This document shows positions 1 through 64,000 of a stretch of DNA of 64,000 nt, piece by piece. Made by a program: the position numbers and the translations under genes. The DNA is from Candidatus Acidulodesulfobacterium ferriphilum. Its GTDB lineage: Bacteria; SZUA-79; Acidulodesulfobacterales; Acidulodesulfobacteraceae. The notes beneath the pieces are model-generated. The model had not been told where the DNA came from and did not search any database. It saw nothing but the letters and a program-made list of their open reading frames with translations. Each line of letters opens with the position of its first letter. Position 1 is the stretch's first letter. The stretch is from NCBI GenBank assembly GCA_004195035.1, contig SGBD01000004.1, forward strand, positions 62,001 to 126,000. Direction: 5' to 3'.

Positions 1-1001
1 TTAGACATAAGTACATCCAAAAATCTCCTTGTCTGCTTTATCGTGGACATATCTTCGCCGGGTAAACCCAAAATTATAAAGGCTTTCACCTTAATCTTAT
101 ATTTGTTGCATATCTCTATAAACTTAATATTATCTTCGACTTTGGTTCTTTTATCTATCACATCCAGTATCTTTTGCGAACCGGACTCTGCGCCGAAACC
201 TATTTCAATGCAGCCTGATTCCGATAACATTTTCGCCATCCCTTCATCCATGCTCCTTGCATGCCCGAAACATCTATAAAATATATCATGTTTTGTTATA
301 ACGGGAAAAAGATCCATTACCCTTTTTTTAGATATGGCAAATATGTCGTCAAAGAACATTACTCCTTTAAATCCTGCGCTTAAAACATCTTTTATCTGCA
401 TATTTATATTAGATGGGTTATATAATCTTACCTTGCTTCCCGCATCTTCGCAAAATGCGCATTTCATCGGACAGCCCTTGGCTGTAAGAATTGTAGATGT
501 GTTAACCCCCTGTATGTCGAAGTTATATTGCTTTAAAAATTCAGGTTCCCTATACGGCACGGGAAGGGCGTTCATTTCTTCCTCGCTTATGGGGATATTT
601 AATATTCTTTCCGGGGCTTTACCTTCCATAACGGCTTTAAGAGCAAACTCACCGTCTCCGACTATTATGTAATCGAAGGGTTCTTTTATGCAATCGTCGA
701 TATAATACTTGGCATGCGGTCCGCCTATTATGACGGTTTTGTCTTTAAATTCAGACTTTATAGCATGCAATATTTTATATGCCTCGACCTTTTGGGGCGT
801 CATGCACGATATGGCAAAATGGGTATATTCGGAGTATTTTTCTATATTATCTATATCGAAGTCGTTTTCTATTGCCGAATCAATTCCCGAAGGCGGCATA
901 TAGGCCTGAAGGGACATGATGCCGATGGGGGGCATAACCCTGTCAGAATCTAAAAAAGGGTCGTGAAGCGAGATTAAAAGCAGCTTTCTATCAGCCTGCA
1001 T
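1..1001 (-). CDS. B12-binding domain radical SAM protein (3' end outside window)
   Basis: Reading the minus strand from ATG at 999-1001 gives an open frame to the window edge, so the C-terminus is missing. The N-terminal ~125 residues look like a cobalamin-binding/Rossmann domain (VMPPIGIMSLQAY..., then VIIGGPHAKYY). A radical SAM core follows with the cluster motif CPMKCAFC (CxxxCxxC) near 455-480 and later GFGAESGSQKIL and FIILGLPGED, both typical of the BchE/MiaB-like B12 radical SAM superfamily. Such enzymes methylate or cyclise diverse substrates; the substrate cannot be told here. No partner gene is visible on the 5' side. The family is secure, the function is not. Confidence 0.85.
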   Translation of the reverse strand, partial: MQADRKLLLISLHDPFLDSDRVMPPIGIMSLQAYMPPSGIDSAIENDFDIDNIEKYSEYTHFAISCMTPQKVEAYKILHAIKSEFKDKTVIIGGPHAKYYIDDCIKEPFDYIIVGDGEFALKAVMEGKAPERILNIPISEEEMNALPVPYREPEFLKQYNFDIQGVNTSTILTAKGCPMKCAFCEDAGSKVRLYNPSNINMQIKDVLSAGFKGVMFFDDIFAISKKRVMDLFPVITKHDIFYRCFGHARSMDEGMAKMLSESGCIEIGFGAESGSQKILDVIDKRTKVEDNIKFIEICNKYKIKVKAFIILGLPGEDMSTIKQTRRFLDVLMS

Positions 1002-1050
1002 AAAAACCCTCTAAATTTTCCATTTTAAAATTATAATTAAATTATAAAAT

Positions 1051-1206
1051 AATAAAAAAGGGGCCGGTATCCTTTTCCGAAATTATAAAGATAAGCAAAA
1101 TATTTACATTTATGATTATTTGGACGAAAATGTTCCGCTTCTAACTGCAATGCACAAGAAACGGATTAAAACTTATAACCTGCTGGATTATAATATTTGC
1201 GGTTAA
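1051..1206 (+). pseudogene. Relic of a DEAD/DEAH helicase C-terminus (TOTE-type conflict system helicase)
   Basis: A plus-strand frame without its own start runs from a stop near 1045 to TAA at 1204-1206. Its translation contains IYDYLDENVPLL followed by MHKKRIKTY. This matches, from memory, the very conserved C-terminal tail (VYDYVD..VPML..M..KRL..Y) of large helicase proteins fused to primase-like domains in TOTE conflict systems. The ~47 codons are all that remain. The rest of the 1002-1365 gap holds nothing else I recognise. The identification rests on the motif alone. Confidence 0.4.
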
Positions 1207-1365
1207 GAATTATTTGCAATGCTGCTGGGCATGAAGGCAAACTGCATCGGTAGCAGGTTTATAAGTAGTTATTTCGTCTTTAGCGGTTTTTAAATAATTA
1301 ATTTTTCGATTCAGTTTGTTATGAACTATCGGCAATGGCTATTATAGCTATTTTTTCTGTCACGG

Positions 1366-1644
1366 TTATATATTATTTTCAACATATTTATGAATAACCG
1401 ACCTTATCAAGACCTGATAAGGAATTCCTTCTTTAAGGGCAATCGCTTTTATCTTTTCTACGTCTCTATTTAAAAGCCTTATATTTATTATTTTCTTTTC
1501 GGAATAAAAATTGTTTTTAAAAATTTTTTTAATCCTATCCTTTTCTTTTTTTACGCCGGGTACAGATTTAAAATTACCTTTTTCCAACTCGGCGAATAAA
1601 CCGAGTTCAGCATCGGTATCGTTAAATTTAGTCGTTTTTTCCAT
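1366..1644 (-). CDS. CopG/ribbon-helix-helix type antitoxin
   Basis: This 92-residue basic protein ends in a segment (about residues 50-90) with the pattern INIRLLNRDVEKIKAIA, then EGIPYQVLIRSVIHKYV. That is the ribbon-helix-helix layout of CopG-family antitoxins: a beta strand, then two helices with a PYQ turn. It overlaps the upstream gene at 1628-1939 by 17 bp, the usual coupled toxin-antitoxin arrangement, with the toxin first. The N-terminal half (FNDTDAELGLFAELEKGNFKSV) resembles the toxin-binding tail of such antitoxins. It probably neutralises the neighbouring protein and represses the pair. The pair lies beside transposase and helicase relics. Confidence 0.75.
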   Translation of the reverse strand: MEKTTKFNDTDAELGLFAELEKGNFKSVPGVKKEKDRIKKIFKNNFYSEKKIINIRLLNRDVEKIKAIALKEGIPYQVLIRSVIHKYVENNI

Positions 1645-1939
1645 TTTTCAAATCCCCTTCATTATTTAAATATATTTTGGTGAGTTTTCTGCTTGGATAA
1701 ATAGTTTTAAGGAATATTTCATTATCGTTTTCAATAAATGGACATAAATATATATAACTATCTATTTCAACTACTAAAACTTTCTGATCTATATATTTTT
1801 CGTTATTCTGTATAATATCAATTAATTTATCGTGTTCTGCGATTGTAACGATTATTTCTTCAAAAGATATATTTCTTTCCGATTTCAGCCATTCATTTTT
1901 ATCGCTGCTCCAGTTTACTATTTTTTCCGGCAGATTCAT
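1628..1939 (-). CDS. Putative type II toxin (BrnT/RelE-like)
   Basis: This 103-residue protein begins with WSSDKNEWLKSERNISFEEI and later has VLVVEIDSYIYLCPFIE and EIFLKTIYPSRKLTKIYL. These patterns occur in small toxins annotated as BrnT-like and always found next to a CopG antitoxin. The last Arg/Lys-rich strand would carry the RNase-active residues if it is RelE-fold. It is first in a two-gene unit and overlaps the antitoxin gene by 17 bp. RNase activity is inference; the toxin role follows from family resemblance and gene order. Confidence 0.65.
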   Translation of the reverse strand: MNLPEKIVNWSSDKNEWLKSERNISFEEIIVTIAEHDKLIDIIQNNEKYIDQKVLVVEIDSYIYLCPFIENDNEIFLKTIYPSRKLTKIYLNNEGDLKNGKND

Positions 1940-2319
1940 CTTTTCGTCTAATTTAGTTTATGTATATATTATATATCTAATACGCTACAATTTCAATGAT
2001 TAAAATCTAAAATGATTAAAATCTAAAAATTTTAATAGGACATTTTTTTATCTAATTAAAAAATTTGCCTCGACTTTGTATGCCGTTTTAAAGATTTTTA
2101 TCCTACATTTTTTCTTCATACGTTCCGATTTGTTTACTGCATAATTCGTAAACGTCTTCATATCGGCAACGTTTAGGCATGATTGATGCTTTTATTGATA
2201 AATATAATAATCACAGGCTGCATTCATCTTTGGGCCACAAACCGCCTCTAAAAGTCTATAACCAATATTTTGAAAAGGCGGCATGAATGAAAGGGGTTAA
2301 TGCAGGGGGCGCGTCCCCG
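1940..2319. other. Gene-poor spacer between toxin-antitoxin module and glycan island
   Basis: The stretch is very AT-rich. Its right half holds an IS3-type transposase tail (listed separately). The left part includes a duplicated AATGATTAAAATCTAAAA-like stretch near 1996-2030 and no open frame of note. I see no promoter I would defend. Confidence 0.5.
2161..2286 (+). pseudogene. Relic of IS3-family transposase (integrase core C-terminus)
   Basis: A plus-strand frame ends at TGA 2284-2286 and reads MIDAFIDKYNNHRLHSSLGH, followed by KPPLKVY. The YNNxRLHSSLGxKxP block is the signature just after the catalytic Glu helix of IS3-type OrfB/rve transposases. No catalytic core, OrfA or inverted repeat remains, and there is a stop about ten codons upstream. 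It is a dead fragment marking an old insertion at the left edge of the glycan island. Confidence 0.7.
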
Positions 2320-3984
2320 TTATTCTATCAGTCCTTCAAGTCTGCTTCTAAATTTTTTCCATTCTTCCGAGCTTCCCTGATACATTTTTTTGCGGACCTG
2401 CGCAAAGCTGGCGGTTCTCACTGCCCGTTTGTTTTTTTCAAATTCCATGCACCCATTTTCCCAGTTGAGTCCGCAATAATCAAGGAGTTTTTTTGTTTCT
2501 TCCTTCTGATTTTGGGTAAGTTTTTCGTAGTTAAGGTTATATATGCGACCCGGAAATAGCTCTTGCCAAAATTCCATAAGATCTTTATAAATTTGGTAAT
2601 ATCGATATATATCTTTTAAATCATAAGCAAACCCCGCTCCCGTTCCCGAAAAAAGCTGCTTGAAATTAGACCAGCATACCGCTTCAGGATTTCTAACGAC
2701 ATGTACTATTTTAATATCGGGTTGCGAAAGCATAATAAAACCCAGCCAACGAAAATTAAGCGGCATTTTATCGGTAAAATATTTTTTACCGTTTTCCGTT
2801 AATTTATCTATTTCGTCGAGATAGCCGGCCGTTATAAGCCTGCACCTTTCTTCTATGGAGCAAGACTCTTTTGCTTTAAGGAAATATTTTTTTACAAGCC
2901 TGTCCAAAGCATCTAATTCGCCGCCTCCAAATACTTCCGAATGCGAAGCAAGAATCTGTTCCACTAAGCTGGTCCCGGATCTCGGCATTCCGACTATCAT
3001 TATAGGTTTTACTTTCTTTAACGGAATTTGTTCGGTTTTAGGAACTTTACGGAACAAAGATTTAATATTTTTAAAAAGCGATATGTCCTGTTCAATGTTA
3101 TAATGAAGCTTTTTTTTCATAAGTCTATTGCCTTCCGCGTAAAAGTCGAAAGCCCTGTCGATTTTATTTAAGTCTTCGCAGGCTTTGGCAAGGGCAAAAC
3201 ATACTTCGATTTTATCGGAATCGTTTTTGTGGCTTTCATAAAGATAATTAAGGGTTTCTAATTGCGGATCATTTTTAGTAAAAGTCTTTATCTGGGCTAA
3301 GTTTCTATGGCACGCAACAAAATCGGGTTTAATGGATAACGCTTTTATATATAATTCTTTAGCTTCTTCTATTTTTCCTATGTCATTTAAAAGATTGCCC
3401 ATATTATTATAGCTTTCCGCATAATTTGGATTTAATTCTATTGCGCGTCTAAAGCAGGCTTCGGCTTCGGTTATGTTTCCGGCATCTTGCAAAACAATTG
3501 CAAGGTTATTATAGCTTTCCGCAAAATCGGGTTTTATTTCTATAGCCCGCCTGTAACAGTTTGCGGCTTCATCATTCTTACCCTGATATTTCAAGACGAC
3601 TCCAAGGTTTAAATGAGCTTCGGCATAATCCGGCTTCATCTCGATAACTTTTCTGTAAATAATTTCTGCTTCTTTATATGCGGAAAGTTCGGTCAGGACT
3701 ATTCCTAAATTCATTTGAGTTTCAATATCTTCAGGCATTAACTCTAAGGATTTTTTAAGCGGTATAATTGCTTCCGAAAATCTTTTCATTATTTTTAAAG
3801 ATAAGCCGAGCGACTTCCATGCAATATAATTATCGGGGAATGATTTAGTCATCAAAATCGACAGTCTTTCAGCTTCTAAAAAGTTTCCGCTGTTGAATGC
3901 ATTTAATAATGCATTCAATTCTATTCGTGAATTTGAAGCATTTATAGCATATGACGAAAGATTTGATTTATTTTTTGTATCCAT
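2320..3984 (-). CDS. TPR-repeat sulfotransferase
   Basis: This 554-residue protein has about six tetratricopeptide repeats (residues ~30-235, recurring A..NLG.VL...G...EA pattern) followed by a PAPS-dependent sulfotransferase domain. The 5'-phosphosulfate loop is GMPRSGTSLVEQIL at about residue 326. The 3'-phosphate motif is VHVVRNPEAVCWSNF near residue 430. Repeat-fused sulfotransferases modify proteins or glycans; the substrate is unknown. It sits at the promoter-distal end of a minus-strand run that begins with flagellar genes and contains an APS kinase relative, which suggests sulfation of a surface glycan or flagellin. That target is inference. The start MDTKNKS has no clear Shine-Dalgarno. 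Confidence 0.88.
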   Translation of the reverse strand: MDTKNKSNLSSYAINASNSRIELNALLNAFNSGNFLEAERLSILMTKSFPDNYIAWKSLGLSLKIMKRFSEAIIPLKKSLELMPEDIETQMNLGIVLTELSAYKEAEIIYRKVIEMKPDYAEAHLNLGVVLKYQGKNDEAANCYRRAIEIKPDFAESYNNLAIVLQDAGNITEAEACFRRAIELNPNYAESYNNMGNLLNDIGKIEEAKELYIKALSIKPDFVACHRNLAQIKTFTKNDPQLETLNYLYESHKNDSDKIEVCFALAKACEDLNKIDRAFDFYAEGNRLMKKKLHYNIEQDISLFKNIKSLFRKVPKTEQIPLKKVKPIMIVGMPRSGTSLVEQILASHSEVFGGGELDALDRLVKKYFLKAKESCSIEERCRLITAGYLDEIDKLTENGKKYFTDKMPLNFRWLGFIMLSQPDIKIVHVVRNPEAVCWSNFKQLFSGTGAGFAYDLKDIYRYYQIYKDLMEFWQELFPGRIYNLNYEKLTQNQKEETKKLLDYCGLNWENGCMEFEKNKRAVRTASFAQVRKKMYQGSSEEWKKFRSRLEGLIE

Positions 3985-4294
3985 AAATTACTATATCGGA
4001 AATTTTTGTCATCTTATTTCTTGCCAAGGAACAGAATGGTATAATTTTTTTGGCATTAAACTTATTGGCATATATTTTTAATCATATAATGGTTTTATCT
4101 TTTAAGAATTATTTTAAGATGGTCTTAAGTTATCTATTCAAATAATCCTTAATCCTATCCGCTCATTACACAATGGGCGGAATATTAATTGTATATTCTA
4201 AACTTTTGGGGTATTATTTATATACTTTTAAGCATAATTAATTAATCACCTATGATTAAATATGTAAATTTAAATAATACTTATAAATTCTGTT
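3985..4294. other. AT-rich intergenic region, no gene seen
   Basis: The 310 bp hold no credible open frame on either strand. The only structure is an imperfect hairpin, CCGCTCATT and AATGGGCGG at about 4159-4180, without a T-run, so I do not call it a terminator. Confidence 0.4.
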
Positions 4295-5065
4295 TTATTT
4301 TTCATTATTTTCAAGAAATAAACGCAGGTTTAATATATCTTGTTGAGATTTAGAATAAGCCATTAATATTTTATCTAAAGCATCTTGAAGCTCTTTTATC
4401 TCAGTTTTACTTTTAATTAATTCAGACTTTAAAATATTAATTAAAGTATCTTTCTCTTTAACAGTAGTTCTAAAATTATATATAGCAATTGAATGGTTCA
4501 TCTTTCTAAATCTCATTGCATGATCGATTATGAAAGAACAATTATAAGTATCTAAATAAAAACCATGCCTTGCAAAACTATCAATCCAATAAGATAAAGG
4601 TTGAACATTTATATGCGTCTTTTCTGAAAAATCATCGGGAGTTGAAGAAAAAATAACATCATCGGTACTTTTACAAATATTTTCAATGGCTTTCTGCGAA
4701 TCTTGTTCAGTTAAATGCTCTAAAACTTCAATGCAAGTAATTAAATCGTACCAACTATCAAACTTTTCATTTGCCGGAGAAACTTTACAATATTTTTTTA
4801 TATCTTGTCTAACCTCATTTATAGCGTATTCTGAAATATCAATGCCGAAAGCTTCTCCTCCTCTATCTCTAAAGGATTCGACCAAAAACCCCTTAGCACA
4901 TCCAACATCCAAAATAGACTTAGGTTTTAGATCTTTTAAAATTTTATCAGCTATATTTCCAAAAAACCAGAGCCAGTGAGGATTAGATCTATCATAAGCA
5001 ATAGGTCCTAAGCCAGTGTTATAATTGTTATAATAATTTTCATCATAAATAGATTGCAAATCCAT
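4295..5065 (-). CDS. Class I SAM-dependent methyltransferase
   Basis: This 256-residue protein has methyltransferase motif I (SILDVGCAKGFLVESF, ~residues 50-65), an acidic loop after strand 2 (AFGIDISEYAI) and motif IV/post-IV (YDLITCIEVLEHL). This is the methyltransferase type 11/23 layout. The last ~55 residues form a likely coiled coil (KEKDTLINILKSELIKSKTEIKELQDAL), common in enzymes that act on bacterial surface glycans next to GT2 proteins. It starts 190 bp after the large glycosyltransferase gene and probably methylates a sugar made by its neighbours; the substrate is inferred from context. An AGGGA lies 10 nt before the ATG. Confidence 0.85.
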   Translation of the reverse strand: MDLQSIYDENYYNNYNTGLGPIAYDRSNPHWLWFFGNIADKILKDLKPKSILDVGCAKGFLVESFRDRGGEAFGIDISEYAINEVRQDIKKYCKVSPANEKFDSWYDLITCIEVLEHLTEQDSQKAIENICKSTDDVIFSSTPDDFSEKTHINVQPLSYWIDSFARHGFYLDTYNCSFIIDHAMRFRKMNHSIAIYNFRTTVKEKDTLINILKSELIKSKTEIKELQDALDKILMAYSKSQQDILNLRLFLENNEK

Positions 5066-5151
5066 ATTTTGTCAATCCCTTTACTTAAAATTTATTAATT
5101 ATTATGAATAAAAAAATTTATAAAAATAAAATTTGAATTAATTTTTAAACT

Positions 5152-5256
5152 TTAAAAAATCTTTTCGGTATTCCGTAAATTATTGCAATAAACATTCGAA
5201 TGCGTAAACTTATTAAGTCTGTTTTGAACATATTTTTTCCATTCATCGCTCGTTTT
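5152..5256 (-). other. In-frame codons beyond the stop of the triple-GT2 gene
   Basis: Directly after the TGA stop (5257-5259) of the 1400-residue glycosyltransferase the same frame stays open for 33 codons, starting KTSDEWKKYVQNRLNKF, to TAA at 5152-5154. The composition is protein-like and the SDEWKKY block resembles the C-terminus of sulfotransferase/glycan enzymes such as the gene at 2320-3984 (SSEEWKKF). It may be the lost tail of the glycosyltransferase cut by a nonsense change, or a relic of another gene. Confidence 0.35.
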
Positions 5257-8200
5257 TCAAGAACTGATTTCCATCGTTCGTAAAGATTTTTTTAATTTCT
5301 CATCTAATATGTTTTTATTCCCATAGGAATAGTCCACTGAATAATGCAATATTATCGACATATTGGAATTTATAATTTCAATTAATTTTTCCGGCAATTT
5401 TATTCCAAATAAACTATCAGACTCATGGCTTAAATTAATATTGTAAGCAAAATCCCGTTCAAGTAATCGTCCCCATTTATCTTTTAAATAATCCATTTCT
5501 TTTTTAAGTCTCAGTTTCTTTTCTTCCGTATCTTCATATCCTCTGATTTTAGATTCATAATTATATAAAACCGAATAAGGGGTATATACGTTAAAATATC
5601 CAAATTGCATTAATTTAATGCAAAAATCTATATCATTATAAGCTATCGGCAAATTCTCGTCCATACCGCCTGTTTTCATATACAATTCTTTTTTTAAAGC
5701 CATACATGCTCCCGTAACGGCTGAATAATTCTGTAATAAGTTCGCTCTTCCAGCATAACCGGTATCGTCTCCATGAAGTCGCGAAAATACATGCATAGGT
5801 CTATATTGCTCAACCACGACCCCCGCATGTTGAATAGTATCGTCGGGATACAAAAGCTTGGCTCCAACAACCCCTACTTCGGGGCGCAACGCATGAGAGA
5901 CGAGTTCTCTTAGCCAGTCGTCGTTGATTACTTTCATATCGTGGTTTAAGATTACAAGAATTTCGCCATCAGCATATTTAACTGCAAAATTGATAATTTT
6001 AGAATAATTAAAAGGCTTATTGTAATATATAACATTAATTTTTTCATGCTCATTTAATAATTTTAGATATTCCAATGTTTGCATATCATCGCTATTATTA
6101 ATCAATATAATCTCAAAATTTTTATATGAAGTTTTTTCAAATATGCTTTTAATAAGGTCTTTAAGATATTGATATCCGTTATGCGTGATAATTATTATGC
6201 TCACTAAATGGCCGCCTTCGATATCGTAAATAACGCGGTTCCAAATAGGCATCAAAGGCGCTTCGACCACTTTAGCTTTTATATTCATTCTGCCAAAATG
6301 GTCTTGAATTGCTTTTCTTGCGGCTGATACCGCATATAATTTATTTCCTATATTTACAGCCGTTGAACCTTCCCCCATTCCCCAGTGGTATAAAACCCTT
6401 GGAATATGCCTGATTTCGCCGTATTTTATTTTGTCTATAAAACGAAGCGCCAAGTCGTAATCCTGCGAGCCTTCATAGCCTTCTCTAAAGCCGCCTATTT
6501 CGTCGACAATCGATTTTTTAAAAACACCTAAATGGCTTATCATATTTTGCGATAAAAATAAATCAGGATTATAGTCGCATTTAAAATAAGGCGAAACCCT
6601 GCTGCCGTCATAATATATCTTATCTTCATCACTGTAAATCAATTTTGCCTCAGGATATTCGTTTATTTCCTTTACCGCAAAAAATAATGCGAATTCGGAA
6701 AGTTCGTCGTCATGGTCAAGCAATGTTATGTAATCTCCCGTTGCCAGTGAAAGCGCGCTGTTAGAAGCTTTTGATATATGACCGTTTTCGGTTCTGTATA
6801 TAACTTTAATTCTTTCATCTTTTTCTTTGTAATATTTTAAAATTTCCTTTACGTGAATTTCCGTCGAAGCATCGTCGGCAATACACAGTTCCCAATTTGG
6901 ATAAGTCTGGTTAATTACGGATTTGATCGCCTTAATCAAATATTCTCTGTCTGTATTATATGCAGGCATAATAATGCTGATTTTAGGTTCATATTCAAAT
7001 TTAAAAAACCTTTGTTTTTCAAGCTCGACTTGAGAAGGCTCATTATATTTAATCCATACTTGATAAATTTCATTTTGGTCTAACGATATTTTTAAGTCTT
7101 TATTATTTTTAACGATATTATCCAGAATTGCCTGATAGGAAAAAAGCGTTTTATCCTTTTTCTCAAGGATTATCCTAAAGTCTTTTTTGGATTCCGATAA
7201 ATCCAAAGCCTGTTTTATCTCAATTTTTTTTTTATGAACTTTTAAATTATATTTATTTATTTCTAAAATTTCTCCGCACAACTTTAACGCTTCTTCGTAT
7301 TGCGTATTTGATGTAAGATTATCTATTTTATCCTCTGCCGCTTTAATTTTATTTAGCGGAATAATATATTTCGAAACATCGTCTTTAGATTTATTATTGA
7401 TAAATAAGTTATCCATTTCTGTAAAAATATAATTGTCTCTTTTATATTTAAATTTCCATTTATCCATAAAACGATTAATATTGTCTATATCGTGCTTTTT
7501 CCTGCCGGGCGTCTTTTCCTCAAAATGAAAGATAATACTTTTGGGATTAAATATTAATTTATAACCTGATTCACGAAGTTTTAAACACAAATCGACGTCT
7601 TCAAATCCGTTGACATAACCTTCGTCAAACCCCCCGACCGCCTCGAATATATTTTTTTTAACCATCAGGCATGCCGCTGTAAGCGCATTAAAACTTCTTA
7701 AATATATTGCATTTTTAATATCTGATTCCTTGCATCCGGATATATCCATTCCGGAATATGCGTTATACGGAACTAAACGTTCCTCAAACATTATTCCCGC
7801 CTGCTGAATTTTTTTGTCGGGATATAAAAGCAGGGAGCCTGTGGCGGCTATATTTAAAGATTTTGCCTTATCCGCGTTTATAGAATAATAAAGTTCGTCT
7901 ATAGCCCCCTTAGAAACAACCGTATCGTTATTTAAAAACAGTATATTCCCTGAATTGGAAATTTTTGCTCCAAGATTAGACGCTTTTGCAAATCCTAAAT
8001 TTTCTTTGTTTGAAATAAACTGAAAATTCTTTAAATCTTGAAAATTTTTAAAATATTCCTTAGTTTCGTCAATTGAACCGTTGTCTATTATAATTATTTC
8101 AAAATCTAAAAGAGGGTGGTTTTTAAATATCGAAAAAACGCATTGCTTAGTATAATTAAAATTATTATATGCCGGTATAACGATAGATACGTCAAAACTT

Positions 8201-9459
8201 TCGGCTTTATGTTTCCTTTTATAATTATCAGTGCCTAAATCGGCATTATAAGACGGAACATAAAGGGCGTCGGCAAGAAAATAATTAAACCCGCCGCCTG
8301 CATAAAAAGACGAAAGTTGTAAAAGCAGAGATTTGTCTTTCATTGTTAAATCGTTAAAATCATCTCCTATAATAAGCGTTTTAAAGTCAACCCTGGTAAT
8401 ATAAGGAAAATCGATTTTGAACTTTTCTAAAACAATTTCTTTATTTTTGATATCTATAAAAGCATTATCTATAACCAGAAAAAAATCATCTACAGCAATG
8501 CCGTGTTCATCCATGAAGGCACGGACATTAGCCAAATTTTCCTGTGAATAAAATAAATCGGCTTTCCGGCTGTTAAGGTTCTTAAGTTCATAATTTATAT
8601 GCGGAAACGGATTAAAATCGTCTATATAAACAGCATAATCTATATTTACAGAAGGCGGCTCAGAAGAACAGTATTTTAAGTAAATATTTTCGTCGAAAAA
8701 TTTCCAGTCGTCGGAAACAAGATACAAATCCCAATTATTGTATTTATTATGCAAGTCTCTAATTAAAACAGTGCTTTCAAGTAATTTTTCAGGTTGTTTT
8801 AAATCGATGTTTATTAAAACTTTTTTAGGTTGTTTAGATAAGTCCGTTAAACCGGTTTTTTTAGAATAAATCTTTATTTTGCCATATTCGTATTCTACCG
8901 GAGACGTTGCCGGAAAAACATTTATAAAACCGGCATATTCTATGTATCCTTTTAAAAGATATTCGGAAAGAATGTTTCCTGTATATTCCATATAAAACGA
9001 CGATCCATGGGATAAGATTCTGAAAGCCTCGAAAAATAATTTTTCTAATTCATCGTAAGTAAAATCGTCCGTTATTCCATTTATTGAAAATGCCTTGATA
9101 GAAGAATCTGGCATATTTTTCAGTATATCGTTTAACTCATTAAACTCTTTTTTAGTTTTCACGTTTAAATCAATAGCCGTATTAAAAGTGCTTATTTCCG
9201 AACCTGCAGCTTTTATCTTATTAAAATCGTGAAATTTTTTTACGGCAATTTCTATATGGTCGGAACTTTCTTTTAATATAAAAATCGACAAACCGCATTT
9301 CTCAATTTTTTCTTCTAATAAAGGTAAAAAAATATAATCTTTGGGAACGGCAAATTTAAAAAAATCTGCTGTTTCCAGCTCTTTTATAATTAAGGATACG
9401 GATTCGTTAATTGCTTTGTCGCCAAAAATATTAAATATTTTGAGTTTTATATTTTCCAT
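5257..9459 (-). CDS. Multidomain glycosyltransferase with three GT2 modules
   Basis: This 1400-residue protein starts with a degenerate methyltransferase-like or linker region (about residues 90-210). GT2 module one begins near residue 422 (SIVIPAYNN; LNNDT; GGFDEGYVNGFEDVDLC). Module two begins near 828 (SIIMPAYNT; LLDHDDEL as the DxD-type site; GGFREGYEGSQDYDL). Module three begins near 1084 (SIIIITHNG; LNHDM; GGMDENLPIAYNDIDFC). The modules are cytosolic GT-A folds, and such tandem proteins build repeated sugars on flagellin, S-layer or O-antigen. It lies 8 bp from the APS-kinase relative, so they are probably co-transcribed. The three sites may add successive sugars. Its stop codon may be premature (see 5152-5256). 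Confidence 0.9.
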   Translation of the reverse strand: MENIKLKIFNIFGDKAINESVSLIIKELETADFFKFAVPKDYIFLPLLEEKIEKCGLSIFILKESSDHIEIAVKKFHDFNKIKAAGSEISTFNTAIDLNVKTKKEFNELNDILKNMPDSSIKAFSINGITDDFTYDELEKLFFEAFRILSHGSSFYMEYTGNILSEYLLKGYIEYAGFINVFPATSPVEYEYGKIKIYSKKTGLTDLSKQPKKVLINIDLKQPEKLLESTVLIRDLHNKYNNWDLYLVSDDWKFFDENIYLKYCSSEPPSVNIDYAVYIDDFNPFPHINYELKNLNSRKADLFYSQENLANVRAFMDEHGIAVDDFFLVIDNAFIDIKNKEIVLEKFKIDFPYITRVDFKTLIIGDDFNDLTMKDKSLLLQLSSFYAGGGFNYFLADALYVPSYNADLGTDNYKRKHKAESFDVSIVIPAYNNFNYTKQCVFSIFKNHPLLDFEIIIIDNGSIDETKEYFKNFQDLKNFQFISNKENLGFAKASNLGAKISNSGNILFLNNDTVVSKGAIDELYYSINADKAKSLNIAATGSLLLYPDKKIQQAGIMFEERLVPYNAYSGMDISGCKESDIKNAIYLRSFNALTAACLMVKKNIFEAVGGFDEGYVNGFEDVDLCLKLRESGYKLIFNPKSIIFHFEEKTPGRKKHDIDNINRFMDKWKFKYKRDNYIFTEMDNLFINNKSKDDVSKYIIPLNKIKAAEDKIDNLTSNTQYEEALKLCGEILEINKYNLKVHKKKIEIKQALDLSESKKDFRIILEKKDKTLFSYQAILDNIVKNNKDLKISLDQNEIYQVWIKYNEPSQVELEKQRFFKFEYEPKISIIMPAYNTDREYLIKAIKSVINQTYPNWELCIADDASTEIHVKEILKYYKEKDERIKVIYRTENGHISKASNSALSLATGDYITLLDHDDELSEFALFFAVKEINEYPEAKLIYSDEDKIYYDGSRVSPYFKCDYNPDLFLSQNMISHLGVFKKSIVDEIGGFREGYEGSQDYDLALRFIDKIKYGEIRHIPRVLYHWGMGEGSTAVNIGNKLYAVSAARKAIQDHFGRMNIKAKVVEAPLMPIWNRVIYDIEGGHLVSIIIITHNGYQYLKDLIKSIFEKTSYKNFEIILINNSDDMQTLEYLKLLNEHEKINVIYYNKPFNYSKIINFAVKYADGEILVILNHDMKVINDDWLRELVSHALRPEVGVVGAKLLYPDDTIQHAGVVVEQYRPMHVFSRLHGDDTGYAGRANLLQNYSAVTGACMALKKELYMKTGGMDENLPIAYNDIDFCIKLMQFGYFNVYTPYSVLYNYESKIRGYEDTEEKKLRLKKEMDYLKDKWGRLLERDFAYNINLSHESDSLFGIKLPEKLIEIINSNMSIILHYSVDYSYGNKNILDEKLKKSLRTMEISS

Positions 9460-9466
9460 ATTTATA

Positions 9467-9946
9467 TTAGAGCTTGTTTATCGCGGATAATATTTCGATG
9501 ATTCTTTTAACCCCATCTTCGGCATTTATACCGCCGGCCTTTATATGCGCATCCGGCTTTTCCGGCTTTTCGTAAGGCGAATCTACGCCCGTATAGTTTT
9601 CGATTTCCCCGTTTAACGCTTTCTTATACCAGCCTTTAGGGTCTCTTTTTATACATTCGTGGAAAGGCGAATCAATAAATATTTCGACGAAATCGCCTGC
9701 GCCGATTATTTCCTTAGCCGTCTGCCTGTGTTTTTTTAGCGGCGATATAAACGATGCTATTACGATTATTCCTGCATCCACAAAAAGTTTAGCGATTTCG
9801 GCAACCCTTTTTATGTTTTCCAGCCTGTCCTCTTCAGAAAATCCTAGTCCTCTGCTTAGACCGTGCCTTATATTGTCCCCGTCGAGCAAATAAGTATGGT
9901 AATTTTTGGTGTTTAAGACTTCCTCGAGCATGTTTGCAATTATCAT
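9467..9946 (-). CDS. cysC: APS kinase lacking its N-terminal P-loop
   Basis: The 159 residues are clearly adenylylsulfate kinase: LLDGDNIRHGLSRGLGFSEEDR, IVIASFISPLKKHRQ, and KRDPKGWYKKA through NYTGVDSPYEKPEKPD. This enzyme makes PAPS, the donor for sulfotransferases. The family's Walker A (GLSGxGKSTIA) should directly precede IANMLEEVL but is absent. Upstream bases read TTATCATAGCGGAAATGATAATTGC, cut here as TTATCA, TAGCGGAAA and TGATAATTGC, which look like a P-loop coding stretch missing two short segments. Thus the gene is probably frameshifted and inactive as read, or an assembly error. Gene order is 8 bp upstream of the triple-GT2 gene. Family certain; activity doubtful. Confidence 0.8.
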   Translation of the reverse strand: MIIANMLEEVLNTKNYHTYLLDGDNIRHGLSRGLGFSEEDRLENIKRVAEIAKLFVDAGIIVIASFISPLKKHRQTAKEIIGAGDFVEIFIDSPFHECIKRDPKGWYKKALNGEIENYTGVDSPYEKPEKPDAHIKAGGINAEDGVKRIIEILSAINKL

Positions 9947-10181
9947 TTCCGCTATGATAAATATCTAAGGCCAATACTAACGGTTTTATTTCTTGTTTAT
10001 AAAATTTCACAAATTTTCTGTTAATATTAAATCTATTTAAATATATGTCTATTTTAATAAACTTAATTTTATTGCTTATATTAAAATCGCCTTCCGGCGG
10101 CATTTTATCGGGTTCAGAAAATTTTTTGCTAATTTCTTCAATTAAACGGCTTATTTTAAAACTGCTTGAAATTTCATGCAT
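9834..10181 (-). pseudogene. Probable frame-displaced N-terminal part of the APS kinase gene
   Basis: An open frame starting MHEISSSFKISRLIEE runs up to the decayed P-loop and then continues 100+ bp in the wrong frame across the cysC coding sequence, where its residues turn Arg/Lys-rich and meaningless. Only the first ~75 codons look like protein. It may be the N-terminal extension of a longer APS kinase, separated from it by small deletions at about 9945-9970. A separate small gene with an accidental overlap cannot be excluded. Confidence 0.35.
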
Positions 10182-10237
10182 GATAGTTAATTATCATTTT
10201 TTGTGCATTTTAATATTTATTTAATCCATTATTTGTT

Positions 10238-10864
10238 TTATTTATTATTCGTTATATCATTTTTAAGCGATAAAATAACCTCTTTCCAAATTTTAATTAG
10301 CGGCTCCATTTCAAAATCTATTAAATCCGCCAACATGACATAATCAAGAGTTTTTTGAGTTTCCAAAATATTTGAAAGTAATTTTTCCGTATCGTCAAAA
10401 TAATCTTTAACGCTTTTTTCTTTATACTTATGCATTGAATAATCAATATTAAGAAATAAAGCTATTTTATCCATAATCTGGACAAAAGCTCCGATACCTT
10501 TCAAATCGGCGGCAAAATCTGTAAAACCTTCTCTATCGCTTCCAGCTCTTAATAAATCAGCCACTTTCCCAATATTTTTCAATAAATCGCTAAAATAAGC
10601 ATCAACAGAATCTAAAGATTGCGCGACTAATTCCTGCGATGTCATCGTATTAATCTTGAATTTCCCTGGATTACTTAATTTAAATGATTTTGCTTTTTCG
10701 TCATCAATCATTAAATCATCATAATTCTTATCATCTAAAAATATTTCTTTAATTACCGTTCCCTTTGAAATAAATTTTTTTATGTCGTTAGTCAAAAAAT
10801 CATAAATGTTTTCAACATTCGATGGATCAAAATCAATTTTATTGCCGTCAATTATAATATCCAT
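10238..10864 (-). CDS. Uncharacterised helical protein of the flagellar glycan locus
   Basis: I do not recognise this 208-residue acidic protein. An N-terminal ~55 residues look like alpha/beta (MDIIIDGNKIDFDPSNVENIYDFL). Residues ~75-205 are predicted all-helical with amphipathic repeats (SLDSVDAYFSDLLKNIGKVADLL; ETQKTLDYVMLADLIDFEMEPL). It has no signal peptide, membrane segment or cysteine cluster. An AGGAGC lies 10 nt before ATG. It is between a GT9 gene and the APS-kinase relative, in the run that starts at fliS-fliD, so a flagellin chaperone or glycosylation helper is conceivable, but that is only context. Confidence 0.75.
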   Translation of the reverse strand: MDIIIDGNKIDFDPSNVENIYDFLTNDIKKFISKGTVIKEIFLDDKNYDDLMIDDEKAKSFKLSNPGKFKINTMTSQELVAQSLDSVDAYFSDLLKNIGKVADLLRAGSDREGFTDFAADLKGIGAFVQIMDKIALFLNIDYSMHKYKEKSVKDYFDDTEKLLSNILETQKTLDYVMLADLIDFEMEPLIKIWKEVILSLKNDITNNK

Positions 10865-10926
10865 TGTGCAACGCGCTCCTTAATAATTTTAAGTAAAATT
10901 ATACAATAAAATATATATTTAATATT

Positions 10927-12726
10927 TTAATTAAATTTTAACTTAATTTCTTCTAAAAATACATCTATAAATTTTTTATAAGTTTTCAAAAAAAGTTTAA
11001 ATCTTGAAAAATTTTTTAATCTGTCAAAGGCGATTCCAAATAAATCATAGCTTAAAGTACTTTCTTTTGCCGATCTATGCATAATATTTAAAGCATACAG
11101 CTCATCATAAGCTAAAGCCCTAAGCAATAGTGAATTGTCAATTCCGTTTAAATTAAAAAACAATTCAGCAATATAGTTTTTTTGATTATCTGTATTAATT
11201 TCATTATTTATAGATATTTTAATTAATGATTTGCAAAAAATCATTGCATCTATGCATAAATTTACCATAATATCTAAAATATTATATAATTTGCTTATAT
11301 CAAAATTAAAATTTTCATCTAAATATGAATAGTTATCCATAAAAACTGTTATATCATCTTCGCTTAAGGGTTGACTGGAAATATTTGCAAGACAGGATTC
11401 CATCGCAAGTTTAAATATTTTTAACCTGAAATTTTCAAAAGTTAATTTTATATCTTTCAATGGTAAATAATCCATAAATCCATAACCGTCAAACTTTGAA
11501 ACCATAGGGATTATTTTATTTAAAGCATGTAAATTATCACAGTCATTATTTAAAGCATTTAAATTTTCTTTATTTAATTTATTTTCTAATTTGAGCTTTA
11601 TAATTTCAAAAACATTTTCGGGCCTTATATATTCGCCGCATAAATAATTTGTGCATGCCGTTTTAAAATCGCATGGAAAACATGGAATATCAGGTAAAAT
11701 AAGTGTTTGGTTTTCTCTGTACGGTCCTGTTTCATAAAAACCTGCCTGCCCGGTATAAATAACTGTAACATCCGTTTCAACGGCAGTTGCTATATGCATT
11801 GTTCCAGTATCGTTAGTAACAAGCAAATTGCTTTTTTTTACAAAATTAACAAGTTCAGAAACAGTAGTTTTTCCTGTCAAATCGATAACATTATTACAAT
11901 TATTATTATCTAAATAACTTTTAATATATTGTCCGCCTTCTTCATCATATTTAGCGCCTAAAATTAATATTTTAATATTTTTATCATATTTCAATAACGA
12001 TTTCCCCAATTCTGCAAAATATTCCTTTTTCCATTTTTTTAAAGGGGAAGAAGCACCTATCGCAAAAGATATAATTCTATTATTTTTATTAACATTATTT
12101 ATGCTAAAAAATTCATCTATTCTTTTCCTTGTATTCTTTTTTTTTTCGGTATTTAAATAAATTTTACCGGTATAATTATTTTGATTATATTTGCTATTGC
12201 CATTATTATTTTTATATATAACGTTGCGCATTATATTTTCGTTAAACATTTTTTCATATATATCAACAAGATTAATACAGCTTGCCTTTCTAACTTTTGC
12301 AATTGCGCTAAAAAATTTTAAAAATTCCCCGTAAGTAATTAGAGAATCTTCTCTATTTCTGGAAAAGCCGACAAATTTTTTTGAATTTAAAATATACATA
12401 AAATAAGAACTGGCTATATCATGAGTTAAATTAAAAACAATATCATAATTTTCACCGGTAAATTCTTTTAAAGCATTTTCAAATTTTTTGTATGTCTCAT
12501 AATTAAAATTAAATTGATTGTTTTGAAGTTCAGTTAAAATAACATTCATATCAAAAATCCTGATTTCATCTATATCGTCAAAAAAATCACAAATTTCAAA
12601 AAAATCAGGAACCACTGCAAGCGTCACATAGCTGTCCGGATAAACAGCCTTGATTCGTTTAAATAAAGATGTGGATTCAATGAGATCCCCCATTCTTGTA
12701 AAATTTAACATTAAAATTTTTTGCAT
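10927..12726 (-). CDS. GT9 family (heptosyltransferase-like) glycosyltransferase with C-terminal extension
   Basis: Residues ~1-380 match the ADP-heptose:LPS heptosyltransferase fold: N-terminal ILMLNFTRMGDLIESTSLFKRI, then ISFAIGASSPLKKWKKEYFAELGK, NLLVTNDTGTMHIATAVETDVTVIYTG, and a Cys-containing FPCDFKTACTNYLC loop typical of these enzymes near flagellin loci. The last ~210 residues are helical and match nothing I know; the GT9 gene at 14613-16331 has a similar tail, so they are probably paralogues. The start ATG overlaps the previous gene's stop by one base (TAATG), implying translational coupling. It likely adds a heptose or related sugar to flagellin or LPS; the acceptor is unknown. Confidence 0.85.
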   Translation of the reverse strand: MQKILMLNFTRMGDLIESTSLFKRIKAVYPDSYVTLAVVPDFFEICDFFDDIDEIRIFDMNVILTELQNNQFNFNYETYKKFENALKEFTGENYDIVFNLTHDIASSYFMYILNSKKFVGFSRNREDSLITYGEFLKFFSAIAKVRKASCINLVDIYEKMFNENIMRNVIYKNNNGNSKYNQNNYTGKIYLNTEKKKNTRKRIDEFFSINNVNKNNRIISFAIGASSPLKKWKKEYFAELGKSLLKYDKNIKILILGAKYDEEGGQYIKSYLDNNNCNNVIDLTGKTTVSELVNFVKKSNLLVTNDTGTMHIATAVETDVTVIYTGQAGFYETGPYRENQTLILPDIPCFPCDFKTACTNYLCGEYIRPENVFEIIKLKLENKLNKENLNALNNDCDNLHALNKIIPMVSKFDGYGFMDYLPLKDIKLTFENFRLKIFKLAMESCLANISSQPLSEDDITVFMDNYSYLDENFNFDISKLYNILDIMVNLCIDAMIFCKSLIKISINNEINTDNQKNYIAELFFNLNGIDNSLLLRALAYDELYALNIMHRSAKESTLSYDLFGIAFDRLKNFSRFKLFLKTYKKFIDVFLEEIKLKFN

Positions 12727-14597
12727 TATGTTATGGATTTAAGCTTTATTTGTTGAAGCATTAAAATTAAAGCTTCGGTTTTAGATAATCTTCCTCTGCC
12801 TTGTCTTATAAAATCAACAATATCATCTATAGAAATTTCATTCTTTGATACAGCGCCGTTATTTATCATTTCTGAAATTATACTATACAGTTCTTGATTT
12901 TCTTTAACCGAATTTAAAAGTTTAGCAAGGCTTTCTTTCCTATTTCCAAATTTTGATATATAAAAGTCATAAGAATCGATTAATATAATATTCATCATTT
13001 TTTCTATTCTTTTTTCATAAGTATGATATTTTCTTACCGTGTTGTAGCCATGCTCTGCTATTTCTAACCTTTCATCTTCATTTTTAAGATAATAATTTAT
13101 TTTTTGCCTTAAATCTGAAATACTATCAAAAACTACAAAATCCTTTCCTTTTTCAAACTCATTGTCCATATATTTTCTGTTATCTACAAGCTGAAAACCG
13201 CCGCATCCTAAAATTTCATAAACTCTTGGATTTAAAAAATCGCCGTCGGGATTTATATCCCAGTGATATGTCGATGAGTGTAAATTTATATTTATTTTTG
13301 AATAATTATAAATTTTAACTACTTCTTCTTCGGTAAAACCTTTATTGTTGTTTTGAATGAATAAAGCCATCGGGGATTGCATATCCCAATCCCGCCCCCA
13401 CAATTTAAAATTGTAATCGGCAAGCTTCAAAAATGCATTCCTTCTGTTATAATAACCTGCTCCCGCAAAACTTACATCGCTTCCGTAATATTCTTTGTCC
13501 TTTTCATTTATTTCAGAAATATCAAATTTTTTATGAAAATCAGGAAGACAAGCCAGAGGTATATAATAATAATTATTATCGGCAATCAATTTAAGTTCTT
13601 CAAAAAAATCGTCCTTCTGTATCGTAAAAAAATAATCAACATAAGGAGCGATTTCTTTCCAGTATGTCAAAACCCTAAAATCTTCGACAAACCAAAAAGC
13701 CGTTTTTATCCCCATCTCTCTAATTCTTTGAAGCACTGAAGAATTTACGGGGGATTGCGCCATAAAAAAAACCAAATCAGGTTTATCGTCTTGCAATTTT
13801 GCAATAATGGCTTCGCCCAATACATTTATAAAATTATCTCTTATAAATTTCAGATGTTCATTATTGGCGGTAAAATTTGAAAAATCAACATACGATTCAA
13901 AAAATTTTGAAAAATCTATAATATTAGCCTTATAGCCTAAATTTAAAAATGCTTTGTACACATAGTTTCCGATAGTAGAAGAACCGCCGTATAGCGGTTG
14001 AACTACCGTAACCTTAAAATTAGAATTATTAAAAAGTTGTTTTATATTAAAATTCTTATAAAAAATATCATATATTTCAGGAAAAGATTTTTGATATCCC
14101 GCAAGAGAAAAAAAAGCAAGATTTAACGAAGATAAATTAAGAGTTTCATCTAAATTATCCCCGTTAATGTTCTGGTTGAAAACAAATAAATCAATATATT
14201 TTAAAATATCGGATAAATCACAATTTTCTAATATTTCAAGCAATGAATCAAGAGACGGTTCTATTGCGGATATTTTTTTATTTATTTTATCGGATTCTGA
14301 CCTATTGATAATTTCTTTAATATGATAACCGCATCCTATTCCAAAAATTAAATATCTTTCGGCATTAAAGGATAAAGTTTCAAAAAAAGAATTTATTAAT
14401 TTTTTTGCCTCGCCGGCAGGATCGTAAACGGAATGAATTGTAATATTATTAATTTTTATGCTTTTAAGATTAGGTTGTTTAGTATCTATAATACTAATAT
14501 TTATTTTTGAATTTATATCTTTGTTTTTAATTATAATATTAAAAAGTTCTTCATTGCTTTCTTTAATTATTTTTAAATTTTTTTCAAAATAATGCAT
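12726..14597 (-). CDS. CgeB-like glycosyltransferase (maturation/GT1-type)
   Basis: This 623-residue protein has an N-terminal region of ~190 residues with a Rossmann-like motif (YLIFGIGCGYHIKEII), then a CgeB/DUF3880-like portion from about 195 (VTVVQPLYGGSSTIGNYVYKAF; DLVFFMAQSP; TAFWFVEDFR). It ends in a GT4-like C-terminal half (DVSFAGAGYYNRRNAFLKL; INLHSS; NPRVYEILGCGGFQLVDN; the E of PRVYE is the usual nucleotide-ribose ligand). Such proteins recur beside flagellin genes. It is coupled to the GT9 gene downstream (TAATG overlap) and 15 bp from the upstream GT9. It probably transfers a sugar from an NDP donor to flagellin; inference from context. Confidence 0.82.
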   Translation of the reverse strand: MHYFEKNLKIIKESNEELFNIIIKNKDINSKINISIIDTKQPNLKSIKINNITIHSVYDPAGEAKKLINSFFETLSFNAERYLIFGIGCGYHIKEIINRSESDKINKKISAIEPSLDSLLEILENCDLSDILKYIDLFVFNQNINGDNLDETLNLSSLNLAFFSLAGYQKSFPEIYDIFYKNFNIKQLFNNSNFKVTVVQPLYGGSSTIGNYVYKAFLNLGYKANIIDFSKFFESYVDFSNFTANNEHLKFIRDNFINVLGEAIIAKLQDDKPDLVFFMAQSPVNSSVLQRIREMGIKTAFWFVEDFRVLTYWKEIAPYVDYFFTIQKDDFFEELKLIADNNYYYIPLACLPDFHKKFDISEINEKDKEYYGSDVSFAGAGYYNRRNAFLKLADYNFKLWGRDWDMQSPMALFIQNNNKGFTEEEVVKIYNYSKININLHSSTYHWDINPDGDFLNPRVYEILGCGGFQLVDNRKYMDNEFEKGKDFVVFDSISDLRQKINYYLKNEDERLEIAEHGYNTVRKYHTYEKRIEKMMNIILIDSYDFYISKFGNRKESLAKLLNSVKENQELYSIISEMINNGAVSKNEISIDDIVDFIRQGRGRLSKTEALILMLQQIKLKSIT

Positions 14598-14612
14598 TAT
14601 TTAAATTACCAA

Positions 14613-16331
14613 TTATTTTAATTTTATTTTTAAATTATCCAAAATTCCTGAACTAAATTCAACAAGATAAATAATTTCATTAAAAATATCTTTAAAATTT
14701 ATTGAATTATTTATTAATTTATAATTAATTTCATCTGTAAAATAATCAAATATCAATGAATAATCAGGATAATTTATTTTTAAATTAACAATATTATTTT
14801 TAAAGTTTAAAAGCTCATATTTTTTTCGACTTTTTTCTTTTATATTATTAATAGAACAAGCATTTTTAAAAATTTCAATTAAATATTTTAATTCTGAATT
14901 TAAATTTTCGATTATAATATTATTTTTATCATTAAATATTTTACTGTTAAATAAATATTTTTTATTAATAATTTTTATTACATTTTCTTTCTTAATTTTA
15001 TTTTGCTCGTCAAACGCAAATAGATTTATCCATGCATATTTGAAAATTTCGGCAATAAGTTCCTGTTTCGTAATATTTTGTTTAAAAATATTATAATATG
15101 CAACCGAAACAGAAGTATCACATTTATAAACATTAAATCTTTTTTCCTGCAAAGTTTGTTTCAGATTGTTTAAGAGCGTTTTTTTTGTATATTTTTTTCC
15201 CAATAATTTTAATTCAAGTACTTTAAATACATCATCTGCTTTAATATTATCTTTACATTTAAAATTATTTTCGCATTTTTCGGGTTCGCGGCATGGATAG
15301 CAAGATAAGATTGGGGAAATAACATAAGCATTTTTTAAATAAGGGCCCGTTTCATATACATTGGCGTTGCCGAGAAATATAGAAACGGAATCAAGACCGA
15401 TATTGCATGCTATTTGCAATAATCCCGTATCGGGAGAAATAAGAATATCTCCTGTTTTGAGTAAATCTATTAATTTATTTAAAGTGGTCCTGCCTGTTAA
15501 ATCTATAACGGAATGATTTAAATGATTTAAACCATTTTTGATTTCGGAAGCAGTTTCGATTTCTTTCTGCGTTCCAAGAAGTATTATTTCACAATCAAAA
15601 TTTTTAATTATTGATTCGGCAAGTTTTGTAAATTCTTCCACAGGCCAATCCCGTTTGGAATTGCTTGAGGCTACAACAAAAAAAATTCTTATTTTATCTT
15701 TTATTTTTTTAAATTTAAAATTATACTTCGAATTTAAAAAATAACGGCCTGCACCGATTAGCGAAAATACATCTACGATATTTATTCTGTTTTGTTCTCT
15801 ATACTTTATAGTATTATAAAAATAGTTTGCCGCTTTTCCCCTGCAAATAATTTCATTTTTTTTTTCGCTTTTACCGCATCCGATAAATCCAAATTTAACT
15901 TTTGAATCAATAATATTTAATATTAATGAATTTGTAATATCAAAAGTTAAATTTATTGCCTCGTCAAAATATATAAAATCATAATTGATACTGCTATCAA
16001 TAGCGATATTATTTGAATTATTCCAGTAATAATTTTTAAAATTTAATTTAAATAATTCAATCTCGTTCGGATTTAATTTTAGTTTATTATTATTTGCAAT
16101 ATTTAAATAATAATGTTTGTAAAACTCCTTTTTACCTATTAATTCAATATTTGATTTAAAATTACTTTGAAGGTTGACAAAATCATCATCAACAACGACT
16201 AATATATTGCATTCATTATTATGCTTCTTTAATATATTATTGATTAAAGGCAGTGTTTGAAATAAATCGCCGATTCTTCTCGTTTGGAATATAATAATTT
16301 TCTTTTTATTCTCACGCGCAGACATGTGCAA
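14613..16331 (-). CDS. GT9 family glycosyltransferase, paralogue of the 10927-12726 gene
   Basis: This 572-residue, extremely Asn/Ile/Lys-rich protein has the GT9 pattern: IIIFQTRRIGDLFQTLPLINNI at the N-terminus, FFVVASSNSKRDWPVEEFTKLAESI, then DILISPDTGLLQIACNIGLDSVSIFLGNANVYETGPY and a CYPCREPEKCENNFKC cysteine loop. The ~190-residue C-terminal tail has no known domain. Two starts are possible: MHMSARE at 16331, or the second Met two codons on. Either overlaps fliS by 14-20 bp, so the gene is translated from the fliS message. Base use is more AT-rich than the neighbouring fliD, suggesting weak constraint or a foreign origin. Confidence 0.82.
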   Translation of the reverse strand: MHMSARENKKKIIIFQTRRIGDLFQTLPLINNILKKHNNECNILVVVDDDFVNLQSNFKSNIELIGKKEFYKHYYLNIANNNKLKLNPNEIELFKLNFKNYYWNNSNNIAIDSSINYDFIYFDEAINLTFDITNSLILNIIDSKVKFGFIGCGKSEKKNEIICRGKAANYFYNTIKYREQNRINIVDVFSLIGAGRYFLNSKYNFKFKKIKDKIRIFFVVASSNSKRDWPVEEFTKLAESIIKNFDCEIILLGTQKEIETASEIKNGLNHLNHSVIDLTGRTTLNKLIDLLKTGDILISPDTGLLQIACNIGLDSVSIFLGNANVYETGPYLKNAYVISPILSCYPCREPEKCENNFKCKDNIKADDVFKVLELKLLGKKYTKKTLLNNLKQTLQEKRFNVYKCDTSVSVAYYNIFKQNITKQELIAEIFKYAWINLFAFDEQNKIKKENVIKIINKKYLFNSKIFNDKNNIIIENLNSELKYLIEIFKNACSINNIKEKSRKKYELLNFKNNIVNLKINYPDYSLIFDYFTDEINYKLINNSINFKDIFNEIIYLVEFSSGILDNLKIKLK

Positions 16332-16749
16332 AAGATTCCGCGGGGGTCATAATTTCTTCATGATTTTGAATTTTTTTCTCACGAGTAAGTTCAATTATCT
16401 TAACCCAATCGTTATGTAAATTCTCAAGTATTGATATTGCTTCGTCCATTTTATGAGTATCTTTTTTTAAGTTAGCGGTAGTTAAATGCATAGCCAGAAA
16501 TATATATAATTTATCTAAATTTTTTGCTGTTTCCCCTCCTTTTTCAATATCCAATCTTGCCCTTAGTTCATTGATTATAGCAACGGCATTTGATATGTTT
16601 ATAGATTTACCTGCGAAATCATTTGCCGAAAGTCTTTCTTTTGCAACTTTTATAAAATTAATAGCTCCTTCGTAAGCCATTAAAATAAGCTTTCCTTGGT
16701 CTGCGGTAGAAACATTGACTTCTTCATAGTTGGATAAACTCTTCTCCAT
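16312..16749 (-). CDS. fliS: Flagellar secretion chaperone FliS
   Basis: The 145 residues carry the FliS pattern: EEVNVSTADQGKLILMAYEGAINFIKVA (equivalent to Y..V....P..LI.MLYDGAI), SINISNAVAIINELRARLDIEKGG and NLDKLYIFLAMHLTTANLKKD. FliS is the cytosolic chaperone that binds the flagellin C-terminus before export. Its length is usual for the family. It lies 72 bp downstream of fliD and overlaps the following GT9 gene. An AAGGAG lies upstream of the ATG. The link from fliS into glycosyltransferase genes is the main reason to call the downstream island flagellin-directed. Confidence 0.92.
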   Translation of the reverse strand: MEKSLSNYEEVNVSTADQGKLILMAYEGAINFIKVAKERLSANDFAGKSINISNAVAIINELRARLDIEKGGETAKNLDKLYIFLAMHLTTANLKKDTHKMDEAISILENLHNDWVKIIELTREKKIQNHEEIMTPAESFAHVCA

Positions 16750-16821
16750 AATCTTTTATCTCCTTAGGTTTTTAAAATATATAAATTTAAATAAATATTT
16801 TATATACTGAATTTATTAATT

Positions 16822-18573
16822 TTACGGCAGTTGGGCTATCTGGCTTGTAAGCGACTGCGATGTGGATTGCATTTGACCGATATATGACTCAAGCTGTGAA
16901 AATTCCTTTGCGTATGCCCCCATCTGTTCCTGCACTAAACTTTGCTGCAGGGAAATTTGATTATTTAAATTAGTAACATTGCTGTTAATGCCGGCTTCTT
17001 TATACTGGATTACCCCTGTTGCGGGGTTTGTAAAACCGTTAAGAAAATTAATCATACCGCCCGAACCTGCCACGCCGTTTGCGGTGGGCGAACCGTCAAA
17101 TAATGAGCTGAAATATTGCTGCGCCTGATTTGGATTAGAACTTAAAATAGAATTAAGCGTAGATGAACTAAACTGAATCTTACCGCTGCCGGAAGTATCG
17201 GGAGTTATGCCGAAAGTGGAAGCAAGACCGTTATTGCCGGTAAGCTGCGGCGCCTCAGTCGCCATAAAAGACATAAGGCTATTTTTTAAAGTTTGAAGCG
17301 TGGCGCTTCCGCCGAGAGGTCCTGTGGACTTATTTGTCGTATTATATTGAAGCTGGGAATTGATATCCGTAATGAGCTGATTATAACTTGAGACAAAACC
17401 TGTAACCGCCGAATCTATCGAACTATTATTAAGAGCCACAGTTACAGTATCAGACCCTGTTCCCGCAAGGGTCAAAGTAACTCCCGGTATTGCATTGGTA
17501 ACGGTATTGGACTGGCTCTGAATATAATCGTTGCCATAATTAATAACGGCATTTTGAGCTGCCGCCATTGTAGGATTAAAAGCATCTAAGGAAAATTTGT
17601 CACCCGACGACACGGTCTGACCGTTAGCAAAGGTAAGCTCGATGCCGCTGTTTGTGGAATTTGACGAAGTAGCGCCGTCTATATAATAAGATGTTGTTCC
17701 AGTTTCGGTTGACGGAACCGTAAAACTTCCCGATTGACCCGAAGAATTGGTCCAGTCATATGTAATTGCATTAGTTCCGACAGTTCCGCTGCCTTGAGCC
17801 GTAAAAGTATATGTCTGGGTCTGTGTCCCTGTGTATGTTCCTGTATCGGACGGCAAAGCATCTGTTGAAACTGCTTGATTAACCCAATATGTCGGGTTTA
17901 TACTGGTTGAGTTCAGATTAAGATTTACCGCACCGCCAGATAAATTATTCGTAATAGTAATAGCACTGTTAGTTCCTGTGGTATTACTTGTTAAAACCAA
18001 CCTGTACGGGTTATTGGCGATTCCGTCATTAATTATAGCCGCGCTGACCCCTGCCCCTGCATTGTTTATTGCCTGCTGCAAATCAGCCAAAGTATAACCT
18101 GTAGTTGAACTTAAAGTAACATTTGTCGTCGTTCCGTTAACGGTTATGCCGAATGTTCCCGTTCCGCTTCCTGCAACGGCAGTTGAAGTTGAAGCAACGC
18201 CCTGTGAACCTATCTCCGCCGCCTGCGCAAGCTGATTAACGGTAAAAGAGTATGTCCCTGGCAAAGCGGATGACGAAGCCGTTGCGGTTGCAACGGAAGA
18301 ATTACTGGGGGTTGCAGTATATGACTGCATCAAGCTTGGACTTGCCAGTGCCTGTGCCGCCGTATTTAAATTGCCGAGATCGGTTCCTATCGTCTGCCAT
18401 GCCGAAAGCTGATTGCTATAAACACCGGCCTGCATTTGAAGAACGGTTATAGGTTGTGAAAGGTATTGCTGCAGTGCGGATAAAATTTGGTTATAATTTA
18501 TACCTGAGACAGGTCCTGTCCCCATTGTGATTAAGCCTTGATTCGGATATGAGCTTGTTTGTTGAATTGACAT
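16822..18573 (-). CDS. fliD: Flagellar hook-associated protein 2 (filament cap) FliD
   Basis: The 583 residues begin with a FliD N-domain (GTGPVSGINYNQILSALQQYLSQPITVLQMQAGVYSNQLSAW) and end with a coiled-coil C-domain (AGINSNVTNLNNQISLQQSLVQEQMGAYAKEFSQLESYIGQMQSTSQSLTSQ shortened here), including FSSLFDG and GITPDTSGSGKIQF motifs typical of FliD_C. The centre (180-400) is Thr/Ser/Asn-rich, the variable surface region. FliD caps the filament and folds flagellin as it is exported. A GGGGTGAT lies 7 nt before ATG. fliS follows in the same direction. Confidence 0.93.
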   Translation of the reverse strand: MSIQQTSSYPNQGLITMGTGPVSGINYNQILSALQQYLSQPITVLQMQAGVYSNQLSAWQTIGTDLGNLNTAAQALASPSLMQSYTATPSNSSVATATASSSALPGTYSFTVNQLAQAAEIGSQGVASTSTAVAGSGTGTFGITVNGTTTNVTLSSTTGYTLADLQQAINNAGAGVSAAIINDGIANNPYRLVLTSNTTGTNSAITITNNLSGGAVNLNLNSTSINPTYWVNQAVSTDALPSDTGTYTGTQTQTYTFTAQGSGTVGTNAITYDWTNSSGQSGSFTVPSTETGTTSYYIDGATSSNSTNSGIELTFANGQTVSSGDKFSLDAFNPTMAAAQNAVINYGNDYIQSQSNTVTNAIPGVTLTLAGTGSDTVTVALNNSSIDSAVTGFVSSYNQLITDINSQLQYNTTNKSTGPLGGSATLQTLKNSLMSFMATEAPQLTGNNGLASTFGITPDTSGSGKIQFSSSTLNSILSSNPNQAQQYFSSLFDGSPTANGVAGSGGMINFLNGFTNPATGVIQYKEAGINSNVTNLNNQISLQQSLVQEQMGAYAKEFSQLESYIGQMQSTSQSLTSQIAQLP

Positions 18574-18590
18574 AATATATCACCCCATAT

Positions 18591-18758
18591 TACCCAAATC
18601 CAGATTTAGAAATTTATTTTCTGGATTCCCGCTTTCGCGGGAATGACAATGCAGTGATTTAAAGTTTCACCCTTTGGGTGTCATTCCCGCGAAAGCGGGA
18701 ATCCAGAATTACTTAATATTGGAATATCTTAAATATTTTCTAAATCGGGATTTGGGTA
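18591..18758. repeat. MITE-like element with REP core, copy 1
   Basis: Outer inverted repeats TACCCAAATCCAGATTTAG (left) and the complement of TACCCAAATCCCGATTTAG (right) enclose a core of CTGGATTCCCGC...GCGGGAATCCAG at 18621-18706 with two internal hairpins. It fills the fliD-flaG gap. The element has no coding capacity. The hairpin could also end transcription from flaG. Confidence 0.8.
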
Positions 18759-18799
18759 TTACTGCATTTTTATTAAAATTTACGCTATCTAAAAATTAT

Positions 18800-19234
18800 T
18801 CAAAGTTTTTTATGATAAAGCATTCCTTTTTGATAATCTTTTATATATTTAAGCGCCTGGCTTGGAGGCACGCTGCCGATTACTTTGCCGGTTTTAAAAT
18901 CAATTATATCCAATATAACGCCGCTGTCCGAACCGCTCCACTTATATAAAAAAGCAGTGGGAAGAAGCGGCGAAGGATTTAAGGTTTTTTTAATTTGTGC
19001 GCTTAACTGTTTTGCTTCCGTATTTTTATCGTTAATTTGTTGATTAATGAAATTTGCGGCAGAATTATTTTGTGAACTATTGCTTGACAGCTTCGGCAAA
19101 TTTGAATTATTACTAACACTATTAGCATTATAAGGCGGCGCATTGCCGCCTGCAGGCAGCATAACATTAGGTAACTGTCTTTGTCCGTTTAAATCTACAT
19201 TAACTATATTTAAACTGCCGTTTCCTATATTCAT
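18800..19234 (-). CDS. flaG: FlaG-family flagellar protein
   Basis: The last ~50 residues of this 144-residue protein follow the FlaG pattern: LYKWSGSDSGVILDIIDFKTGKVIGSVPPSQALKYI, where the family has (V)KVVD..TGEVIRQIPPEE.L. The first ~90 residues are low-complexity Asn/Ser, as in other FlaG proteins. FlaG influences filament length in polar flagella. The gene is between flagellin and fliD, the usual place. The match is good in the C-terminal signature but the protein lacks other marks. Confidence 0.72.
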   Translation of the reverse strand: MNIGNGSLNIVNVDLNGQRQLPNVMLPAGGNAPPYNANSVSNNSNLPKLSSNSSQNNSAANFINQQINDKNTEAKQLSAQIKKTLNPSPLLPTAFLYKWSGSDSGVILDIIDFKTGKVIGSVPPSQALKYIKDYQKGMLYHKKL

Positions 19235-19261
19235 GATAATTATTGCCTTGCAGGCGTAAGA

Positions 19262-19301
19262 GTTAGGATTTAATGCCCATTAAATAGTATTTAATCCTAA
19301 C
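19262..19301 (-). terminator. Hairpin downstream of flagellin gene
   Basis: GTTAGGATTTAAT and ATTTAATCCTAAC form a stem with a short loop, 35 bp past the flagellin stop. There is no long T-run on the minus strand, so it may stabilise the flagellin mRNA 3' end rather than terminate alone. Confidence 0.4.
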
Positions 19302-19335
19302 CCCTTTAACCTGCATAATTATATTAATATTAAAT

Positions 19336-20412
19336 TTACCTGAGCAATGTTAAAAGCCCCTGCGGCACTAAATTAGCCTGCGCAAGCATAGCCTCGCCTG
19401 ACTGGGCAAGGGTTGACTGCAATGTATAAGTTGCCATTTGCGAAGCAAAATTAACATCCATAATCTGAGAATAAGCAGCCTGAGTATTCTGCCCTTCAGT
19501 CTGTAAGTTATTTAATATCTGGGTAACCCTGTTTTCATAAGAACCTAACTGACCGCTCATTCCTGAAACCTGAATATTGGCCTGTTGAATAGCGCTAAGA
19601 GCGGTTAAAGCATCGCCGGTTGACAACAAATCAACAGAAGTTTGAACTGCTGTTCCATTGTTACCACCTGCAGCCACTGTAGAGTACACATAGCTGCCTA
19701 AGTTGCCTAAAGTTGAACCGCCGCCAGATGAGGATGCGGAATAATAATTAATGCCTGACAGTGAAATAAATTCTGTGGCAGTCAAAACCGAAGTGCCTGA
19801 AGACAAAAATACGGTCCCTGCATTCAGACCCAATTGAGAAGCTTCCGTTCCGCTTATTGTCACTCCGATTTGATTTGTAGCGGTATTTGCATTGTATCCG
19901 ATTTGAAAATTAAAACTGGTTGCCGATGTATATATCACTGATGTTTGCCCTGCACTTTGAACCGTAACATAAGCGCTTCCGCTTCCGCCGTTTAACAAAT
20001 GAAGACCGTTAAATTGTGTTGATTGAGATAACTGGGTTATCTCTGACGCTAACTGATTATATTCGCTGTTTAGAGCTGCAAGATCAGACGCGCTTGACGT
20101 TCCGTTCGCCGCTTCTGTTGCCAGCGTCTGCATTGTTCCAAGCATCCCCTGAATAGTGGACAAACCTCCTGAAGCAATAGCAACCAATGAATTAGCATTA
20201 TTGGAATTTCTGGTTGCCTGCGCAATACCAAGATTTGTAGAATTCAATCCCTGGGCTATTTGGTAACCTGCAGGGTCAACCCATGCGCCGACTATTCTTA
20301 AACCGCTTGATAATTTTTGAAGCGACAAACCTAAGGCATTTGAAGTGTTTTGAAGGTTGTTTTCCGCAATAATTGCAGATTGGTTTGAATTGATAAATAA
20401 ACCGTTATACAT
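19336..20412 (-). CDS. fliC: Flagellin
   Basis: From ATG at 20412 the 358 residues show a flagellin D0/D1 N-terminus (NNLQNTSNALGLSLQKLSSGLRI, then AQGLNSTNLGIAQATRNSNNANS) and C-terminus (GQLGSYENRVTQILNNLQ, then MATYTLQSTLAQSGEAMLAQANLVPQGLLTLLR). The central domain is short and Ser/Thr/Gly-rich, offering O-glycosylation sites. I chose MYNGLF as the start because GGAGG lies 6 nt before it; the ten extra codons upstream (MPEKFITEDK) have no ribosome site. It is exported by the flagellar secretion system with FliS. A 215-bp leader precedes it. Confidence 0.93.
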   Translation of the reverse strand: MYNGLFINSNQSAIIAENNLQNTSNALGLSLQKLSSGLRIVGAWVDPAGYQIAQGLNSTNLGIAQATRNSNNANSLVAIASGGLSTIQGMLGTMQTLATEAANGTSSASDLAALNSEYNQLASEITQLSQSTQFNGLHLLNGGSGSAYVTVQSAGQTSVIYTSATSFNFQIGYNANTATNQIGVTISGTEASQLGLNAGTVFLSSGTSVLTATEFISLSGINYYSASSSGGGSTLGNLGSYVYSTVAAGGNNGTAVQTSVDLLSTGDALTALSAIQQANIQVSGMSGQLGSYENRVTQILNNLQTEGQNTQAAYSQIMDVNFASQMATYTLQSTLAQSGEAMLAQANLVPQGLLTLLR

Positions 20413-20627
20413 TTTATCCTCCGTGATAAATTTTTCCGGCATCCGTGCCGAAAGTTTTGTTTAATTTTACATTGAATTATTAAAATAGTAAGGCTATATG
20501 CCAAAATACTAACCCCGTTCACCTCCTTTTTGTATTAATTAATTCACATTTTTAAAAAATTGAAGGCAAATCACCCTCTTTCTTTTTTATAGCCTTTGTT
20601 TATATATCGTCCTTTTAAAAATAAACT
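20413..20627 (-). promoter_or_regulatory. Flagellin upstream leader region
   Basis: This 215-bp region separates flagellin from aroK. It contains GGAGG directly before the flagellin ATG and a second strong AGGAGGTGA motif around 20520 not followed by a properly spaced start codon. I did not find a convincing sigma-28 (TAAA-N15-GCCGATAA) or sigma-54 (GG-N10-GC) promoter; AT-rich boxes are too many to choose from. Confidence 0.35.
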
Positions 20628-21251
20628 TTAATTTTTTTCAAAAATGTCTATTTCCTCGGCAACGCTTTGCGGCGATAAACCATCCGTATAAATTATCATA
20701 TCGGCTTTTTTATAAAATCTTTCCCGCTCGTCAAGTTTATTTTTAATATCCTTTTCGCTAAAACCGTTTATTCCTAAAACCGGACGGTTCTTTTCCGCCC
20801 TGATTCTTTGATATATCGTTTTGCCGCCGGCTTTAAGGTATATGGTATAACCCAATTTTTTCAATATTTCCATGTTGTTTTTATAAACCGGCATACCTCC
20901 TCCCGTGGAGATTACCCAACGTTTATCCTCTCCGTTTATAATTAAATTACCGGATTTTAAAAAAAATGGGTCTGATTTCAAATCAGACCCATTTTTTTCT
21001 TCTCTTAAGAAACTTAAAATATTATTTTTGTTTTTTTTGAAATCCTTTAAAATTTTATTTTCCGCGTCCCTGAAATAAGCCTCGCCTTTTTGCTTAAATA
21101 TTTCATTAATCGTCATGCCCTCGCGGCTTTCCGCAATATAATCGAGGTCAACAAAGTTATACCCCCATTTTTCTGCCAAAAGCCGGCCCACCTCCGTTTT
21201 TCCCGCCCCCATAAATCCGATAAGCACAATATTTGTTTTCATTTTCATCAT
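20628..21251 (-). CDS. aroK: Shikimate kinase with in-frame palindromic insertion
   Basis: The protein (207 residues) has Walker A GFMGAGKT at 12-19, DLDYIAESREGMTINEIF, GEAYFRDAE, the STGGGMP shikimate-binding motif and RAEKNRPVL (lid). It phosphorylates shikimate in the chorismate pathway and is paired with aroC. Family members have ~170 residues; the extra ~25 lie between the YFRDAE helix and STGGG and encode NGSDLKSDPFF from a 39-bp perfect palindrome. The reading frame is kept on both sides, so the enzyme is probably still functional. Start may be MMKMK or the second or third Met. Confidence 0.92.
   Translation of the reverse strand: MMKMKTNIVLIGFMGAGKTEVGRLLAEKWGYNFVDLDYIAESREGMTINEIFKQKGEAYFRDAENKILKDFKKNKNNILSFLREEKNGSDLKSDPFFLKSGNLIINGEDKRWVISTGGGMPVYKNNMEILKKLGYTIYLKAGGKTIYQRIRAEKNRPVLGINGFSEKDIKNKLDERERFYKKADMIIYTDGLSPQSVAEEIDIFEKN
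20959..20998. repeat. Small palindromic element inside aroK
   Basis: ATGGGTCTGATTT, one C, then AAATCAGACCCAT, extended by A- and T-runs. The arms are perfect. The element keeps the aroK frame and belongs to the same family as those in aroC and folE2 and downstream of pilQ. Confidence 0.85.
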
Positions 21252-21257
21252 CCTTTT

Positions 21258-21321
21258 CTGGATTCCCGCCTTCGCGGGAATGACTAACAGTGGTTGTCAT
21301 TCCCGCGAAGGCGGGAATCCA
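21258..21321. repeat. REP-like inverted pair between aroC and aroK
   Basis: CTGGATTCCCGCCTTCGCGG and its complement face each other across a 15-bp spacer. Each arm is itself a small hairpin (CCCGC-CTTC-GCGGG). This is the core of the MITE-like family without clear outer inverted repeats. It may slow or stop read-through between the two aro genes. Confidence 0.8.
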
Positions 21322-21339
21322 TGCTAATCTAATCCTTCA

Positions 21340-22563
21340 CTACTTTTTCTTGATATACCCTTCGTAATTTCTTTTAATCTCGTCTAAGCCGTCTCCGCCG
21401 AACTTTTTTAAGAAGAAATAGCAGATAGAAAAGGCCAAAGCGGCCTCCGCCACAACGGAAGCGGCGGGAACGGCGCAAATATCAGACCTTTCAAGAAACG
21501 CCTTTTTGGCTTCGCCCGTTTCTAAATCGACCGTGTCAAGATACGGCTTCATAAGCGTAGGAATAGGCTTCATTGCGCATCTGACGCTGATAACCCCGCC
21601 GTTAGACATTCCGCCCTCTATGCCGCCGGCATTGTCGGTCTTTCTATAAAAACTCCCGGCCTCGCCTTTGCCGCCGGTGAAATCAGACCCCTTTTTTCCG
21701 TAATAAATAGAATCATGATATTCTGAACCCTTTACAAAAGCCGACTTAACGCCCGAACCTATTTCCACACTTTTAATCGCTTGAATACTCATTAAAGACA
21801 TTGCAATATGGGCATCCAATTTCTCGTCCCACTGGGTAAAACTGCCCAGACCTATCGGAAGATTTTTTACCTGCGCGACAATTAAGCCGCCCACGGTATC
21901 CCCCTCTGTTTTCATCTTATCGATTAATGCTTTTGCCTTACCTTCCAAATCTGGATAAGGCATTCTAAGTTCGGAATTGTTAATATTTTTAACAATTTCG
22001 TTGTCGAAAAGGTCGATAGCGTCAAAGAAAAAGGCGTCAGAATTGAAATCAGACCCATTTTTAGAACCGGCACCGCCGATACTGAGCACCGCCGAAGCGA
22101 ACTCGATGCCGAAATTATTCAAAAGTATCTGGCATATCGCCCCGACAGCAACCCGCGAGGCGGTTTCCCTTGCGCTCGAACGCTCCAGAACATTTCTTAT
22201 ATCGTCAAGGCCGTATTTTAGCGAGCCGGCAAAATCCGCGTGCCCGGGTCTCGGAACATGAATTTTGGTTTCTTCGGGAACGGGCTTATAGGCATCCATT
22301 CTTTCTTTCCAGTTTTCGTAGTCCTTATTTTTTATAAAAAAGGATACCGGGGAACCCGTTGTATATCCGCCCCTGATGCCGGATAAAAATTCGATTTTAT
22401 CGGTTTCTATTTTCTGCCTTGCGCCCCTGCCGTAGCCCGATTGCCGTAAGACTAACTTTCTATCGATAAAATCCCCGTCTATTTTCACACCCGCAGGAAA
22501 GTTGTCTATTATCGTAACGAGTCCTTTTCCGTGAGACTCGCCCGCCGTCAAAAATCTTAACAT
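21340..22563 (-). CDS. aroC: Chorismate synthase with in-frame insertions
   Basis: The start MLRFLTAGESHGKGLVTIIDNFPAG and motifs GRGARQKIETD, RPGHADFAGSLKYG, ERSSARETASRVAVG, NAGGIEGGMSNG and ERSDICAVPAASVV are diagnostic. The enzyme makes chorismate from EPSP using reduced FMN. The 407-residue length exceeds the usual ~360-390 because of two insertions: SKNGSDFNSDAFFF after LSIGGAG, and KKGSDFTGGKGEAG before FYRKTDNAGG. Both insertions correspond to intact or half copies of the palindromic element. The gene is just upstream of aroK on the minus strand. Confidence 0.95.
   Translation of the reverse strand: MLRFLTAGESHGKGLVTIIDNFPAGVKIDGDFIDRKLVLRQSGYGRGARQKIETDKIEFLSGIRGGYTTGSPVSFFIKNKDYENWKERMDAYKPVPEETKIHVPRPGHADFAGSLKYGLDDIRNVLERSSARETASRVAVGAICQILLNNFGIEFASAVLSIGGAGSKNGSDFNSDAFFFDAIDLFDNEIVKNINNSELRMPYPDLEGKAKALIDKMKTEGDTVGGLIVAQVKNLPIGLGSFTQWDEKLDAHIAMSLMSIQAIKSVEIGSGVKSAFVKGSEYHDSIYYGKKGSDFTGGKGEAGSFYRKTDNAGGIEGGMSNGGVISVRCAMKPIPTLMKPYLDTVDLETGEAKKAFLERSDICAVPAASVVAEAALAFSICYFFLKKFGGDGLDEIKRNYEGYIKKK
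21678..21697. repeat. Half copy of palindromic element inside aroC
   Basis: AAATCAGACCCCTTTTTT equals one arm of the palindromic family; the other arm is not recognisable. It encodes KKGSDF in an aroC loop where other chorismate synthases have fewer residues. Confidence 0.5.
22027..22063. repeat. Degenerate palindromic element inside aroC
   Basis: Arms AAAAAGGCGTCAGAATT and AAATCAGACCCATTTTT are diverged from one another but match the family consensus. The element encodes NGSDFNSDAFF, parallel to NGSDLKSDPFF in aroK. Confidence 0.7.
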
Positions 22564-22592
22564 ATATTATTTCACCCATTCCTTGAAAAAGT

Positions 22593-22615
22593 GAAAAGGG
22601 GACAGACCCCTTTTT
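22593..22615. terminator. Bidirectional hairpin with A/T tails between folE2 and aroC
   Basis: GAAAAGGGG, ACAGA, CCCCTTTTT forms a strong small hairpin followed by a pyrimidine-rich tract on the plus strand and TTTTC on the minus strand. It could end folE2 transcription on the minus strand. Its GGGGTCTG half is related to the palindromic elements. Confidence 0.55.
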
Positions 22616-22652
22616 CTTCTTTTTCTTTATTTTTCTTTACTATACTTAATCA

Positions 22653-22798
22653 AGTCATTCCTGCGTAGGCAGGAATCTATGCCGCAATTAATCCCGATCA
22701 CATACGTAATTCTTTAACGCTGGATTACCGCTTCGCTCTCGTGCCTTACGGCACTCGTGAAGTTCCTTTAGAACTTTCCCGCTTTCGCGGGAATGACA
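22653..22798. repeat. Degenerate MITE/REP element downstream of folE2
   Basis: It contains TCATTCCTGCGTAGGCAGGAAT, split here as TCATTCCTGCG and TAGGCAGGAAT, and later CTGGATTACCGCTTCGCTCT, the hairpin CGTGCCTTACGGCACTCGTG, AGTTCCTTTAGAACTTT and CCCGCTTTCGCGGGAATGAC. The same CGTGCCTTACGGCACTCG and AGTTCC...GGAACT blocks occur in the copies at 43523-43644 and 48023-48238, so this is a second internal version of the core. Confidence 0.7.
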
Positions 22799-22813
22799 AA
22801 CCTCTGTTTCCCC

Positions 22814-23656
22814 TTATCCTTCTATCATTGCATAAGCATTATGATTATGTATGCTTTCAAAATTTTCGGCCTCGACTTTATACCACTTGATATCTTTGTT
22901 CTCTTTTAAAATTCCTGCCACGCACCTGACCACATCCTCGACAAACCTCGGATTTTCATAAGCATGTTCCGTCAGATACCTTTCGTCCGACCTTTTTAAA
23001 AGCGAATATATCGGAGAACTTGCGCATGATTCCACATCTTCTATTATATCTTCGAACCATATCAATTTGCTAAATTCGACGGAAACCGAAACGACGCCCC
23101 TCTGGTTATGCGCCCCATATTTCGATATTTCCTTAGAACAGGGACACAGGGTATTAATAGGCACCTTAACGCCGATTTTAATAACGCTTTCTTCATTTTC
23201 CTCAATACCCGCAGAAAAGGTGTCGGATTTAAAATCTGACACCTTTTCTGATTTATCGTTCCGCGCCTTATTTTTTATCGTGCCGTTATAATAACAAACA
23301 TACTCCATTAAGCTTTTTTTTCTGCTGACGGGGGCTGTTTTCTCGATAAAATAAGGAAATTCCATTTCGACCGAAGCCGAACCTGCATTCAAAACTTTTT
23401 TAATTTTCCTTAAAATATCAGGAAAGCTGACTATGCTTATTTCGCCCATATGTTCGTTTAAAACCTCTAAGAAGCGGCTCATATGCGTTCCTTTGAAATA
23501 ATGCGGAAGGTCAACATACATATTAATATTGGCTATGGTATGCTGGAGAGATTTTTTTTTATCGAGAACGGCAATCGGATAACTGAGATTTTTTATGCCG
23601 ACTTTGTCTATGGCTATTCCTCTTTTATCCTTCGAATTTTGAACATCTATCAACAT
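22814..23656 (-). CDS. folE2: GTP cyclohydrolase FolE2 (type IB) with in-frame palindrome
   Basis: The protein has MLIDVQNSKDKRGIAIDKVGIKNLSYPI, the H-containing HYFKGTHMSRFLEVL, FPYFIEKTAPVSRKKSLMEY, the catalytic VPINTLCPCSKEISKYGAHNQRG (conserved Cys) and AYENPRFVEDVVR. FolE2 makes dihydroneopterin triphosphate for folate or queuosine and works without zinc. It is ~280 residues; about 20 residues around KVSDFKSDTFS are extra compared with relatives and derive from a palindromic element at 23213-23249. No other folate gene is nearby. Confidence 0.93.
   Translation of the reverse strand: MLIDVQNSKDKRGIAIDKVGIKNLSYPIAVLDKKKSLQHTIANINMYVDLPHYFKGTHMSRFLEVLNEHMGEISIVSFPDILRKIKKVLNAGSASVEMEFPYFIEKTAPVSRKKSLMEYVCYYNGTIKNKARNDKSEKVSDFKSDTFSAGIEENEESVIKIGVKVPINTLCPCSKEISKYGAHNQRGVVSVSVEFSKLIWFEDIIEDVESCASSPIYSLLKRSDERYLTEHAYENPRFVEDVVRCVAGILKENKDIKWYKVEAENFESIHNHNAYAMIEG
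23213..23249. repeat. Small palindromic element inside folE2
   Basis: Arms AGAAAAGGTGTCGGATTT and AAAATCTGACACCTTTTCT are complementary but for one pair. It stays in frame and encodes EKVSDFKSDTFS. Same family as the aroK copy. Confidence 0.82.
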
Positions 23657-23703
23657 TGCTTAATTTTATCAAAAAAACACAATAAAAAAAAGGGGGAGCA
23701 AAT

Positions 23704-23742
23704 AGAAAAAGGTGTCGGATTTCAAATCCGACACCTTTTTCT
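23704..23742. repeat. Perfect 39-bp palindrome between pilQ and folE2
   Basis: AGAAAAAGGTGTCGGATTT, one C, then its exact complement: a 19-1-19 palindrome, the least decayed copy in the window. On the minus strand it lies 36 bp after the pilQ stop and ends in TTTTTCT, so it can double as a rho-independent terminator for the pil operon. Confidence 0.85.
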
Positions 23743-23777
23743 CAATATTGCGTGAATGCCAAAAACAAAAGAAATAA

Positions 23778-25175
23778 TCAACTTTTTATAATTCTTGGAG
23801 TAATAAATATCAATAATTCATCTTTGGAATAGCTTATGTTTTGAGATTTAAAGAGCCAGCCTAAAAGAGGGATGCTCATTAATCCGGGAATTCCGTTATT
23901 GGTCACCGTTTTGTTCATCTGGTAAACTCCGCCTATAACGACTGTCTGCCCATTTTTAATAATAACCGTAGAATTTGCGCTTTCAGTGTCGAGCGTTGCC
24001 TGCGCGCCAGAAACCGGCGGCGCAACCGTATTGTTTGTAGAATTTATAACGAGTTTAACATTTCCGTTAGCCATAATATGAGGAGTTATGTTAAGAGATA
24101 TCTGCGCTGTAATGGCCTGGGGCGCGGCAGTAGCTCCGACACCCGCAACTCCCGGCAAATATAAAGTTTCTCCTTTTTCAATAGTAGCTTTCTGATTATT
24201 AAGAACGACAACTTTAGGAGATGCAATAGATTTTGCCTTCGATAAACTTTCAAGCGCCTCAAGAGTCGCATTTATGCTGACAGCCGAGTTCAATATTCCC
24301 AGGGAAAAAGTTCCGGGAGATGCCTGTGTAGTAAGCGTAGGACTGAGACCAGGACCCGCGGGAGAACCGGTTGTTTCGCCCCCTGCATATTTCGAGAAGG
24401 CAGGCAGCACAGAGGTCGGGGAGGCGCCGAGATAGCTTCCGTTCCAGTTAATTCCCAATTGGTTAGAGTAATTTTTACTGACCTCCACCATTTTGGCAAT
24501 AATCATAACCTCAGGAGTTCTTTTGTCCAATCTTTCAATAAGGCTAACCGCCCTCATAACATGCTTAGCCGTATCCGTTATCATCAAGGCGTGAAGCGAT
24601 TTATCGTATATTATTGTGCCTTGAGAGCTTAAAACCGTTTTAATTTTTGGCATAAGACCCGTTGCGCTAACATAATTCACAGGGACAATTTTAGTAATTT
24701 TTGGCTCCGAAATAGCTCTGGCGTTTCTTTCCGCAGAAACAACCGATGCTATCGTTCCAGACGCATTTATGTAATAAATCCCATCCTTTTTAACCATTCC
24801 AAGCCCGTATGCTTCCATTATAACCGACAATATATCTTTAAGCGGAACATTGCGCATTTTCATGGTTACGGTTCCTTTGACATCGGAACCGATTAGAACA
24901 TTCATATTCGAAACCTTTGCTATCATTCTAATTACATCTACAATGCTTGCGTTTTGAAAATCAAAACTAATCCTCATGTCCGAGGGGTCGACAAAAAACT
25001 TTTTAACCGTTTGATGATTATTAGGATTATTGCCGCCCGAACTTGCAAAAGAGTTAATCTGAGGAAATATAACAAAAACCAAAAACAGAGATGCTATAAA
25101 CATTAACTTAAGACCCGCTTTACGGTAAAATCTAAAATTGACCGCTTCGCTTTCCATTCTCTTTAATTTTTCCAT
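23778..25175 (-). CDS. pilQ: Type IV pilus secretin PilQ
   Basis: From MEKLKRM at 25175 (GAGG 8 nt upstream) the 465 residues show an N-terminal membrane/signal stretch (LKLMFIASLFLVFVIF), an STN-like domain (ISFDFQNASIVDVIRMIAKVSNMNVLIG), secretin N domains and the secretin barrel ending in GLMSIPLLGWLF and ELLIFITPRII. It is short for PilQ because AMIN domains are missing. It forms the outer-membrane pore for the pilus. It is last in pilMNOPQ. The longer frame to 25253 would overlap the spacing to pilP and lacks a ribosome site. Confidence 0.92.
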   Translation of the reverse strand: MEKLKRMESEAVNFRFYRKAGLKLMFIASLFLVFVIFPQINSFASSGGNNPNNHQTVKKFFVDPSDMRISFDFQNASIVDVIRMIAKVSNMNVLIGSDVKGTVTMKMRNVPLKDILSVIMEAYGLGMVKKDGIYYINASGTIASVVSAERNARAISEPKITKIVPVNYVSATGLMPKIKTVLSSQGTIIYDKSLHALMITDTAKHVMRAVSLIERLDKRTPEVMIIAKMVEVSKNYSNQLGINWNGSYLGASPTSVLPAFSKYAGGETTGSPAGPGLSPTLTTQASPGTFSLGILNSAVSINATLEALESLSKAKSIASPKVVVLNNQKATIEKGETLYLPGVAGVGATAAPQAITAQISLNITPHIMANGNVKLVINSTNNTVAPPVSGAQATLDTESANSTVIIKNGQTVVIGGVYQMNKTVTNNGIPGLMSIPLLGWLFKSQNISYSKDELLIFITPRIIKS

Positions 25176-25227
25176 TTTAATTTCCTCATAAATATAAAAT
25201 ATAAATAAAATTATCTCATTGACGAAA

Positions 25228-25668
25228 TTACTTCGTAATCCGCATGACAACATTGACGGCGCGCATTTGCCCTAAAGCGTTATATGTATTTTCGACTAAG
25301 TTTATCGTACTGTCGTTAATGGATACTATTCTTGCCCTGCCAACCCCTATAATCGAACCGACCGTAACTATGTAAGACCTGTTATCGGGGGTCTGAATCA
25401 TAGCGAAATATTTCCCCCTTCTTTCCATTATCCCGACTATTTTTAAAGATGACAGGCTGTATTGAAGCAGCGGTATTTCCCCGACCTTAAATGAAACGGA
25501 TGGCTTTTTTGTATATAAAAATGTTTGAAACGGATTCCTTTTTAAAAAATAAGGATATACTAATGAGCTTTGATGTTTTTTAGCCTGCGGTTTTGTAAAG
25601 CCTGCCGACAAAGAAGGCAAAGCTAAAATGACGGCAAGCGATATTAATATTAAAACGGCTCTTTTCAT
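25228..25668 (-). CDS. pilP: Type IV pilus assembly protein PilP
   Basis: The 146 residues have a signal-like N-terminus (MKRAVLILISLAVILALPSLSAG) and the PilP/GspC-like HR domain: RNPFQTF, LQYSLSSLKIVGIMERRGKYFAMIQTPDNRSYIVTVGSIIG. There is no lipobox Cys, unlike many PilP proteins. PilP links the inner-membrane PilNO complex to PilQ in the periplasm. Its start overlaps the end of pilO by 4 bp (ATGA). Confidence 0.88.
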   Translation of the reverse strand: MKRAVLILISLAVILALPSLSAGFTKPQAKKHQSSLVYPYFLKRNPFQTFLYTKKPSVSFKVGEIPLLQYSLSSLKIVGIMERRGKYFAMIQTPDNRSYIVTVGSIIGVGRARIVSINDSTINLVENTYNALGQMRAVNVVMRITK

Positions 25669-26276
25669 TTTTTAACGACGCCTCCCGCTTTTTTAACAAG
25701 TTTTTGAGGGGGGGTTCCCGTAAAAGAAAAAGTAGTCCCATTAAAACTGACGGAAACCTTTTGTCCTTTTGCGCCGTTCGATATGGAAACATCATGGACA
25801 TCGACTATTCTTTTCATAGTAGCAAGCTTATAAAAAAATTTATAAACATTGTAAAAATTTCCGCTTATATTCATCGAAAAGGGGACTGCTTCATAAAAAC
25901 CTCTGGCAACAACCTTGCCGGGTTTAAACATTTTTAAATTAAGACCGAGAATTTTTTCATAATTTGCAATTTTCATAAGAAGCCCCGGAATATCCTTTTT
26001 TGACGGAAGTTCTAAGACGAGGCTCGCAAACTCTTTGTTTAAAGCTTCGTATTGCTTCACCAAAACGGGATAGCTTCTAACCAAAGCTAAATCGGCATCA
26101 TATTTTGCTTTAACCGTATTTAAAACCCCCTTTTTTTGGCTTAAGCGCGCCTCTGACTTTGAATAAGACAGAAAATAATAGCCGCCCATAATAATTATGA
26201 ATATTGCAACGCTCACAATTAAGCCATAGCCTGCTGGTCCATTAAATTTAATATTACGCGCTAATTTAGTGTCCAT
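25665..26276 (-). CDS. pilO: Type IV pilus assembly protein PilO
   Basis: The 203 residues have one N-terminal membrane helix (GLIVSVAIFIIIMGGYYFL), a coiled coil (KGVLNTVKAKYDADL) and the PilO ferredoxin-like domain: ELPSKKDIPGLLMKIANYEKILGLNLKMFKPG and FYEAVPFSMNISGNFYNVYKFFYKLATMKRIVDV. Bitopic inner-membrane protein paired with PilN. It starts 3 bp after pilN and overlaps pilP. Confidence 0.92.
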   Translation of the reverse strand: MDTKLARNIKFNGPAGYGLIVSVAIFIIIMGGYYFLSYSKSEARLSQKKGVLNTVKAKYDADLALVRSYPVLVKQYEALNKEFASLVLELPSKKDIPGLLMKIANYEKILGLNLKMFKPGKVVARGFYEAVPFSMNISGNFYNVYKFFYKLATMKRIVDVHDVSISNGAKGQKVSVSFNGTTFSFTGTPPQKLVKKAGGVVKK

Positions 26277-26279
26277 AGA

Positions 26280-26864
26280 TTATTTATTGTTTACGGCACT
26301 TTTAATGCCCGGTTTATAATTTGCGTTAAATGTTAAATTAAAATTTTGGAGTTTTAATTCTTGTTTTTTGACCTCGGATGTCTGCAATAGCGTCACATTA
26401 TTAAAATAATCGGTTTTGTTTAAATTATCCATGAAGAGCGATACAACCTGTCCGTCGAGGGCGATGCCGTTCACGCTTATATTGCCGTTAACCGACTTTA
26501 AAGAGTCGATCCATGCAAACCGGGGAAGCGCCGTTGTTATATAATATATATAACCTATCGGCCCGCTCTGTTCTTTTTTTAATGTTTTTATAATATTAAT
26601 CTTTTGAAGAATATCGGCCTGTTTCTTTTTAATGGCGTTAACCTTTTGAACTTTGGGAAGCAGAGCGGAAGTCTTGCCGTTATATACCTTAATATTATTA
26701 TTGACCGCATTAATCTTTGCCGTAATGGCTAAATTCATTGCCTCCGCAGCAACGACGCCCGCTATAATCGGTATTATCACAAAGCCGCTTATGCTCTTTA
26801 TGCTTTTCTTTTCGATTTTAATTCTTGTCTTTTTCTGCTTTTTATTTAAATTAACTTTAATCAT
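26280..26864 (-). CDS. pilN: Type IV pilus assembly protein PilN
   Basis: I start the gene at MIKVNLNKKQKK because PilN proteins begin MI.(I/V)NL, because GGAG lies 5 nt upstream, and because the 28 extra codons of the longer frame are made from a large hairpin (26877-26925). One membrane helix (ISGFVIIPIIAGVVAAEAMNLAI) and the fimbrial-assembly domain (PRFAWIDSLKSVNGNISVNGIALDGQVVSLFMDNL) follow. It binds PilM in the cytosol through its N-terminus. Confidence 0.9.
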   Translation of the reverse strand: MIKVNLNKKQKKTRIKIEKKSIKSISGFVIIPIIAGVVAAEAMNLAITAKINAVNNNIKVYNGKTSALLPKVQKVNAIKKKQADILQKINIIKTLKKEQSGPIGYIYYITTALPRFAWIDSLKSVNGNISVNGIALDGQVVSLFMDNLNKTDYFNNVTLLQTSEVKKQELKLQNFNLTFNANYKPGIKSAVNNK

Positions 26865-26876
26865 GCCATCTCCGCC

Positions 26877-26925
26877 ATCTTCGCCCGCCGAAAAGACCTG
26901 CTTTTCGGAATTTGCGGGCGAAGAT
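26877..26925. repeat. Intercistronic hairpin between pilM and pilN
   Basis: ATCTTCGCCCGC pairs with GCGGGCGAAGAT (12 bp, perfect) and encloses a second stem CCGAAAAG / CTTTTCGG around ACCTG. No T-run follows, so it is more likely an mRNA-stability element or a small mobile repeat than a terminator. It decides against the longer pilN start. Confidence 0.7.
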
Positions 26926-26968
26926 ATGGAAGCCTTCGGCTTCCTCATTAAGTTACTTCATAATTTTA

Positions 26969-28021
26969 TTATTCAAGCCCTCGTAATGCCAGCCCGACGA
27001 CAACGCCGAACAGATGGCTTCGGTTATCGGCTGATTCATCTTTAAAAAGAATATTCCTGAACGGATTTATAACCTCTACCGGGATATTCAGTTTGCCCTC
27101 TATATCGCCCGAAAGACCTGGTAATTTACTTGAGCCGCCCGTTAAATAAATCTTTTTAGGATATTGTTTGTCGTTATTCGCCGCAAAATAATCTACCGTC
27201 CTTTGAATTTCCGAGGTCACTCTGGATATTATCATATTGAGATAAACGGCGTAATTCGATTGAAAATTAATATCCCGATTGCCGATATCGCCGGTTTTTA
27301 TATTTTCTGCTTCGTTAAAATCTATCTGAAATTTCTTGGCTATCTCCTCGGTAATATTCACTCCTCCGATAGGAATATCCCTTCTAAACAAATTCAAACC
27401 TTTTTTAATTACATGAACATTTGTTTCCGATGCGCCGACTCTCACAAGCGATACAAGCTCGTCAAATTCTTCCGGATAGTTAAAGTTAAACATGTTTTCG
27501 ACGGCTATACAATCCACATCCACCCTGAACGGATTTAGGCCGCATTCCTGTATGAGTTCTGTTTGATTGTTGATGATGTCTTTTTTACCTGCGACTATCA
27601 TTATCATATTGTTGTTCGGATCCGTTTGAGATTCTCCTAAAACGACATAATCGTAAAAAACCTCGTTTATATCATAAGTAATGTATTGCTGGGCTTCGTA
27701 ATATATCGACGAATCAAGCTCGCCTTCTTTCATTTTTGGCATTTCGATTGTTTTTATAATAACATGCTTGCACGGTACCGCTATAACGACATTTTTTTCT
27801 TTAATCCCAAGTCTCGAAAACGAACTTTTTAAATAAGAGGCGACGGAAGCCTTATCGTTTATTACCCCGCCGCTGACGGCACCGCCAGGTAAACCTATTA
27901 CATCGGAATCCAAAACACGGTATTTATGACCCGACTTCGAAAGCCTTAATACCTTAATCGAATCCGAACCTATATCGATTCCTACGCCGTTTTTTAAACC
28001 AAAGCTAAGTTTAAATGCCAT
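26969..28021 (-). CDS. pilM: Type IV pilus assembly protein PilM
   Basis: This 350-residue actin-like ATPase has VGIDIGSDSIKVLRLSK (phosphate 1), AVPCKHVIIKTIEMPKM, YYEAQQYITYDINEVFYDYVVLG, FNFNYPEEFDELVSLVRVGASETNVHV (phosphate 2) and IYLTGGSSKLPGLSGDIEGKLNIPVEVINPF (adenosine motif). PilM binds PilN and holds the inner-membrane alignment complex. It is the first gene of pilMNOPQ; the promoter should lie in 28022-28325. Confidence 0.93.
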   Translation of the reverse strand: MAFKLSFGLKNGVGIDIGSDSIKVLRLSKSGHKYRVLDSDVIGLPGGAVSGGVINDKASVASYLKSSFSRLGIKEKNVVIAVPCKHVIIKTIEMPKMKEGELDSSIYYEAQQYITYDINEVFYDYVVLGESQTDPNNNMIMIVAGKKDIINNQTELIQECGLNPFRVDVDCIAVENMFNFNYPEEFDELVSLVRVGASETNVHVIKKGLNLFRRDIPIGGVNITEEIAKKFQIDFNEAENIKTGDIGNRDINFQSNYAVYLNMIISRVTSEIQRTVDYFAANNDKQYPKKIYLTGGSSKLPGLSGDIEGKLNIPVEVINPFRNILFKDESADNRSHLFGVVVGLALRGLE

Positions 28022-28325
28022 ATAAGTTTATTACCCCTGTAATTTGACCGCTCCATGAAGTTACTTCGTAACTTTAAGTCCCCGTTCCCCGTCCATTTAC
28101 TTACTTAATATTATATCGTCATTTTTTAATATTTTAATTAATTAATTATCATTAATTTTTATAACTATTTTAATGTAAATTATAATTAAATATAAAGATA
28201 AATCAAAACCGCTTTGATTGTCAAGTCTTTTTTATTAATTCTATTAAAAATTTTTAATTTATTTTTTTATCGATTTTTTTATTTCAATTTTGGCTTCAAA
28301 AATCGTATAATGTTTCCTAAAAATT
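28022..28325. other. Divergent intergenic region between pilM and GT39 gene
   Basis: The 304 bp are AT-rich with no open frame. A short dyad GAAGTTACTTCGTAACTTTAA near 28056-28076, split as GAAGTTAC and GTAACTTT, lies just upstream of pilM and may be a regulatory site. The pilM promoter must lie here but many AT-rich boxes compete. Confidence 0.4.
28283..28311 (+). promoter_or_regulatory. Candidate sigma-70 promoter for the GT39 gene
   Basis: A perfect TATAAT (28306-28311) preceded at 17 nt by TTCAAT (28283-28288), a weak -35. The ATG is only 14 nt beyond the -10 box and there is no Shine-Dalgarno, so the transcript would be nearly leaderless. Confidence 0.5.
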
Positions 28326-29870
28326 ATGAACAAAAACAAAATCATTCTATATTCTCTTTTTGCCGCACTGATAATCCTTTTTATAATCAGACTCGTATTG
28401 ATAACAAAAATAGACCTGATTCCCGAGGAAACCTATTACTGGCAATGGTCAAGGCATTTATCGCTTTCTTACTATGATATGTCGCCTATGGTTGCCTATA
28501 CGATAGCCTTGACGACATTTTTCGGCAGGCTTAATTCTCAGTTTTTCGTGAGGTTCGCGGCGCCTGCGATTTCTTTGATTTTATCGATATATGTATATTT
28601 GGCTTTAAAAAAGATTACGAACAATAATCTGCTTTCTCTGCTGTGGGCGGTGCTTTTAAACACAATCCCGATACTTAATGTCGGTTCGATATTAATTGTC
28701 TATGGAAACCTGCAAATGTTATTTTTCTCGCTGACGATATTGCTTTTAATATACCTTATTCTGACCAAAAAGGATTTTTATTGGTATCTCATAGGAATTT
28801 CAACGGGGCTTGCGCTGCTCAGCAAATATACGGCGGTTTTTATATACCCCATAGTGTTTTTATTTCTCGTTTTAAGCAAAAACTATCGTAAATATTTTTT
28901 TAAAAAAGAACCGTATTTAGCCCTTTTAATCGGGGCAGCCATATTTTCGCCCGTAATAATATGGAATTACCTGAACAATTTTGTATCTTTCAGGCATCTT
29001 ATGACATTATCGGGTCATTTTGTAGGCTTTAGCGCATTTTTATCGAATCTGTTTTTATTTTTTATTTCCCAGATGGGTATAGTTTCCCCGTTTATATTTA
29101 TAATTATGCTAATATCTATTTTTATAGGTTTCTATCTTGGATTAAAAGAAAATAACGACATATATTTAGCGCTATCCATATCATCCTTAGCTCCATTTTT
29201 ATATTTTATATATCAATGTGCAAAAACAACGGTTCAGCCTAATTGGCCCGTATTTTTATATTTTCCCGCTTTTTTATTATCTTTTATCCTGATACTGCGC
29301 TTAAACTTAAATTTAAAATCGAAAAAACTTAAAAACTTAACAACCTATTTTTATGCCCTTTCTTTTATAACGGGACTTGTTTTTTCATTAATTATATTTT
29401 TAGAACCTTACTATCCGTTGATTAGCATTAAAATAAGCAAAAATCCTATGAGAGATGTATTGGGATGGAAAAAATTGGGGCATTATGTCGATAAGGAACT
29501 CGCGGCTCATAAAAAAGACAATTTATTAATAGCGGCAAGAAGGTTTCAGGTAGCAAGCGAACTTGCGTATTATGTAAAAGGAAAACCACAGACATACTCG
29601 TTTAATTATTTTATAAGAGATAACCAATATGCGTTCTGGAACAATTTTAACGATAAAAAAGGACGAAATTTCCTTTACATAATAGACATAAAATACGGCA
29701 AAAATATAGAAAACAAGTTATGCCAAAATTTTAAAAGCTGCACGCTGTTAAAAGAGGCGGCAATAACGGATAATCATGAAACAATAAGAACCGTAAAGAT
29801 TTATTTGTTAAAAGACTTCTTATATAAAGATAAATACCTGTTTGAAAAATTCTCCTCGAAAGAGTTTTAA
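28326..29870 (+). CDS. GT39/ArnT-like membrane glycosyltransferase
   Basis: The 514 residues contain about ten or more hydrophobic helices. The first periplasmic loop has IPEETYYWQWSRHLSLSYYDMSPMVAY, the E.YYW.W...L..SYYD.PP.VA signature of the dolichyl-phosphate-mannose/ArnT-like PMT_2 family, with the acidic pair that acts in catalysis. A periplasmic C-terminal domain of ~120 residues follows. Such enzymes transfer a sugar from an undecaprenyl or polyprenyl carrier to lipid A or proteins outside the inner membrane. No lipid-carrier synthesis gene is adjacent. It stands alone on the plus strand. Confidence 0.85.
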   Translation: MNKNKIILYSLFAALIILFIIRLVLITKIDLIPEETYYWQWSRHLSLSYYDMSPMVAYTIALTTFFGRLNSQFFVRFAAPAISLILSIYVYLALKKITNNNLLSLLWAVLLNTIPILNVGSILIVYGNLQMLFFSLTILLLIYLILTKKDFYWYLIGISTGLALLSKYTAVFIYPIVFLFLVLSKNYRKYFFKKEPYLALLIGAAIFSPVIIWNYLNNFVSFRHLMTLSGHFVGFSAFLSNLFLFFISQMGIVSPFIFIIMLISIFIGFYLGLKENNDIYLALSISSLAPFLYFIYQCAKTTVQPNWPVFLYFPAFLLSFILILRLNLNLKSKKLKNLTTYFYALSFITGLVFSLIIFLEPYYPLISIKISKNPMRDVLGWKKLGHYVDKELAAHKKDNLLIAARRFQVASELAYYVKGKPQTYSFNYFIRDNQYAFWNNFNDKKGRNFLYIIDIKYGKNIENKLCQNFKSCTLLKEAAITDNHETIRTVKIYLLKDFLYKDKYLFEKFSSKEF

Positions 29871-29889
29871 CCCGGGATATATACTTATC

Positions 29890-30267
29890 TTATGCCAATT
29901 CATTTAATGCCTTTTCAAATGCTTTCGCATGAGCGCTTTCAGCCCTGCTCACCATTTCAAACCATTTTGCCAATTCCTCGTTGCCCTCAAGCCTTGCTTC
30001 TTTAGCCATTCTTGGATACATCTCCGCAACCTCGTATTTTTCACCCTCTATAGCCGCTTTTAAATTTTCTATCGTCGATTTTATCCCTTTTAAATGATTT
30101 AAATGTCCAAGCGCGTGCGCTGTTTCACCTTCGGAAATAGTTCTAAATAACTCTGCAACCTCTGGATACCCTTCGGCATCGGCCTGCCTTGCGTAAGCAA
30201 GGTATTTTCTATTAGCCTGAGACTCTCCCGAAAAAGCCTCCTTTAAATTATCTTCCGATTTCGACAT
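29890..30267 (-). CDS. Rubrerythrin-family diiron protein (no rubredoxin domain)
   Basis: From MSKSEDNLKEAF at 30267 (AGGAGG 8 nt upstream) the 125 residues form one ferritin-like four-helix bundle with two E...ExxH sets: EAFSGESQANRKYLAYA with ISEGETAHALGH, and MAKEARLEGNEELAKWF with VSRAESAHAKAF. The rubredoxin Cys4 domain is missing, as in erythrin/sulerythrin types. It probably reduces peroxide or buffers iron in anaerobic cytosol. It lies downstream of the sHdr operon with a MITE between. Confidence 0.92.
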   Translation of the reverse strand: MSKSEDNLKEAFSGESQANRKYLAYARQADAEGYPEVAELFRTISEGETAHALGHLNHLKGIKSTIENLKAAIEGEKYEVAEMYPRMAKEARLEGNEELAKWFEMVSRAESAHAKAFEKALNELA

Positions 30268-30290
30268 AAAATATACCTCCTCTTTAATCA

Positions 30291-30453
30291 TAACCGATTT
30301 ATTTTATCTTATTTTCTGGATTCCTGCTTTCGCAGGAATGACAATGCTGAAATTTAACTTTTCACTCAACAGATGTCATTCCTGCGAAAGCAGGAATCCA
30401 GAAGTTGCTTAGCATTAGAAAGTTTATATATTTCTAATGCAGGATTAAGGTTA
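30291..30453. repeat. MITE-like element with REP core, copy 2
   Basis: Right end TTTCTAATGCAGGATTAAGGTTA is clear; the left end (TAACCGATTTATTTT) is worn. Core arms CTGGATTCCTGCTTTCGCAG at 30316-30401 use the CCTGC variant. It separates the rubrerythrin gene from hdrB2 and ends exactly at the hdrB2 stop codon. Confidence 0.75.
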
Positions 30454-31377
30454 TTAAAATCCCTTTTCCTGAAGCACTTTAACAGGGTCTGAAATCATAT
30501 CGCTAAACTCGGCTTCTTTTTTGGAAAAACCAAATGCCAGCGCCATAAGTTGAGTTAAATATACAACCGGAAGCCCTGAATCCTTTCCAAACTTTTCGAC
30601 TATCTTAGGCTGATTTACATCCAGCGCGCCCGCGCATTTTGGACAGATAAGAACAAGGAAATCCGCCCCTGCTTTTTTTGCCTTCGAAAGCGTCTGCGAA
30701 CATAACGCAAAAGAGGTTTCTTCATCCTGAACAACATTTCTTCCGCCGCAGCACTGCACCTCGTTGCCGTAAAAAACGACTTCCGCACCCATAGCTTCTA
30801 AAAAATCATTCATAAACCGGGGTCTTTCGGAATTGTCTAACTCAGGTTTTTTATCGGTAAAAGTGTACATAGACGGCCTTGAGTAAAGGCATCCGTAATA
30901 TGGCGCCGCTTTTAAACCTTTTAACGGCTTAACCGTATTTTTCTTTACCTCGTCCACCCCTTTTTCGTTATATAAAAACTCCAGAATATGCCTTGCTTCG
31001 CCGTCAGGGGTAAACTCGCCTTCAATTTCGCCCGTTTCTTTAAATATAGCGTTGACGGAGGCAAGTTCGTTTTTATTTTCCCTTACCCTTGTAATGGACC
31101 TGCTAAACTCGTGATAGCAGACCGAACATGCCATAACCAAATCTTTTGAGCCAAGCTGCGATTTTGCAAGCATCATATTTCTAAGCGGTAGATACATCGA
31201 AACCGCCCCTTTAGATTTCATCTCTCCTATGCCGCAGCAATTATAACCTTGCAGCTCGACAAGTTCGATGCCCATTTTTTTCGATACTAATTTAGAACTG
31301 TTATTATAAGCTCTATCTATCGTTAACAAAGCACATCCGGGATAATATGCCGCCTGGTTTTCCTTTAATTTTTCCAT
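30454..31377 (-). CDS. hdrB2: sHdr complex subunit HdrB2 (CCG-domain, heterodisulfide reductase B-like)
   Basis: Start MEKLKEN follows GGGGG by 7 nt. The protein has two cysteine-rich CCG regions: YYPGCALL, GYNCCGIGE and MACSVCYHEF in the first half; YYGCLYSRP, VQCCGGRNVV and ICPKCAGALD in the second. These ligate the noncubane 4Fe-4S clusters of HdrB. Being last in hdrC1-hdrB1-hdrA-hyp-hdrC2-hdrB2, it belongs to the sulfur-oxidising sHdr complex rather than a methanogen-type Hdr. Cytosolic. Function from synteny and known sHdr families. Confidence 0.88.
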   Translation of the reverse strand: MEKLKENQAAYYPGCALLTIDRAYNNSSKLVSKKMGIELVELQGYNCCGIGEMKSKGAVSMYLPLRNMMLAKSQLGSKDLVMACSVCYHEFSRSITRVRENKNELASVNAIFKETGEIEGEFTPDGEARHILEFLYNEKGVDEVKKNTVKPLKGLKAAPYYGCLYSRPSMYTFTDKKPELDNSERPRFMNDFLEAMGAEVVFYGNEVQCCGGRNVVQDEETSFALCSQTLSKAKKAGADFLVLICPKCAGALDVNQPKIVEKFGKDSGLPVVYLTQLMALAFGFSKKEAEFSDMISDPVKVLQEKGF

Positions 31378-31430
31378 GTAAACCCCCATTAATTAATTTT
31401 TACCTTAATCCAGTCCTTGCCGCAAACATT

Positions 31431-32195
31431 TTATGCCTCGCTTCTTTCAAGGGCATTGGCATTTTTTAAATAATTTTCTATCGCCCCTTTTGATTTTCCC
31501 CAATTATGCGGTCTGCCGAGCTTTAATATCGAAAAGGCCCGTCCATCCTTAACCATTTTAAAAATAGCATCCCTTTCTATTTTTCCGATAAGTTCCTTTG
31601 TTCTCCCCATCTTTCGCATCGACGAGGTATGAAGCTTTGCCAGGTCTAATCTTCCGTGTCCCAGAATCATATCCTCGTATATCTTTTTAACATCTTCGTC
31701 AACTTTCAATTTACTTTCCACTTCTTCGGGAAAATATTTTTTTATCAAAAGCGCAAGCGCCTCCATCATTTCGGCGGGGTTTACCTGTTTAGGGCATCTC
31801 TGGGAACATTTATAGCACCCGACGCAACGCCATGCGACATCCACATATTTTTTTAACTCTTTTAAGTTGCCGAGCTGCATCATGTAAATAAATGCCCTCG
31901 GATTAAATCTCCGGTATAGCGGGGTCACGGTACAGCTTGCCGTACACATTCCGCACTGCCAGCATCTGTTAATTCTCGAACCTACAACCGTTTCTTTAAT
32001 CTCCCGAAAGAAGCCCCTGTCAAACTCCGAATCGACCCTCGTAGTAATGAATGTATTCCATCTGCCCGAAACATCGACCCCGTCGATAACTAAATTTTTT
32101 TCTTCTTTGATGTGGTCGTCTTCGATTAAATGCCTTGCTATAATATGTTCTCCCTTTTCGGCAACAGGTCTTTTTTCTTGCTTTTCTAAAGCCAT
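31431..32195 (-). CDS. hdrC2: sHdr complex subunit HdrC2 (4Fe-4S ferredoxin-like)
   Basis: MALEKQEKR is chosen because GGAGGG ends 3 nt before it. The 254-residue protein has two cluster motifs, CWQCGMCTASC and CVGCYKCSQRC (each CxxCxxCxxxC), in the HdrC arrangement. Its ~100-residue helical C-terminus (EVESKLKVDEDVKKIYEDMI...) is usual in sHdr HdrC2. It passes electrons between HdrA and the HdrB subunits. It lies 58 bp after the hypothetical gene and 53 bp before hdrB2. Confidence 0.88.
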   Translation of the reverse strand: MALEKQEKRPVAEKGEHIIARHLIEDDHIKEEKNLVIDGVDVSGRWNTFITTRVDSEFDRGFFREIKETVVGSRINRCWQCGMCTASCTVTPLYRRFNPRAFIYMMQLGNLKELKKYVDVAWRCVGCYKCSQRCPKQVNPAEMMEALALLIKKYFPEEVESKLKVDEDVKKIYEDMILGHGRLDLAKLHTSSMRKMGRTKELIGKIERDAIFKMVKDGRAFSILKLGRPHNWGKSKGAIENYLKNANALERSEA

Positions 32196-32253
32196 AAAGC
32201 CCTCCAAGTTTTAATAATATCCCGTTAATAATCCTTTAGTAATCCTGTAAAAA

Positions 32254-33018
32254 TTATACCGCTACCGCTTCCGGCAACCCCAATTTTTCAATCCCCAATA
32301 ACTTTTTCATCAATGTAAAGCCATCCGGCACACCGATAGATAAAGACTTAGATTCGGCATATACCATTTTATAAACATAATCCGAATACATATAACTTAA
32401 AAGAATATCGACGCCGTAAGGGGGTTCTATTGCAAAACCGTTTTTATTTGATAATTCATAAAGATAATCTGCCTCATCTTTCATTTCTTTAATACTAAAC
32501 GGCATAATATAAGGATTTCCGTCCCATGTTCTTTTTAAAAAATCAGCCATGTAAGGCAAACAGCCGGTTCCGTTATCCTGCCTGTAAACCCATGATGTCC
32601 ATAAAACATTCTTTTCGGGCTCGCAGAAATGCAAAACTTCTAAAGCAATATCCCTTTTAACGATAACGTTTTCATAAGGGATTGCCGCTAAAAACCGGCC
32701 CAACCTTATCTCTGCGGATTTTTTTGAATCGCTTAGATAATTAAACCCGTTGTTCAGAATATCAACGCTCACGGTCTCGATAATCTGTTTTTTATGCCTT
32801 CTTACGGAAAAAATAAAGGACAGTATCGTGTCGAATCTATCCATTTCTAATTTTCCATCCCGAACATCCGATAAAAATCCCCTGATAATTTCTGTTTTCC
32901 GGCTTAAAAGATCGTTAAACAAGCCTATTTTGCCTGCGGGTAAATTTTCTTTTATAATTTCAAAGAACTTTTCCTCGTATCTTTTGTCGATTTTATTGTT
33001 TTTTAAAATATATGTCAT
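32254..33018 (-). CDS. sHdr-associated conserved hypothetical protein
   Basis: This 254-residue protein occupies the position of the gene called hyp in sHdr loci, between hdrA (5 bp away) and hdrC2. It is mostly helical with no cysteine cluster or membrane helix; conserved-looking blocks are WTSWVYRQDNGTGCLPYMADFLKR and FAIEPPYGVDILLSYMY. The role in the complex is unknown. Its tight spacing supports co-translation with hdrA. I identify it by place and length rather than by a domain. Confidence 0.78.
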   Translation of the reverse strand: MTYILKNNKIDKRYEEKFFEIIKENLPAGKIGLFNDLLSRKTEIIRGFLSDVRDGKLEMDRFDTILSFIFSVRRHKKQIIETVSVDILNNGFNYLSDSKKSAEIRLGRFLAAIPYENVIVKRDIALEVLHFCEPEKNVLWTSWVYRQDNGTGCLPYMADFLKRTWDGNPYIMPFSIKEMKDEADYLYELSNKNGFAIEPPYGVDILLSYMYSDYVYKMVYAESKSLSIGVPDGFTLMKKLLGIEKLGLPEAVAV

Positions 33019-33023
33019 AAGAA

Positions 33024-34067
33024 TTAATGATTTTTAACCGCATAAATATAGGCATCCATCGCAGCTGCGCCGCCCTCTGTAATCGAATCGGAAATAGCCT
33101 TCGGTCCCGTGCAGGCGCCCGCCAAAAATACGCCCTCTTTGCTGGATTTAAAAGGCGCCAGCGTGACATTCAGCGGCTTTAAAAATCCGTGCTCGTCAAG
33201 CTCAAGCCCAAGCTTTTTAGCCATTTCGGACGACTGGGGTCCGCCTTCCATGCCCGAAGCCAGCACAACCATATCGAACGGAATCTCGAACGGCCCTCTT
33301 AAAAGCGTATCCTCGCCCTTGCAAATAACCGTATTATCGGGTCCCGAGGTAATTTCGGCAACCCTGCCTTTAACTATCTGGACATCGTGCTCTTCCATAG
33401 CCTTCCAGTATAAATCTTCAAAAAATCCGTAAGTTCTTATGTCCATATAAAATATATACACTTCGCAATCGGGGAAATGTTCTCTGAGTTCGATAGCCTG
33501 TTTAACCGAAACGGTGCAGCATACCCTTGAACAGTACTGATTGCCGACATGCCTGTCCCTTGAACCCACGCATAATATAAAGGCAACATTTTTTGGCAGC
33601 TGTCCGTTAGAAGGTCTGGCAAAATTTCCCTCGCCCATCATTCTTTCCAAATCCTTAATATCGACTACATCATCGAATAATTGATAGGAATATTTGGCAT
33701 CTCTCGCAGGATCGAAATGCTCAAAACCGGTAGCAACGATAACCGAATCAAAGGTTTTTGCTTCATTCCCGTCAGGCGATTTTATCTGCGCATCGAACTT
33801 TTTACCGTTTTCCTTAAAATCCGAAACCTCCGAAGATAAATATACCTTAATATTGCTGTTTGTTTCTGCCTTTTTAATCAGCTCGCCTATCACATTATCC
33901 GCAGGCTGCATATCCGGAAATAAAAATTTATATTTAAATTTCTTAGGATTGCCGCCAAGAAACGAATCCCTTTCCGCCAGAGTTACCTTTACGCCCAATT
34001 CGGCAAGCATAGTCGCCGCATTTAAACCTGCCGGACCCGCGCCTATTACCAAAATATTCTCAGCCAT
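33024..34067 (-). CDS. hdrA: sHdr complex subunit HdrA (FAD protein)
   Basis: The 347 residues show an N-terminal FAD motif (ILVIGAGPAGLNAATMLAELGVKVTLAE), SVIVATGFEHFDP, the cysteine region FILCVGSRDRHVGNQYCSRVCC typical of HdrA, and a C-terminal GVFLAGACTGPKAISDSITEGGAAA for FAD. It is the short sHdrA type, lacking the N- and C-terminal ferredoxin and MvhD-contact domains of methanogen HdrA. It is the electron-branching flavoprotein of the cytosolic sulfur-oxidising complex. GGAGG lies 8 nt before ATG. Confidence 0.92.
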   Translation of the reverse strand: MAENILVIGAGPAGLNAATMLAELGVKVTLAERDSFLGGNPKKFKYKFLFPDMQPADNVIGELIKKAETNSNIKVYLSSEVSDFKENGKKFDAQIKSPDGNEAKTFDSVIVATGFEHFDPARDAKYSYQLFDDVVDIKDLERMMGEGNFARPSNGQLPKNVAFILCVGSRDRHVGNQYCSRVCCTVSVKQAIELREHFPDCEVYIFYMDIRTYGFFEDLYWKAMEEHDVQIVKGRVAEITSGPDNTVICKGEDTLLRGPFEIPFDMVVLASGMEGGPQSSEMAKKLGLELDEHGFLKPLNVTLAPFKSSKEGVFLAGACTGPKAISDSITEGGAAAMDAYIYAVKNH

Positions 34068-34086
34068 ATAAAATCCTCCAATGAAT

Positions 34087-34257
34087 TATCTTAAATCACC
34101 GTTAGAAATTTTTTTATCTGGATTCCCGCTTTCGCGGGAATGACAACCGTTTGGTGAAAAGTTATATCCCCGTAAAGTCATTCCCGCGAAAGCGGGAATC
34201 CAGAATTTATAACATGCCGAAACAATTGCGATAGTTCGTAACGATGATTTAAGGTGT
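34087..34257. repeat. MITE-like element with REP core, copy 3
   Basis: Outer ends TCTTAAATCACCGTTAGAAA and the complement of ACCTTAAATCATCGTTACGA enclose the core CTGGATTCCCGC...GCGGGAATCCAG (34118-34203). It sits between hdrB1 and hdrA and does not break the operon. Confidence 0.8.
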
Positions 34258-34287
34258 TATTATTAAATATATTTTTACGTCTTAATT

Positions 34288-35487
34288 TTATTTCGGATAC
34301 TCGTACAAATTAACGGTCTTTCCGCCTGCCTTAAGCTCTTCCAGATAGGCATTGTATTCCTCTTCGGACTTCCTCCAGTCTATTCCCATCTTTTCGCACA
34401 GAGGCCTCCAGTCCGTCGTATGCCACTGAAGCTGAACGATTTTATAAACATCGGCGCCGCAGGCTAAAGCGGCAAACATGACATCCGCCATAACCGGAAC
34501 CTGCTCGGTATAGCCCATAGCCTTTCCGATCCACTGGTTTTTATCGAGCGTTGTCGTACAGCCGGTATCCTGCGTAATACAGACATCGGAGTGAGCCTCT
34601 CTAACCATAGGTCTGATTTTTCTATCCATCACGAACGACCTCGATGCTTCCCTTTCGGTTAAAATATGCCTGAAACCGAACCCGCAACAGTCGTACCATG
34701 TCGAATAATCGGCAACCTGCGCTCCCAGGGCAAGCGTAACACCCGTGGATACCGCCGTCCGTTTCCCTGCATAAATATCTTTATCGTAAATGCAATCCTC
34801 GGGTATCATTTTATAAGTGTGGCAGGCAGGATGAACCGTCGCTATCACATTACTAAGGTCATATTTTTTTAATTTGGCTATTTCAAAACGCATAACATGA
34901 ACCCATTCGCTGTAATGCACGATATATTCGGGAATAACAAGTTCCCTGCCGATTTTGTGCATTATCCTCCTGACCTCGTCTCTTAACTCCTTATGTTCGA
35001 CAAGCAGGTTTCGCATTTCTTTATAATCCCCGAATGTAGTGGCGCAATGAAACAACGGAAACAGTCCGAGTTCATAAGCCCTGTGCCAGTTCCTGACGGC
35101 AACGGCGGCAAGCCCCACCGGATTGGATGTGCCTGAACCGTGATAATTCCATGCGGTGCACGATGTCTGATTTCTTTCGTCGACATATTCAAGTCCAAAC
35201 TTATTCATAAACCATAAAAGCGATACGGGATAGCCGGGGATGTTTCCGCACTGCCCGCATGATTTATGGTGCCACAATTTATTGGTTGGAATCTTTTTCT
35301 TCCAGCCGAACAGGGTTTCGGCTTCGATAGGCTTATTTTCATCCTTTACATGTATAACCTTAACCTCTCCCTTTGCCTCGAGTTCCAAAAGTTCGTCATG
35401 AATATCCTCAAGCTTTCTTCCCGCAGCGTGAATATAGTCGGATTTTACATTGGCAAGACCTAATCTGTTATTTATTTCGATAGCCAT
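34288..35487 (-). CDS. hdrB1: sHdr complex subunit HdrB1
   Basis: This 399-residue protein is longer than HdrB2 by an N-terminal ~90 residues. Cysteine motifs are WHHKSCGQCGNIPGYPVSLL, TSCTAWN, VHPACHTYKMIPEDC, WYDCCGFGFRH and CITQDTGCTTTLDKNQW. These CCG-type clusters are the proposed site of persulfide or disulfide chemistry. In sHdr loci hdrB1 lies between hdrC1 and hdrA, as here. A MITE separates it from hdrA, and a short REP separates it from hdrC1. Confidence 0.88.
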   Translation of the reverse strand: MAIEINNRLGLANVKSDYIHAAGRKLEDIHDELLELEAKGEVKVIHVKDENKPIEAETLFGWKKKIPTNKLWHHKSCGQCGNIPGYPVSLLWFMNKFGLEYVDERNQTSCTAWNYHGSGTSNPVGLAAVAVRNWHRAYELGLFPLFHCATTFGDYKEMRNLLVEHKELRDEVRRIMHKIGRELVIPEYIVHYSEWVHVMRFEIAKLKKYDLSNVIATVHPACHTYKMIPEDCIYDKDIYAGKRTAVSTGVTLALGAQVADYSTWYDCCGFGFRHILTEREASRSFVMDRKIRPMVREAHSDVCITQDTGCTTTLDKNQWIGKAMGYTEQVPVMADVMFAALACGADVYKIVQLQWHTTDWRPLCEKMGIDWRKSEEEYNAYLEELKAGGKTVNLYEYPK

Positions 35488-35526
35488 ATATCTCTCCTTT
35501 TTTTGTAATTCCCATCTGTTTAATTT

Positions 35527-35577
35527 GTCATTCCCGTCTTTTTAATTTGTCATTCCCGCGCAGGCGGTAATCCAGTC
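35527..35577. repeat. Partial REP copy between hdrC1 and hdrB1
   Basis: Two adjacent TTTAATTTGTCATTCCCG repeats, followed by CGCAGGCGGTAATCCAG. Only one arm of the core survives and the second CCGC lost a base, a worn copy. Confidence 0.65.
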
Positions 35578-35594
35578 TTACATTGCCCTTTCCG

Positions 35595-36272
35595 TTAAGA
35601 ACTCCTCACATCGTCCACTATATCCTGTATAATCTCGTATAAAGAAGGGTCAACGGATTCTATAATCTTAAAAACCCCCGCTTCGTCAAATATATCATAA
35701 AGCTCTTTCATAGTTTCTGGGGCAACATCCCATGCAAGATTTGTGACCTGAAGGGTCGGCATAGGAATGGCTTTTCTTTTAGCGGCAAGATCGGTGGAGG
35801 CATAGCCTATATGCGGACCCCAATCGGGAAAGAAATCCGGCTGAATCATGTCGGGGGAAAGCTGGTTGCCGTAAGCCGTGAGCTTTAAGAGAACCCTCGA
35901 GTATGGTTTTAAAACCTTTTTTGCGGATTCAAAGCCTCTCCTGACGGCAATTTCCCTTAATATTGCAATTACTCCGCCTGGACTGTTGAGAAACGGGCAA
36001 ATCATCGCACAGGTAAAGCATTGAAAGCATGCCCAGACATATTCGTCCATCATCGTCCAGATAAGCTCGGGGTCTTTTGATTTCATTTTTTGCAGAACTA
36101 TGCGGGGAGAAAAATCGAAAAACCTGTGAGGCGGGCAGCCGCCCGTACATACGCCGCAGTTTAAACATCCTCTGACATACTCTTCATATCTAAAATCTTT
36201 TTTTGCTTCTTCGAAAATCTCTTTTTTAAACTCGAACGGAACAATGCTTACCCCATTTTCATCATATTCCAT
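35595..36272 (-). CDS. hdrC1: sHdr complex subunit HdrC1 (4Fe-4S ferredoxin-like)
   Basis: The 225 residues have two cluster motifs, GCLNCGVCTGGCPPHRFFDFSP and ACFQCFTCAMICPFLN. The C-terminal ~100 residues include FFPDWGPHIGYASTDLAAKRKAIPMPTL, seen in sHdr HdrC1. It is first in the six-gene sHdr operon and is preceded by a good GAGGGAG ribosome site. It shuttles electrons for HdrB1/HdrA. Sulfur oxidation as the pathway is inferred from gene order; other uses of Hdr-like complexes are possible. Confidence 0.9.
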   Translation of the reverse strand: MEYDENGVSIVPFEFKKEIFEEAKKDFRYEEYVRGCLNCGVCTGGCPPHRFFDFSPRIVLQKMKSKDPELIWTMMDEYVWACFQCFTCAMICPFLNSPGGVIAILREIAVRRGFESAKKVLKPYSRVLLKLTAYGNQLSPDMIQPDFFPDWGPHIGYASTDLAAKRKAIPMPTLQVTNLAWDVAPETMKELYDIFDEAGVFKIIESVDPSLYEIIQDIVDDVRSS

Positions 36273-36359
36273 AAATTACTCCCTCTATTTATTGGTTTGA
36301 TTTTAATTTAATATAAATTTATCGGTAAAATGTAAAAACGGAAATTTGCCTATAGTTTA

Positions 36360-36387
36360 ATTCTATCTTAATAATTCAAAAAATCAA
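36360..36387 (-). promoter_or_regulatory. Candidate promoter of the sHdr operon
   Basis: On the minus strand TTGATT (36382-36387), a 16-nt spacer and TAGAAT (36360-36365) lie ~90 nt before hdrC1. The rest of the 234-bp gap up to the FNT gene shows nothing else. AT-richness makes chance matches likely. Confidence 0.35.
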
Positions 36388-36506
36388 GAAGCTAAAATCA
36401 CATTTATCGATTTATTTAAATTTATTTGATAAATCTATCGTACTTGCACATATGCCCGCGCCTGCGCTTTTTTCCACGCCTTTATAATTTATAATAAATA
36501 ATAATA

Positions 36507-37910
36507 TTATAAAGTATCCTCGATATCTTCTACCTCATCCGCCTTTTTAGAAGCGGCCCTGCTAAACATGTTAAGTTCACGGGATGAGCGAATAATGTCT
36601 TCGGAAGACGAGGTTGCATGCAAGATTTGTAAATATTGAAGAATGGTAACAAAAAATAGTCCGCCTATCATATTGCCTATGATAGTTAAAGGAACATAAG
36701 GATAAAGCCATGAAAGGTATGATATATGGGAACCGGTATTAATAGCGATTAAAATTTCGGATGAAGCAACGACGATGTGGCTGAATGAATTTAAAAAAAT
36801 TAAAAAACCGACAATCCATATTATAAAAATTCTCGCAAGAGTGCCGCTTGAGGCAATTAAAAGCCATGTCATAAGCGTAATCAGCCATCCGGCAAAAATT
36901 GCGCTTAAAACCATTACAAACGGACTTTTACTCATATAGCTATTGGCTACGCTATGTATGTGGCTTACGACGAATGAGGGAACCAGCTGGTTTAACGAGC
37001 CGGCGATAGCGAGGGCAAATATAAAAATTCCGGCCATATTACCTATTAATGTTAACGACCATAATTTTAAAAGGCTTCCGATTTTATTTTTTTTTGCGAT
37101 GACGGAAGTAACAGGAACTAAAAAATTTTCGGTAAAAAGTTCGCTTTTGCCAATCATTAAAAAGATAAAACCGATTGGGAAAAATAGCGCCCCGAATATT
37201 TTAGAAATATTTGCCCCGACAAAAGGAGCGGTTGCGCCCGCAACATAAGAAGAAGCTATTATGCCGAAGGTAACATTCATACCCGCAATTAAACCTGACA
37301 TCGACATCTCGAGCCATGTCCTGTTAAGGCGGGTCTGCCCGACCTCGACGGATGCTTTAAAAATCTCGGACGGCTCTTTCCCTCCCGGTTTTTCAGCGCC
37401 ATTAATAGCGCCGATGCGGGCTTTTGTGGACTCTAAAACTTCGTTTATCCTTTTTGATAAATATAAAGAATGATGTATCTCTTCGGCAAGATTATTTTCT
37501 AAAAGCGCCCTCACACCCGGGTCGGAGGTGATTTCCAGCCCTGCGGTATAATCGTTTATTGCGTTTTCTTCTATTTTTAAATCAATCCTGAGCATATCTA
37601 ACGGAGCCGCAACCTGATGCGAGGCTTTGCTGACGCCTTTTTGTGCTTCCCTGATTTCATCAAGCGGTTTCGGCGTGCCGCCAAGTTCTGTTATTTTTTC
37701 CCTGATATTGATAATATGCCCGCTTTCCGTCGAGGCAAAGGATTTTAGCGCCTGAACTAATGTAGGGTCTTTAAGGGTTTTTGCCTGCTCCATATACAGA
37801 TCCCGACCGGCAACCTCGGCGGCAAGGTATTTTTGGAGCAAAAGGATAGTTTCTTTTATTTTCTTTTTATCGCTGTCTCTATCGTCATGCTTAATATATA
37901 AATCGGTCAT
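36507..37910 (-). CDS. Ferritin-like domain fused to FNT (formate/nitrite) channel
   Basis: Residues ~20-160 form a rubrerythrin/ferritin-like bundle with a full set of plausible diiron ligands: E32, E62xxH65, E115 and E144xxH147. Residues ~185-440 are a FocA/NirC-type channel with six hydrophobic segments (MSMSGLIAGMNVTFGIIA; PIGFIFLMIGKSELFTENFLVPV, the FNT signature; LKLWSLTLIGNMAGIF; FLIFLNSFSHIVVASSEIL; LTIIGNMIGGLFFVTIL). The channel would pass formate, nitrite, hydrosulfide or another small anion; the cytosolic diiron domain may gate it or act on peroxide/iron. It lies between the sHdr operon and an MFS gene read the other way. Confidence 0.88.
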   Translation of the reverse strand: MTDLYIKHDDRDSDKKKIKETILLLQKYLAAEVAGRDLYMEQAKTLKDPTLVQALKSFASTESGHIINIREKITELGGTPKPLDEIREAQKGVSKASHQVAAPLDMLRIDLKIEENAINDYTAGLEITSDPGVRALLENNLAEEIHHSLYLSKRINEVLESTKARIGAINGAEKPGGKEPSEIFKASVEVGQTRLNRTWLEMSMSGLIAGMNVTFGIIASSYVAGATAPFVGANISKIFGALFFPIGFIFLMIGKSELFTENFLVPVTSVIAKKNKIGSLLKLWSLTLIGNMAGIFIFALAIAGSLNQLVPSFVVSHIHSVANSYMSKSPFVMVLSAIFAGWLITLMTWLLIASSGTLARIFIIWIVGFLIFLNSFSHIVVASSEILIAINTGSHISYLSWLYPYVPLTIIGNMIGGLFFVTILQYLQILHATSSSEDIIRSSRELNMFSRAASKKADEVEDIEDTL

Positions 37911-37984
37911 TTGACTTTATATTATAATTCATTGCGCATGATTTTGCAACCTCGGTATCTGCAATTTTGGGGATATCGGGTTCA

Positions 37985-38013
37985 TTGACTTCAAAGTCAT
38001 TATGTTATAAAAT
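37985..38013 (+). promoter_or_regulatory. Promoter of the MFS gene with overlapping dyad
   Basis: TTGACT (37985-37990), 17-nt spacer, TAAAAT (38008-38013). The dyad TGACTT-CA-AAGTCA (37986-37999) overlaps the -35 and could be an operator. ATG follows 9 nt after the -10, so the message would be leaderless or nearly so. Confidence 0.6.
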
Positions 38014-38022
38014 AAAATCCCT

Positions 38023-39336
38023 ATGGCATTAAATAATAATAACGATAACACCTACGAAACAGCCCCCGCTTCGACAAAAAGGCTTTTAATTGCCATTCTT
38101 TCTACGATTGCCCTTGCAGACTTCGGATTAGGATTAAACACGGTCGTTCTCCCCCTCTATGCAAAAAGTTTAGGCGCCAGCATAATTACAATCGGATTAA
38201 TAATAGCCGCTTTCGGACTCGCCCGTATATTGGTAAATATACCTGTAAGCATAATAAGCAAAAAACTTAAATCCCAATACATTCATATAGGAATGCTGTT
38301 TATTTTTCTGGGCGCCGCCGGCTACCTCCTCTCAACGGCATATTACCAGTTATTTATTTTTAGATTTTTGGAAGGTTTTGGTTCAGGCATTATAAATACT
38401 TCTTCAATGATAATTCTTACCAAACATCTTTACAGGGATGAAAAAAGAGGGAAGGTTTTAAGCAGATATATGATAGCAAGAAGGCTTTCAATGGGTTCCG
38501 CCCCTTTCCTTGGAGCTATTGTCGCATATGAGTTTACCGACAAAACAGCCTTTTTGCTTTATACGGTAATTATGCTTATAGGACTAATAATAGCTTTTTA
38601 CAACAAAAAATTCTTAAATAACATAAAAATACCTGAAACTGCGGATAAATTTGCAAGCGAACCGGATGGAAATACAAATGAACCGGAAAACAAGGAGCGT
38701 AAGGTAAGTAAAGGATATTTTAAAAAATATTCCGCCCTTCTATATGACTTAAATTTTATAGCCCTCTGTTTCCTAACCTTCTCTTTTTTCTTTTCGAGGA
38801 TAGGCTCGAGAAGGGAGCTGGTGCCTCTCGTGGGCGTCAGCGTAATGAATTTAAACAAGGCAAGCATAGGTCTTCTTATTTCTATATCCGCTGTGATAGG
38901 AGTGGTGCTCACATACTATTCCGATAGAGTAATAAACATAATGGGAGTAAAAAAATCTATCATAACATCCTTCATTATAAGCGCGGCCGGCGTGCTAAGC
39001 TTTATTATTTTCAAAAACCTGTTCACATTCGGCGCTTCTATCATACTTATAAGCGCGGGCGGCGGTTTTTCGGGGCCGGCAAGAAATCTATATCTTATGG
39101 ATAGCGTCGATAAAAATCATTATGACGAGGCAATAGGAATTTACAGAACATTGAGCGATTTAGGGTTTGTTTTAGGGCCGTTTGCCGTAGGCGCCGTATT
39201 TGATTACTTCAATTTTATATCGGCTTACAGCTTAGTCGCCCTCGTCATTATCGTAGCGACAATAATATTTGGTCTTTTTGCAAAATCATACGATAATAAA
39301 CCGCCGATGTGGCTTAATTCCGGATTAAACGAGTGA
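38023..39336 (+). CDS. MFS transporter
   Basis: This 437-residue protein has 12 predicted helices in two halves with a central cytosolic loop (residues ~205-235, acidic/Lys-rich). Motif A-like sequences are ISKKLKSQYIHIG after helix 2 and YYSDRVINIMGVKKS after helix 8. RFLEGFGSGIINTSSMIIL corresponds to helix 4. It is a proton-driven efflux or uptake carrier of unknown substrate (drug or sugar-efflux-like). It overlaps the VIT-type gene tail-to-tail by 12 bp. Confidence 0.85.
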   Translation: MALNNNNDNTYETAPASTKRLLIAILSTIALADFGLGLNTVVLPLYAKSLGASIITIGLIIAAFGLARILVNIPVSIISKKLKSQYIHIGMLFIFLGAAGYLLSTAYYQLFIFRFLEGFGSGIINTSSMIILTKHLYRDEKRGKVLSRYMIARRLSMGSAPFLGAIVAYEFTDKTAFLLYTVIMLIGLIIAFYNKKFLNNIKIPETADKFASEPDGNTNEPENKERKVSKGYFKKYSALLYDLNFIALCFLTFSFFFSRIGSRRELVPLVGVSVMNLNKASIGLLISISAVIGVVLTYYSDRVINIMGVKKSIITSFIISAAGVLSFIIFKNLFTFGASIILISAGGGFSGPARNLYLMDSVDKNHYDEAIGIYRTLSDLGFVLGPFAVGAVFDYFNFISAYSLVALVIIVATIIFGLFAKSYDNKPPMWLNSGLNE

Positions 39337-40035
39337 AATCAACCTGCCGCAAATAAACCCGAAGGCGGCGGCGGCACCGCCTATTAAAACCATCTCCGTA
39401 GAACTCTTTAATCCGTTGGTTTTTGTAACTTTAGCTTTTGCAAAGCCGGCAAATATCAAAACTAATATAGAAAGCAAAATGGACATAACGATTGCCATAA
39501 AAGAATTTCTGGTAAAAAAATATGGAATTAGCGGCGGAATACCCCCCGCTAAAAAAGACAAACCTGTATAAGAAGCGATTTTAAGAGGTTTTTCATAATA
39601 ATTAAGACTTATCCCTAACTCATCCTGTACCATAAAATTAAGCAAAACCTTTTTGTCGGACATAAGCCTTTTAACTATCGGGTCGATTTCTTCTTTCGTA
39701 AAGCCCTTATCCGCGTATAACTCATAAATCTCTTCTATTTCGTGGTTAGGGTTTTCCGCAATCTCCCTTTTTTCCCTTCTAATTTCTTTTTGGTAAAATT
39801 CGTTTTGGGACTTTGTGGCAAGATAAGCCCCGAAAAACATCGAAACCGTCCCTGCAACAATCTCGGCCACACCCGACATAAGAACTATTCTGGTGTTTAC
39901 AAGGGCTCCGGTAACGCCCGCTACAAATCCCACGGTTGTAACTAAGCCGTCGTTTATCCCAAAAACAAACTCCCTGATGAGTTTCCCTTCAGGGGTATGC
40001 CAGTCCTCGTTATGAAATCTTTTTAAAGGGTCCAT
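39325..40035 (-). CDS. VIT1/CCC1-family iron/manganese transporter
   Basis: The 236 residues begin KLIREFVFGINDGLVTTVGFVAGVTGAL, the strongly conserved first helix of VIT1/CCC1 (DUF125), then VAEIVAGTVSMFFGAYLATKSQNEFY and a cytosolic helical domain (REKREIAENPNHEIEEIYELYADKGF) that binds metal in plant VIT1, then three more helices with GLSFLAGGIPPLIPYF. It exports Fe2+ or Mn2+ from the cytosol by proton exchange. Near a ferritin-like fusion and rubrerythrin, it supports an iron-handling theme. Its 3' end overlaps the MFS gene. Confidence 0.92.
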   Translation of the reverse strand: MDPLKRFHNEDWHTPEGKLIREFVFGINDGLVTTVGFVAGVTGALVNTRIVLMSGVAEIVAGTVSMFFGAYLATKSQNEFYQKEIRREKREIAENPNHEIEEIYELYADKGFTKEEIDPIVKRLMSDKKVLLNFMVQDELGISLNYYEKPLKIASYTGLSFLAGGIPPLIPYFFTRNSFMAIVMSILLSILVLIFAGFAKAKVTKTNGLKSSTEMVLIGGAAAAFGFICGRLISLV

Positions 40036-40058
40036 AGGTTTAATTAAATAATTATAAT

Positions 40059-40228
40059 TACCTTAAATCACCGTTAGAAATTTCTTTTTCTGGATTCCCG
40101 CTGAAGCGGGTTGGGACACCCGTCGGGTTAAAAGTTAAATGCCTGCAAAGTCATTCCCGCGAAAGCGGGAATCCAGATTTAACATGGCTTTTGAGTATAT
40201 AATGTAATTTCTAATGCAGGATTAAGGA
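40059..40228. repeat. MITE-like element with REP core, copy 4
   Basis: Outer ends TACCTTAAATCACCGTTAG and the complement of TCCTTAATCCTGCATTAGAA surround a core (40090-40176) in which the left arm is changed to CCCGCTGAAGCGGGTTGGGA. It lies between the USP gene and the VIT gene. Confidence 0.8.
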
Positions 40229-40236
40229 ATTATTAT

Positions 40237-41154
40237 TTATTTGACGATAAGAATCGAACAGGGCAGTGCGTTTACCACTCTTTCGGCGGTACTGCCGAAA
40301 AGTATTTCGGCTAATTTTTCTTTATCCTTTCCCTTATGTCCCAAAATTAAAAGTTTTTTTCTCGTCCCTATCATGAAATCCGTTATCTCTTTGCATGGAA
40401 CACCCTTCCTGACAATCACCTCAAGATTGGATTTTTCCTTCGTAAAACGGTAGCCTAATCCGCGGACGGCATCCTCTGCCTTTTCTGCCAGATTTTTTTC
40501 GTAATTCTTTATTTCTTCCGGCTTTAAATTCTTTACCGCCTTTTCGTCGATAACATATAAAATCGTGAACATCTTGATTATATCGGCAGGCACTTTATTT
40601 ATGAACGGCAAAGCCCTGAGCGAAAACTCCGAAAAATCGGTAGCAAAGACGACATCCGCAAAAAGATTTTTGCAATTCATTTTTTCATCGTTTTTTATAA
40701 TACCCGATGCGTGAAACAAAACTCTTTTCATAATAAGTACCGGCTTATCGACTTTAATTAAAATGTCATATAGCGGCGAGCCGTAAAATGAAAGAAAGCC
40801 TCTGGACTTAATGCCGGCCTTTTTATCGAGAACGACGAAGTCTATATTTTCATTTTTTGCCTCATCCGCAATTTCACCTGCTATATTACCGGTTCTTATC
40901 ACATAGCGAACGCCGAATCCCAATTTCTCGAGGTCTTTTTTTATATCCTTAAGTTTAATTTCCGCAAGTCTCTTTATCTTTTCCTCATCCTCTTTTTTAT
41001 AAACGGAATAAAGGCTGTGCTGAAAAAGGGCGGGATCGATGACATGGGCGAGTACGATTTCTTTTAAGCCGAGCTTCGAATAATTCGCAAAACAGTCGAG
41101 ATTTTCGTAATAGAAATCGCCGAAATTTATGGCGTAAAGCGCGGTGTTAAGCAT
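40237..41154 (-). CDS. Tandem universal stress protein (two UspA domains)
   Basis: The 305 residues hold two UspA folds. The first (1-150) has KEIVLAHVIDPALFQ and IDFVVLDKKAGIKSRGFLSFYGSPLYDILIKVDKPVLIMK. The second (~160-305) has FADVVFATDFSEFSLRALPFI and LLILGHKGKDKEKLAEILFGSTAERVVNALPCSILIVK, where G..G...GST is the ATP-binding motif. Domain one lacks the full G-x2-G motif. Such proteins respond to stress or growth arrest. There is no clear operon partner; a toxin-antitoxin pair lies upstream. Confidence 0.9.
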   Translation of the reverse strand: MLNTALYAINFGDFYYENLDCFANYSKLGLKEIVLAHVIDPALFQHSLYSVYKKEDEEKIKRLAEIKLKDIKKDLEKLGFGVRYVIRTGNIAGEIADEAKNENIDFVVLDKKAGIKSRGFLSFYGSPLYDILIKVDKPVLIMKRVLFHASGIIKNDEKMNCKNLFADVVFATDFSEFSLRALPFINKVPADIIKMFTILYVIDEKAVKNLKPEEIKNYEKNLAEKAEDAVRGLGYRFTKEKSNLEVIVRKGVPCKEITDFMIGTRKKLLILGHKGKDKEKLAEILFGSTAERVVNALPCSILIVK

Positions 41155-41183
41155 ATCAAATCCTCAAATCTTCCAAAAGACTT

Positions 41184-41465
41184 TTACTTTCTTTTTTCTG
41201 AATTTTTCTCCAAGTTCTCGTTTATTTTTTCGATAAGGAATATTTTTAAAAGGGATTGGTAAGGCACATCCCTCTTGTTTGCCAAAAATTTAAGTTCTTC
41301 TATGAGATATTCAGGCATTCTGACGGATATAGTTTTGAGAGACGGCTTGAGATTAGGAAGCTTAATTTTTTCGGCATTGTCCCAGTTTATAAATTCGGTA
41401 GAGTCCCCCGCCCCCCAAAATTCTCTTTCTTCGTCTTCGTTTTTAAATTTAGGAATTTTTTTCAT
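41184..41465 (-). CDS. brnA: BrnA-type antitoxin (CopG/RHH)
   Basis: The 93 residues start KIPKFKNEDEEREFWGAGDSTEFINWDNAEK, the standard toxin-wrapping N-terminus of CopG/BrnA antitoxins, and continue with TISVRMPEYLIEELKFLANKRDVPYQSLLKIFLIEKI, a ribbon-helix-helix domain. It overlaps the upstream brnT by 17 bp. It should neutralise the toxin and autorepress. A dead-on match in order, size and motifs. Confidence 0.88.
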   Translation of the reverse strand: MKKIPKFKNEDEEREFWGAGDSTEFINWDNAEKIKLPNLKPSLKTISVRMPEYLIEELKFLANKRDVPYQSLLKIFLIEKINENLEKNSEKRK

Positions 41466-41769
41466 AATTTTTATATATCTCCTTTTCTTTTTTATTCATA
41501 TCTCTTGCAGAAATTACTCTTATTTTATTATTTCTCACGGTAAAAACGATAAATAACGACCTGCTCATGTTCGTATGTCCCAACAGATAAAACCTTGTTT
41601 CTTTTTCGGAATGTTTTTTGTCGAAATAAACAATTAAAGGCTCATTAAAAAACGCTTCTTCGCATTCTATATAATGTACTTGATGCTTTACGCTATTTTT
41701 ATATTTATTATTTTCGTCCCATTCAAAACCTGCACAGTTAAACAAAAGTTGTTTAATTATTTTATCCAT
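41449..41769 (-). CDS. brnT: BrnT-family toxin
   Basis: The 106 residues have FEWDENNKYKNSVKHQVHYIECEEAFFNEP and ETRFYLLGHTNMSRSLFIVFTVRNNKIRVISARDMNKKEKEIY, the BrnT (DUF497) pattern: W-D..K...N..KH.V...EAEE.F and R..G......L.VV.T.R...IR.IS AR.A...E...Y. BrnT is a RelE-fold RNase that stops growth. First gene of the brnTA pair. The extra N-terminus (MDKIIKQLLFNCAG) suggests the start could be further in. Confidence 0.88.
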   Translation of the reverse strand: MDKIIKQLLFNCAGFEWDENNKYKNSVKHQVHYIECEEAFFNEPLIVYFDKKHSEKETRFYLLGHTNMSRSLFIVFTVRNNKIRVISARDMNKKEKEIYKNYEKNS

Positions 41770-41842
41770 ATTAAAAGTATATCTTAAACATATACATTAA
41801 TCAATAATATTTTTGCAAATGGGGACGAAATATCCTGTAAAA

Positions 41843-42400
41843 TCAGGAATTGGGCAGTTCGGCTTCGACATAGATGCCGGTGCAGTTGCCGGTGCCGGTG
41901 CCTTTGATACCGACCTCCGCCGTAACCTCTCTTTCCGTTCCGCCGGCAAAGCCGTTGGAAGTGATGATGTAATAGGTACAGTTGCCGGTGCCGCCGCCGG
42001 TACCGCTCAATGTGCCATAAACGGCGCAAAAAGCCGGAGTATAATTAACGGAATGGAGTAAGTTGCCCTGTAAGTTGCCGGAAAGATATTGTGGTGAGCC
42101 GATACTGCCACTTACCCCCGGCGGCAAAACGGGAGGATTCGGACAGCCTGACGGACGTGTACCGGAAAAAGCGCCTTGATTTTCCAGTTCGTAAAGCGTT
42201 ATCTCCACTCCCGATTTTGCGGCGTATTTCGCCGCCACGCCCGTCAGATTAGACCTCGAAACGATGCTTCCGCTTGCCATAAGATATGCGAAAATCGACC
42301 CAGCCAGCCCCAGCACTATAATAATTATAATCGCAAGGATTATGGAAATACCCTTATTGGAATTAACAACCCCGTTTTTTAAAAATTTTATCATAATCAT
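41843..42400 (-). CDS. MshP-like minor pilin-associated protein
   Basis: This 185-residue protein has a positively charged start and one N-terminal helix (NKGISIILAIIIIIVLGLAGSIFAYLM), but no prepilin G-F-x4-E cleavage pattern. The rest is Gly/Thr-rich with paired cysteines (GCPNPP, FCAVYG, NCTYYI, NCTGIY) and AAKSGVEITLYEL. This is the PilX/MshP layout, and its place after mshD- and mshO-like genes matches the msh order D-O-P. Likely a minor component of a second pilus. The symbol is withheld because identity is weak. Confidence 0.65.
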   Translation of the reverse strand: MIMIKFLKNGVVNSNKGISIILAIIIIIVLGLAGSIFAYLMASGSIVSRSNLTGVAAKYAAKSGVEITLYELENQGAFSGTRPSGCPNPPVLPPGVSGSIGSPQYLSGNLQGNLLHSVNYTPAFCAVYGTLSGTGGGTGNCTYYIITSNGFAGGTEREVTAEVGIKGTGTGNCTGIYVEAELPNS

Positions 42401-42410
42401 TAGTTTGTCA

Positions 42411-42653
42411 TTACTGCGGATTTGCCACGATAACCGAAACCCCGCCCGTCTGGCTGTAACCCGCCAAATTTGTTACCGTAAAATTTATATTGCAGGAATA
42501 GACTTTTGTTGTCGTATTTTTATTGCAATAAGATGAAGCCGCTGGTGGCGGAGGTGGCGGAGGCGGAGGCTTCAGGCAACCGCTTAAAGAAACCGCCGCG
42601 CTAAAAATTAATGCCGCTAATATAATCCGCAACGGGATACGATGTCGTTCCAT
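42411..42653 (-). pseudogene. Displaced C-terminal part of the MshO-like prepilin gene (frameshift)
   Basis: As a separate ORF it starts MERHRIPLRIILAAL and even shows a lipobox-like LSGC, but its first 17 codons overlap the preceding gene. If one T of the TTTTT run (plus-strand A-run 42603-42607) is dropped, the upstream reading DYISGINF joins SAAVSLSGC and then a poly-Pro stretch, CNINFTVTNLAGYSQTGGVSVIVANPQ. That is the expected C-terminal beta-sheet of a PilW/MshO-type protein. I therefore read it as the second half of the gene at 42601-43137. Confidence 0.65.
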
Positions 42654-43137
42654 TAGTCGTAGTTACCTCTTTATATAATGCGTTATTATTTGGATTCACG
42701 CAAAACACCACAAGCTCTTGCTCTTGGTTTGCGGTTCCGGTTATATATTTATAAAAAGCAACCTCGTTGCACGGGGTGGCGGAAGAACCGCAAGATGTCG
42801 TCTGACTCGATAAATTAGCTATTACGATAGGCAGGTTTTGGTTCTTGTCCGGATTAATTTTATGTTTCAATTTACAATAAGCCTTAGCCGCAGGTCTTAT
42901 ATATCCTGACGGCTTAGCCGCATTTTCCAAATTCCTCCTGAGCGCCGATATTGCGTAAGTCATAGAATTATTCGAATGAAGATAATTTTCGTTCTGTAAA
43001 TAGTCGCTTATTCCCCACATTACGACTTCGTACAACCCTATCGACAGGATGCCGATAAGAAGTATCGTCATAACCAGTTCGATAAGGGTAAACCCGCCCT
43101 TATTTTTCTTAATACCATTCAAAGTCTTCATTATCAT
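42601..43137 (-). CDS. MshO/PilW-like prepilin, truncated by a frameshift
   Basis: The 178 residues contain a type IV prepilin signal GGFTLIELVMTILLIGILSIGLYEVV (cleavage after G, E at +5). The body has YAISALRRNLENAAKPSGYIRP, as in MshO/PilW. It ends abruptly at ISGINF followed by TAG just where family members run on into ~70 more residues, which are present in the next frame (42411-42653). It is probably a minor pilin of a MSHA-like system. The frameshift may be real, a phase-variable run (only five Ts), or a sequencing error. Confidence 0.75.
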   Translation of the reverse strand: MIMKTLNGIKKNKGGFTLIELVMTILLIGILSIGLYEVVMWGISDYLQNENYLHSNNSMTYAISALRRNLENAAKPSGYIRPAAKAYCKLKHKINPDKNQNLPIVIANLSSQTTSCGSSATPCNEVAFYKYITGTANQEQELVVFCVNPNNNALYKEVTTTNGTTSYPVADYISGINF

Positions 43138-43162
43138 CTTCGTAAAAATTTAAGAATATACC

Positions 43163-43214
43163 TTGTCATTCCTGCGAAAGCCCTGCCGTCATTCCTGCGA
43201 AAGCAGGAATCCAG
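43163..43214. repeat. Broken REP copy
   Basis: GTCATTCCTGCGAAAGC appears twice in tandem, the second followed by AGGAATCCAG. It lies upstream of the mshO-like gene, between it and the GIY-YIG gene. Confidence 0.65.
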
Positions 43215-43223
43215 TCTTTGTTA

Positions 43224-43511
43224 TTAACATATGCTTTCATATAAATCTATCCATTCGGGGTTGTCTTTTTCAATTAATCTTAATTTCCATGTCCTCTTCC
43301 ATTTCTTTATCTGTTTTTCTCTATTAATAGCCGATTCTGCGGAATCGTGTATCTCATACCAAACTAATACATGGATGTTATATTTCTTTGTAAAGCCTTC
43401 GACTACATTTTGTTTATGTTCATAAACCCTTTTAATAATATCCGAAGTAACGCCTGTATATAAAGTGCCGTTACGTTTACTGCTCAGAATATAAACATAA
43501 TATTTTTTCAT
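43224..43511 (-). CDS. GIY-YIG domain endonuclease (UPF0213/YhbQ-like)
   Basis: The 95 residues have YYVYILSSKRNGTLYTGVTSDIIKRVYEHKQ, giving the (G)Y-V-Y and Y-T-G motifs plus the conserved Arg/His, then FTKKYNIHVLVWYEIHDSAESAINREKQIKKWKRTWKLRLIE with the catalytic Glu (AINREKQIK). Small single-domain GIY-YIG proteins of this type are scattered, often mobile. It is flanked on both sides by REP copies and interrupts the msh-like D-O-P order, which suggests an insertion. Its cellular role is unknown. Confidence 0.9.
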   Translation of the reverse strand: MKKYYVYILSSKRNGTLYTGVTSDIIKRVYEHKQNVVEGFTKKYNIHVLVWYEIHDSAESAINREKQIKKWKRTWKLRLIEKDNPEWIDLYESIC

Positions 43512-43522
43512 TCTTAATGCTT

Positions 43523-43644
43523 TTTCTGGATTATCGCTTCGCTCTCGTGTCTGACGACACTCGTGAAGTTTCTTTGAAACTTTCCCGCCTTCGCGGGAAT
43601 GACAATAACTAAAATTTTTCTTCGCATACCCTTTCGCGGGAATG
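43523..43644. repeat. Degenerate MITE/REP element with accessory hairpins
   Basis: It contains CTGGATTATCGCTTCGCTCT, the dyad CGTGTCTGACGACACTCGTG, AGTTTCTTTGAAACTTT and CCCGCCTTCGCGGGAATGAC, then another worn CCCTTTCGCGGGAATGAC. It shares this extended internal structure with 22653-22798 and 48023-48238. Confidence 0.7.
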
Positions 43645-43652
43645 ACGAATCG

Positions 43653-44207
43653 TTAATAATTAGCAAAAATCGTCGAAACCGTTACCGGATAACTTGCCGG
43701 AGCGGCGGGGCAAGTCCCGCCCGAATTTAACGCAAACCAGCCCGTTCGAACTATCGTCTGAATAAAATCGGTAGGACTCTCGCTTCCACTAATAGTTCCG
43801 TTTCCGTTAGTATCGGTAAAATTAACATTTTGAGCCGTTATAGCCGTGTAAAAGCACTCGTCGTTTACATTTATCGGGCCCTGAGGTGTGGTATAAAAAC
43901 TTGAAGGACAATACCAAGTATTTATTCCATTTCCATTACTACTACAATTACTGCTGCCCGTATTATTAAACGCGCTGCACACCCCGCTCACGCTCCCTCC
44001 GTTCCTACAGTAATTCAACTCCGCCATAGTTTGCTTTGCCACATTAACCGCCGTTTGCTGATTTACTATATTTACGCTCTTTGCCGAACCCACGATAAAA
44101 CTTTCGGCTATCGCGCTTAAAGAAAGTCCGATTATAATAATCGTAATCACTATCTCCAGAAGGCTGAACCCGCCCGTATCTTTACTTTTTTTAATATGCT
44201 TAAGCAT
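43653..44207 (-). CDS. MshD/PilV-like prepilin
   Basis: The 184 residues have a type IV prepilin signal GGFSLLEIVITIIIIGLSLSAIAESFI (E at +5), then VNVAKQTMAELNYCRNGGSVSGVCSAF and the calcium-like loop DTNGNGTISG. The alpha-helix AVNVAKQTMAELNYC with an early Cys recalls MshD. It is the first of the minor pilin set on the minus strand. The promoter should lie in 44208-44290 but none stands out. No major pilin or ATPase is in the window for this system. Confidence 0.78.
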   Translation of the reverse strand: MLKHIKKSKDTGGFSLLEIVITIIIIGLSLSAIAESFIVGSAKSVNIVNQQTAVNVAKQTMAELNYCRNGGSVSGVCSAFNNTGSSNCSSNGNGINTWYCPSSFYTTPQGPINVNDECFYTAITAQNVNFTDTNGNGTISGSESPTDFIQTIVRTGWFALNSGGTCPAAPASYPVTVSTIFANY

Positions 44208-44297
44208 TAAGCTGAATTATATGGTTTTTGTTAATTATCCGCTCATTATTAGAAAATCATAAAGAAATTATATCTTAATATTAAGCCATTTTCAAAC

Positions 44298-44326
44298 TTA
44301 CAAATATTATAAAAATCTGTTATAAT
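44298..44326 (+). promoter_or_regulatory. Sigma-70-type promoter of ispF
   Basis: TTACAA (44298-44303), 17-nt spacer, TATAAT (44321-44326). The transcript would carry a ~60-nt leader to the ispF ATG. No Shine-Dalgarno is obvious before that ATG. Confidence 0.55.
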
Positions 44327-44393
44327 TTATAAATGTTTTACGGGATAATGCTCACTGGAACAACAAAAATTAATAAACGGTGCAACCTGCATA

Positions 44394-44897
44394 ATGAATG
44401 ACATTAGAATAGGATGCGGCTACGACATCCACAAATTTTTAGAGGTTGCGCTTTTTGAAAAAGCCGCCAAAAGACTTTATCTCGGAGGGGTGTTAATCGA
44501 GGGGCATATCGGGGTTGCCGCCCATTCCGACGGCGATGTCGTTCTTCACTCCCTTACCGATGCCCTTCTCGGCGCTCTGAGCCTGCCCGATATAGGCGTT
44601 CTTTATCCCGATAACCTTAAATCGACAAAAGGGGTCAGCAGCATCGAAATTATAAAATATGCCTATAAATTGGTTCAGGAAAAGGGGTACGCGCTGGCAA
44701 ACGCCGACATCACGATTATAACCCAGACGCCGAAAATATCCGCCTATAAAGAACAAATGATAAATTCGGTATCAGCCGCGCTCGGCGTTGACAAATCCCG
44801 CGTCAACATTAAAGGAAAAACCAAAGAAGGGCTTGACTCTGTGGGAAAACAAAAAGCGATAGAAGCTTTTAGCGTCTGCCTTATATCGCAACAGTAA
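44394..44897 (+). CDS. ispF: 2-C-methyl-D-erythritol 2,4-cyclodiphosphate synthase
   Basis: The 167 residues have GCGYDIHKF (D11 and H13 bind zinc), AAHSDGDVVLHSLTDALLGAL (H52 is the third ligand), SLPDIGVLYPD, STKGVSSIEII and IKGKTKEGLDSVGKQKAIEAF. It cyclises CDP-ME-2-phosphate in the MEP isoprenoid route. It has a normal length with a few extra residues after DIHKF. It is followed by ispD, the reverse of the common ispD-ispF order. Confidence 0.95.
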   Translation: MNDIRIGCGYDIHKFLEVALFEKAAKRLYLGGVLIEGHIGVAAHSDGDVVLHSLTDALLGALSLPDIGVLYPDNLKSTKGVSSIEIIKYAYKLVQEKGYALANADITIITQTPKISAYKEQMINSVSAALGVDKSRVNIKGKTKEGLDSVGKQKAIEAFSVCLISQQ

Positions 44898-44968
44898 ATT
44901 CTTTCTTTTTTCTTTGCCCGATTTCCGCTTTTACCCTGCGTTTCTACTGAGGGATTAAGGTATGATTA

Positions 44969-44977
44969 TGGTATAAT
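44969..44977 (+). promoter_or_regulatory. Extended -10 promoter of ispD
   Basis: TGGTATAAT (TG at 44969-44970, TATAAT 44972-44977), 29 nt before the ispD ATG; -35 weak. A solo MITE-type end, TTTCTACTGAGGGATTAAGG, lies immediately upstream (44941-44960). Confidence 0.45.
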
Positions 44978-45006
44978 AAACAATACAAAATAAATTATTT
45001 AATAAA

Positions 45007-45765
45007 ATGAAATCATACGCGATATTGCTTGCCGCCGGAGCAGGTTTAAGAACGGGGCTTAATGTCCCAAAACAGCTTGTAAAAATCAAGGATAAAGAAA
45101 TTATACTCCACAGCCTTGAAATATTTACAAAATCGAATATTAATTTTGATGCCGTCGTTATAGCAACGCCGCCTTCTACAGTTTTTGGTTTTAACTGGAG
45201 CGATTTTTTTAAGAAAAATACCGCAGGCGGCGATATAAAAAAATTGCACATAATAACCGGCGGCGCGGCAAGACAGGATTCCGTGGACAACTCCATAAAA
45301 TATTTAGAAAGTATTTTACCTGCCTCCGAGGCGGAAAATGCCATCGTCTTTATTCACGACGCCGCAAGGCCGTTTGTAAAGGACGAAGAATTAAGCCTGC
45401 TTTTAGATAAAGCAGCGGTCCACGGCGCCGCTTTTTTATGTTCGCAGGCAACGGAAACGATTAAAGAAATAAATTCTCAAGAAATAAATTTTGACAAATC
45501 GATATTGCCGTACCCTCTTAAACTTAAAACCGTTAAAAGGGACAATTTAATATCCGCAAAAACTCCTCAAGTATTTAAGTTTAACATTATAAAAAAGGCT
45601 CTTCACGAAGCCCGCCGAACAGGCTTTACATCGACCGACGACATATCTTTAGTGGAAAATTTAGGCTTAACGGTCGTGCCGATACTATCGACGGACTTCA
45701 ATATAAAAATAACCTCTGCCTTAGATATTGAAATTGCGGAATTGCTTTGCGATAAGTTTAAATAA
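45007..45765 (+). CDS. ispD: 2-C-methyl-D-erythritol 4-phosphate cytidylyltransferase
   Basis: The 252 residues begin YAILLAAGAGLRTGLNVPKQLVKIKDKEII, matching the AAGxGxRxxxxxPKQ nucleotide loop. FIHDAARPFV, TETIKEI and KTPQVFKFNIIKKAL, TDDISLVENLGLTVVPI complete the IspD signature. It couples CTP with MEP. Slightly longer than the usual ~230 residues. It probably has its own promoter although ispF is just upstream. Confidence 0.94.
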   Translation: MKSYAILLAAGAGLRTGLNVPKQLVKIKDKEIILHSLEIFTKSNINFDAVVIATPPSTVFGFNWSDFFKKNTAGGDIKKLHIITGGAARQDSVDNSIKYLESILPASEAENAIVFIHDAARPFVKDEELSLLLDKAAVHGAAFLCSQATETIKEINSQEINFDKSILPYPLKLKTVKRDNLISAKTPQVFKFNIIKKALHEARRTGFTSTDDISLVENLGLTVVPILSTDFNIKITSALDIEIAELLCDKFK

Positions 45766-45835
45766 AACTTAGCATAAAACTCAGCCCGATATTTACTTTT
45801 TTTGAAAACAATGCAATAATTGTCAATATAACTAA

Positions 45836-46063
45836 TAACCCAAAATTGCCGATAGAAACTTCTATGCTGGATTCCTGCTTTCGCAGGAATGACAAGTTGA
45901 GGTTAAATATAATAGATTAAAATGTCATTCCCGCTTTCGCGGAAATGACACCTAAATGGGTGAAATTATAAATCACTGCATTGTCATTCCCGCGAAGGCG
46001 GGAATCCAGTGTTATTTAGCATTAAAACTTATAAATATTTTCTAAATCTGTATTTGGGATAAC
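45836..46063. repeat. MITE-like element with REP core and extra arm, copy 5
   Basis: Ends ATAACCCAAAATTGCCGATAG and the complement of TTATCCCAAATACAGATTTAG, with two core arms plus an additional CATTCCCGCTTTCGCGGAAATGAC-type hairpin in the middle. At ~228 bp it is longer than most. It lies just before the small CxxCH gene, whose promoter may sit in its right end. Confidence 0.78.
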
Positions 46064-46079
46064 AGAGCGGTATTTCATT

Positions 46080-46397
46080 ATGAAAAAATTATCGGCGTTA
46101 ATCGTTATAATTTTATTCCTTCCCCAAACTGCTTACGGTTTTGGCTACTGCGGGGGCATGCCTTCGCCAAAACAGGTGCTTACCAAGCAGGATAAGCAAA
46201 AAGCCCGTTCCGTACTTAAGACCGAAAGCAAAGACAGCATTAAAAATAACTGTATGGACTGCCACTATATGGTTAATTTAGTCTCCAAAATGAATAAAAA
46301 ACAGCGGTTAAAATGGTTCAGCGGAATAAAAAATTTAAGGGAAGTTATTAATGAACTCAATTTTAAACAACAAACGCACCATACAACAAAACAATAA
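46080..46397 (+). CDS. Small exported CxxCH (monohaem cytochrome-like) protein
   Basis: The 105 residues start with a signal peptide (MKKLSALIVIILFLPQTAYG) and contain one haem-binding motif, CMDCH, at about residues 58-62, plus YCGGMPSPKQ near the mature N-terminus. KMNKKQRLKWFSGIKNL follows. It is likely a periplasmic c-type cytochrome or haem-free thiol protein. It ends 17 bp before gltX. The partner is unknown. Confidence 0.72.
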   Translation: MKKLSALIVIILFLPQTAYGFGYCGGMPSPKQVLTKQDKQKARSVLKTESKDSIKNNCMDCHYMVNLVSKMNKKQRLKWFSGIKNLREVINELNFKQQTHHTTKQ

Positions 46398-46414
46398 ACG
46401 ATTCTTACGGTTAT

Positions 46415-48013
46415 ATGCGCACAGATAAAAATTCCTCGGGGGTTCGCGTCCGCTTTGCCCCAAGCCCTACGGGAAACCTCCATATAGGCGGTGTAAGAAC
46501 GCTTTTGTTTAATTATCTTTTTGCCCTGAAAAACAAAGGCAGGTTTATTTTAAGGATAGACGATACGGACAGGGTTAGAAGTAAAAAAGAATACGAAGAT
46601 TCTATCGTAGGCGATTTGGAATGGGTAGGTATTAAATGGGATGAATTTTACAGGCAGTCGGAAAGAACCGCCGTCTATGAAAACTACCTCGATATTCTTA
46701 AGAAAAAGGGGTTAATTTATGAATGCTTCTGCGACGAAGAAGATATTTTAAAATCCAAAGAGTTAGCGATAAGGTCAAAAAAACCTTATATTTATAGCGG
46801 CAGATGCCTGCATCTTTCGCCGGAAGAAAAAGAAGAATTCCGCTCCAAACTTAAAAAAAGGGGTCTTCACCCTTCAATCCGCATAAATGTTCTAAAAATT
46901 GGGCTAAACTTCGTGGAGTTTAACGATATGGTTCACGGACGCATATCTTTTAACCCTAAACTCATCGGCGATTTTATCCTTAGGACCGAAGATAGCAGAT
47001 TTACTTATAACTTTGCATCTATAATCGACGACAGCGACTTAGGTATAACTCATGTAATAAGAGGCGAAGACCATATCCCCAATACGCCGAAGCAGATTTT
47101 ACTCCTTAAGGCTTTAGAAAAAAATATACCGAATTTTGCGCATATTTCACTTTTATATGGAAAAGACGGCAAGATGATGTCGAAAAGAGACCTTGTTTCC
47201 AATATAGATTACTATAAAAACGAGGGCTATCTTCCGAACGCCATATTAAATTATCTCGCTATTACCGGCAATACCTTTATAGAACATAAAGTTTTTCTGG
47301 ATTCCCGCTTACGCGGGAATGACACCCGTATTACCTGCAACACCTTTATAGAACATAAAGGCAAAACGGGTAGAAATGCAGGCGCGGCGGAAAAAGAGAT
47401 ATTTTCAAGCATATCCGAAATGGCATCCGCCTTCGATATAACAAGAACAAAAAGTTCGAGCGCCGTTTTTAACGAAGAAAAATTAAAATTCGTCAACGAA
47501 AAATGGCTTATTAATACCCCCGCCGCAGAACTAATTAATATTATTACGGAAAAATTCAGCCAGCTTGACGCCGTGCAGGCGGCGCCTTCGGGAAGCCCCA
47601 AGTCCCTTATGTCCAAACTTAAAGAAATCTATCCGACAGGAACATCTTTGAAGATAATAGATTTTTTAAAGCAGGAATTTAAAACCGTAAAGGAGATATT
47701 AGAAGAATTAAAAATATTCTTCGACGATTTCAAAATAAAAGCAAATGCGGATAACATTAACAATAATAAATATAACTTTGAAGACCTTAAAAGCCTGAAA
47801 ACAATCCTGTGTGAAAACATTGAAAAAACGGCGGAGTTTAACGAAATTTCAATTAAAAACGCAATAAAAGAAACTGCCGCGGGCAGCAATAAGACCGTCA
47901 AGGACTGCTATGAGGCTTTAAGGCTTTTCCTTACGGGCAAATTAGACGGTCCTTCCATAATTAAAATCGCAGTCATTTTAGGCAAACAAAGGGTCATAGC
48001 AAGGCTGTCGTAA
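46415..48013 (+). CDS. gltX: Glutamyl-tRNA synthetase with in-frame REP insertion
   Basis: The protein has VRFAPSPTGNLHIGGVRTLLFNYLFA (HIGH region), FILRIDDTDRVRS, SIIDDSDLGITHVIRGEDHIPNTPKQILL and GKDGKMMSKRDLVS (KMSKS), the class I GluRS pattern. It charges tRNA-Glu, possibly also tRNA-Gln. At 532 residues it is ~50 longer than usual. 23 of these (VFLDSRLRGND... and a repeated NTFIEHK) come from a 69-bp insertion at 47261-47360. A further extension lies in the anticodon-binding region. Frame is intact. Confidence 0.94.
   Translation: MRTDKNSSGVRVRFAPSPTGNLHIGGVRTLLFNYLFALKNKGRFILRIDDTDRVRSKKEYEDSIVGDLEWVGIKWDEFYRQSERTAVYENYLDILKKKGLIYECFCDEEDILKSKELAIRSKKPYIYSGRCLHLSPEEKEEFRSKLKKRGLHPSIRINVLKIGLNFVEFNDMVHGRISFNPKLIGDFILRTEDSRFTYNFASIIDDSDLGITHVIRGEDHIPNTPKQILLLKALEKNIPNFAHISLLYGKDGKMMSKRDLVSNIDYYKNEGYLPNAILNYLAITGNTFIEHKVFLDSRLRGNDTRITCNTFIEHKGKTGRNAGAAEKEIFSSISEMASAFDITRTKSSSAVFNEEKLKFVNEKWLINTPAAELINIITEKFSQLDAVQAAPSGSPKSLMSKLKEIYPTGTSLKIIDFLKQEFKTVKEILEELKIFFDDFKIKANADNINNNKYNFEDLKSLKTILCENIEKTAEFNEISIKNAIKETAAGSNKTVKDCYEALRLFLTGKLDGPSIIKIAVILGKQRVIARLS
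47261..47360. repeat. REP core inside gltX flanked by 31-bp direct repeats
   Basis: Two 31-bp copies (47261-47291 and 47330-47360, two mismatches; both encode NTFIEHK) flank 38 bp containing CTGGATTCCCGC-TTAC-GCGGGAATGA. The unit of 69 bp adds exactly 23 codons. It looks like an insertion with target duplication or replication slippage. Confidence 0.88.
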
Positions 48014-48022
48014 TATCGTAAC

Positions 48023-48238
48023 ACCCAAAATTGCCGATAGAAAATTTTAATTCTGGATTCCCGCTTACGCGGGAATGACTTTGAGAGAATTTATCGTTTC
48101 ACCCGTCGGGTGTCCCAACCCGCTTCAGTAGGAAAGTTCCAAAGGAACTTCACGAGTGCCGTAAGGCACGAGAGCGAAGCGGTAATCCAGATTTACTTAA
48201 CATTGGAATATATAAACAGTTTCTAAATCGGGATTTGG
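48023..48238. repeat. MITE-like element with REP core, copy 6
   Basis: Ends ACCCAAAATTGCCGATAG and the complement of AGCCAAATCCCGATTTAG. The interior holds CTGGATTCCCGCTTACGCGG, AAGTTCCAAAGGAACTT and CGTGCCTTACGGCACTCG in inverse order to the 22653 copy. It lies between convergent gltX and the PIN-TRAM gene and could terminate both. Confidence 0.8.
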
Positions 48239-49303
48239 CTAAACTGTCTCTCTATCGTAATTTATTTTTGCAAATATCATTCTGCCGCTCGATGTTTGAA
48301 GAACGCTTGTAACCGTAACATCGAGTTCCGAACCGACTAATTTCATTGCATCTTCGACCACTACCATAGTTCCGTCATCCATATAGGCAATACCCTGATT
48401 TTTTTCTCTTCCCTCTTTGGCAATTAAAACGGTTATCGCCTCTCCCGGAAGCAAAATCGGCCGAAGGGCTTTAACAAGGTCGTTAATGTTTAAAACATTA
48501 ATATTTCTGACCTGCGCCACCTTGTTTAAATTAAAGTCGGTTGTGATAATTTTTCCGTTTTTTTCTTTTGCAAATGCGATTAGTTTTGCGTCAACCTCTT
48601 TAATATTCGGATAATCGATGTCAGCAAATTCGATATTGATATTTTTATCCTCTCTCAGCTCTTTTAATATATCGAGACCCCTTCTTCCTTTCACCCTTTT
48701 AAGCGGGTCCTGGGAATCGGCGATATGTTGAAGTTCATGGAGAACGAATGTGGGTATTATAAGAACGCCGTCGATAAAACCGGTTTTTGCTACATCGAGT
48801 ATGCGTCCGTCAATCAAGGAACTTGTATCTATTACTTTATAATTGCGGCAGGACTCGGACTTATCCTGTTTACCCTCTATATCTTTTGGATTTAAATGGT
48901 GAGCCTTATTGGCAAAACCTCCGATGCTCACCTCGTCGCTTACCCTCAACCCGATGATAAGACCGAGATAGCCCGCGACAAAATTGACAAAAGCATAGGT
49001 TATATAACCTAAAAGATTGCCGGTAAAAAATCCTTTAAACAGTTGATATGTTACATAATTAATTATAAAAAGAGCTATAAAAAGCCCTATTCCACCCGCT
49101 AATATCTTTTTGGTGGATATGGATTCCATGCTTTTTTCAACGGTTACGACAATAAAACCTATCGTAAAACCAAATAAAAGCCCGACATAAGATAGAAGGT
49201 CGTTGTGCCAGTACTCCTTGCCGATTAAATAACCCAAAATTGCCGAAATCAAAACAAGAGATATTCTTACAAAAAGAATCGGCTCCTTATTAAAAATTTT
49301 CAT
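48239..49303 (-). CDS. PIN-TRAM domain membrane protein (YacL-type)
   Basis: The first ~135 residues of this 354-residue protein hold four hydrophobic helices. A PIN domain follows (~160-280: KVIDTSSLIDGRILDVAKTGFIDGVLIIPTFVLHELQHIADSQDPLKRVKGRRGLDIL; later GKIITTDFNLNKVAQ). A TRAM domain ends it (LRPILLPGEAITVLIAKEGREKNQGIAYMDDGTMVVVEDA). In firmicutes YacL sits beside ispD-ispF-gltX, as here. It is a putative membrane-bound RNase; acidic PIN residues are present. Expected length. Confidence 0.9.
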   Translation of the reverse strand: MKIFNKEPILFVRISLVLISAILGYLIGKEYWHNDLLSYVGLLFGFTIGFIVVTVEKSMESISTKKILAGGIGLFIALFIINYVTYQLFKGFFTGNLLGYITYAFVNFVAGYLGLIIGLRVSDEVSIGGFANKAHHLNPKDIEGKQDKSESCRNYKVIDTSSLIDGRILDVAKTGFIDGVLIIPTFVLHELQHIADSQDPLKRVKGRRGLDILKELREDKNINIEFADIDYPNIKEVDAKLIAFAKEKNGKIITTDFNLNKVAQVRNINVLNINDLVKALRPILLPGEAITVLIAKEGREKNQGIAYMDDGTMVVVEDAMKLVGSELDVTVTSVLQTSSGRMIFAKINYDRETV

Positions 49304-49415
49304 TAAAATTCACCATTCAATTAAATCATTTTTATAAAATTCGTTTTAATTTATTTTATATATCAGCTAATTAGCAAGTAATCAGGATTTCAGGTTTTTA
49401 TTTTTTTATCGCCTA

Positions 49416-49928
49416 TTACTGAACGAATATCCGTTTTATTTTGTCCTCTACAAATGTCTCCGGCCTGTGCATAACGGTGGATAATTCTTTGATTATTAAA
49501 TGTTTTGCTTTTTCGAACATCTTTTTTTCCGCAAAAGATAGTTCTTTTTCCGCCTTTAATATATAAAGGTCTCTTAAAACCTCGGCAACCTCAAAAAGGC
49601 ACGACGAACATAGTTTTATGTTATAGCCGTTAAACCGCTTATTCCATGATTCTTTTCTTGCAAAAGGATTTTTAATGCATCTGGCTTCCAATACATCAAA
49701 AACTTTTTGTATTTCATTCTCCTTAATCAATTGACGAAGTCCAACTTCATGCGCATTTTTCACGGGGACCATAATTTTAGCATTGTTTTCTAAAATCTTA
49801 ACATTGTAAAAAGAAATGTCCGCCAAGCCAATTTTTTGCACGGAAATACATTCGACAATGCCGACTCCGTAACTGGGATAAAAGACAAACGAGTTAACGC
49901 TAAACTCCGTTTTGCTTAGGTTTAACAT
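49416..49928 (-). CDS. carD: CarD family transcription regulator
   Basis: The 170 residues have FSVNSFVFYPSYGVGIVECISVQKIG (CarD/TRCF RNA-polymerase interaction domain), IMVPVKNAHEVGLRQLI and a helical C-terminal half (WNKRFNGYNIKLCSSCLFEVAEVLRDLYILKAEKELSFAEKKMFEKAKHLIIKE) that binds the -10 fork junction. It stabilises open complexes. AAGGAGG lies 7 nt before ATG. It is 112 bp upstream of the YacL-type gene. The family length is ~160-170. Confidence 0.93.
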   Translation of the reverse strand: MLNLSKTEFSVNSFVFYPSYGVGIVECISVQKIGLADISFYNVKILENNAKIMVPVKNAHEVGLRQLIKENEIQKVFDVLEARCIKNPFARKESWNKRFNGYNIKLCSSCLFEVAEVLRDLYILKAEKELSFAEKKMFEKAKHLIIKELSTVMHRPETFVEDKIKRIFVQ

Positions 49929-49982
49929 AATTTAACCTCCTTAAACTTTAAACTTTTAGATTTTTTTAATTTAATAGATGCG

Positions 49983-51092
49983 TTAGCTAAACACTGCATT
50001 ATATAGAGTATCCCTTTCGGTTGGGATATTACCAGTCTCTTCGATAATCTTCTTTACCATTTTGACGCTAAGCCCTGCCGGGTTTGTTGAACCTGCGTCA
50101 TGAGATATTTTTTCTTCTATTAATGTCCCGTCAAAATCATCGGCTCCGAAAGACAGGGACACCTGGGCAAGATTGATGCCTAAATTGACAAAGAAGGTTT
50201 TAATATGTTTAAAATTATCCAGAAAAAGTCTGGACACCGCTATCATCTTTAAATCATCATATCCTGAGGTTAAATTAGAATTTTTAACTGCCGTGTTTTT
50301 AGGCTGGAAGGCAAACGGAATAAAAGATTTAAAGCCGTTAGTTTCATCCTGGGCGTTTCTTATCGCGTCTAAATGGCTAACCCTGTCTTCATAGCTTTCT
50401 TTTACTCCGTACAGCATCGAGGCATTGGACGGTATGCCGAGACTATGCGCCGTTTTATGTATTTGAATCCATCTTTCTCCGCTGATTTTTTGCGGACACA
50501 ACCGCTTTCTTATAACCGGGTTGAATATTTCCGCCCCGCCTCCGGGAAGGCTGTCTAAACCGCTATCTTTTAAGTCCGATAGCACTTCGTCAACCGATAA
50601 TCCCGAAATTTTAGATAAATAATCTATTTCTACCGCGGTAAAAGCCTGAATAAGAAGATTGGGAAATTCTTTTTTAATCCCGCAAATCATACCGGTATAA
50701 AAACTGTAAGGAAGCGAAGGGTGAAGACCGCCGACGATGTGAACTTCTCTGAAGTTATTGGCTTTATAATTGATTTTAATATACTCAATTATTTCGTATG
50801 TGTTCATAGTGTATGCGTCTATTTCCTTTCCATTTCTGTAAAAGGCGCAAAAGGCGCACCTGTTTACACATATATTAGTATAATTTATATGAATATTGAC
50901 TATATAATATACTCTGTTTCCGTTGATTTGACGATTTTTAAAATTTGCCAGCTCGCCTAACGCAATCAAATCATCGGTTTTAAATAGAAATAAAGCATCA
51001 TCAGCTGAAAGCCTTATATTATTATAAACTTTTTCTCTTATTAAATCAAAAGTTTTATTTTCTATTGCCTTATTCATATTTTGATTAATCAT
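49983..51092 (-). CDS. mqnE: Aminofutalosine synthase
   Basis: This 369-residue radical SAM enzyme has the motif CVNRCAFC (C75, C79, C82) and EVHIVGGLHPSLPYSFY, AFTAVEIDYLSKISGLSVDEVLSDLKDSGLDSLPGGGAEIF, ISGERWIQIHKTAHSLGIPSNASMLYG and FIPFAFQPKNT. These fit MqnE rather than MqnC or CofH. It joins SAM's adenosyl group to 3-enolpyruvyl-benzoate, an early step in futalosine menaquinone synthesis. It overlaps the end of the ubiX-type gene by 8 bp. Confidence 0.9.
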   Translation of the reverse strand: MINQNMNKAIENKTFDLIREKVYNNIRLSADDALFLFKTDDLIALGELANFKNRQINGNRVYYIVNIHINYTNICVNRCAFCAFYRNGKEIDAYTMNTYEIIEYIKINYKANNFREVHIVGGLHPSLPYSFYTGMICGIKKEFPNLLIQAFTAVEIDYLSKISGLSVDEVLSDLKDSGLDSLPGGGAEIFNPVIRKRLCPQKISGERWIQIHKTAHSLGIPSNASMLYGVKESYEDRVSHLDAIRNAQDETNGFKSFIPFAFQPKNTAVKNSNLTSGYDDLKMIAVSRLFLDNFKHIKTFFVNLGINLAQVSLSFGADDFDGTLIEEKISHDAGSTNPAGLSVKMVKKIIEETGNIPTERDTLYNAVFS

Positions 51093-51747
51093 AACCCTTC
51101 CATCTTATGTACATATCATTATCTATCCCCAGACTATCTAATATTTTACCTGTTATAAAACTTATAATATCGTCTATTCCCTGCGGTTTATTATAAAAAG
51201 CGGGAATAGGGGGAAGAATAACTGCTCCGGAATTAATTAACGAGAGCATATTTTTAAGGTGAATATCGTTAAACGGGGTTTCTCTCGGACATACGATAAG
51301 CTTCTTCCTTTCTTTAAGCATAACATCGCTTGCGCGCTCGATTAAATTTCCCGAATTTCCGCAGGCAATTCTAGAGAGGCTTCCCATAGAACAGGGAATA
51401 ACCGCCATACCTTTAACCTGCTTTGCCGACCCGCTCGCAATCTTTGCCTCCAGAAACATTTCATCCAGAAAAGCAAATCCGTCATTATGAAGCTCAAATT
51501 TATTCAGGATTTCATCTTTAATTTTACCTTCAAGCTTTGTTAGATTTCCATCCGTATCGAGATTGACAAACATTCCTAATTCGTCTTTAATTACTTTAAA
51601 ACCCGGTTTAGAAATTATAAGATAAACAAAATAGGAATTATTAACCAAGGCTTTAAGAAGGCTGAATCCAAATATCGCTCCGGATGCGCCGGTTATGGCG
51701 ACGATATAAGAAGGTCTTCCGGTTTCGGACTCTAAATTTTCTTTCAT
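51085..51747 (-). CDS. ubiX: Flavin prenyltransferase (UbiX type)
   Basis: The 220 residues have YIVAITGASGAIFGFSLLKAL, MAVIPCSMGSLSRIACGNSGNLIERASDVMLKERKKLIVCPRETPFNDIHLKNMLSLINSGAVILPPIPAFYNKP, all standard for UbiX. It prenylates FMN to the cofactor of UbiD-type decarboxylases. It is coupled to mqnE. A linker of ~45 residues (EGKIKDEILNKFELHNDGFAF) between conserved parts is somewhat longer than usual. Confidence 0.93.
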   Translation of the reverse strand: MKENLESETGRPSYIVAITGASGAIFGFSLLKALVNNSYFVYLIISKPGFKVIKDELGMFVNLDTDGNLTKLEGKIKDEILNKFELHNDGFAFLDEMFLEAKIASGSAKQVKGMAVIPCSMGSLSRIACGNSGNLIERASDVMLKERKKLIVCPRETPFNDIHLKNMLSLINSGAVILPPIPAFYNKPQGIDDIISFITGKILDSLGIDNDMYIRWKGYD

Positions 51748-51765
51748 TTTTCTTTTAATAAATTA

Positions 51766-51933
51766 TTCTTAATCATGCATTAGAAAATTATTTTCTGGAT
51801 TCCCGCTTTCGCGGGAATGACTTAATAAGATTTTAAAAGTTCACCCTAAAGACGTCATTCCCGCGAAAGCGGGAATCCAGTCTTTACTATATGTTGAAGC
51901 AGTTTTAATAACTTCTAACGGTGATTTAAGGTA
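51766..51933. repeat. MITE-like element with REP core, copy 7
   Basis: Ends TCTTAATCATGCATTAGAAA and the complement of ACCTTAAATCACCGTTAGAA. Core at 51795-51880 intact. It sits inside the menaquinone operon between the ubiA- and ubiX-type genes. Confidence 0.8.
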
Positions 51934-51941
51934 ATTATAAA

Positions 51942-52835
51942 TTACGACTTGAGGTAAAAATTACCGTACATCACGCTTATAAAAATAAAAATAAAAAATG
52001 TCACGGAAATATAACCGTTCATGGTAAAAAATGCCATATCTATATTGTCTAAACTTTTATAGACAAGATAGTGTTCATAAGCAAAAAACCCAGCTACTAA
52101 AATTATCCCCGTAATGTATAAAAAATTAAGATTAAAGATGAAATACAGGGATATTAAACAGATTAAGGCTGACAAATGAAATATTCTTGAGATAATTACC
52201 CCGTTTTTTATTCCAAATTTTGCGGGAATAGAAAATAATCCGTTTGCGACATCAAAATCGTAATCCATTACGGCATATAAAATGTCAAACCCCATCCCCC
52301 AAAAAACCACCGCGAGGCCAAGAATTAAAATTTTATAATTAATGCTTCCCGTTACCGCAAGCCATGTCCCTATCGGTCCTAAAGCCATACTTATTCCCAG
52401 AACCAGATGGGAAAAAAAGGTAAACCTTTTTGTATATGAATAAAATGTAACAAAGGCAATTACAAACGGGGATAAGATAAAACATATAAAATTTAACTCA
52501 TAGGCGGCAATAATGAGAATCGAGTATGCAATGATGCCAAAAACAATGCTATATAGAGCGGTAAGGTCGCCCTTCGGAAGCGTCCTGCCCATAGTCCTTT
52601 TATTTTTTGCGTCTATTTTTCTGTCGATTACCCTGTTAAAAGCCATTGCCCCGCTTCTCCCCGAAACAAGAGCAACAATAATCCATATTATTTTATAATA
52701 AAAAAAGGGGGCGCCGAAATCCGCGGGATACTTATCGTAAAAGGCAAGCAAAAAAGCGCTAAGGGCAAACGGCAAAACAAATATCGTATGAGAAAATTTG
52801 ACTAACTCTAATGTATTTTTTATTTTTTTAAGCAT
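51942..52835 (-). CDS. mqnP: UbiA-type prenyltransferase (menaquinone route, MqnP-like)
   Basis: This 297-residue membrane protein has eight to nine helices and both aspartate motifs: FNRVIDRKIDAKNKRTMGR and YAVMDYDFDVANGLFSIPAKFG (Dx3D-type, binding Mg-diphosphate). In the futalosine pathway it attaches the polyprenyl tail to the 6-naphthoate ring. It begins 1 bp after the ubiD-type gene, so these two are coupled. Plain 4-hydroxybenzoate prenyltransferase is the alternative, but neighbours mqnE and ubiD favour menaquinone. Confidence 0.88.
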   Translation of the reverse strand: MLKKIKNTLELVKFSHTIFVLPFALSAFLLAFYDKYPADFGAPFFYYKIIWIIVALVSGRSGAMAFNRVIDRKIDAKNKRTMGRTLPKGDLTALYSIVFGIIAYSILIIAAYELNFICFILSPFVIAFVTFYSYTKRFTFFSHLVLGISMALGPIGTWLAVTGSINYKILILGLAVVFWGMGFDILYAVMDYDFDVANGLFSIPAKFGIKNGVIISRIFHLSALICLISLYFIFNLNFLYITGIILVAGFFAYEHYLVYKSLDNIDMAFFTMNGYISVTFFIFIFISVMYGNFYLKS

Positions 52836-52836
52836 T

Positions 52837-54285
52837 TTAACTTAAACCATATTCCTTCCATCTATCGTCAACCAATTTTTTTATTTCGGCAGACATAACG
52901 ATGTCGTTTGGCCATCTCCTTTTATAACCCTCTGATGCCCATTTTTTTGTGGCGTCGATCCCCATTTTGGAGCCGTAGTTCGGAATATCGGACGCATGTT
53001 CTAATACATCGATAGGTCCATCCACAAATGTTATATCCCGTTTTGGGTCTATGTTATTGCATATTCTCCAGATAACCTCGCCTTTATCCTGAACATTGAC
53101 ATCTTCATCGAGTACGACGATTATTTTTGTAAACATCATAAGCCCAAGCCCCCATATTCCATGCATAATTTTTTTTGCATGCCCCGGATAGCTTTTTTTA
53201 ATGCTTATAAAAATTAAATCGTGAAATATTCCTTCAAATGGTAAATTCATATCGACAATTTCAGGAAATATCTTTTTTATGGCAGGCAGAAAAAACCTTT
53301 CCGTCGCCTTGCCGATATAACAGTCCTCCATAGGCGGTTTCCCGACGATAGTAGCGGGATATATGGCATCCTTCCTGTGCGTTATAAGGGTTACATGAAA
53401 CACAGGATAAAAATCCTCGAGCGAATAATACCCCGTATGGTCGCCGAAAGGGCCTTCGAGCCTGAAATCTTCAGCAGGGTCTATATAGCCTTCCAGCACA
53501 AACTCCGCATTTGCCGGAACAAGCAAATCGTTTGTTTCGCATTTTACAAGCTCTACGGCATCCCCCCTTAAAAACCCTGCAAACATCATTTCTTCTATAT
53601 CTGGAGGAAGCGGCGCGGTGGCGGAATAAATCACCGCAGGGTCGGAACCTATAACCACGGAAACAGGTATCTTTTTGCCTAATTCTTTATATTTTCTAAA
53701 ATGCCTTGCCCCGTCTTTATGTATATGCCAGTGCATACCGCACGATGTATCGTCGTAAACCTGCATCCTGTACATTCCTACATTGGTGGAGCCTTTTTCG
53801 GGATCTTTTGTAAAAACAAGCGGCAAGGTTATAAACGGTCCGCCGTCTTCGGGCCATGTCTTTAAAACCGGTAAAATATCGAGCAGGGGCGGTTTGTCGA
53901 TAATAACATCCTTGCATTTCCCTGTTTTGACAATCTTTGGCATGTAATCGGCAAGTTTTTTCAGTTTTGAGAGGGATTTTATTTTCTCGAAAAAATTTGT
54001 CGGCATCTCAGGGTCTATTATCTCCGATACCCTTTTTGCGACATCGTCAAGACTTTTAACCTCAAAGGCCTGTAAAATCCGTTTATTCGAGCCGAACATA
54101 TTTATAAGAACCGGAAAATTAAAGCCCTTGACATTTTCGAATAAAAGCGCCGGACCCTCTTTTTTTACCATCCTGTCCGCTATTTCAGCTATTTCTAAAA
54201 ATCTATCGACAGGGGCATTAACCCTGTGTAAATCTTTGTTTTCTTCTAAAAATTTGACAAATTCGCGGAGGTCTTTATAAGGCAT
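52837..54285 (-). CDS. mqnL: UbiD-type menaquinone biosynthesis decarboxylase (MqnL-like)
   Basis: The 482 residues start MPYKDLREFVKFLEENKDLHRV and have GPALLFENVKGFNFPVLINMFGS, NVGMYRMQVYDDTSCGMHWHIHKDGARHFRKYKE, DFRLEGPFGDHTGYYSLED (the E-x-P-F-G-D-H-T-GYY site, catalytic Glu/Arg) and MGIDATKKWASEGYKRRWP. These are prFMN-dependent decarboxylases using the product of UbiX. First gene of the ubiD-ubiA-ubiX-mqnE run. Confidence 0.9.
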   Translation of the reverse strand: MPYKDLREFVKFLEENKDLHRVNAPVDRFLEIAEIADRMVKKEGPALLFENVKGFNFPVLINMFGSNKRILQAFEVKSLDDVAKRVSEIIDPEMPTNFFEKIKSLSKLKKLADYMPKIVKTGKCKDVIIDKPPLLDILPVLKTWPEDGGPFITLPLVFTKDPEKGSTNVGMYRMQVYDDTSCGMHWHIHKDGARHFRKYKELGKKIPVSVVIGSDPAVIYSATAPLPPDIEEMMFAGFLRGDAVELVKCETNDLLVPANAEFVLEGYIDPAEDFRLEGPFGDHTGYYSLEDFYPVFHVTLITHRKDAIYPATIVGKPPMEDCYIGKATERFFLPAIKKIFPEIVDMNLPFEGIFHDLIFISIKKSYPGHAKKIMHGIWGLGLMMFTKIIVVLDEDVNVQDKGEVIWRICNNIDPKRDITFVDGPIDVLEHASDIPNYGSKMGIDATKKWASEGYKRRWPNDIVMSAEIKKLVDDRWKEYGLS

Positions 54286-54376
54286 TATGAATTTTATGAT
54301 ATTTATTATTTATCGCTGCTTGTTATCCGTAATGTCTATATTATATCAAATTAATTAAAAAAATAAAACGACAAAG

Positions 54377-56317
54377 TTACCTTTTGATTCTATAATCGCC
54401 TGTTTTAGCCGTATATCCGGTATAGTCAAAATATTCTAACAGCGGTATGGCATATTTTCTAGAAACTGCCGCGATTTCTTTCATATCCTTTGGTTCAAGT
54501 CTTTCCGAAGATTGAAAAAATAAATCAAGACCTTTTTTAATATTATCCATTTGTTCTTTTAAATAATAAATATCGTGTTTTATCTTAACTAACTTCCCCT
54601 GCTTCGCCATTACCGTAATGGCGTAATTCAACATCTTTTTATTTATTTTAATTTTCTTTTCGAGTTCGTCCAATGTGGGAACGCTGTTGCCGCTTGACTT
54701 TAATAAATTTTCGATCTTCTTAATAATCTCCCGATATTCCTCCTGAATTTCAAGAGCGGCCGCCTCGTCTCCCTGTCTTTTAACTGTTATATTTCCGTTA
54801 TCGTTCAAAATCTCTTTTTTCGACAACAAATCGTCTAAAATAATATCGAACAGCGCCCCTGTTTGTTTATTAAAATTATTCTCAAACAGGCGGTACAGCT
54901 CCGGTTTGCCAATCCCGCTTTTTAGAGCATTTTTTTCATTTACGAGATTTTCCTTGATTGTCTTGATTAGTATAGATCTGCCCGTATCAAAATCTTCTTT
55001 TAAAACCGCAAATTTTCCTTTGCTATCCGTTATTATCTTTCCGTCTCCCTTTAATTTATCTATAAATGCCGTAAAGTCGGGATAATTAAAATTTAATTTT
55101 TTATAAATTTCTTCTAAGCCTGCGCCGCCTGTCAGCTTAATAAAGCTATAAACAGCCTCTTGCGGATTTTCCGAAGCCATTCCTTTGTAAACTACTTCCA
55201 GTGATTCATCATAGCGATAATCCATAAAGGGGTCTATTATAATTCCCCCGCCTATCGTTCTTCCCGCCCCTGCATCCCTTACAATAAATCTTTCCTTAGA
55301 CATTGTGGATATTTTATTTTGCAATTTGAATATGGCATATGAATAATTTCCGGGGCTTACTTTTTTATTTTCATTCAGAACGATTATCTTTGAGCCGATA
55401 CTGATGCTTCCGGTCATAAATATTAATATTAGATGGCTCCTTAGCTCTTTTTTATTGTCAAAATCATAATAAAACTTTGTAAAAACGGAGTCCGTTGCCA
55501 GAAGGCCATCTTTTGACGATATTATATCCCCGTATTTTACGCTTTCCTTTTTTATGGACGGAACATTTATCGATATTCTCATAGATTTATGCGCCGCGGT
55601 TATTTTTTTATTGTGCGATTCCATATTTTTTATCTTTGCGGTTAAGCCGGACGGCATTATCTGTATTTCGTCTCCAACCGAAAAACTGCCGCATTTCAAA
55701 GTTCCTGCCAGAATTGTTCCAAAACCCTTCGAAGAAATAACTCTGTCCACGGGCAAAAAGACCTTTGTAGATGCATGCCCTGCTATATTTTTCGCATCCT
55801 CATTCTTTATGGCCTTTTCTATTGCGTTCTTTAATTCATCAATGCCCGTACCTGATTTAACCGATACCTTAATAATATTTTGGGATGCCTTATCGTAACC
55901 GTAAGATTTTAAGAAATCTTTTATCTCGTTTTCCCGCATAGAAATGATTTCATCGTTCACGGTATCGATTTTGGTTAAAACAGGTATGACAACGCCAGCA
56001 CCCAGTAGTTTTAAAATGAGAAGATGCTCCTTAGTTTGAGCCATTATGCCGTCATCTGCGGCAATTACAAGCAGAACCCCATCCATTCCCGTGGAGCCGG
56101 AAACCATAGTTTTGATAAATTTCGCGTGTCCCGGAACATCGACAATTCCGACGGATATTCCTGAAGGAAGGGTTATATTGGCATAACCGAGCACAATACT
56201 GATCCCGCGCCTTTTTTCTTCCTTTAGCCTGTCTGTTTCTACGCCCGTTAAGGCTTTTATCAGCGACGATTTTCCATGGTCTATGTGACCCGCCGTTCCT
56301 AAAATAAAATTTTCCAT
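54377..56317 (-). CDS. selB: Selenocysteine-specific elongation factor SelB
   Basis: From [23 protein letters not shown] (start chosen because 17 upstream codons have no ribosome site and overlap the promoter) the 646-residue protein has G1 [35 protein letters not shown] (G3), PVLTKID (G4) and [23 protein letters not shown], matching SelB rather than EF-Tu. The C-terminal ~300 residues form winged-helix domains that bind the SECIS RNA. It delivers Sec-tRNA to UGA. No selA, selC or selD lies in the window. Confidence 0.93.
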
Positions 56318-56327
56318 ATACCGTAAT

Positions 56328-56333
56328 ATTATA
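56328..56333 (-). promoter_or_regulatory. -10 box of selB
   Basis: TATAAT on the minus strand with TTCCGC 17 nt further upstream as a poor -35. ATG is 10 nt downstream of the -10, so the predicted message has a leader of only about 4 nt. Confidence 0.45.
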
Positions 56334-56365
56334 CAACAAAAAATGGGTTTGCGGAATGAAGAGGA

Positions 56366-56405
56366 CAAAAAATAAATAGCCCGGTCCTTTTTACGGGAAC
56401 CGGGC
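56366..56405 (-). terminator. Rho-independent terminator after the degQ-type gene
   Basis: GCCCGGT (56379-56385) pairs with ACCGGGC (56399-56405); on the minus strand the stem is followed by TATTTATTTTTT. It lies ~95 bp beyond the protease stop codon and before the selB promoter. Confidence 0.75.
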
Positions 56406-56500
56406 CACCTTTAGGAGGAGTGATGGAAAGCTTACAGTTTGTCTTGGTTTTAGGAAAACTTTATAAACTTTATATATTTAATTTGAAACTTAAAAATTCA

Positions 56501-57985
56501 TTATTCCGAGTATGCAAGATACAATTTCATATTTCCCCTTCTCACAAAGAAAAGAAACTGTTTGGATTTTTCAGCCTGATTTATAAGATTAACATACTGT
56601 TTTATATTATTAACCGGCTGATGATTTATCTCCTGTATTACATCCCCGGGCATTATCCCGATTCTCTGGCCTATTCCGCCGGGTATGACCTTTGAGACTA
56701 TAACGCCGTGATGAACATTTTGTATGCCGTATCCCTGCATATTAGAACTTGTTAAGGGCACAACGACAATCCCTAACTTTTTAGCAGACACCTTTTGAGC
56801 TTTTTCGTTAAAGGTATTTTTAGGGCTTTTCCAATTGCCAACCGTAATCATAATGGTTTCTTTCTTGCCATGCCTTATAATCTCCATCGGAACAGCTTTT
56901 CCGGGTTTCGTATTTCCCACGAGCCACGGAAGCTGCGACATTTCTTTAACCTTTTCCCCGTTAAATTTTATTATAACATCCCCGCTTTTTAATCCGGCAC
57001 GCGCCGCCGGACCGTTTGGAAGCACCGAAGAAACAAGGGCACCTTGCGAAGTTTCAAGATTAAACGCTTTTTTGAGCGCAGGCGTTATCTTTTGAATTTC
57101 TATTCCAAGCCAGCCCCTTGTGATTTTACCGGTCTCAAGCTCCGGAAGAACCTGCTTGACAACATTTACCGGTATCGAAAACCCTATTCCCTGGGCGCCC
57201 TTAATGATTGCCGTATTTATTCCTATAACCTGGCCTTTCATATTAATAAGGGGTCCGCCGCTATTTCCCGGATTAATTGCGGCATTGGTCTGTATAAAAT
57301 CTTCATACGGTCCGCCGATAGCCCTGCCTTTAGCGCTTATAATGCCGTTAGTAACCGTCCAACCCAACCCGAAGGGATTTCCTATGGCTAAAACCCATTC
57401 TCCTATCTGGGATTTGGCCGAGTCTCCAAGGGTAGCAACGGGAAGATTATTGCCGTCGTTTATCTTTAAAAGGGCAAGATCAACCTGCGGATCTTTCCCG
57501 ATGACCCTTGCCTTGAAAGTTTTGCCGTTATAAAGCTTAACATATATTTTGGTTGCTCCCTTTATAACATGATTGTTTGTAACTATATAACCGCTTTTGC
57601 TGATAATTACGCCTGAACCGAGGCTTTCTTCGGTATAGGTGCTTTGAGGCACATTATGAAAGAAATTGTTAAAAAAGTTACCGAAAGGATTTTGCTCGTT
57701 GCCGAAAGGATTTTGATACATCTGGAATGGTCCTCCCTTTACCTTTTGGGTTGTTCTGATATTTACGACAAACGGCTTATCCTGTTTTATCAATGCGATA
57801 AAATTACTGGGACCGTTTTGGGCAGGCATTTCCGAATTAGTAGTCGTATGAATTACCGGCGAAGCCGGCTCGGCAAGGGACTTTTTAAATAAATGTAAAT
57901 TTGCCGTAATTATAACTCCTGCAATTATACCTATCAATACGGCCACGCCAGCGCCGATTATTTTGGAATCAGATTTAAAACCCAT
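56501..57985 (-). CDS. degQ: DegP/DegQ-type periplasmic serine protease
   Basis: The 494 residues have an N-terminal helix (GAGVAVLIGIIAGVIITANL) serving as signal or anchor, a trypsin-like domain with catalytic H139 (VTNNHVIKG), D169 (PQVDLALLK) and S242 (NPGNSGGPLI), and two PDZ domains (~290-385 with RGWLGIEIQ and ARAGLKSGDVII; ~400-494 with GIMPGDVIQEIN). A 60-residue Gln/Asn/Pro-rich insert (FQMYQNPFGNEQNPFGNF) is the usual Q-linker. It degrades or refolds damaged envelope proteins. GGAGG lies 11 nt before ATG. Two dyads upstream may regulate it. Confidence 0.94.
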   Translation of the reverse strand: MGFKSDSKIIGAGVAVLIGIIAGVIITANLHLFKKSLAEPASPVIHTTTNSEMPAQNGPSNFIALIKQDKPFVVNIRTTQKVKGGPFQMYQNPFGNEQNPFGNFFNNFFHNVPQSTYTEESLGSGVIISKSGYIVTNNHVIKGATKIYVKLYNGKTFKARVIGKDPQVDLALLKINDGNNLPVATLGDSAKSQIGEWVLAIGNPFGLGWTVTNGIISAKGRAIGGPYEDFIQTNAAINPGNSGGPLINMKGQVIGINTAIIKGAQGIGFSIPVNVVKQVLPELETGKITRGWLGIEIQKITPALKKAFNLETSQGALVSSVLPNGPAARAGLKSGDVIIKFNGEKVKEMSQLPWLVGNTKPGKAVPMEIIRHGKKETIMITVGNWKSPKNTFNEKAQKVSAKKLGIVVVPLTSSNMQGYGIQNVHHGVIVSKVIPGGIGQRIGIMPGDVIQEINHQPVNNIKQYVNLINQAEKSKQFLFFVRRGNMKLYLAYSE

Positions 57986-58229
57986 AACTTTAAAAACCTC
58001 CGATAAATTATACCTTAGTTATTTATATATATAACAAGCAATAATTATGCCAGAATATATTTTATCTTTAAAAATCGACCAGGCAACCCTTACTGCAATG
58101 GTTAAAATGGATTACCGCTTCCTTCGGAATGACAAACCTTTTCCTTTATAACATTGAATATTTTGTCATTATGACAATAATAATTGAGTTTTAATATTAA
58201 TATTTGTCAAATTGACAAATTAATTATTT
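57986..58229 (-). promoter_or_regulatory. degQ upstream region with two TTGTCA-type dyads
   Basis: TATAAT (plus-strand ATTATA at 58007-58012) is a likely -10. Further up are the dyads TTGTCAT-T-ATGACAA (58163-58177) and ATTTGTCAA-A-TTGACAAAT (58202-58220), both perfect with one central base and sharing TTGTCA...TGACAA, 39 bp centre to centre. They look like binding sites for one dimeric regulator. A worn REP fragment (GGATTACCGCTTCCTTCGGA) lies at 58111-58130. Confidence 0.5.
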
Positions 58230-58395
58230 CCCAAAATTGCCTATAGAAAATTTTATTCTGGATTCCCGCTTTCGCGGGAATGACTTTGAGGGATTTTAAA
58301 AGTTCACCCGTTGGGTGTCATTCCTGCGAAAGCAGGAATCCAGTGTTCTTAATGCATTGCAATATGTTTAACAATCTCTATCGGCAATTTTTGAG
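58230..58395. repeat. MITE-like element with REP core, copy 8 (left of clpB)
   Basis: CCCAAAATTGCCTATAGAAA at the left and the complement of CAAAAATTGCCGATAGAGAT at the right enclose a core (58258-58343). Its whole sequence returns, inverted, at 61032-61200. Confidence 0.85.
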
Positions 58396-58400
58396 TATTT

Positions 58401-61016
58401 TTATATATCTTCGGCTGAAACCATCACGGCCTTTTCGATTATAACATCATTTAGCCCTTCGTTATAATCCAGAACAATGGAATCGCCTGTTATAATTCCG
58501 CCTGAAAGTAAATCCGTGGCTATCCTGTCCTGCAAAAAGGTTTTTATAGCCCTTTTTAGCGGCCTTGCCCCATAGATAGGGTCATAACCCTCCATAGCTA
58601 TAAACTTAACTAACGGATCCGTATAGCGAACCCCTATCCCTTTTTCTTCCAATATTTTTTTAAGCCTGTTTAGTTGAATCTCCACTATTTTTAATATATC
58701 ATCCTCGGTAAGAGCATGAAATATAATTATATCGTCAAGCCTGTTAAGAAATTCGGGTCTAAAGTAATTTTTTAAAAGCCCAGTAACGCTGTTTTTCATC
58801 TCTTCATAGTATCCGCCGGCATAACTCTGTATAATATCGGAGCCGATATTTGAGGTCATAATGACGATAGTATTTTTAAAATCCACCGTCCTTCCCCGCC
58901 CGTCGGTTAAGCGTCCGTCGTCAAGAAGCTGTAGCAGCACATTAAACACATCTTGATGCGCCTTTTCCACTTCGTCAAAAAGCACGACGCTGTACGGCCG
59001 CCTTCTAACCGCCTCGGTTAACTGCCCGCCTTCTTCATAGCCGACATAGCCTGGGGGAGCGCCTATCAGCCTCGAAACAGTATGCTTTTCCATATACTCC
59101 GACATATCTATTCTTACTATATTGTTTTCATCGTCAAATAAAAACTCGGCAAGCGCTTTAGCAAGCTCCGTTTTGCCCACGCCTGTCGGACCCAAAAACA
59201 TAAAGGAACCCATAGGCTTGTTTTGATCGGACAAGCCTGCCCTTGAACGCCTTATGGTATTGGCAACACTGCTTATTGCTTCATTTTGCGATATGACGCG
59301 GTTATGCAGATGCTCCTCTATCAGCAAAAGCTTTTCCTTCTCGCCTTCCATAAGTTTCGTAACGGGAATCCCCGTCCACTTCGCGACAACCCTTGCAATA
59401 TCGTCGGAATCGACCTCTTCTTTTAAAAAACCGCCCCCTTTTTGCATTTGAGTTATCTTTTTGTTTGAATCCTCCAATATTTTTTCGAGCCCGCCCAGTT
59501 TGCCGTATCTAATCTCTGCAACCTTGTCATATTTTCCTTCCCTTTCAAACCTTTGCTCTTCAACCCTTAAGGAATCTATTTCCTTTTTTACTTCCCCTAT
59601 TTTTTTAATTACATCCTTTTCATTTTGCCATTTTGCCTTTTTTTGATTAAAATCCTCTTCTAAATTGGCAAGTTCTTCGTCAATCTCCTTTAATCTCTTT
59701 TTTGATTCCGCATCCTTTTCTTTTTTTAATGCCTCCTGCTCGATTTTAATCTTTATAATCTTTCTCTGAATTTCATCGAGAACAGTCGGTAAGGAATCTA
59801 TCTCGATTCTTAATTTTGCGGATGCTTCATCTATTAAATCGATAGCCTTGTCCGGCAAAAACCTGTCGGTAATATAGCGATGGGAGAGTGTTGCCGCTGC
59901 AATTAACGCCGAGTCTTTTATTCTTATGCCGTGATAAGCCTCATATCTTTCTTTTAATCCCCTTAAAATTGATATTGTATCCTCAACGGACGGCTCATCC
60001 ACAAATATAGGCTGGAATCTTCTTTCGAGAGCGGCATCCTTTTCTATATATTTTCTATACTCATCGATTGTCGTAGCGCCGATAGCCCTGAGTTCGCCTC
60101 TTGCAAGAGCGGGCTTTAATAGATTGGAAGCATCCATTGCCCCTTCCGATTTGCCCGCCCCGACAAGATTATGAAGTTCGTCTATAAATATTATAATTTT
60201 CCCCTCCGAGGATTTTATCTCTTTTACTACGGCTTTAAGCCTGTCTTCAAATTCACCCCTGTATTTCGCCCCTGCAATAAGGGAACCCAGATCAAGCGAC
60301 AAAACGGATTTATCCTTTAAAATTTCGGGAACATCGCTGTCGGCAATTCTTTTAGCCAATCCTTCCACAATGGCGGTCTTACCGACACCGGGGTCTCCTA
60401 TAAGAACGGGATTATTTTTGGTTCTCCTCGACAAAACCTCCATTATCCGCCTAATTTCGCTATCCCTTCCGATAACAGGGTCAATCTTCCCTAATCTTGC
60501 AAGCTGCGTTAAATTGAGGGTATATTTTTCCAGCGCCTGATACTTGTCTTCAGGATTTTGATCCGCAACCCTTGCGCTTCCTCTTATTTCCATAAGCGCT
60601 TTTAAAACTATTTCTTTGCTTAAGCCGAATTTTGCAAAAATTGCATAAGATTTTGTATCTTTCACATCCAAAAGCGCCAGTATAAAATGCTCGACCGAAA
60701 CGAAGTCGTCTTTCATAGCCGTTTTATTCTTTTCGGCGGCATCTAGCACCTTCTTTAAGGATGAAGAAAAGCCGGGCTCAAACCCTCCTTCCACTGTCGC
60801 AAGTTTAGACAGGGCATTTTCGACTTCGCCTGAAAAAACCTTTAAATCGATACCTATCCTTTTTAATAAAGAAACAGCGATGCTGTTTTCATCATAAGTT
60901 AAAAGAGCGTAAAGGAGATGTAAATCCGTTACCTCCGGGTTTTTAGCCTCCTTTGCCGTGTTAACGGTCAGCTCTATAACTTCCTGCGATTTTATCGTAA
61001 AATTATTCAAATCCAC
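58401..61016 (-). CDS. clpB: ATP-dependent disaggregase ClpB
   Basis: From GTG at 61014-61016 (GAGGGG 7 nt upstream; [18 protein letters not shown]) the 871 residues hold a Clp N-domain, NBD1 with Walker [10 protein letters not shown] and Walker [10 protein letters not shown], a middle coiled coil ([24 protein letters not shown]; ~400-520), NBD2 with [19 protein letters not shown] and a C-terminal domain. The middle domain marks ClpB, which rescues aggregates with DnaK. The longer reading to 61148 is made of MITE sequence. The gene is bracketed by inverted MITE copies. Confidence 0.95.
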
Positions 61017-61031
61017 AAATATACCCCTCTC

Positions 61032-61200
61032 ACCCAAAAATTGCCGATAGAGATTATTAAACATATTGCAATGCATTAAGAACACTGGATTCCTGCTTTC
61101 GCAGGAATGACACCCAACGGGTGAACTTTTAAAATCCCTCAAAGTCATTCCCGCGAAAGCGGGAATCCAGAAAAATAAATTTCTATCGGTAATTTAGGGT
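61032..61200. repeat. MITE-like element with REP core, copy 9 (right of clpB)
   Basis: CACCCAAAAATTGCCGATAG at the left and the complement of ACCCTAAATTACCGATAGAA at the right. The interior matches the complement of copy 8 nearly base for base, including TTAAACATATTGCAATGCA outside the core. Confidence 0.85.
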
Positions 61201-61210
61201 CTCACGGTGA

Positions 61211-61690
61211 TTATTTTTTCTCGGAAATATATGCCATTCTTAAGTCGTATAATATATTTTCGACAAGCTTTTTTTCGTTTTCATCGAGATTTCCCACAGT
61301 CTTTTTTGAAAGCATATCTATGGTATCGATAAGATATTTTGCCATATTGACATCCCTTTCATATTTGCCGGTCATAGGATTCGGTATTTTCCCCAAAAAA
61401 AGTAAAGCCTGCGTATTTAATGAATAAACAAAGGTAGCAAAATCGGCTTCAAACGCCGGCATCTCTGAAGGCTCCTCCATATTTACGGCATTACCCGAGG
61501 TTTCATTAGCCGCATCTTCCATTTTATTAATACCCGGATTGTTTGTATCGGCGGTATTTATTCCTTTGTCATCTGAAGGGGCGTTATTCCCGCCCTCCGC
61601 GAAATCTTCCGAAAATTTTCTTTTGTCGATGAACTTAAACTGCTTTTCCTGTTGTTCATTTGGGTTGACACCTTTCTTATCGTCAAACAT
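61211..61690 (-). CDS. DUF1844 domain protein
   Basis: The C-terminal ~75 residues match DUF1844: DFATFVYSLNTQALLFLGKIPNPMTGKYERDVNMAKYLIDTIDMLSKKTVGNLDENEKKLVENILYDLRM in outline. The N-terminal ~75 residues are acidic and disordered (DKGINTADTNNPG). I prefer ATG at 61690, which overlaps the Clp gene stop (ATGTTTGA), with GGAG 12 nt upstream; a start at 61708 is possible. It probably shares a transcript with the Clp-like gene. Function unknown; no membrane segment. Confidence 0.82.
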   Translation of the reverse strand: MFDDKKGVNPNEQQEKQFKFIDKRKFSEDFAEGGNNAPSDDKGINTADTNNPGINKMEDAANETSGNAVNMEEPSEMPAFEADFATFVYSLNTQALLFLGKIPNPMTGKYERDVNMAKYLIDTIDMLSKKTVGNLDENEKKLVENILYDLRMAYISEKK

Positions 61691-64000
61691 AGTCGGGTTC
61701 TTCTCCATATTCTTCTTTGTTATTTTTATTATTTTTTGTCGTCGTCGTTTTATATTTGCTATTTAAGACAACGCTTACCTCGCCGTCTATCAAATCGGCT
61801 ATAAAGCTATCGCCGTCTTTCCACTTAAGCGTCAGGGGAACCTTAACGATGTCGTCTATGGAGCGTTTTAAAAATCTTGCCCCAAATTTTGAGCTATAAC
61901 CCTTCTCGACAAGCTTGTTTAACGCTTCATCCGTAACGGTTAAATCTTTCCCGTGCTCCGACATAGTCTTGTTAATAGAATCTATGTGCATTTCAGCTAT
62001 CCGCTTAACCTCTTCCTTTGTAAGAGGCGAAAATATGACGATATCGTCAATCCTGTTTATGAACTCCGGCGAAAAGAAATTTTCGATTTCCTTGTTTATG
62101 GTCGTCCTTATAGATTTAACTATATCATGGGATTCGATGAACCCTAACGGCTTAGTGAATCTTGAAAATTCATGGGAACCTAAATTTGAAGTCATGATAA
62201 TGACCGAATCGGAAAAATAAACCCTTTTTCCCCTGCCGTCCGTGAGGAAACCCTCGTCAAAAACCTGAAGGAAGAGATTAAAAACCTGGTCGCTCGCCTT
62301 TTCTATTTCGTCAAGCAAAATAACGGAATACGGATTATCCTTAACCTGATTTGTTAAAATCCCTCCCCTTGTCGATCCGACAATACCGCGGGGCATGCCT
62401 ATTAATTTGTCCACCGCGATAGAGCCGTCTTTATATTCGGACATATCGACTCTGACAATATTTTTAGCGGAACCGAATAAATATTCTGCCATTGCTTTTG
62501 CCGTCTCTGTTTTACCTACCCCGGTAGGGCCAAGAAAAAGAAGCACGGCATCCGGCCTGTCAAAGTTTCCTTTGAGCGGCCCTTTGTTAAGCCTTATGTG
62601 CTTTGCAAGGGAGTCTATGGCTTCTTTTTGGCCGACGATCCGCTTAGAGAAAAAGTCCTCCATATCCTGAAATCTTTCAAGTACATCCCTTTTAATTAAA
62701 TCTATAGGCATATTCGCTTCCTGGGAAATAACCTGATAAATATTTTCCTTTTTAACGACCCTGTCCTCATTGTAAATCTCGGCTTTAACACACCCCGAAT
62801 CTATCCACCCGATAACCTTATCGGGCAATCTTAAGGATTTTGAATAGCGGGCGGATAACGATAAGGATTCCTCTATTGCCGATTCCTCTATTTCCACATC
62901 ATAAGTATCCTCAAACCTTCTTTTTAATCCGTAAAGTATCCTTTTGGTATCGTCAATCGATGGTTCTTTAACATTGACAAGCCGAAAACGACGCGCCAAT
63001 GCTTCATCCTCCGCAATAAACTCTTTATATTCCGACAGCGTCGTCGCTCCAATTATTTGCACCTCTCCCCTTGCTAAAGAAGACTTTAATATGTTGGCGG
63101 CATCGCTTGGAACGGCAATAGCGGAGCCTGCCCCTATAATCGAATGGACCTCATCGACAAAAATTATTATATTTTTTCTAGACTTTAACTCGTTAATAAT
63201 TTTTTCCATTCTATCTTCAAACATACCTCTGAATACCGTCCCTGCAACTAAAGAATTCATTTGAAGATTTACGATAATTTTATTTCTGAGCCTTGGAGGA
63301 ACATTATAGGGTTCAAGCTCTATTTTTCTTGCGAGACCTTCTACTATCGCAGTTTTACCCACGCCGGGTTCACCGACGATAATAACGGAATTCGGCCTGT
63401 CAACATGACAGAGTATCTCCATAACTCTTGTAATTTCTTCCTCTCTCCCAAAAACTAAGGACAGCTTATCCATTATGGCAAGTTTACTGATGTTTATGGC
63501 ATGCTGCCTTAATGTGTAGGGTAAATCATATTTCCTTTTATTCTCGTCGCTCCTGTTTTTTCTTTCCCTGATTTTTTGAAAAATCTTATCTGCAATTATC
63601 ACGGAATCGATGTTAAGGCTTTTAAAAACCTTAACCGGAACCGAGCTGGGCTCCTGAAACATAACCATTAAAAAATCGGTAGAATCTATCAGGCTTCTAC
63701 CCGAACTTTGCGCGTAATCATAAGCGCTTTTAAATAAATTTCTTGTTTGAATGGGTATCTTCAGCCCTTCGCCGACATACTGCTCCGACGACATCATAAA
63801 ATCGTTTAACAGTTTTAAAACCTTTCTCTTATCGATTTTTAAATCGGCAAATATTTCGTTCAGAAGCTCTTCGTCCACCACGGTTAAGGCGTAAAGTACA
63901 TGTTCGAGCCCCAAATAATAATGCTTTCTCCGTTTAGATTCTTCTATCGATATAGTAAGAACCCTGTATCCGCTTTCCGATAATTTGTCCTCATAATTAT
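61683..64000 (-). CDS. ClpA/ClpC-like AAA+ unfoldase (5' end outside window)
   Basis: The frame is open past 63914 to the window edge, reading SESGYRVLTISIEESKRRKHYYLGLEHVLYAL, so at least ten N-terminal residues are missing. After a Clp_N-like domain come NBD1 ([27 protein letters not shown]) and NBD2 ([29 protein letters not shown]), joined without the long middle coiled coil of ClpB. That is the ClpA layout, though both domains are diverged. It may feed ClpP or ride on another partner; no clpP or clpS is in view. A DUF1844 gene follows. Confidence 0.88.
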   Translation of the reverse strand, partial: NYEDKLSESGYRVLTISIEESKRRKHYYLGLEHVLYALTVVDEELLNEIFADLKIDKRKVLKLLNDFMMSSEQYVGEGLKIPIQTRNLFKSAYDYAQSSGRSLIDSTDFLMVMFQEPSSVPVKVFKSLNIDSVIIADKIFQKIRERKNRSDENKRKYDLPYTLRQHAINISKLAIMDKLSLVFGREEEITRVMEILCHVDRPNSVIIVGEPGVGKTAIVEGLARKIELEPYNVPPRLRNKIIVNLQMNSLVAGTVFRGMFEDRMEKIINELKSRKNIIIFVDEVHSIIGAGSAIAVPSDAANILKSSLARGEVQIIGATTLSEYKEFIAEDEALARRFRLVNVKEPSIDDTKRILYGLKRRFEDTYDVEIEESAIEESLSLSARYSKSLRLPDKVIGWIDSGCVKAEIYNEDRVVKKENIYQVISQEANMPIDLIKRDVLERFQDMEDFFSKRIVGQKEAIDSLAKHIRLNKGPLKGNFDRPDAVLLFLGPTGVGKTETAKAMAEYLFGSAKNIVRVDMSEYKDGSIAVDKLIGMPRGIVGSTRGGILTNQVKDNPYSVILLDEIEKASDQVFNLFLQVFDEGFLTDGRGKRVYFSDSVIIMTSNLGSHEFSRFTKPLGFIESHDIVKSIRTTINKEIENFFSPEFINRIDDIVIFSPLTKEEVKRIAEMHIDSINKTMSEHGKDLTVTDEALNKLVEKGYSSKFGARFLKRSIDDIVKVPLTLKWKDGDSFIADLIDGEVSVVLNSKYKTTTTKNNKNNKEEYGEEPDYV

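Follow-up and report, generated by a model that had tools for sequence, protein, structure and literature searches.

The palindromes inserted in aroK, aroC and folE2 are, judged by their sequence, members of a REP/REPIN-type family associated with RAYT transposase genes, that is, a new family in a new setting, of a known kind. They lie in frame in these genes, and at orthologous genic sites they are kept near-perfect by paired changes on the two arms, probably through hairpin template switching or through homogenisation between copies. It is this upkeep of the palindrome inside orthologous coding sequence that is unusual about the system and worth following.

Palindromes in the aroK-aroC-folE2 cluster

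In the window (the whole stretch of DNA analysed, 64,000 nucleotides) a single palindrome family is represented within a segment of 2.8 kb by four full copies and a half copy (Table 1). As claimed in the first-pass annotation, which had been made from the sequence alone, aroK, aroC and folE2 contain one in-frame palindrome of 35-39 bp each and aroC a half copy besides. All three ORFs are intact. The likeness between the added peptides, also claimed there, is borne out by the peptides that the elements encode in the three genes and in a transferase elsewhere in the genome. The core pattern GTCNGATTTNAAATCNGAC, allowing ≤3 mismatches, yielded five matches in the window, of which four, at 0-1 mismatch, lie in this 2.8-kb segment; 100 dinucleotide shuffles of the window gave a mean of 0.47 matches, and none reached five. 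A search of the window against Rfam returned no match. The same aroK/aroC/folE2 gaps also hold a second palindrome family (TTCCCGC..GCGGGAATGAC), at window positions 21259-21321, 22653-22677 and 22776-22801.

Table 1. Host genes and palindromic elements in the window
Feature	Position	Strand	Remarks
aroK (shikimate kinase), host gene	20628..21251	-	Pfam SKI 1.7e-40
Palindromic element in aroK, minus strand encodes KNGSDLKSDPFF	20960..20998	.	perfect 19-nt arms; without counterpart in L051 and other relatives
aroC (chorismate synthase), host gene	21340..22563	-	Pfam Chorismate_synt 3.5e-108
Half element, aroC site 2, encodes KKGSDFTG	21678..21696	.	adjoins low-confidence residues 294-300 of AroC model
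Imperfect 35-mer element, aroC site 1, encodes KNGSDFNSDAFF, residues ~168-179	22028..22062	.	four mismatched pairs; low-confidence residues 169-179 of AroC model
Short related palindrome AAAAGGGGACAGACCCCTTTTT between aroC and folE2	22595..22617	.	seen by eye; membership uncertain
folE2 (type I GTP cyclohydrolase), host gene	22814..23656	-	Pfam GCHY-1 1.6e-93
Element in folE2, encodes SEKVSDFKSDTFS, residues ~136-149	23212..23250	.	19-nt arms, one mismatch; low-confidence residues 132-153 of FolE2 model
Intergenic copy between folE2 and next gene	23704..23742	.	perfect 19-nt arms; missing from the first-pass list

Distribution and reading frame

The genome from which the window comes (G000; 1.87-Mb assembly, 97% complete) gave 13 pattern matches at ≤2 mismatches, against one for the reversed pattern. 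About 12 copies were judged real, five of them genic and the remainder intergenic; locus L013 and all matches with three mismatches were discounted as chance. The genic copies comprise those of aroK, aroC and folE2 and a further two inside a single PMT-type transferase (NGPDLKSAPFF and INGSDLKSDPF), so that the genome search proposed with the first-pass annotation finds every genic copy in frame and in one same phase. Together with one intergenic copy, the two of the transferase make up a second cluster within 3.4 kb (L233, C1:147748-151114).

The relatives sampled were 30 genomes, all of one phylum (Acidulodesulfobacterales / SZUA-79-like), in a group that by AroC similarity takes in Candidatus Acididesulfobacter and SZUA-79; a search across the whole phylum yielded no genomes besides these 30. 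The palindrome family is common to relatives within this phylum. Across the family we catalogued 94 copies, 31 of which lie in verified genes, the genic or non-genic call being made by hand from ORFs, orthologues and Pfam. Three NtrC-type regulators carry an element in the linker ahead of the Fis-type HTH. When copies from relatives were fetched regardless of genes and classified by hand, 12 of 56 were genic and 44 lay outside verified genes. With these 12 of 56, and five of about 12 in G000, the palindromes show no targeting of genes. They share with REP/REPIN sequences a mainly extragenic location and the dispersal of a short palindromic unit in many copies (about 12 palindromes and 24 half-sites in G000, and similarly in relatives).

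The claim that insertions keep the reading frame holds for every verifiable genic copy, and a preference for one frame extends well past the genes on which it was based: the centre base stands at codon position 3 in 30 of the 31 genic copies. The favoured phase is free of stop codons in 90% of copies and the other two phases in 38% and 19%, and open frames alone would predict about 61% of copies in the favoured phase. The catalogued copies are not independent; if they are counted as about 16 separate sites, 15 of these in that phase would remain unusual, by a binomial estimate of about 0.005. The favoured phase encodes a charged, polar peptide, K-G-S-D-F/L-K-S-D-P-F, and an alternative phase RGLISNQTPLF. 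Genic survivors would be found mostly in the phase that is nearly always open in the element and that yields a hydrophilic peptide. In-frame insertion in conserved proteins, with frames intact in the 31 genic copies, is also a trait of the Rickettsia palindromic elements (RPEs).

Filled and empty sites in relatives

The folE2-aroC-aroK cluster is conserved in relatives, where a given loop may be filled in one species and empty in another; orthologues either lack the insert or carry it elsewhere in the same loop. One relative, probably of the window's genus by aroK identity (L051), is empty at aroK, aroC and folE2, and another of this genus (L049, G008:C50) has copies in folE2 and aroK and none in aroC. 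At these empty sites the loops are short and no such peptide is present, in agreement with the first-pass statement that relatives have short loops there, and against its caveat that relatives without any palindrome might carry the same extra residues. Presence and absence at orthologous sites argue for a putatively mobile element; among the sampled relatives we found no target duplication and no exact pair of empty and filled sites from near-identical strains. The loop at aroC site 2, which holds a half element in the window, has full palindromes in some relatives, in phase 1 in L058 and in phase 2 in L046 and L086. This difference in phase implies at least two insertions at that site. The folE2 gene of L055 apparently carries two consecutive elements. 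In the AroC of LSA5.bin79 (L100, 5001-6455), the loop that bears the palindrome in relatives holds a long in-frame tandem repeat (NKDNINGIN).

When AroK and FolE2 are aligned with PDB structures, the residues that the elements encode (AroK query 80-107, FolE2 131-161) are left between the matched segments. The AlphaFold model of FolE2, of modest overall confidence (68), has pLDDT <50 at residues 132-153, between strands 114-129 and 155-169, and that of AroC has pLDDT <50 at residues 169-179 and 294-300, coinciding with the element coordinates. These predictions, suggested as a check in the first-pass annotation, place the inserts at low-confidence residues of both enzymes and support the view that they form disordered surface loops. 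Together with in-frame insertion and similar peptides, this lends support to the RPE-like behaviour proposed there.

The folE2 genes of the window, L054 and L080 are far closer across genera than aroC, the window and L054 sharing 89% DNA identity in folE2 and 76% in aroC. This suggests that folE2 may have been transferred horizontally between genera together with its insert, in which case shared folE2 inserts would not all be vertical.

Kinship with REP half-sites and RAYT genes

Each arm of the palindrome matches a REP half-site, ATAAATCNGAYNCCTT, which we found in 29 of the 30 genomes (24 sites in G000), against 0-1 per genome for the reversed-pattern control. Half-sites number 15 over the 29.7 kb that surround RAYT loci and two over 200.6 kb surrounding aroC, a difference in density of about 50-fold. 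IS200-type tnpA was considered as a source and rejected, half-sites being absent from the 27.4 kb around these genes. Half-sites adjoin RAYT in G012, G016, G019-G021 and two g2 genomes. One arm of the palindrome recurs as the core of AATAAAGGTGTCAGATTTATTTATT, the sequence that flanks the g3 RAYT genes (Y1_Tnp at about 50 bits, length about 250 aa); the NCBIfam RAYT model scored 71.6, below the cut-off of 80. At one RAYT locus (L134) sites of the AATAAAGGTGTCAGATTTATTTATT type stand inverted on both sides, and a long unit, AGTCGGGAGTAAG.GAATAAATAAATCTGACACC, is common to this locus and G000. About 12 single long REP units are clustered in G000 around repeated type IV pilin-like genes (L231, C3:3500-14800).

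The palindrome is two half-sites head to head, an inverted pair of REP units, and G000 also holds inverted half-site pairs with a longer centre, which are intermediate forms (L232). Because of the half-site kinship, the enrichment at RAYT loci and the presence of single units and longer-centre pairs in G000, we regard the palindrome as a compact, REPIN-like pair, in which two copies of the half-site AAAGGNGTCNGATTT would face each other around one base. This consensus contains no constant GTAG or CGTC, the tag that the GTAG/CGTC REP superfamilies have at one end of the stem. Of the initial proposal of a new in-frame mobile palindrome, the in-frame part stands; in place of an isolated new family there is a REP half-site, arranged in inverted pairs, that relatives also have beside their RAYT genes. 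This sequence family spans intergenic copies, genic copies and RAYT-flanking half-sites, and its core recurs in unlinked genes and intergenic sites, which makes it hardly credible that the inserts are unrelated loop expansions which chance, or template switching by itself, made palindromic without any mobile element, even if the non-palindromic tandem expansion in the same aroC loop (L100) gives that idea a foothold.

The probable agent of the unit's spread through the genomes of the group is a RAYT tyrosine transposase with single-stranded hairpins as its substrate. Most survivors are intergenic, and genic copies would persist only in frame and in exposed loops, tolerated without benefit to the host. 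No Y1_Tnp gene was found in G000 (97% complete), and current mobility there would therefore need a missing gene; likewise, no RAYT was found in the palindrome-rich G013, G018, G022 and G026, some of which are incomplete. Taken as a whole, a RAYT-associated REP family of compact inverted pairs, surviving in frame in loops and with its arms kept matched in place, is an explanation that we hold to be likely.

Paired changes on the two arms

Across nine orthologues of the folE2 site, seven of 20 pairs have changed on both sides and none varies on one side only. The site is 96% paired, compared with a mean of 84% for shuffles (which ignore the kinship of the sequences) and ≤52% for slid controls. 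Beyond the shared core, the outer arm bases vary with the species and still match each other: at offsets 16-18, 77-84% of genic copies are paired, the background being 26%, and in folE2 the outer bases pair with local host codons that vary by species (ATT GCC GAT, ATC GCC GAT, ATC TCT AAT). Between G000 and G008, whose aroK genes are 87% and transferase genes 81% identical, just two differences separate the aroK elements, the centre base and a single change on both sides (T-A to G-C); this two-sided change recurs in the transferase element, along with one unpaired base at the arm end. The three NtrC sequences, for which 23 of 500 shuffles reach the count of paired changes, are weak alone. As both halves of the palindrome change together across species, this piece of the enzyme loop appears to be shaped by the repeat and not by the enzyme.

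It is unlikely, if worth serious thought, that the palindromes are perfect because they are young, freshly inserted in each species at the same loop, as a hot spot or in replacement of old copies. In its favour are the mixed frames at aroC site 2, the gain and loss of copies from one species to another, and the variant shared by the aroK and transferase copies of G000. Against it, the outer arm bases of folE2 pair with host codons that differ by species, and the flanks of the aroK element are identical in G000 and G008.

If the hairpin served the mRNA, for example in attenuation, RNase processing or translation pausing, selection for paired stems in folE2, aroC and aroK would account for paired changes at orthologous sites, for near-perfect, stable stems and for an element common to three adjacent biosynthetic genes. 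We consider such a function improbable: the hairpin is missing from many relatives at each site, decayed copies exist (aroC site 1 in the window, L044, L050), and the same element occurs in unrelated genes and between genes. Moreover, G-U and A-C mismatches are equal in genic copies (five and five, small numbers), and RNA selection would favour G-U; correction at the DNA level therefore fits better. For the intergenic copies, a role as terminators was considered as a possibility.

In the RAYT-associated REP reading, many genic copies would be kept near-perfect by their own hairpin, which most likely favours either template-switch (quasipalindrome) correction or a conversion of one copy by another, with the result that both arms change together. 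Published reports make template switching responsible for the origin and upkeep of hairpins (PMC8794818) and for the homogenisation of inverted-repeat arms within coding DNA (PMC8604942). A bolder form, possible though on the whole doubtful, is that genic copies are live members of the REPIN population, both arms being rewritten in place by hairpin-driven copying or conversion. If true, the evolution of enzyme loops would be tied to that of repeats at other genomic sites and not to protein selection.

Comparison with known systems

These palindromes resemble REP/REPIN sequences with RAYT (PMC3116915, PMC8266576) in that short hairpin units, either single or as inverted pairs, are dispersed and lie near RAYT genes; for REPINs, including intergenic ones, changes that compensate each other across the hairpin have been reported too (PMC3116915). 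They differ in that a fair share of copies is genic and in frame, in a pair centre of one base, and in a genome of their own without RAYT. They also lack the GTAG/CGTC tag of most described REPs, and their copy number is lower than in Pseudomonas, where REPs typically number hundreds.

Precedents for palindromes in genes are the intragenic REPs and the Rickettsia RPEs. REPs inside coding sequences have been described in several bacteria, including Rickettsia RPE-4 and RPE-6 (PMC3733652). Like ours, intragenic GTAG/CGTC REPs occur in ORFs of several species, add residues to unrelated proteins, and have been suggested to occupy flexible linkers or loops (PMC3733652); here, by contrast, sequence family and phylum are others, and paired changes are seen at orthologous sites of several species. 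The RPEs reviewed in PMC2229807 are likewise in-frame palindromes in conserved proteins and also lie between genes; these are of 105-146 bp, whereas our units, compared with them by description, tie to RAYT half-sites. With our results, the known range of in-frame palindromic repeats takes in a group of acid-mine bacteria from a phylum that is free-living and poorly studied, and the repeats are linked by sequence to a transposase family. Perfect palindromes are also kept inside coding genes in the mitochondria of Nematomorpha (PMC6649704), where both arms encode conserved protein, while here the element forms an extra loop. Orthologous genic copies in several species allow the maintenance of a palindrome in coding DNA to be traced one change at a time.
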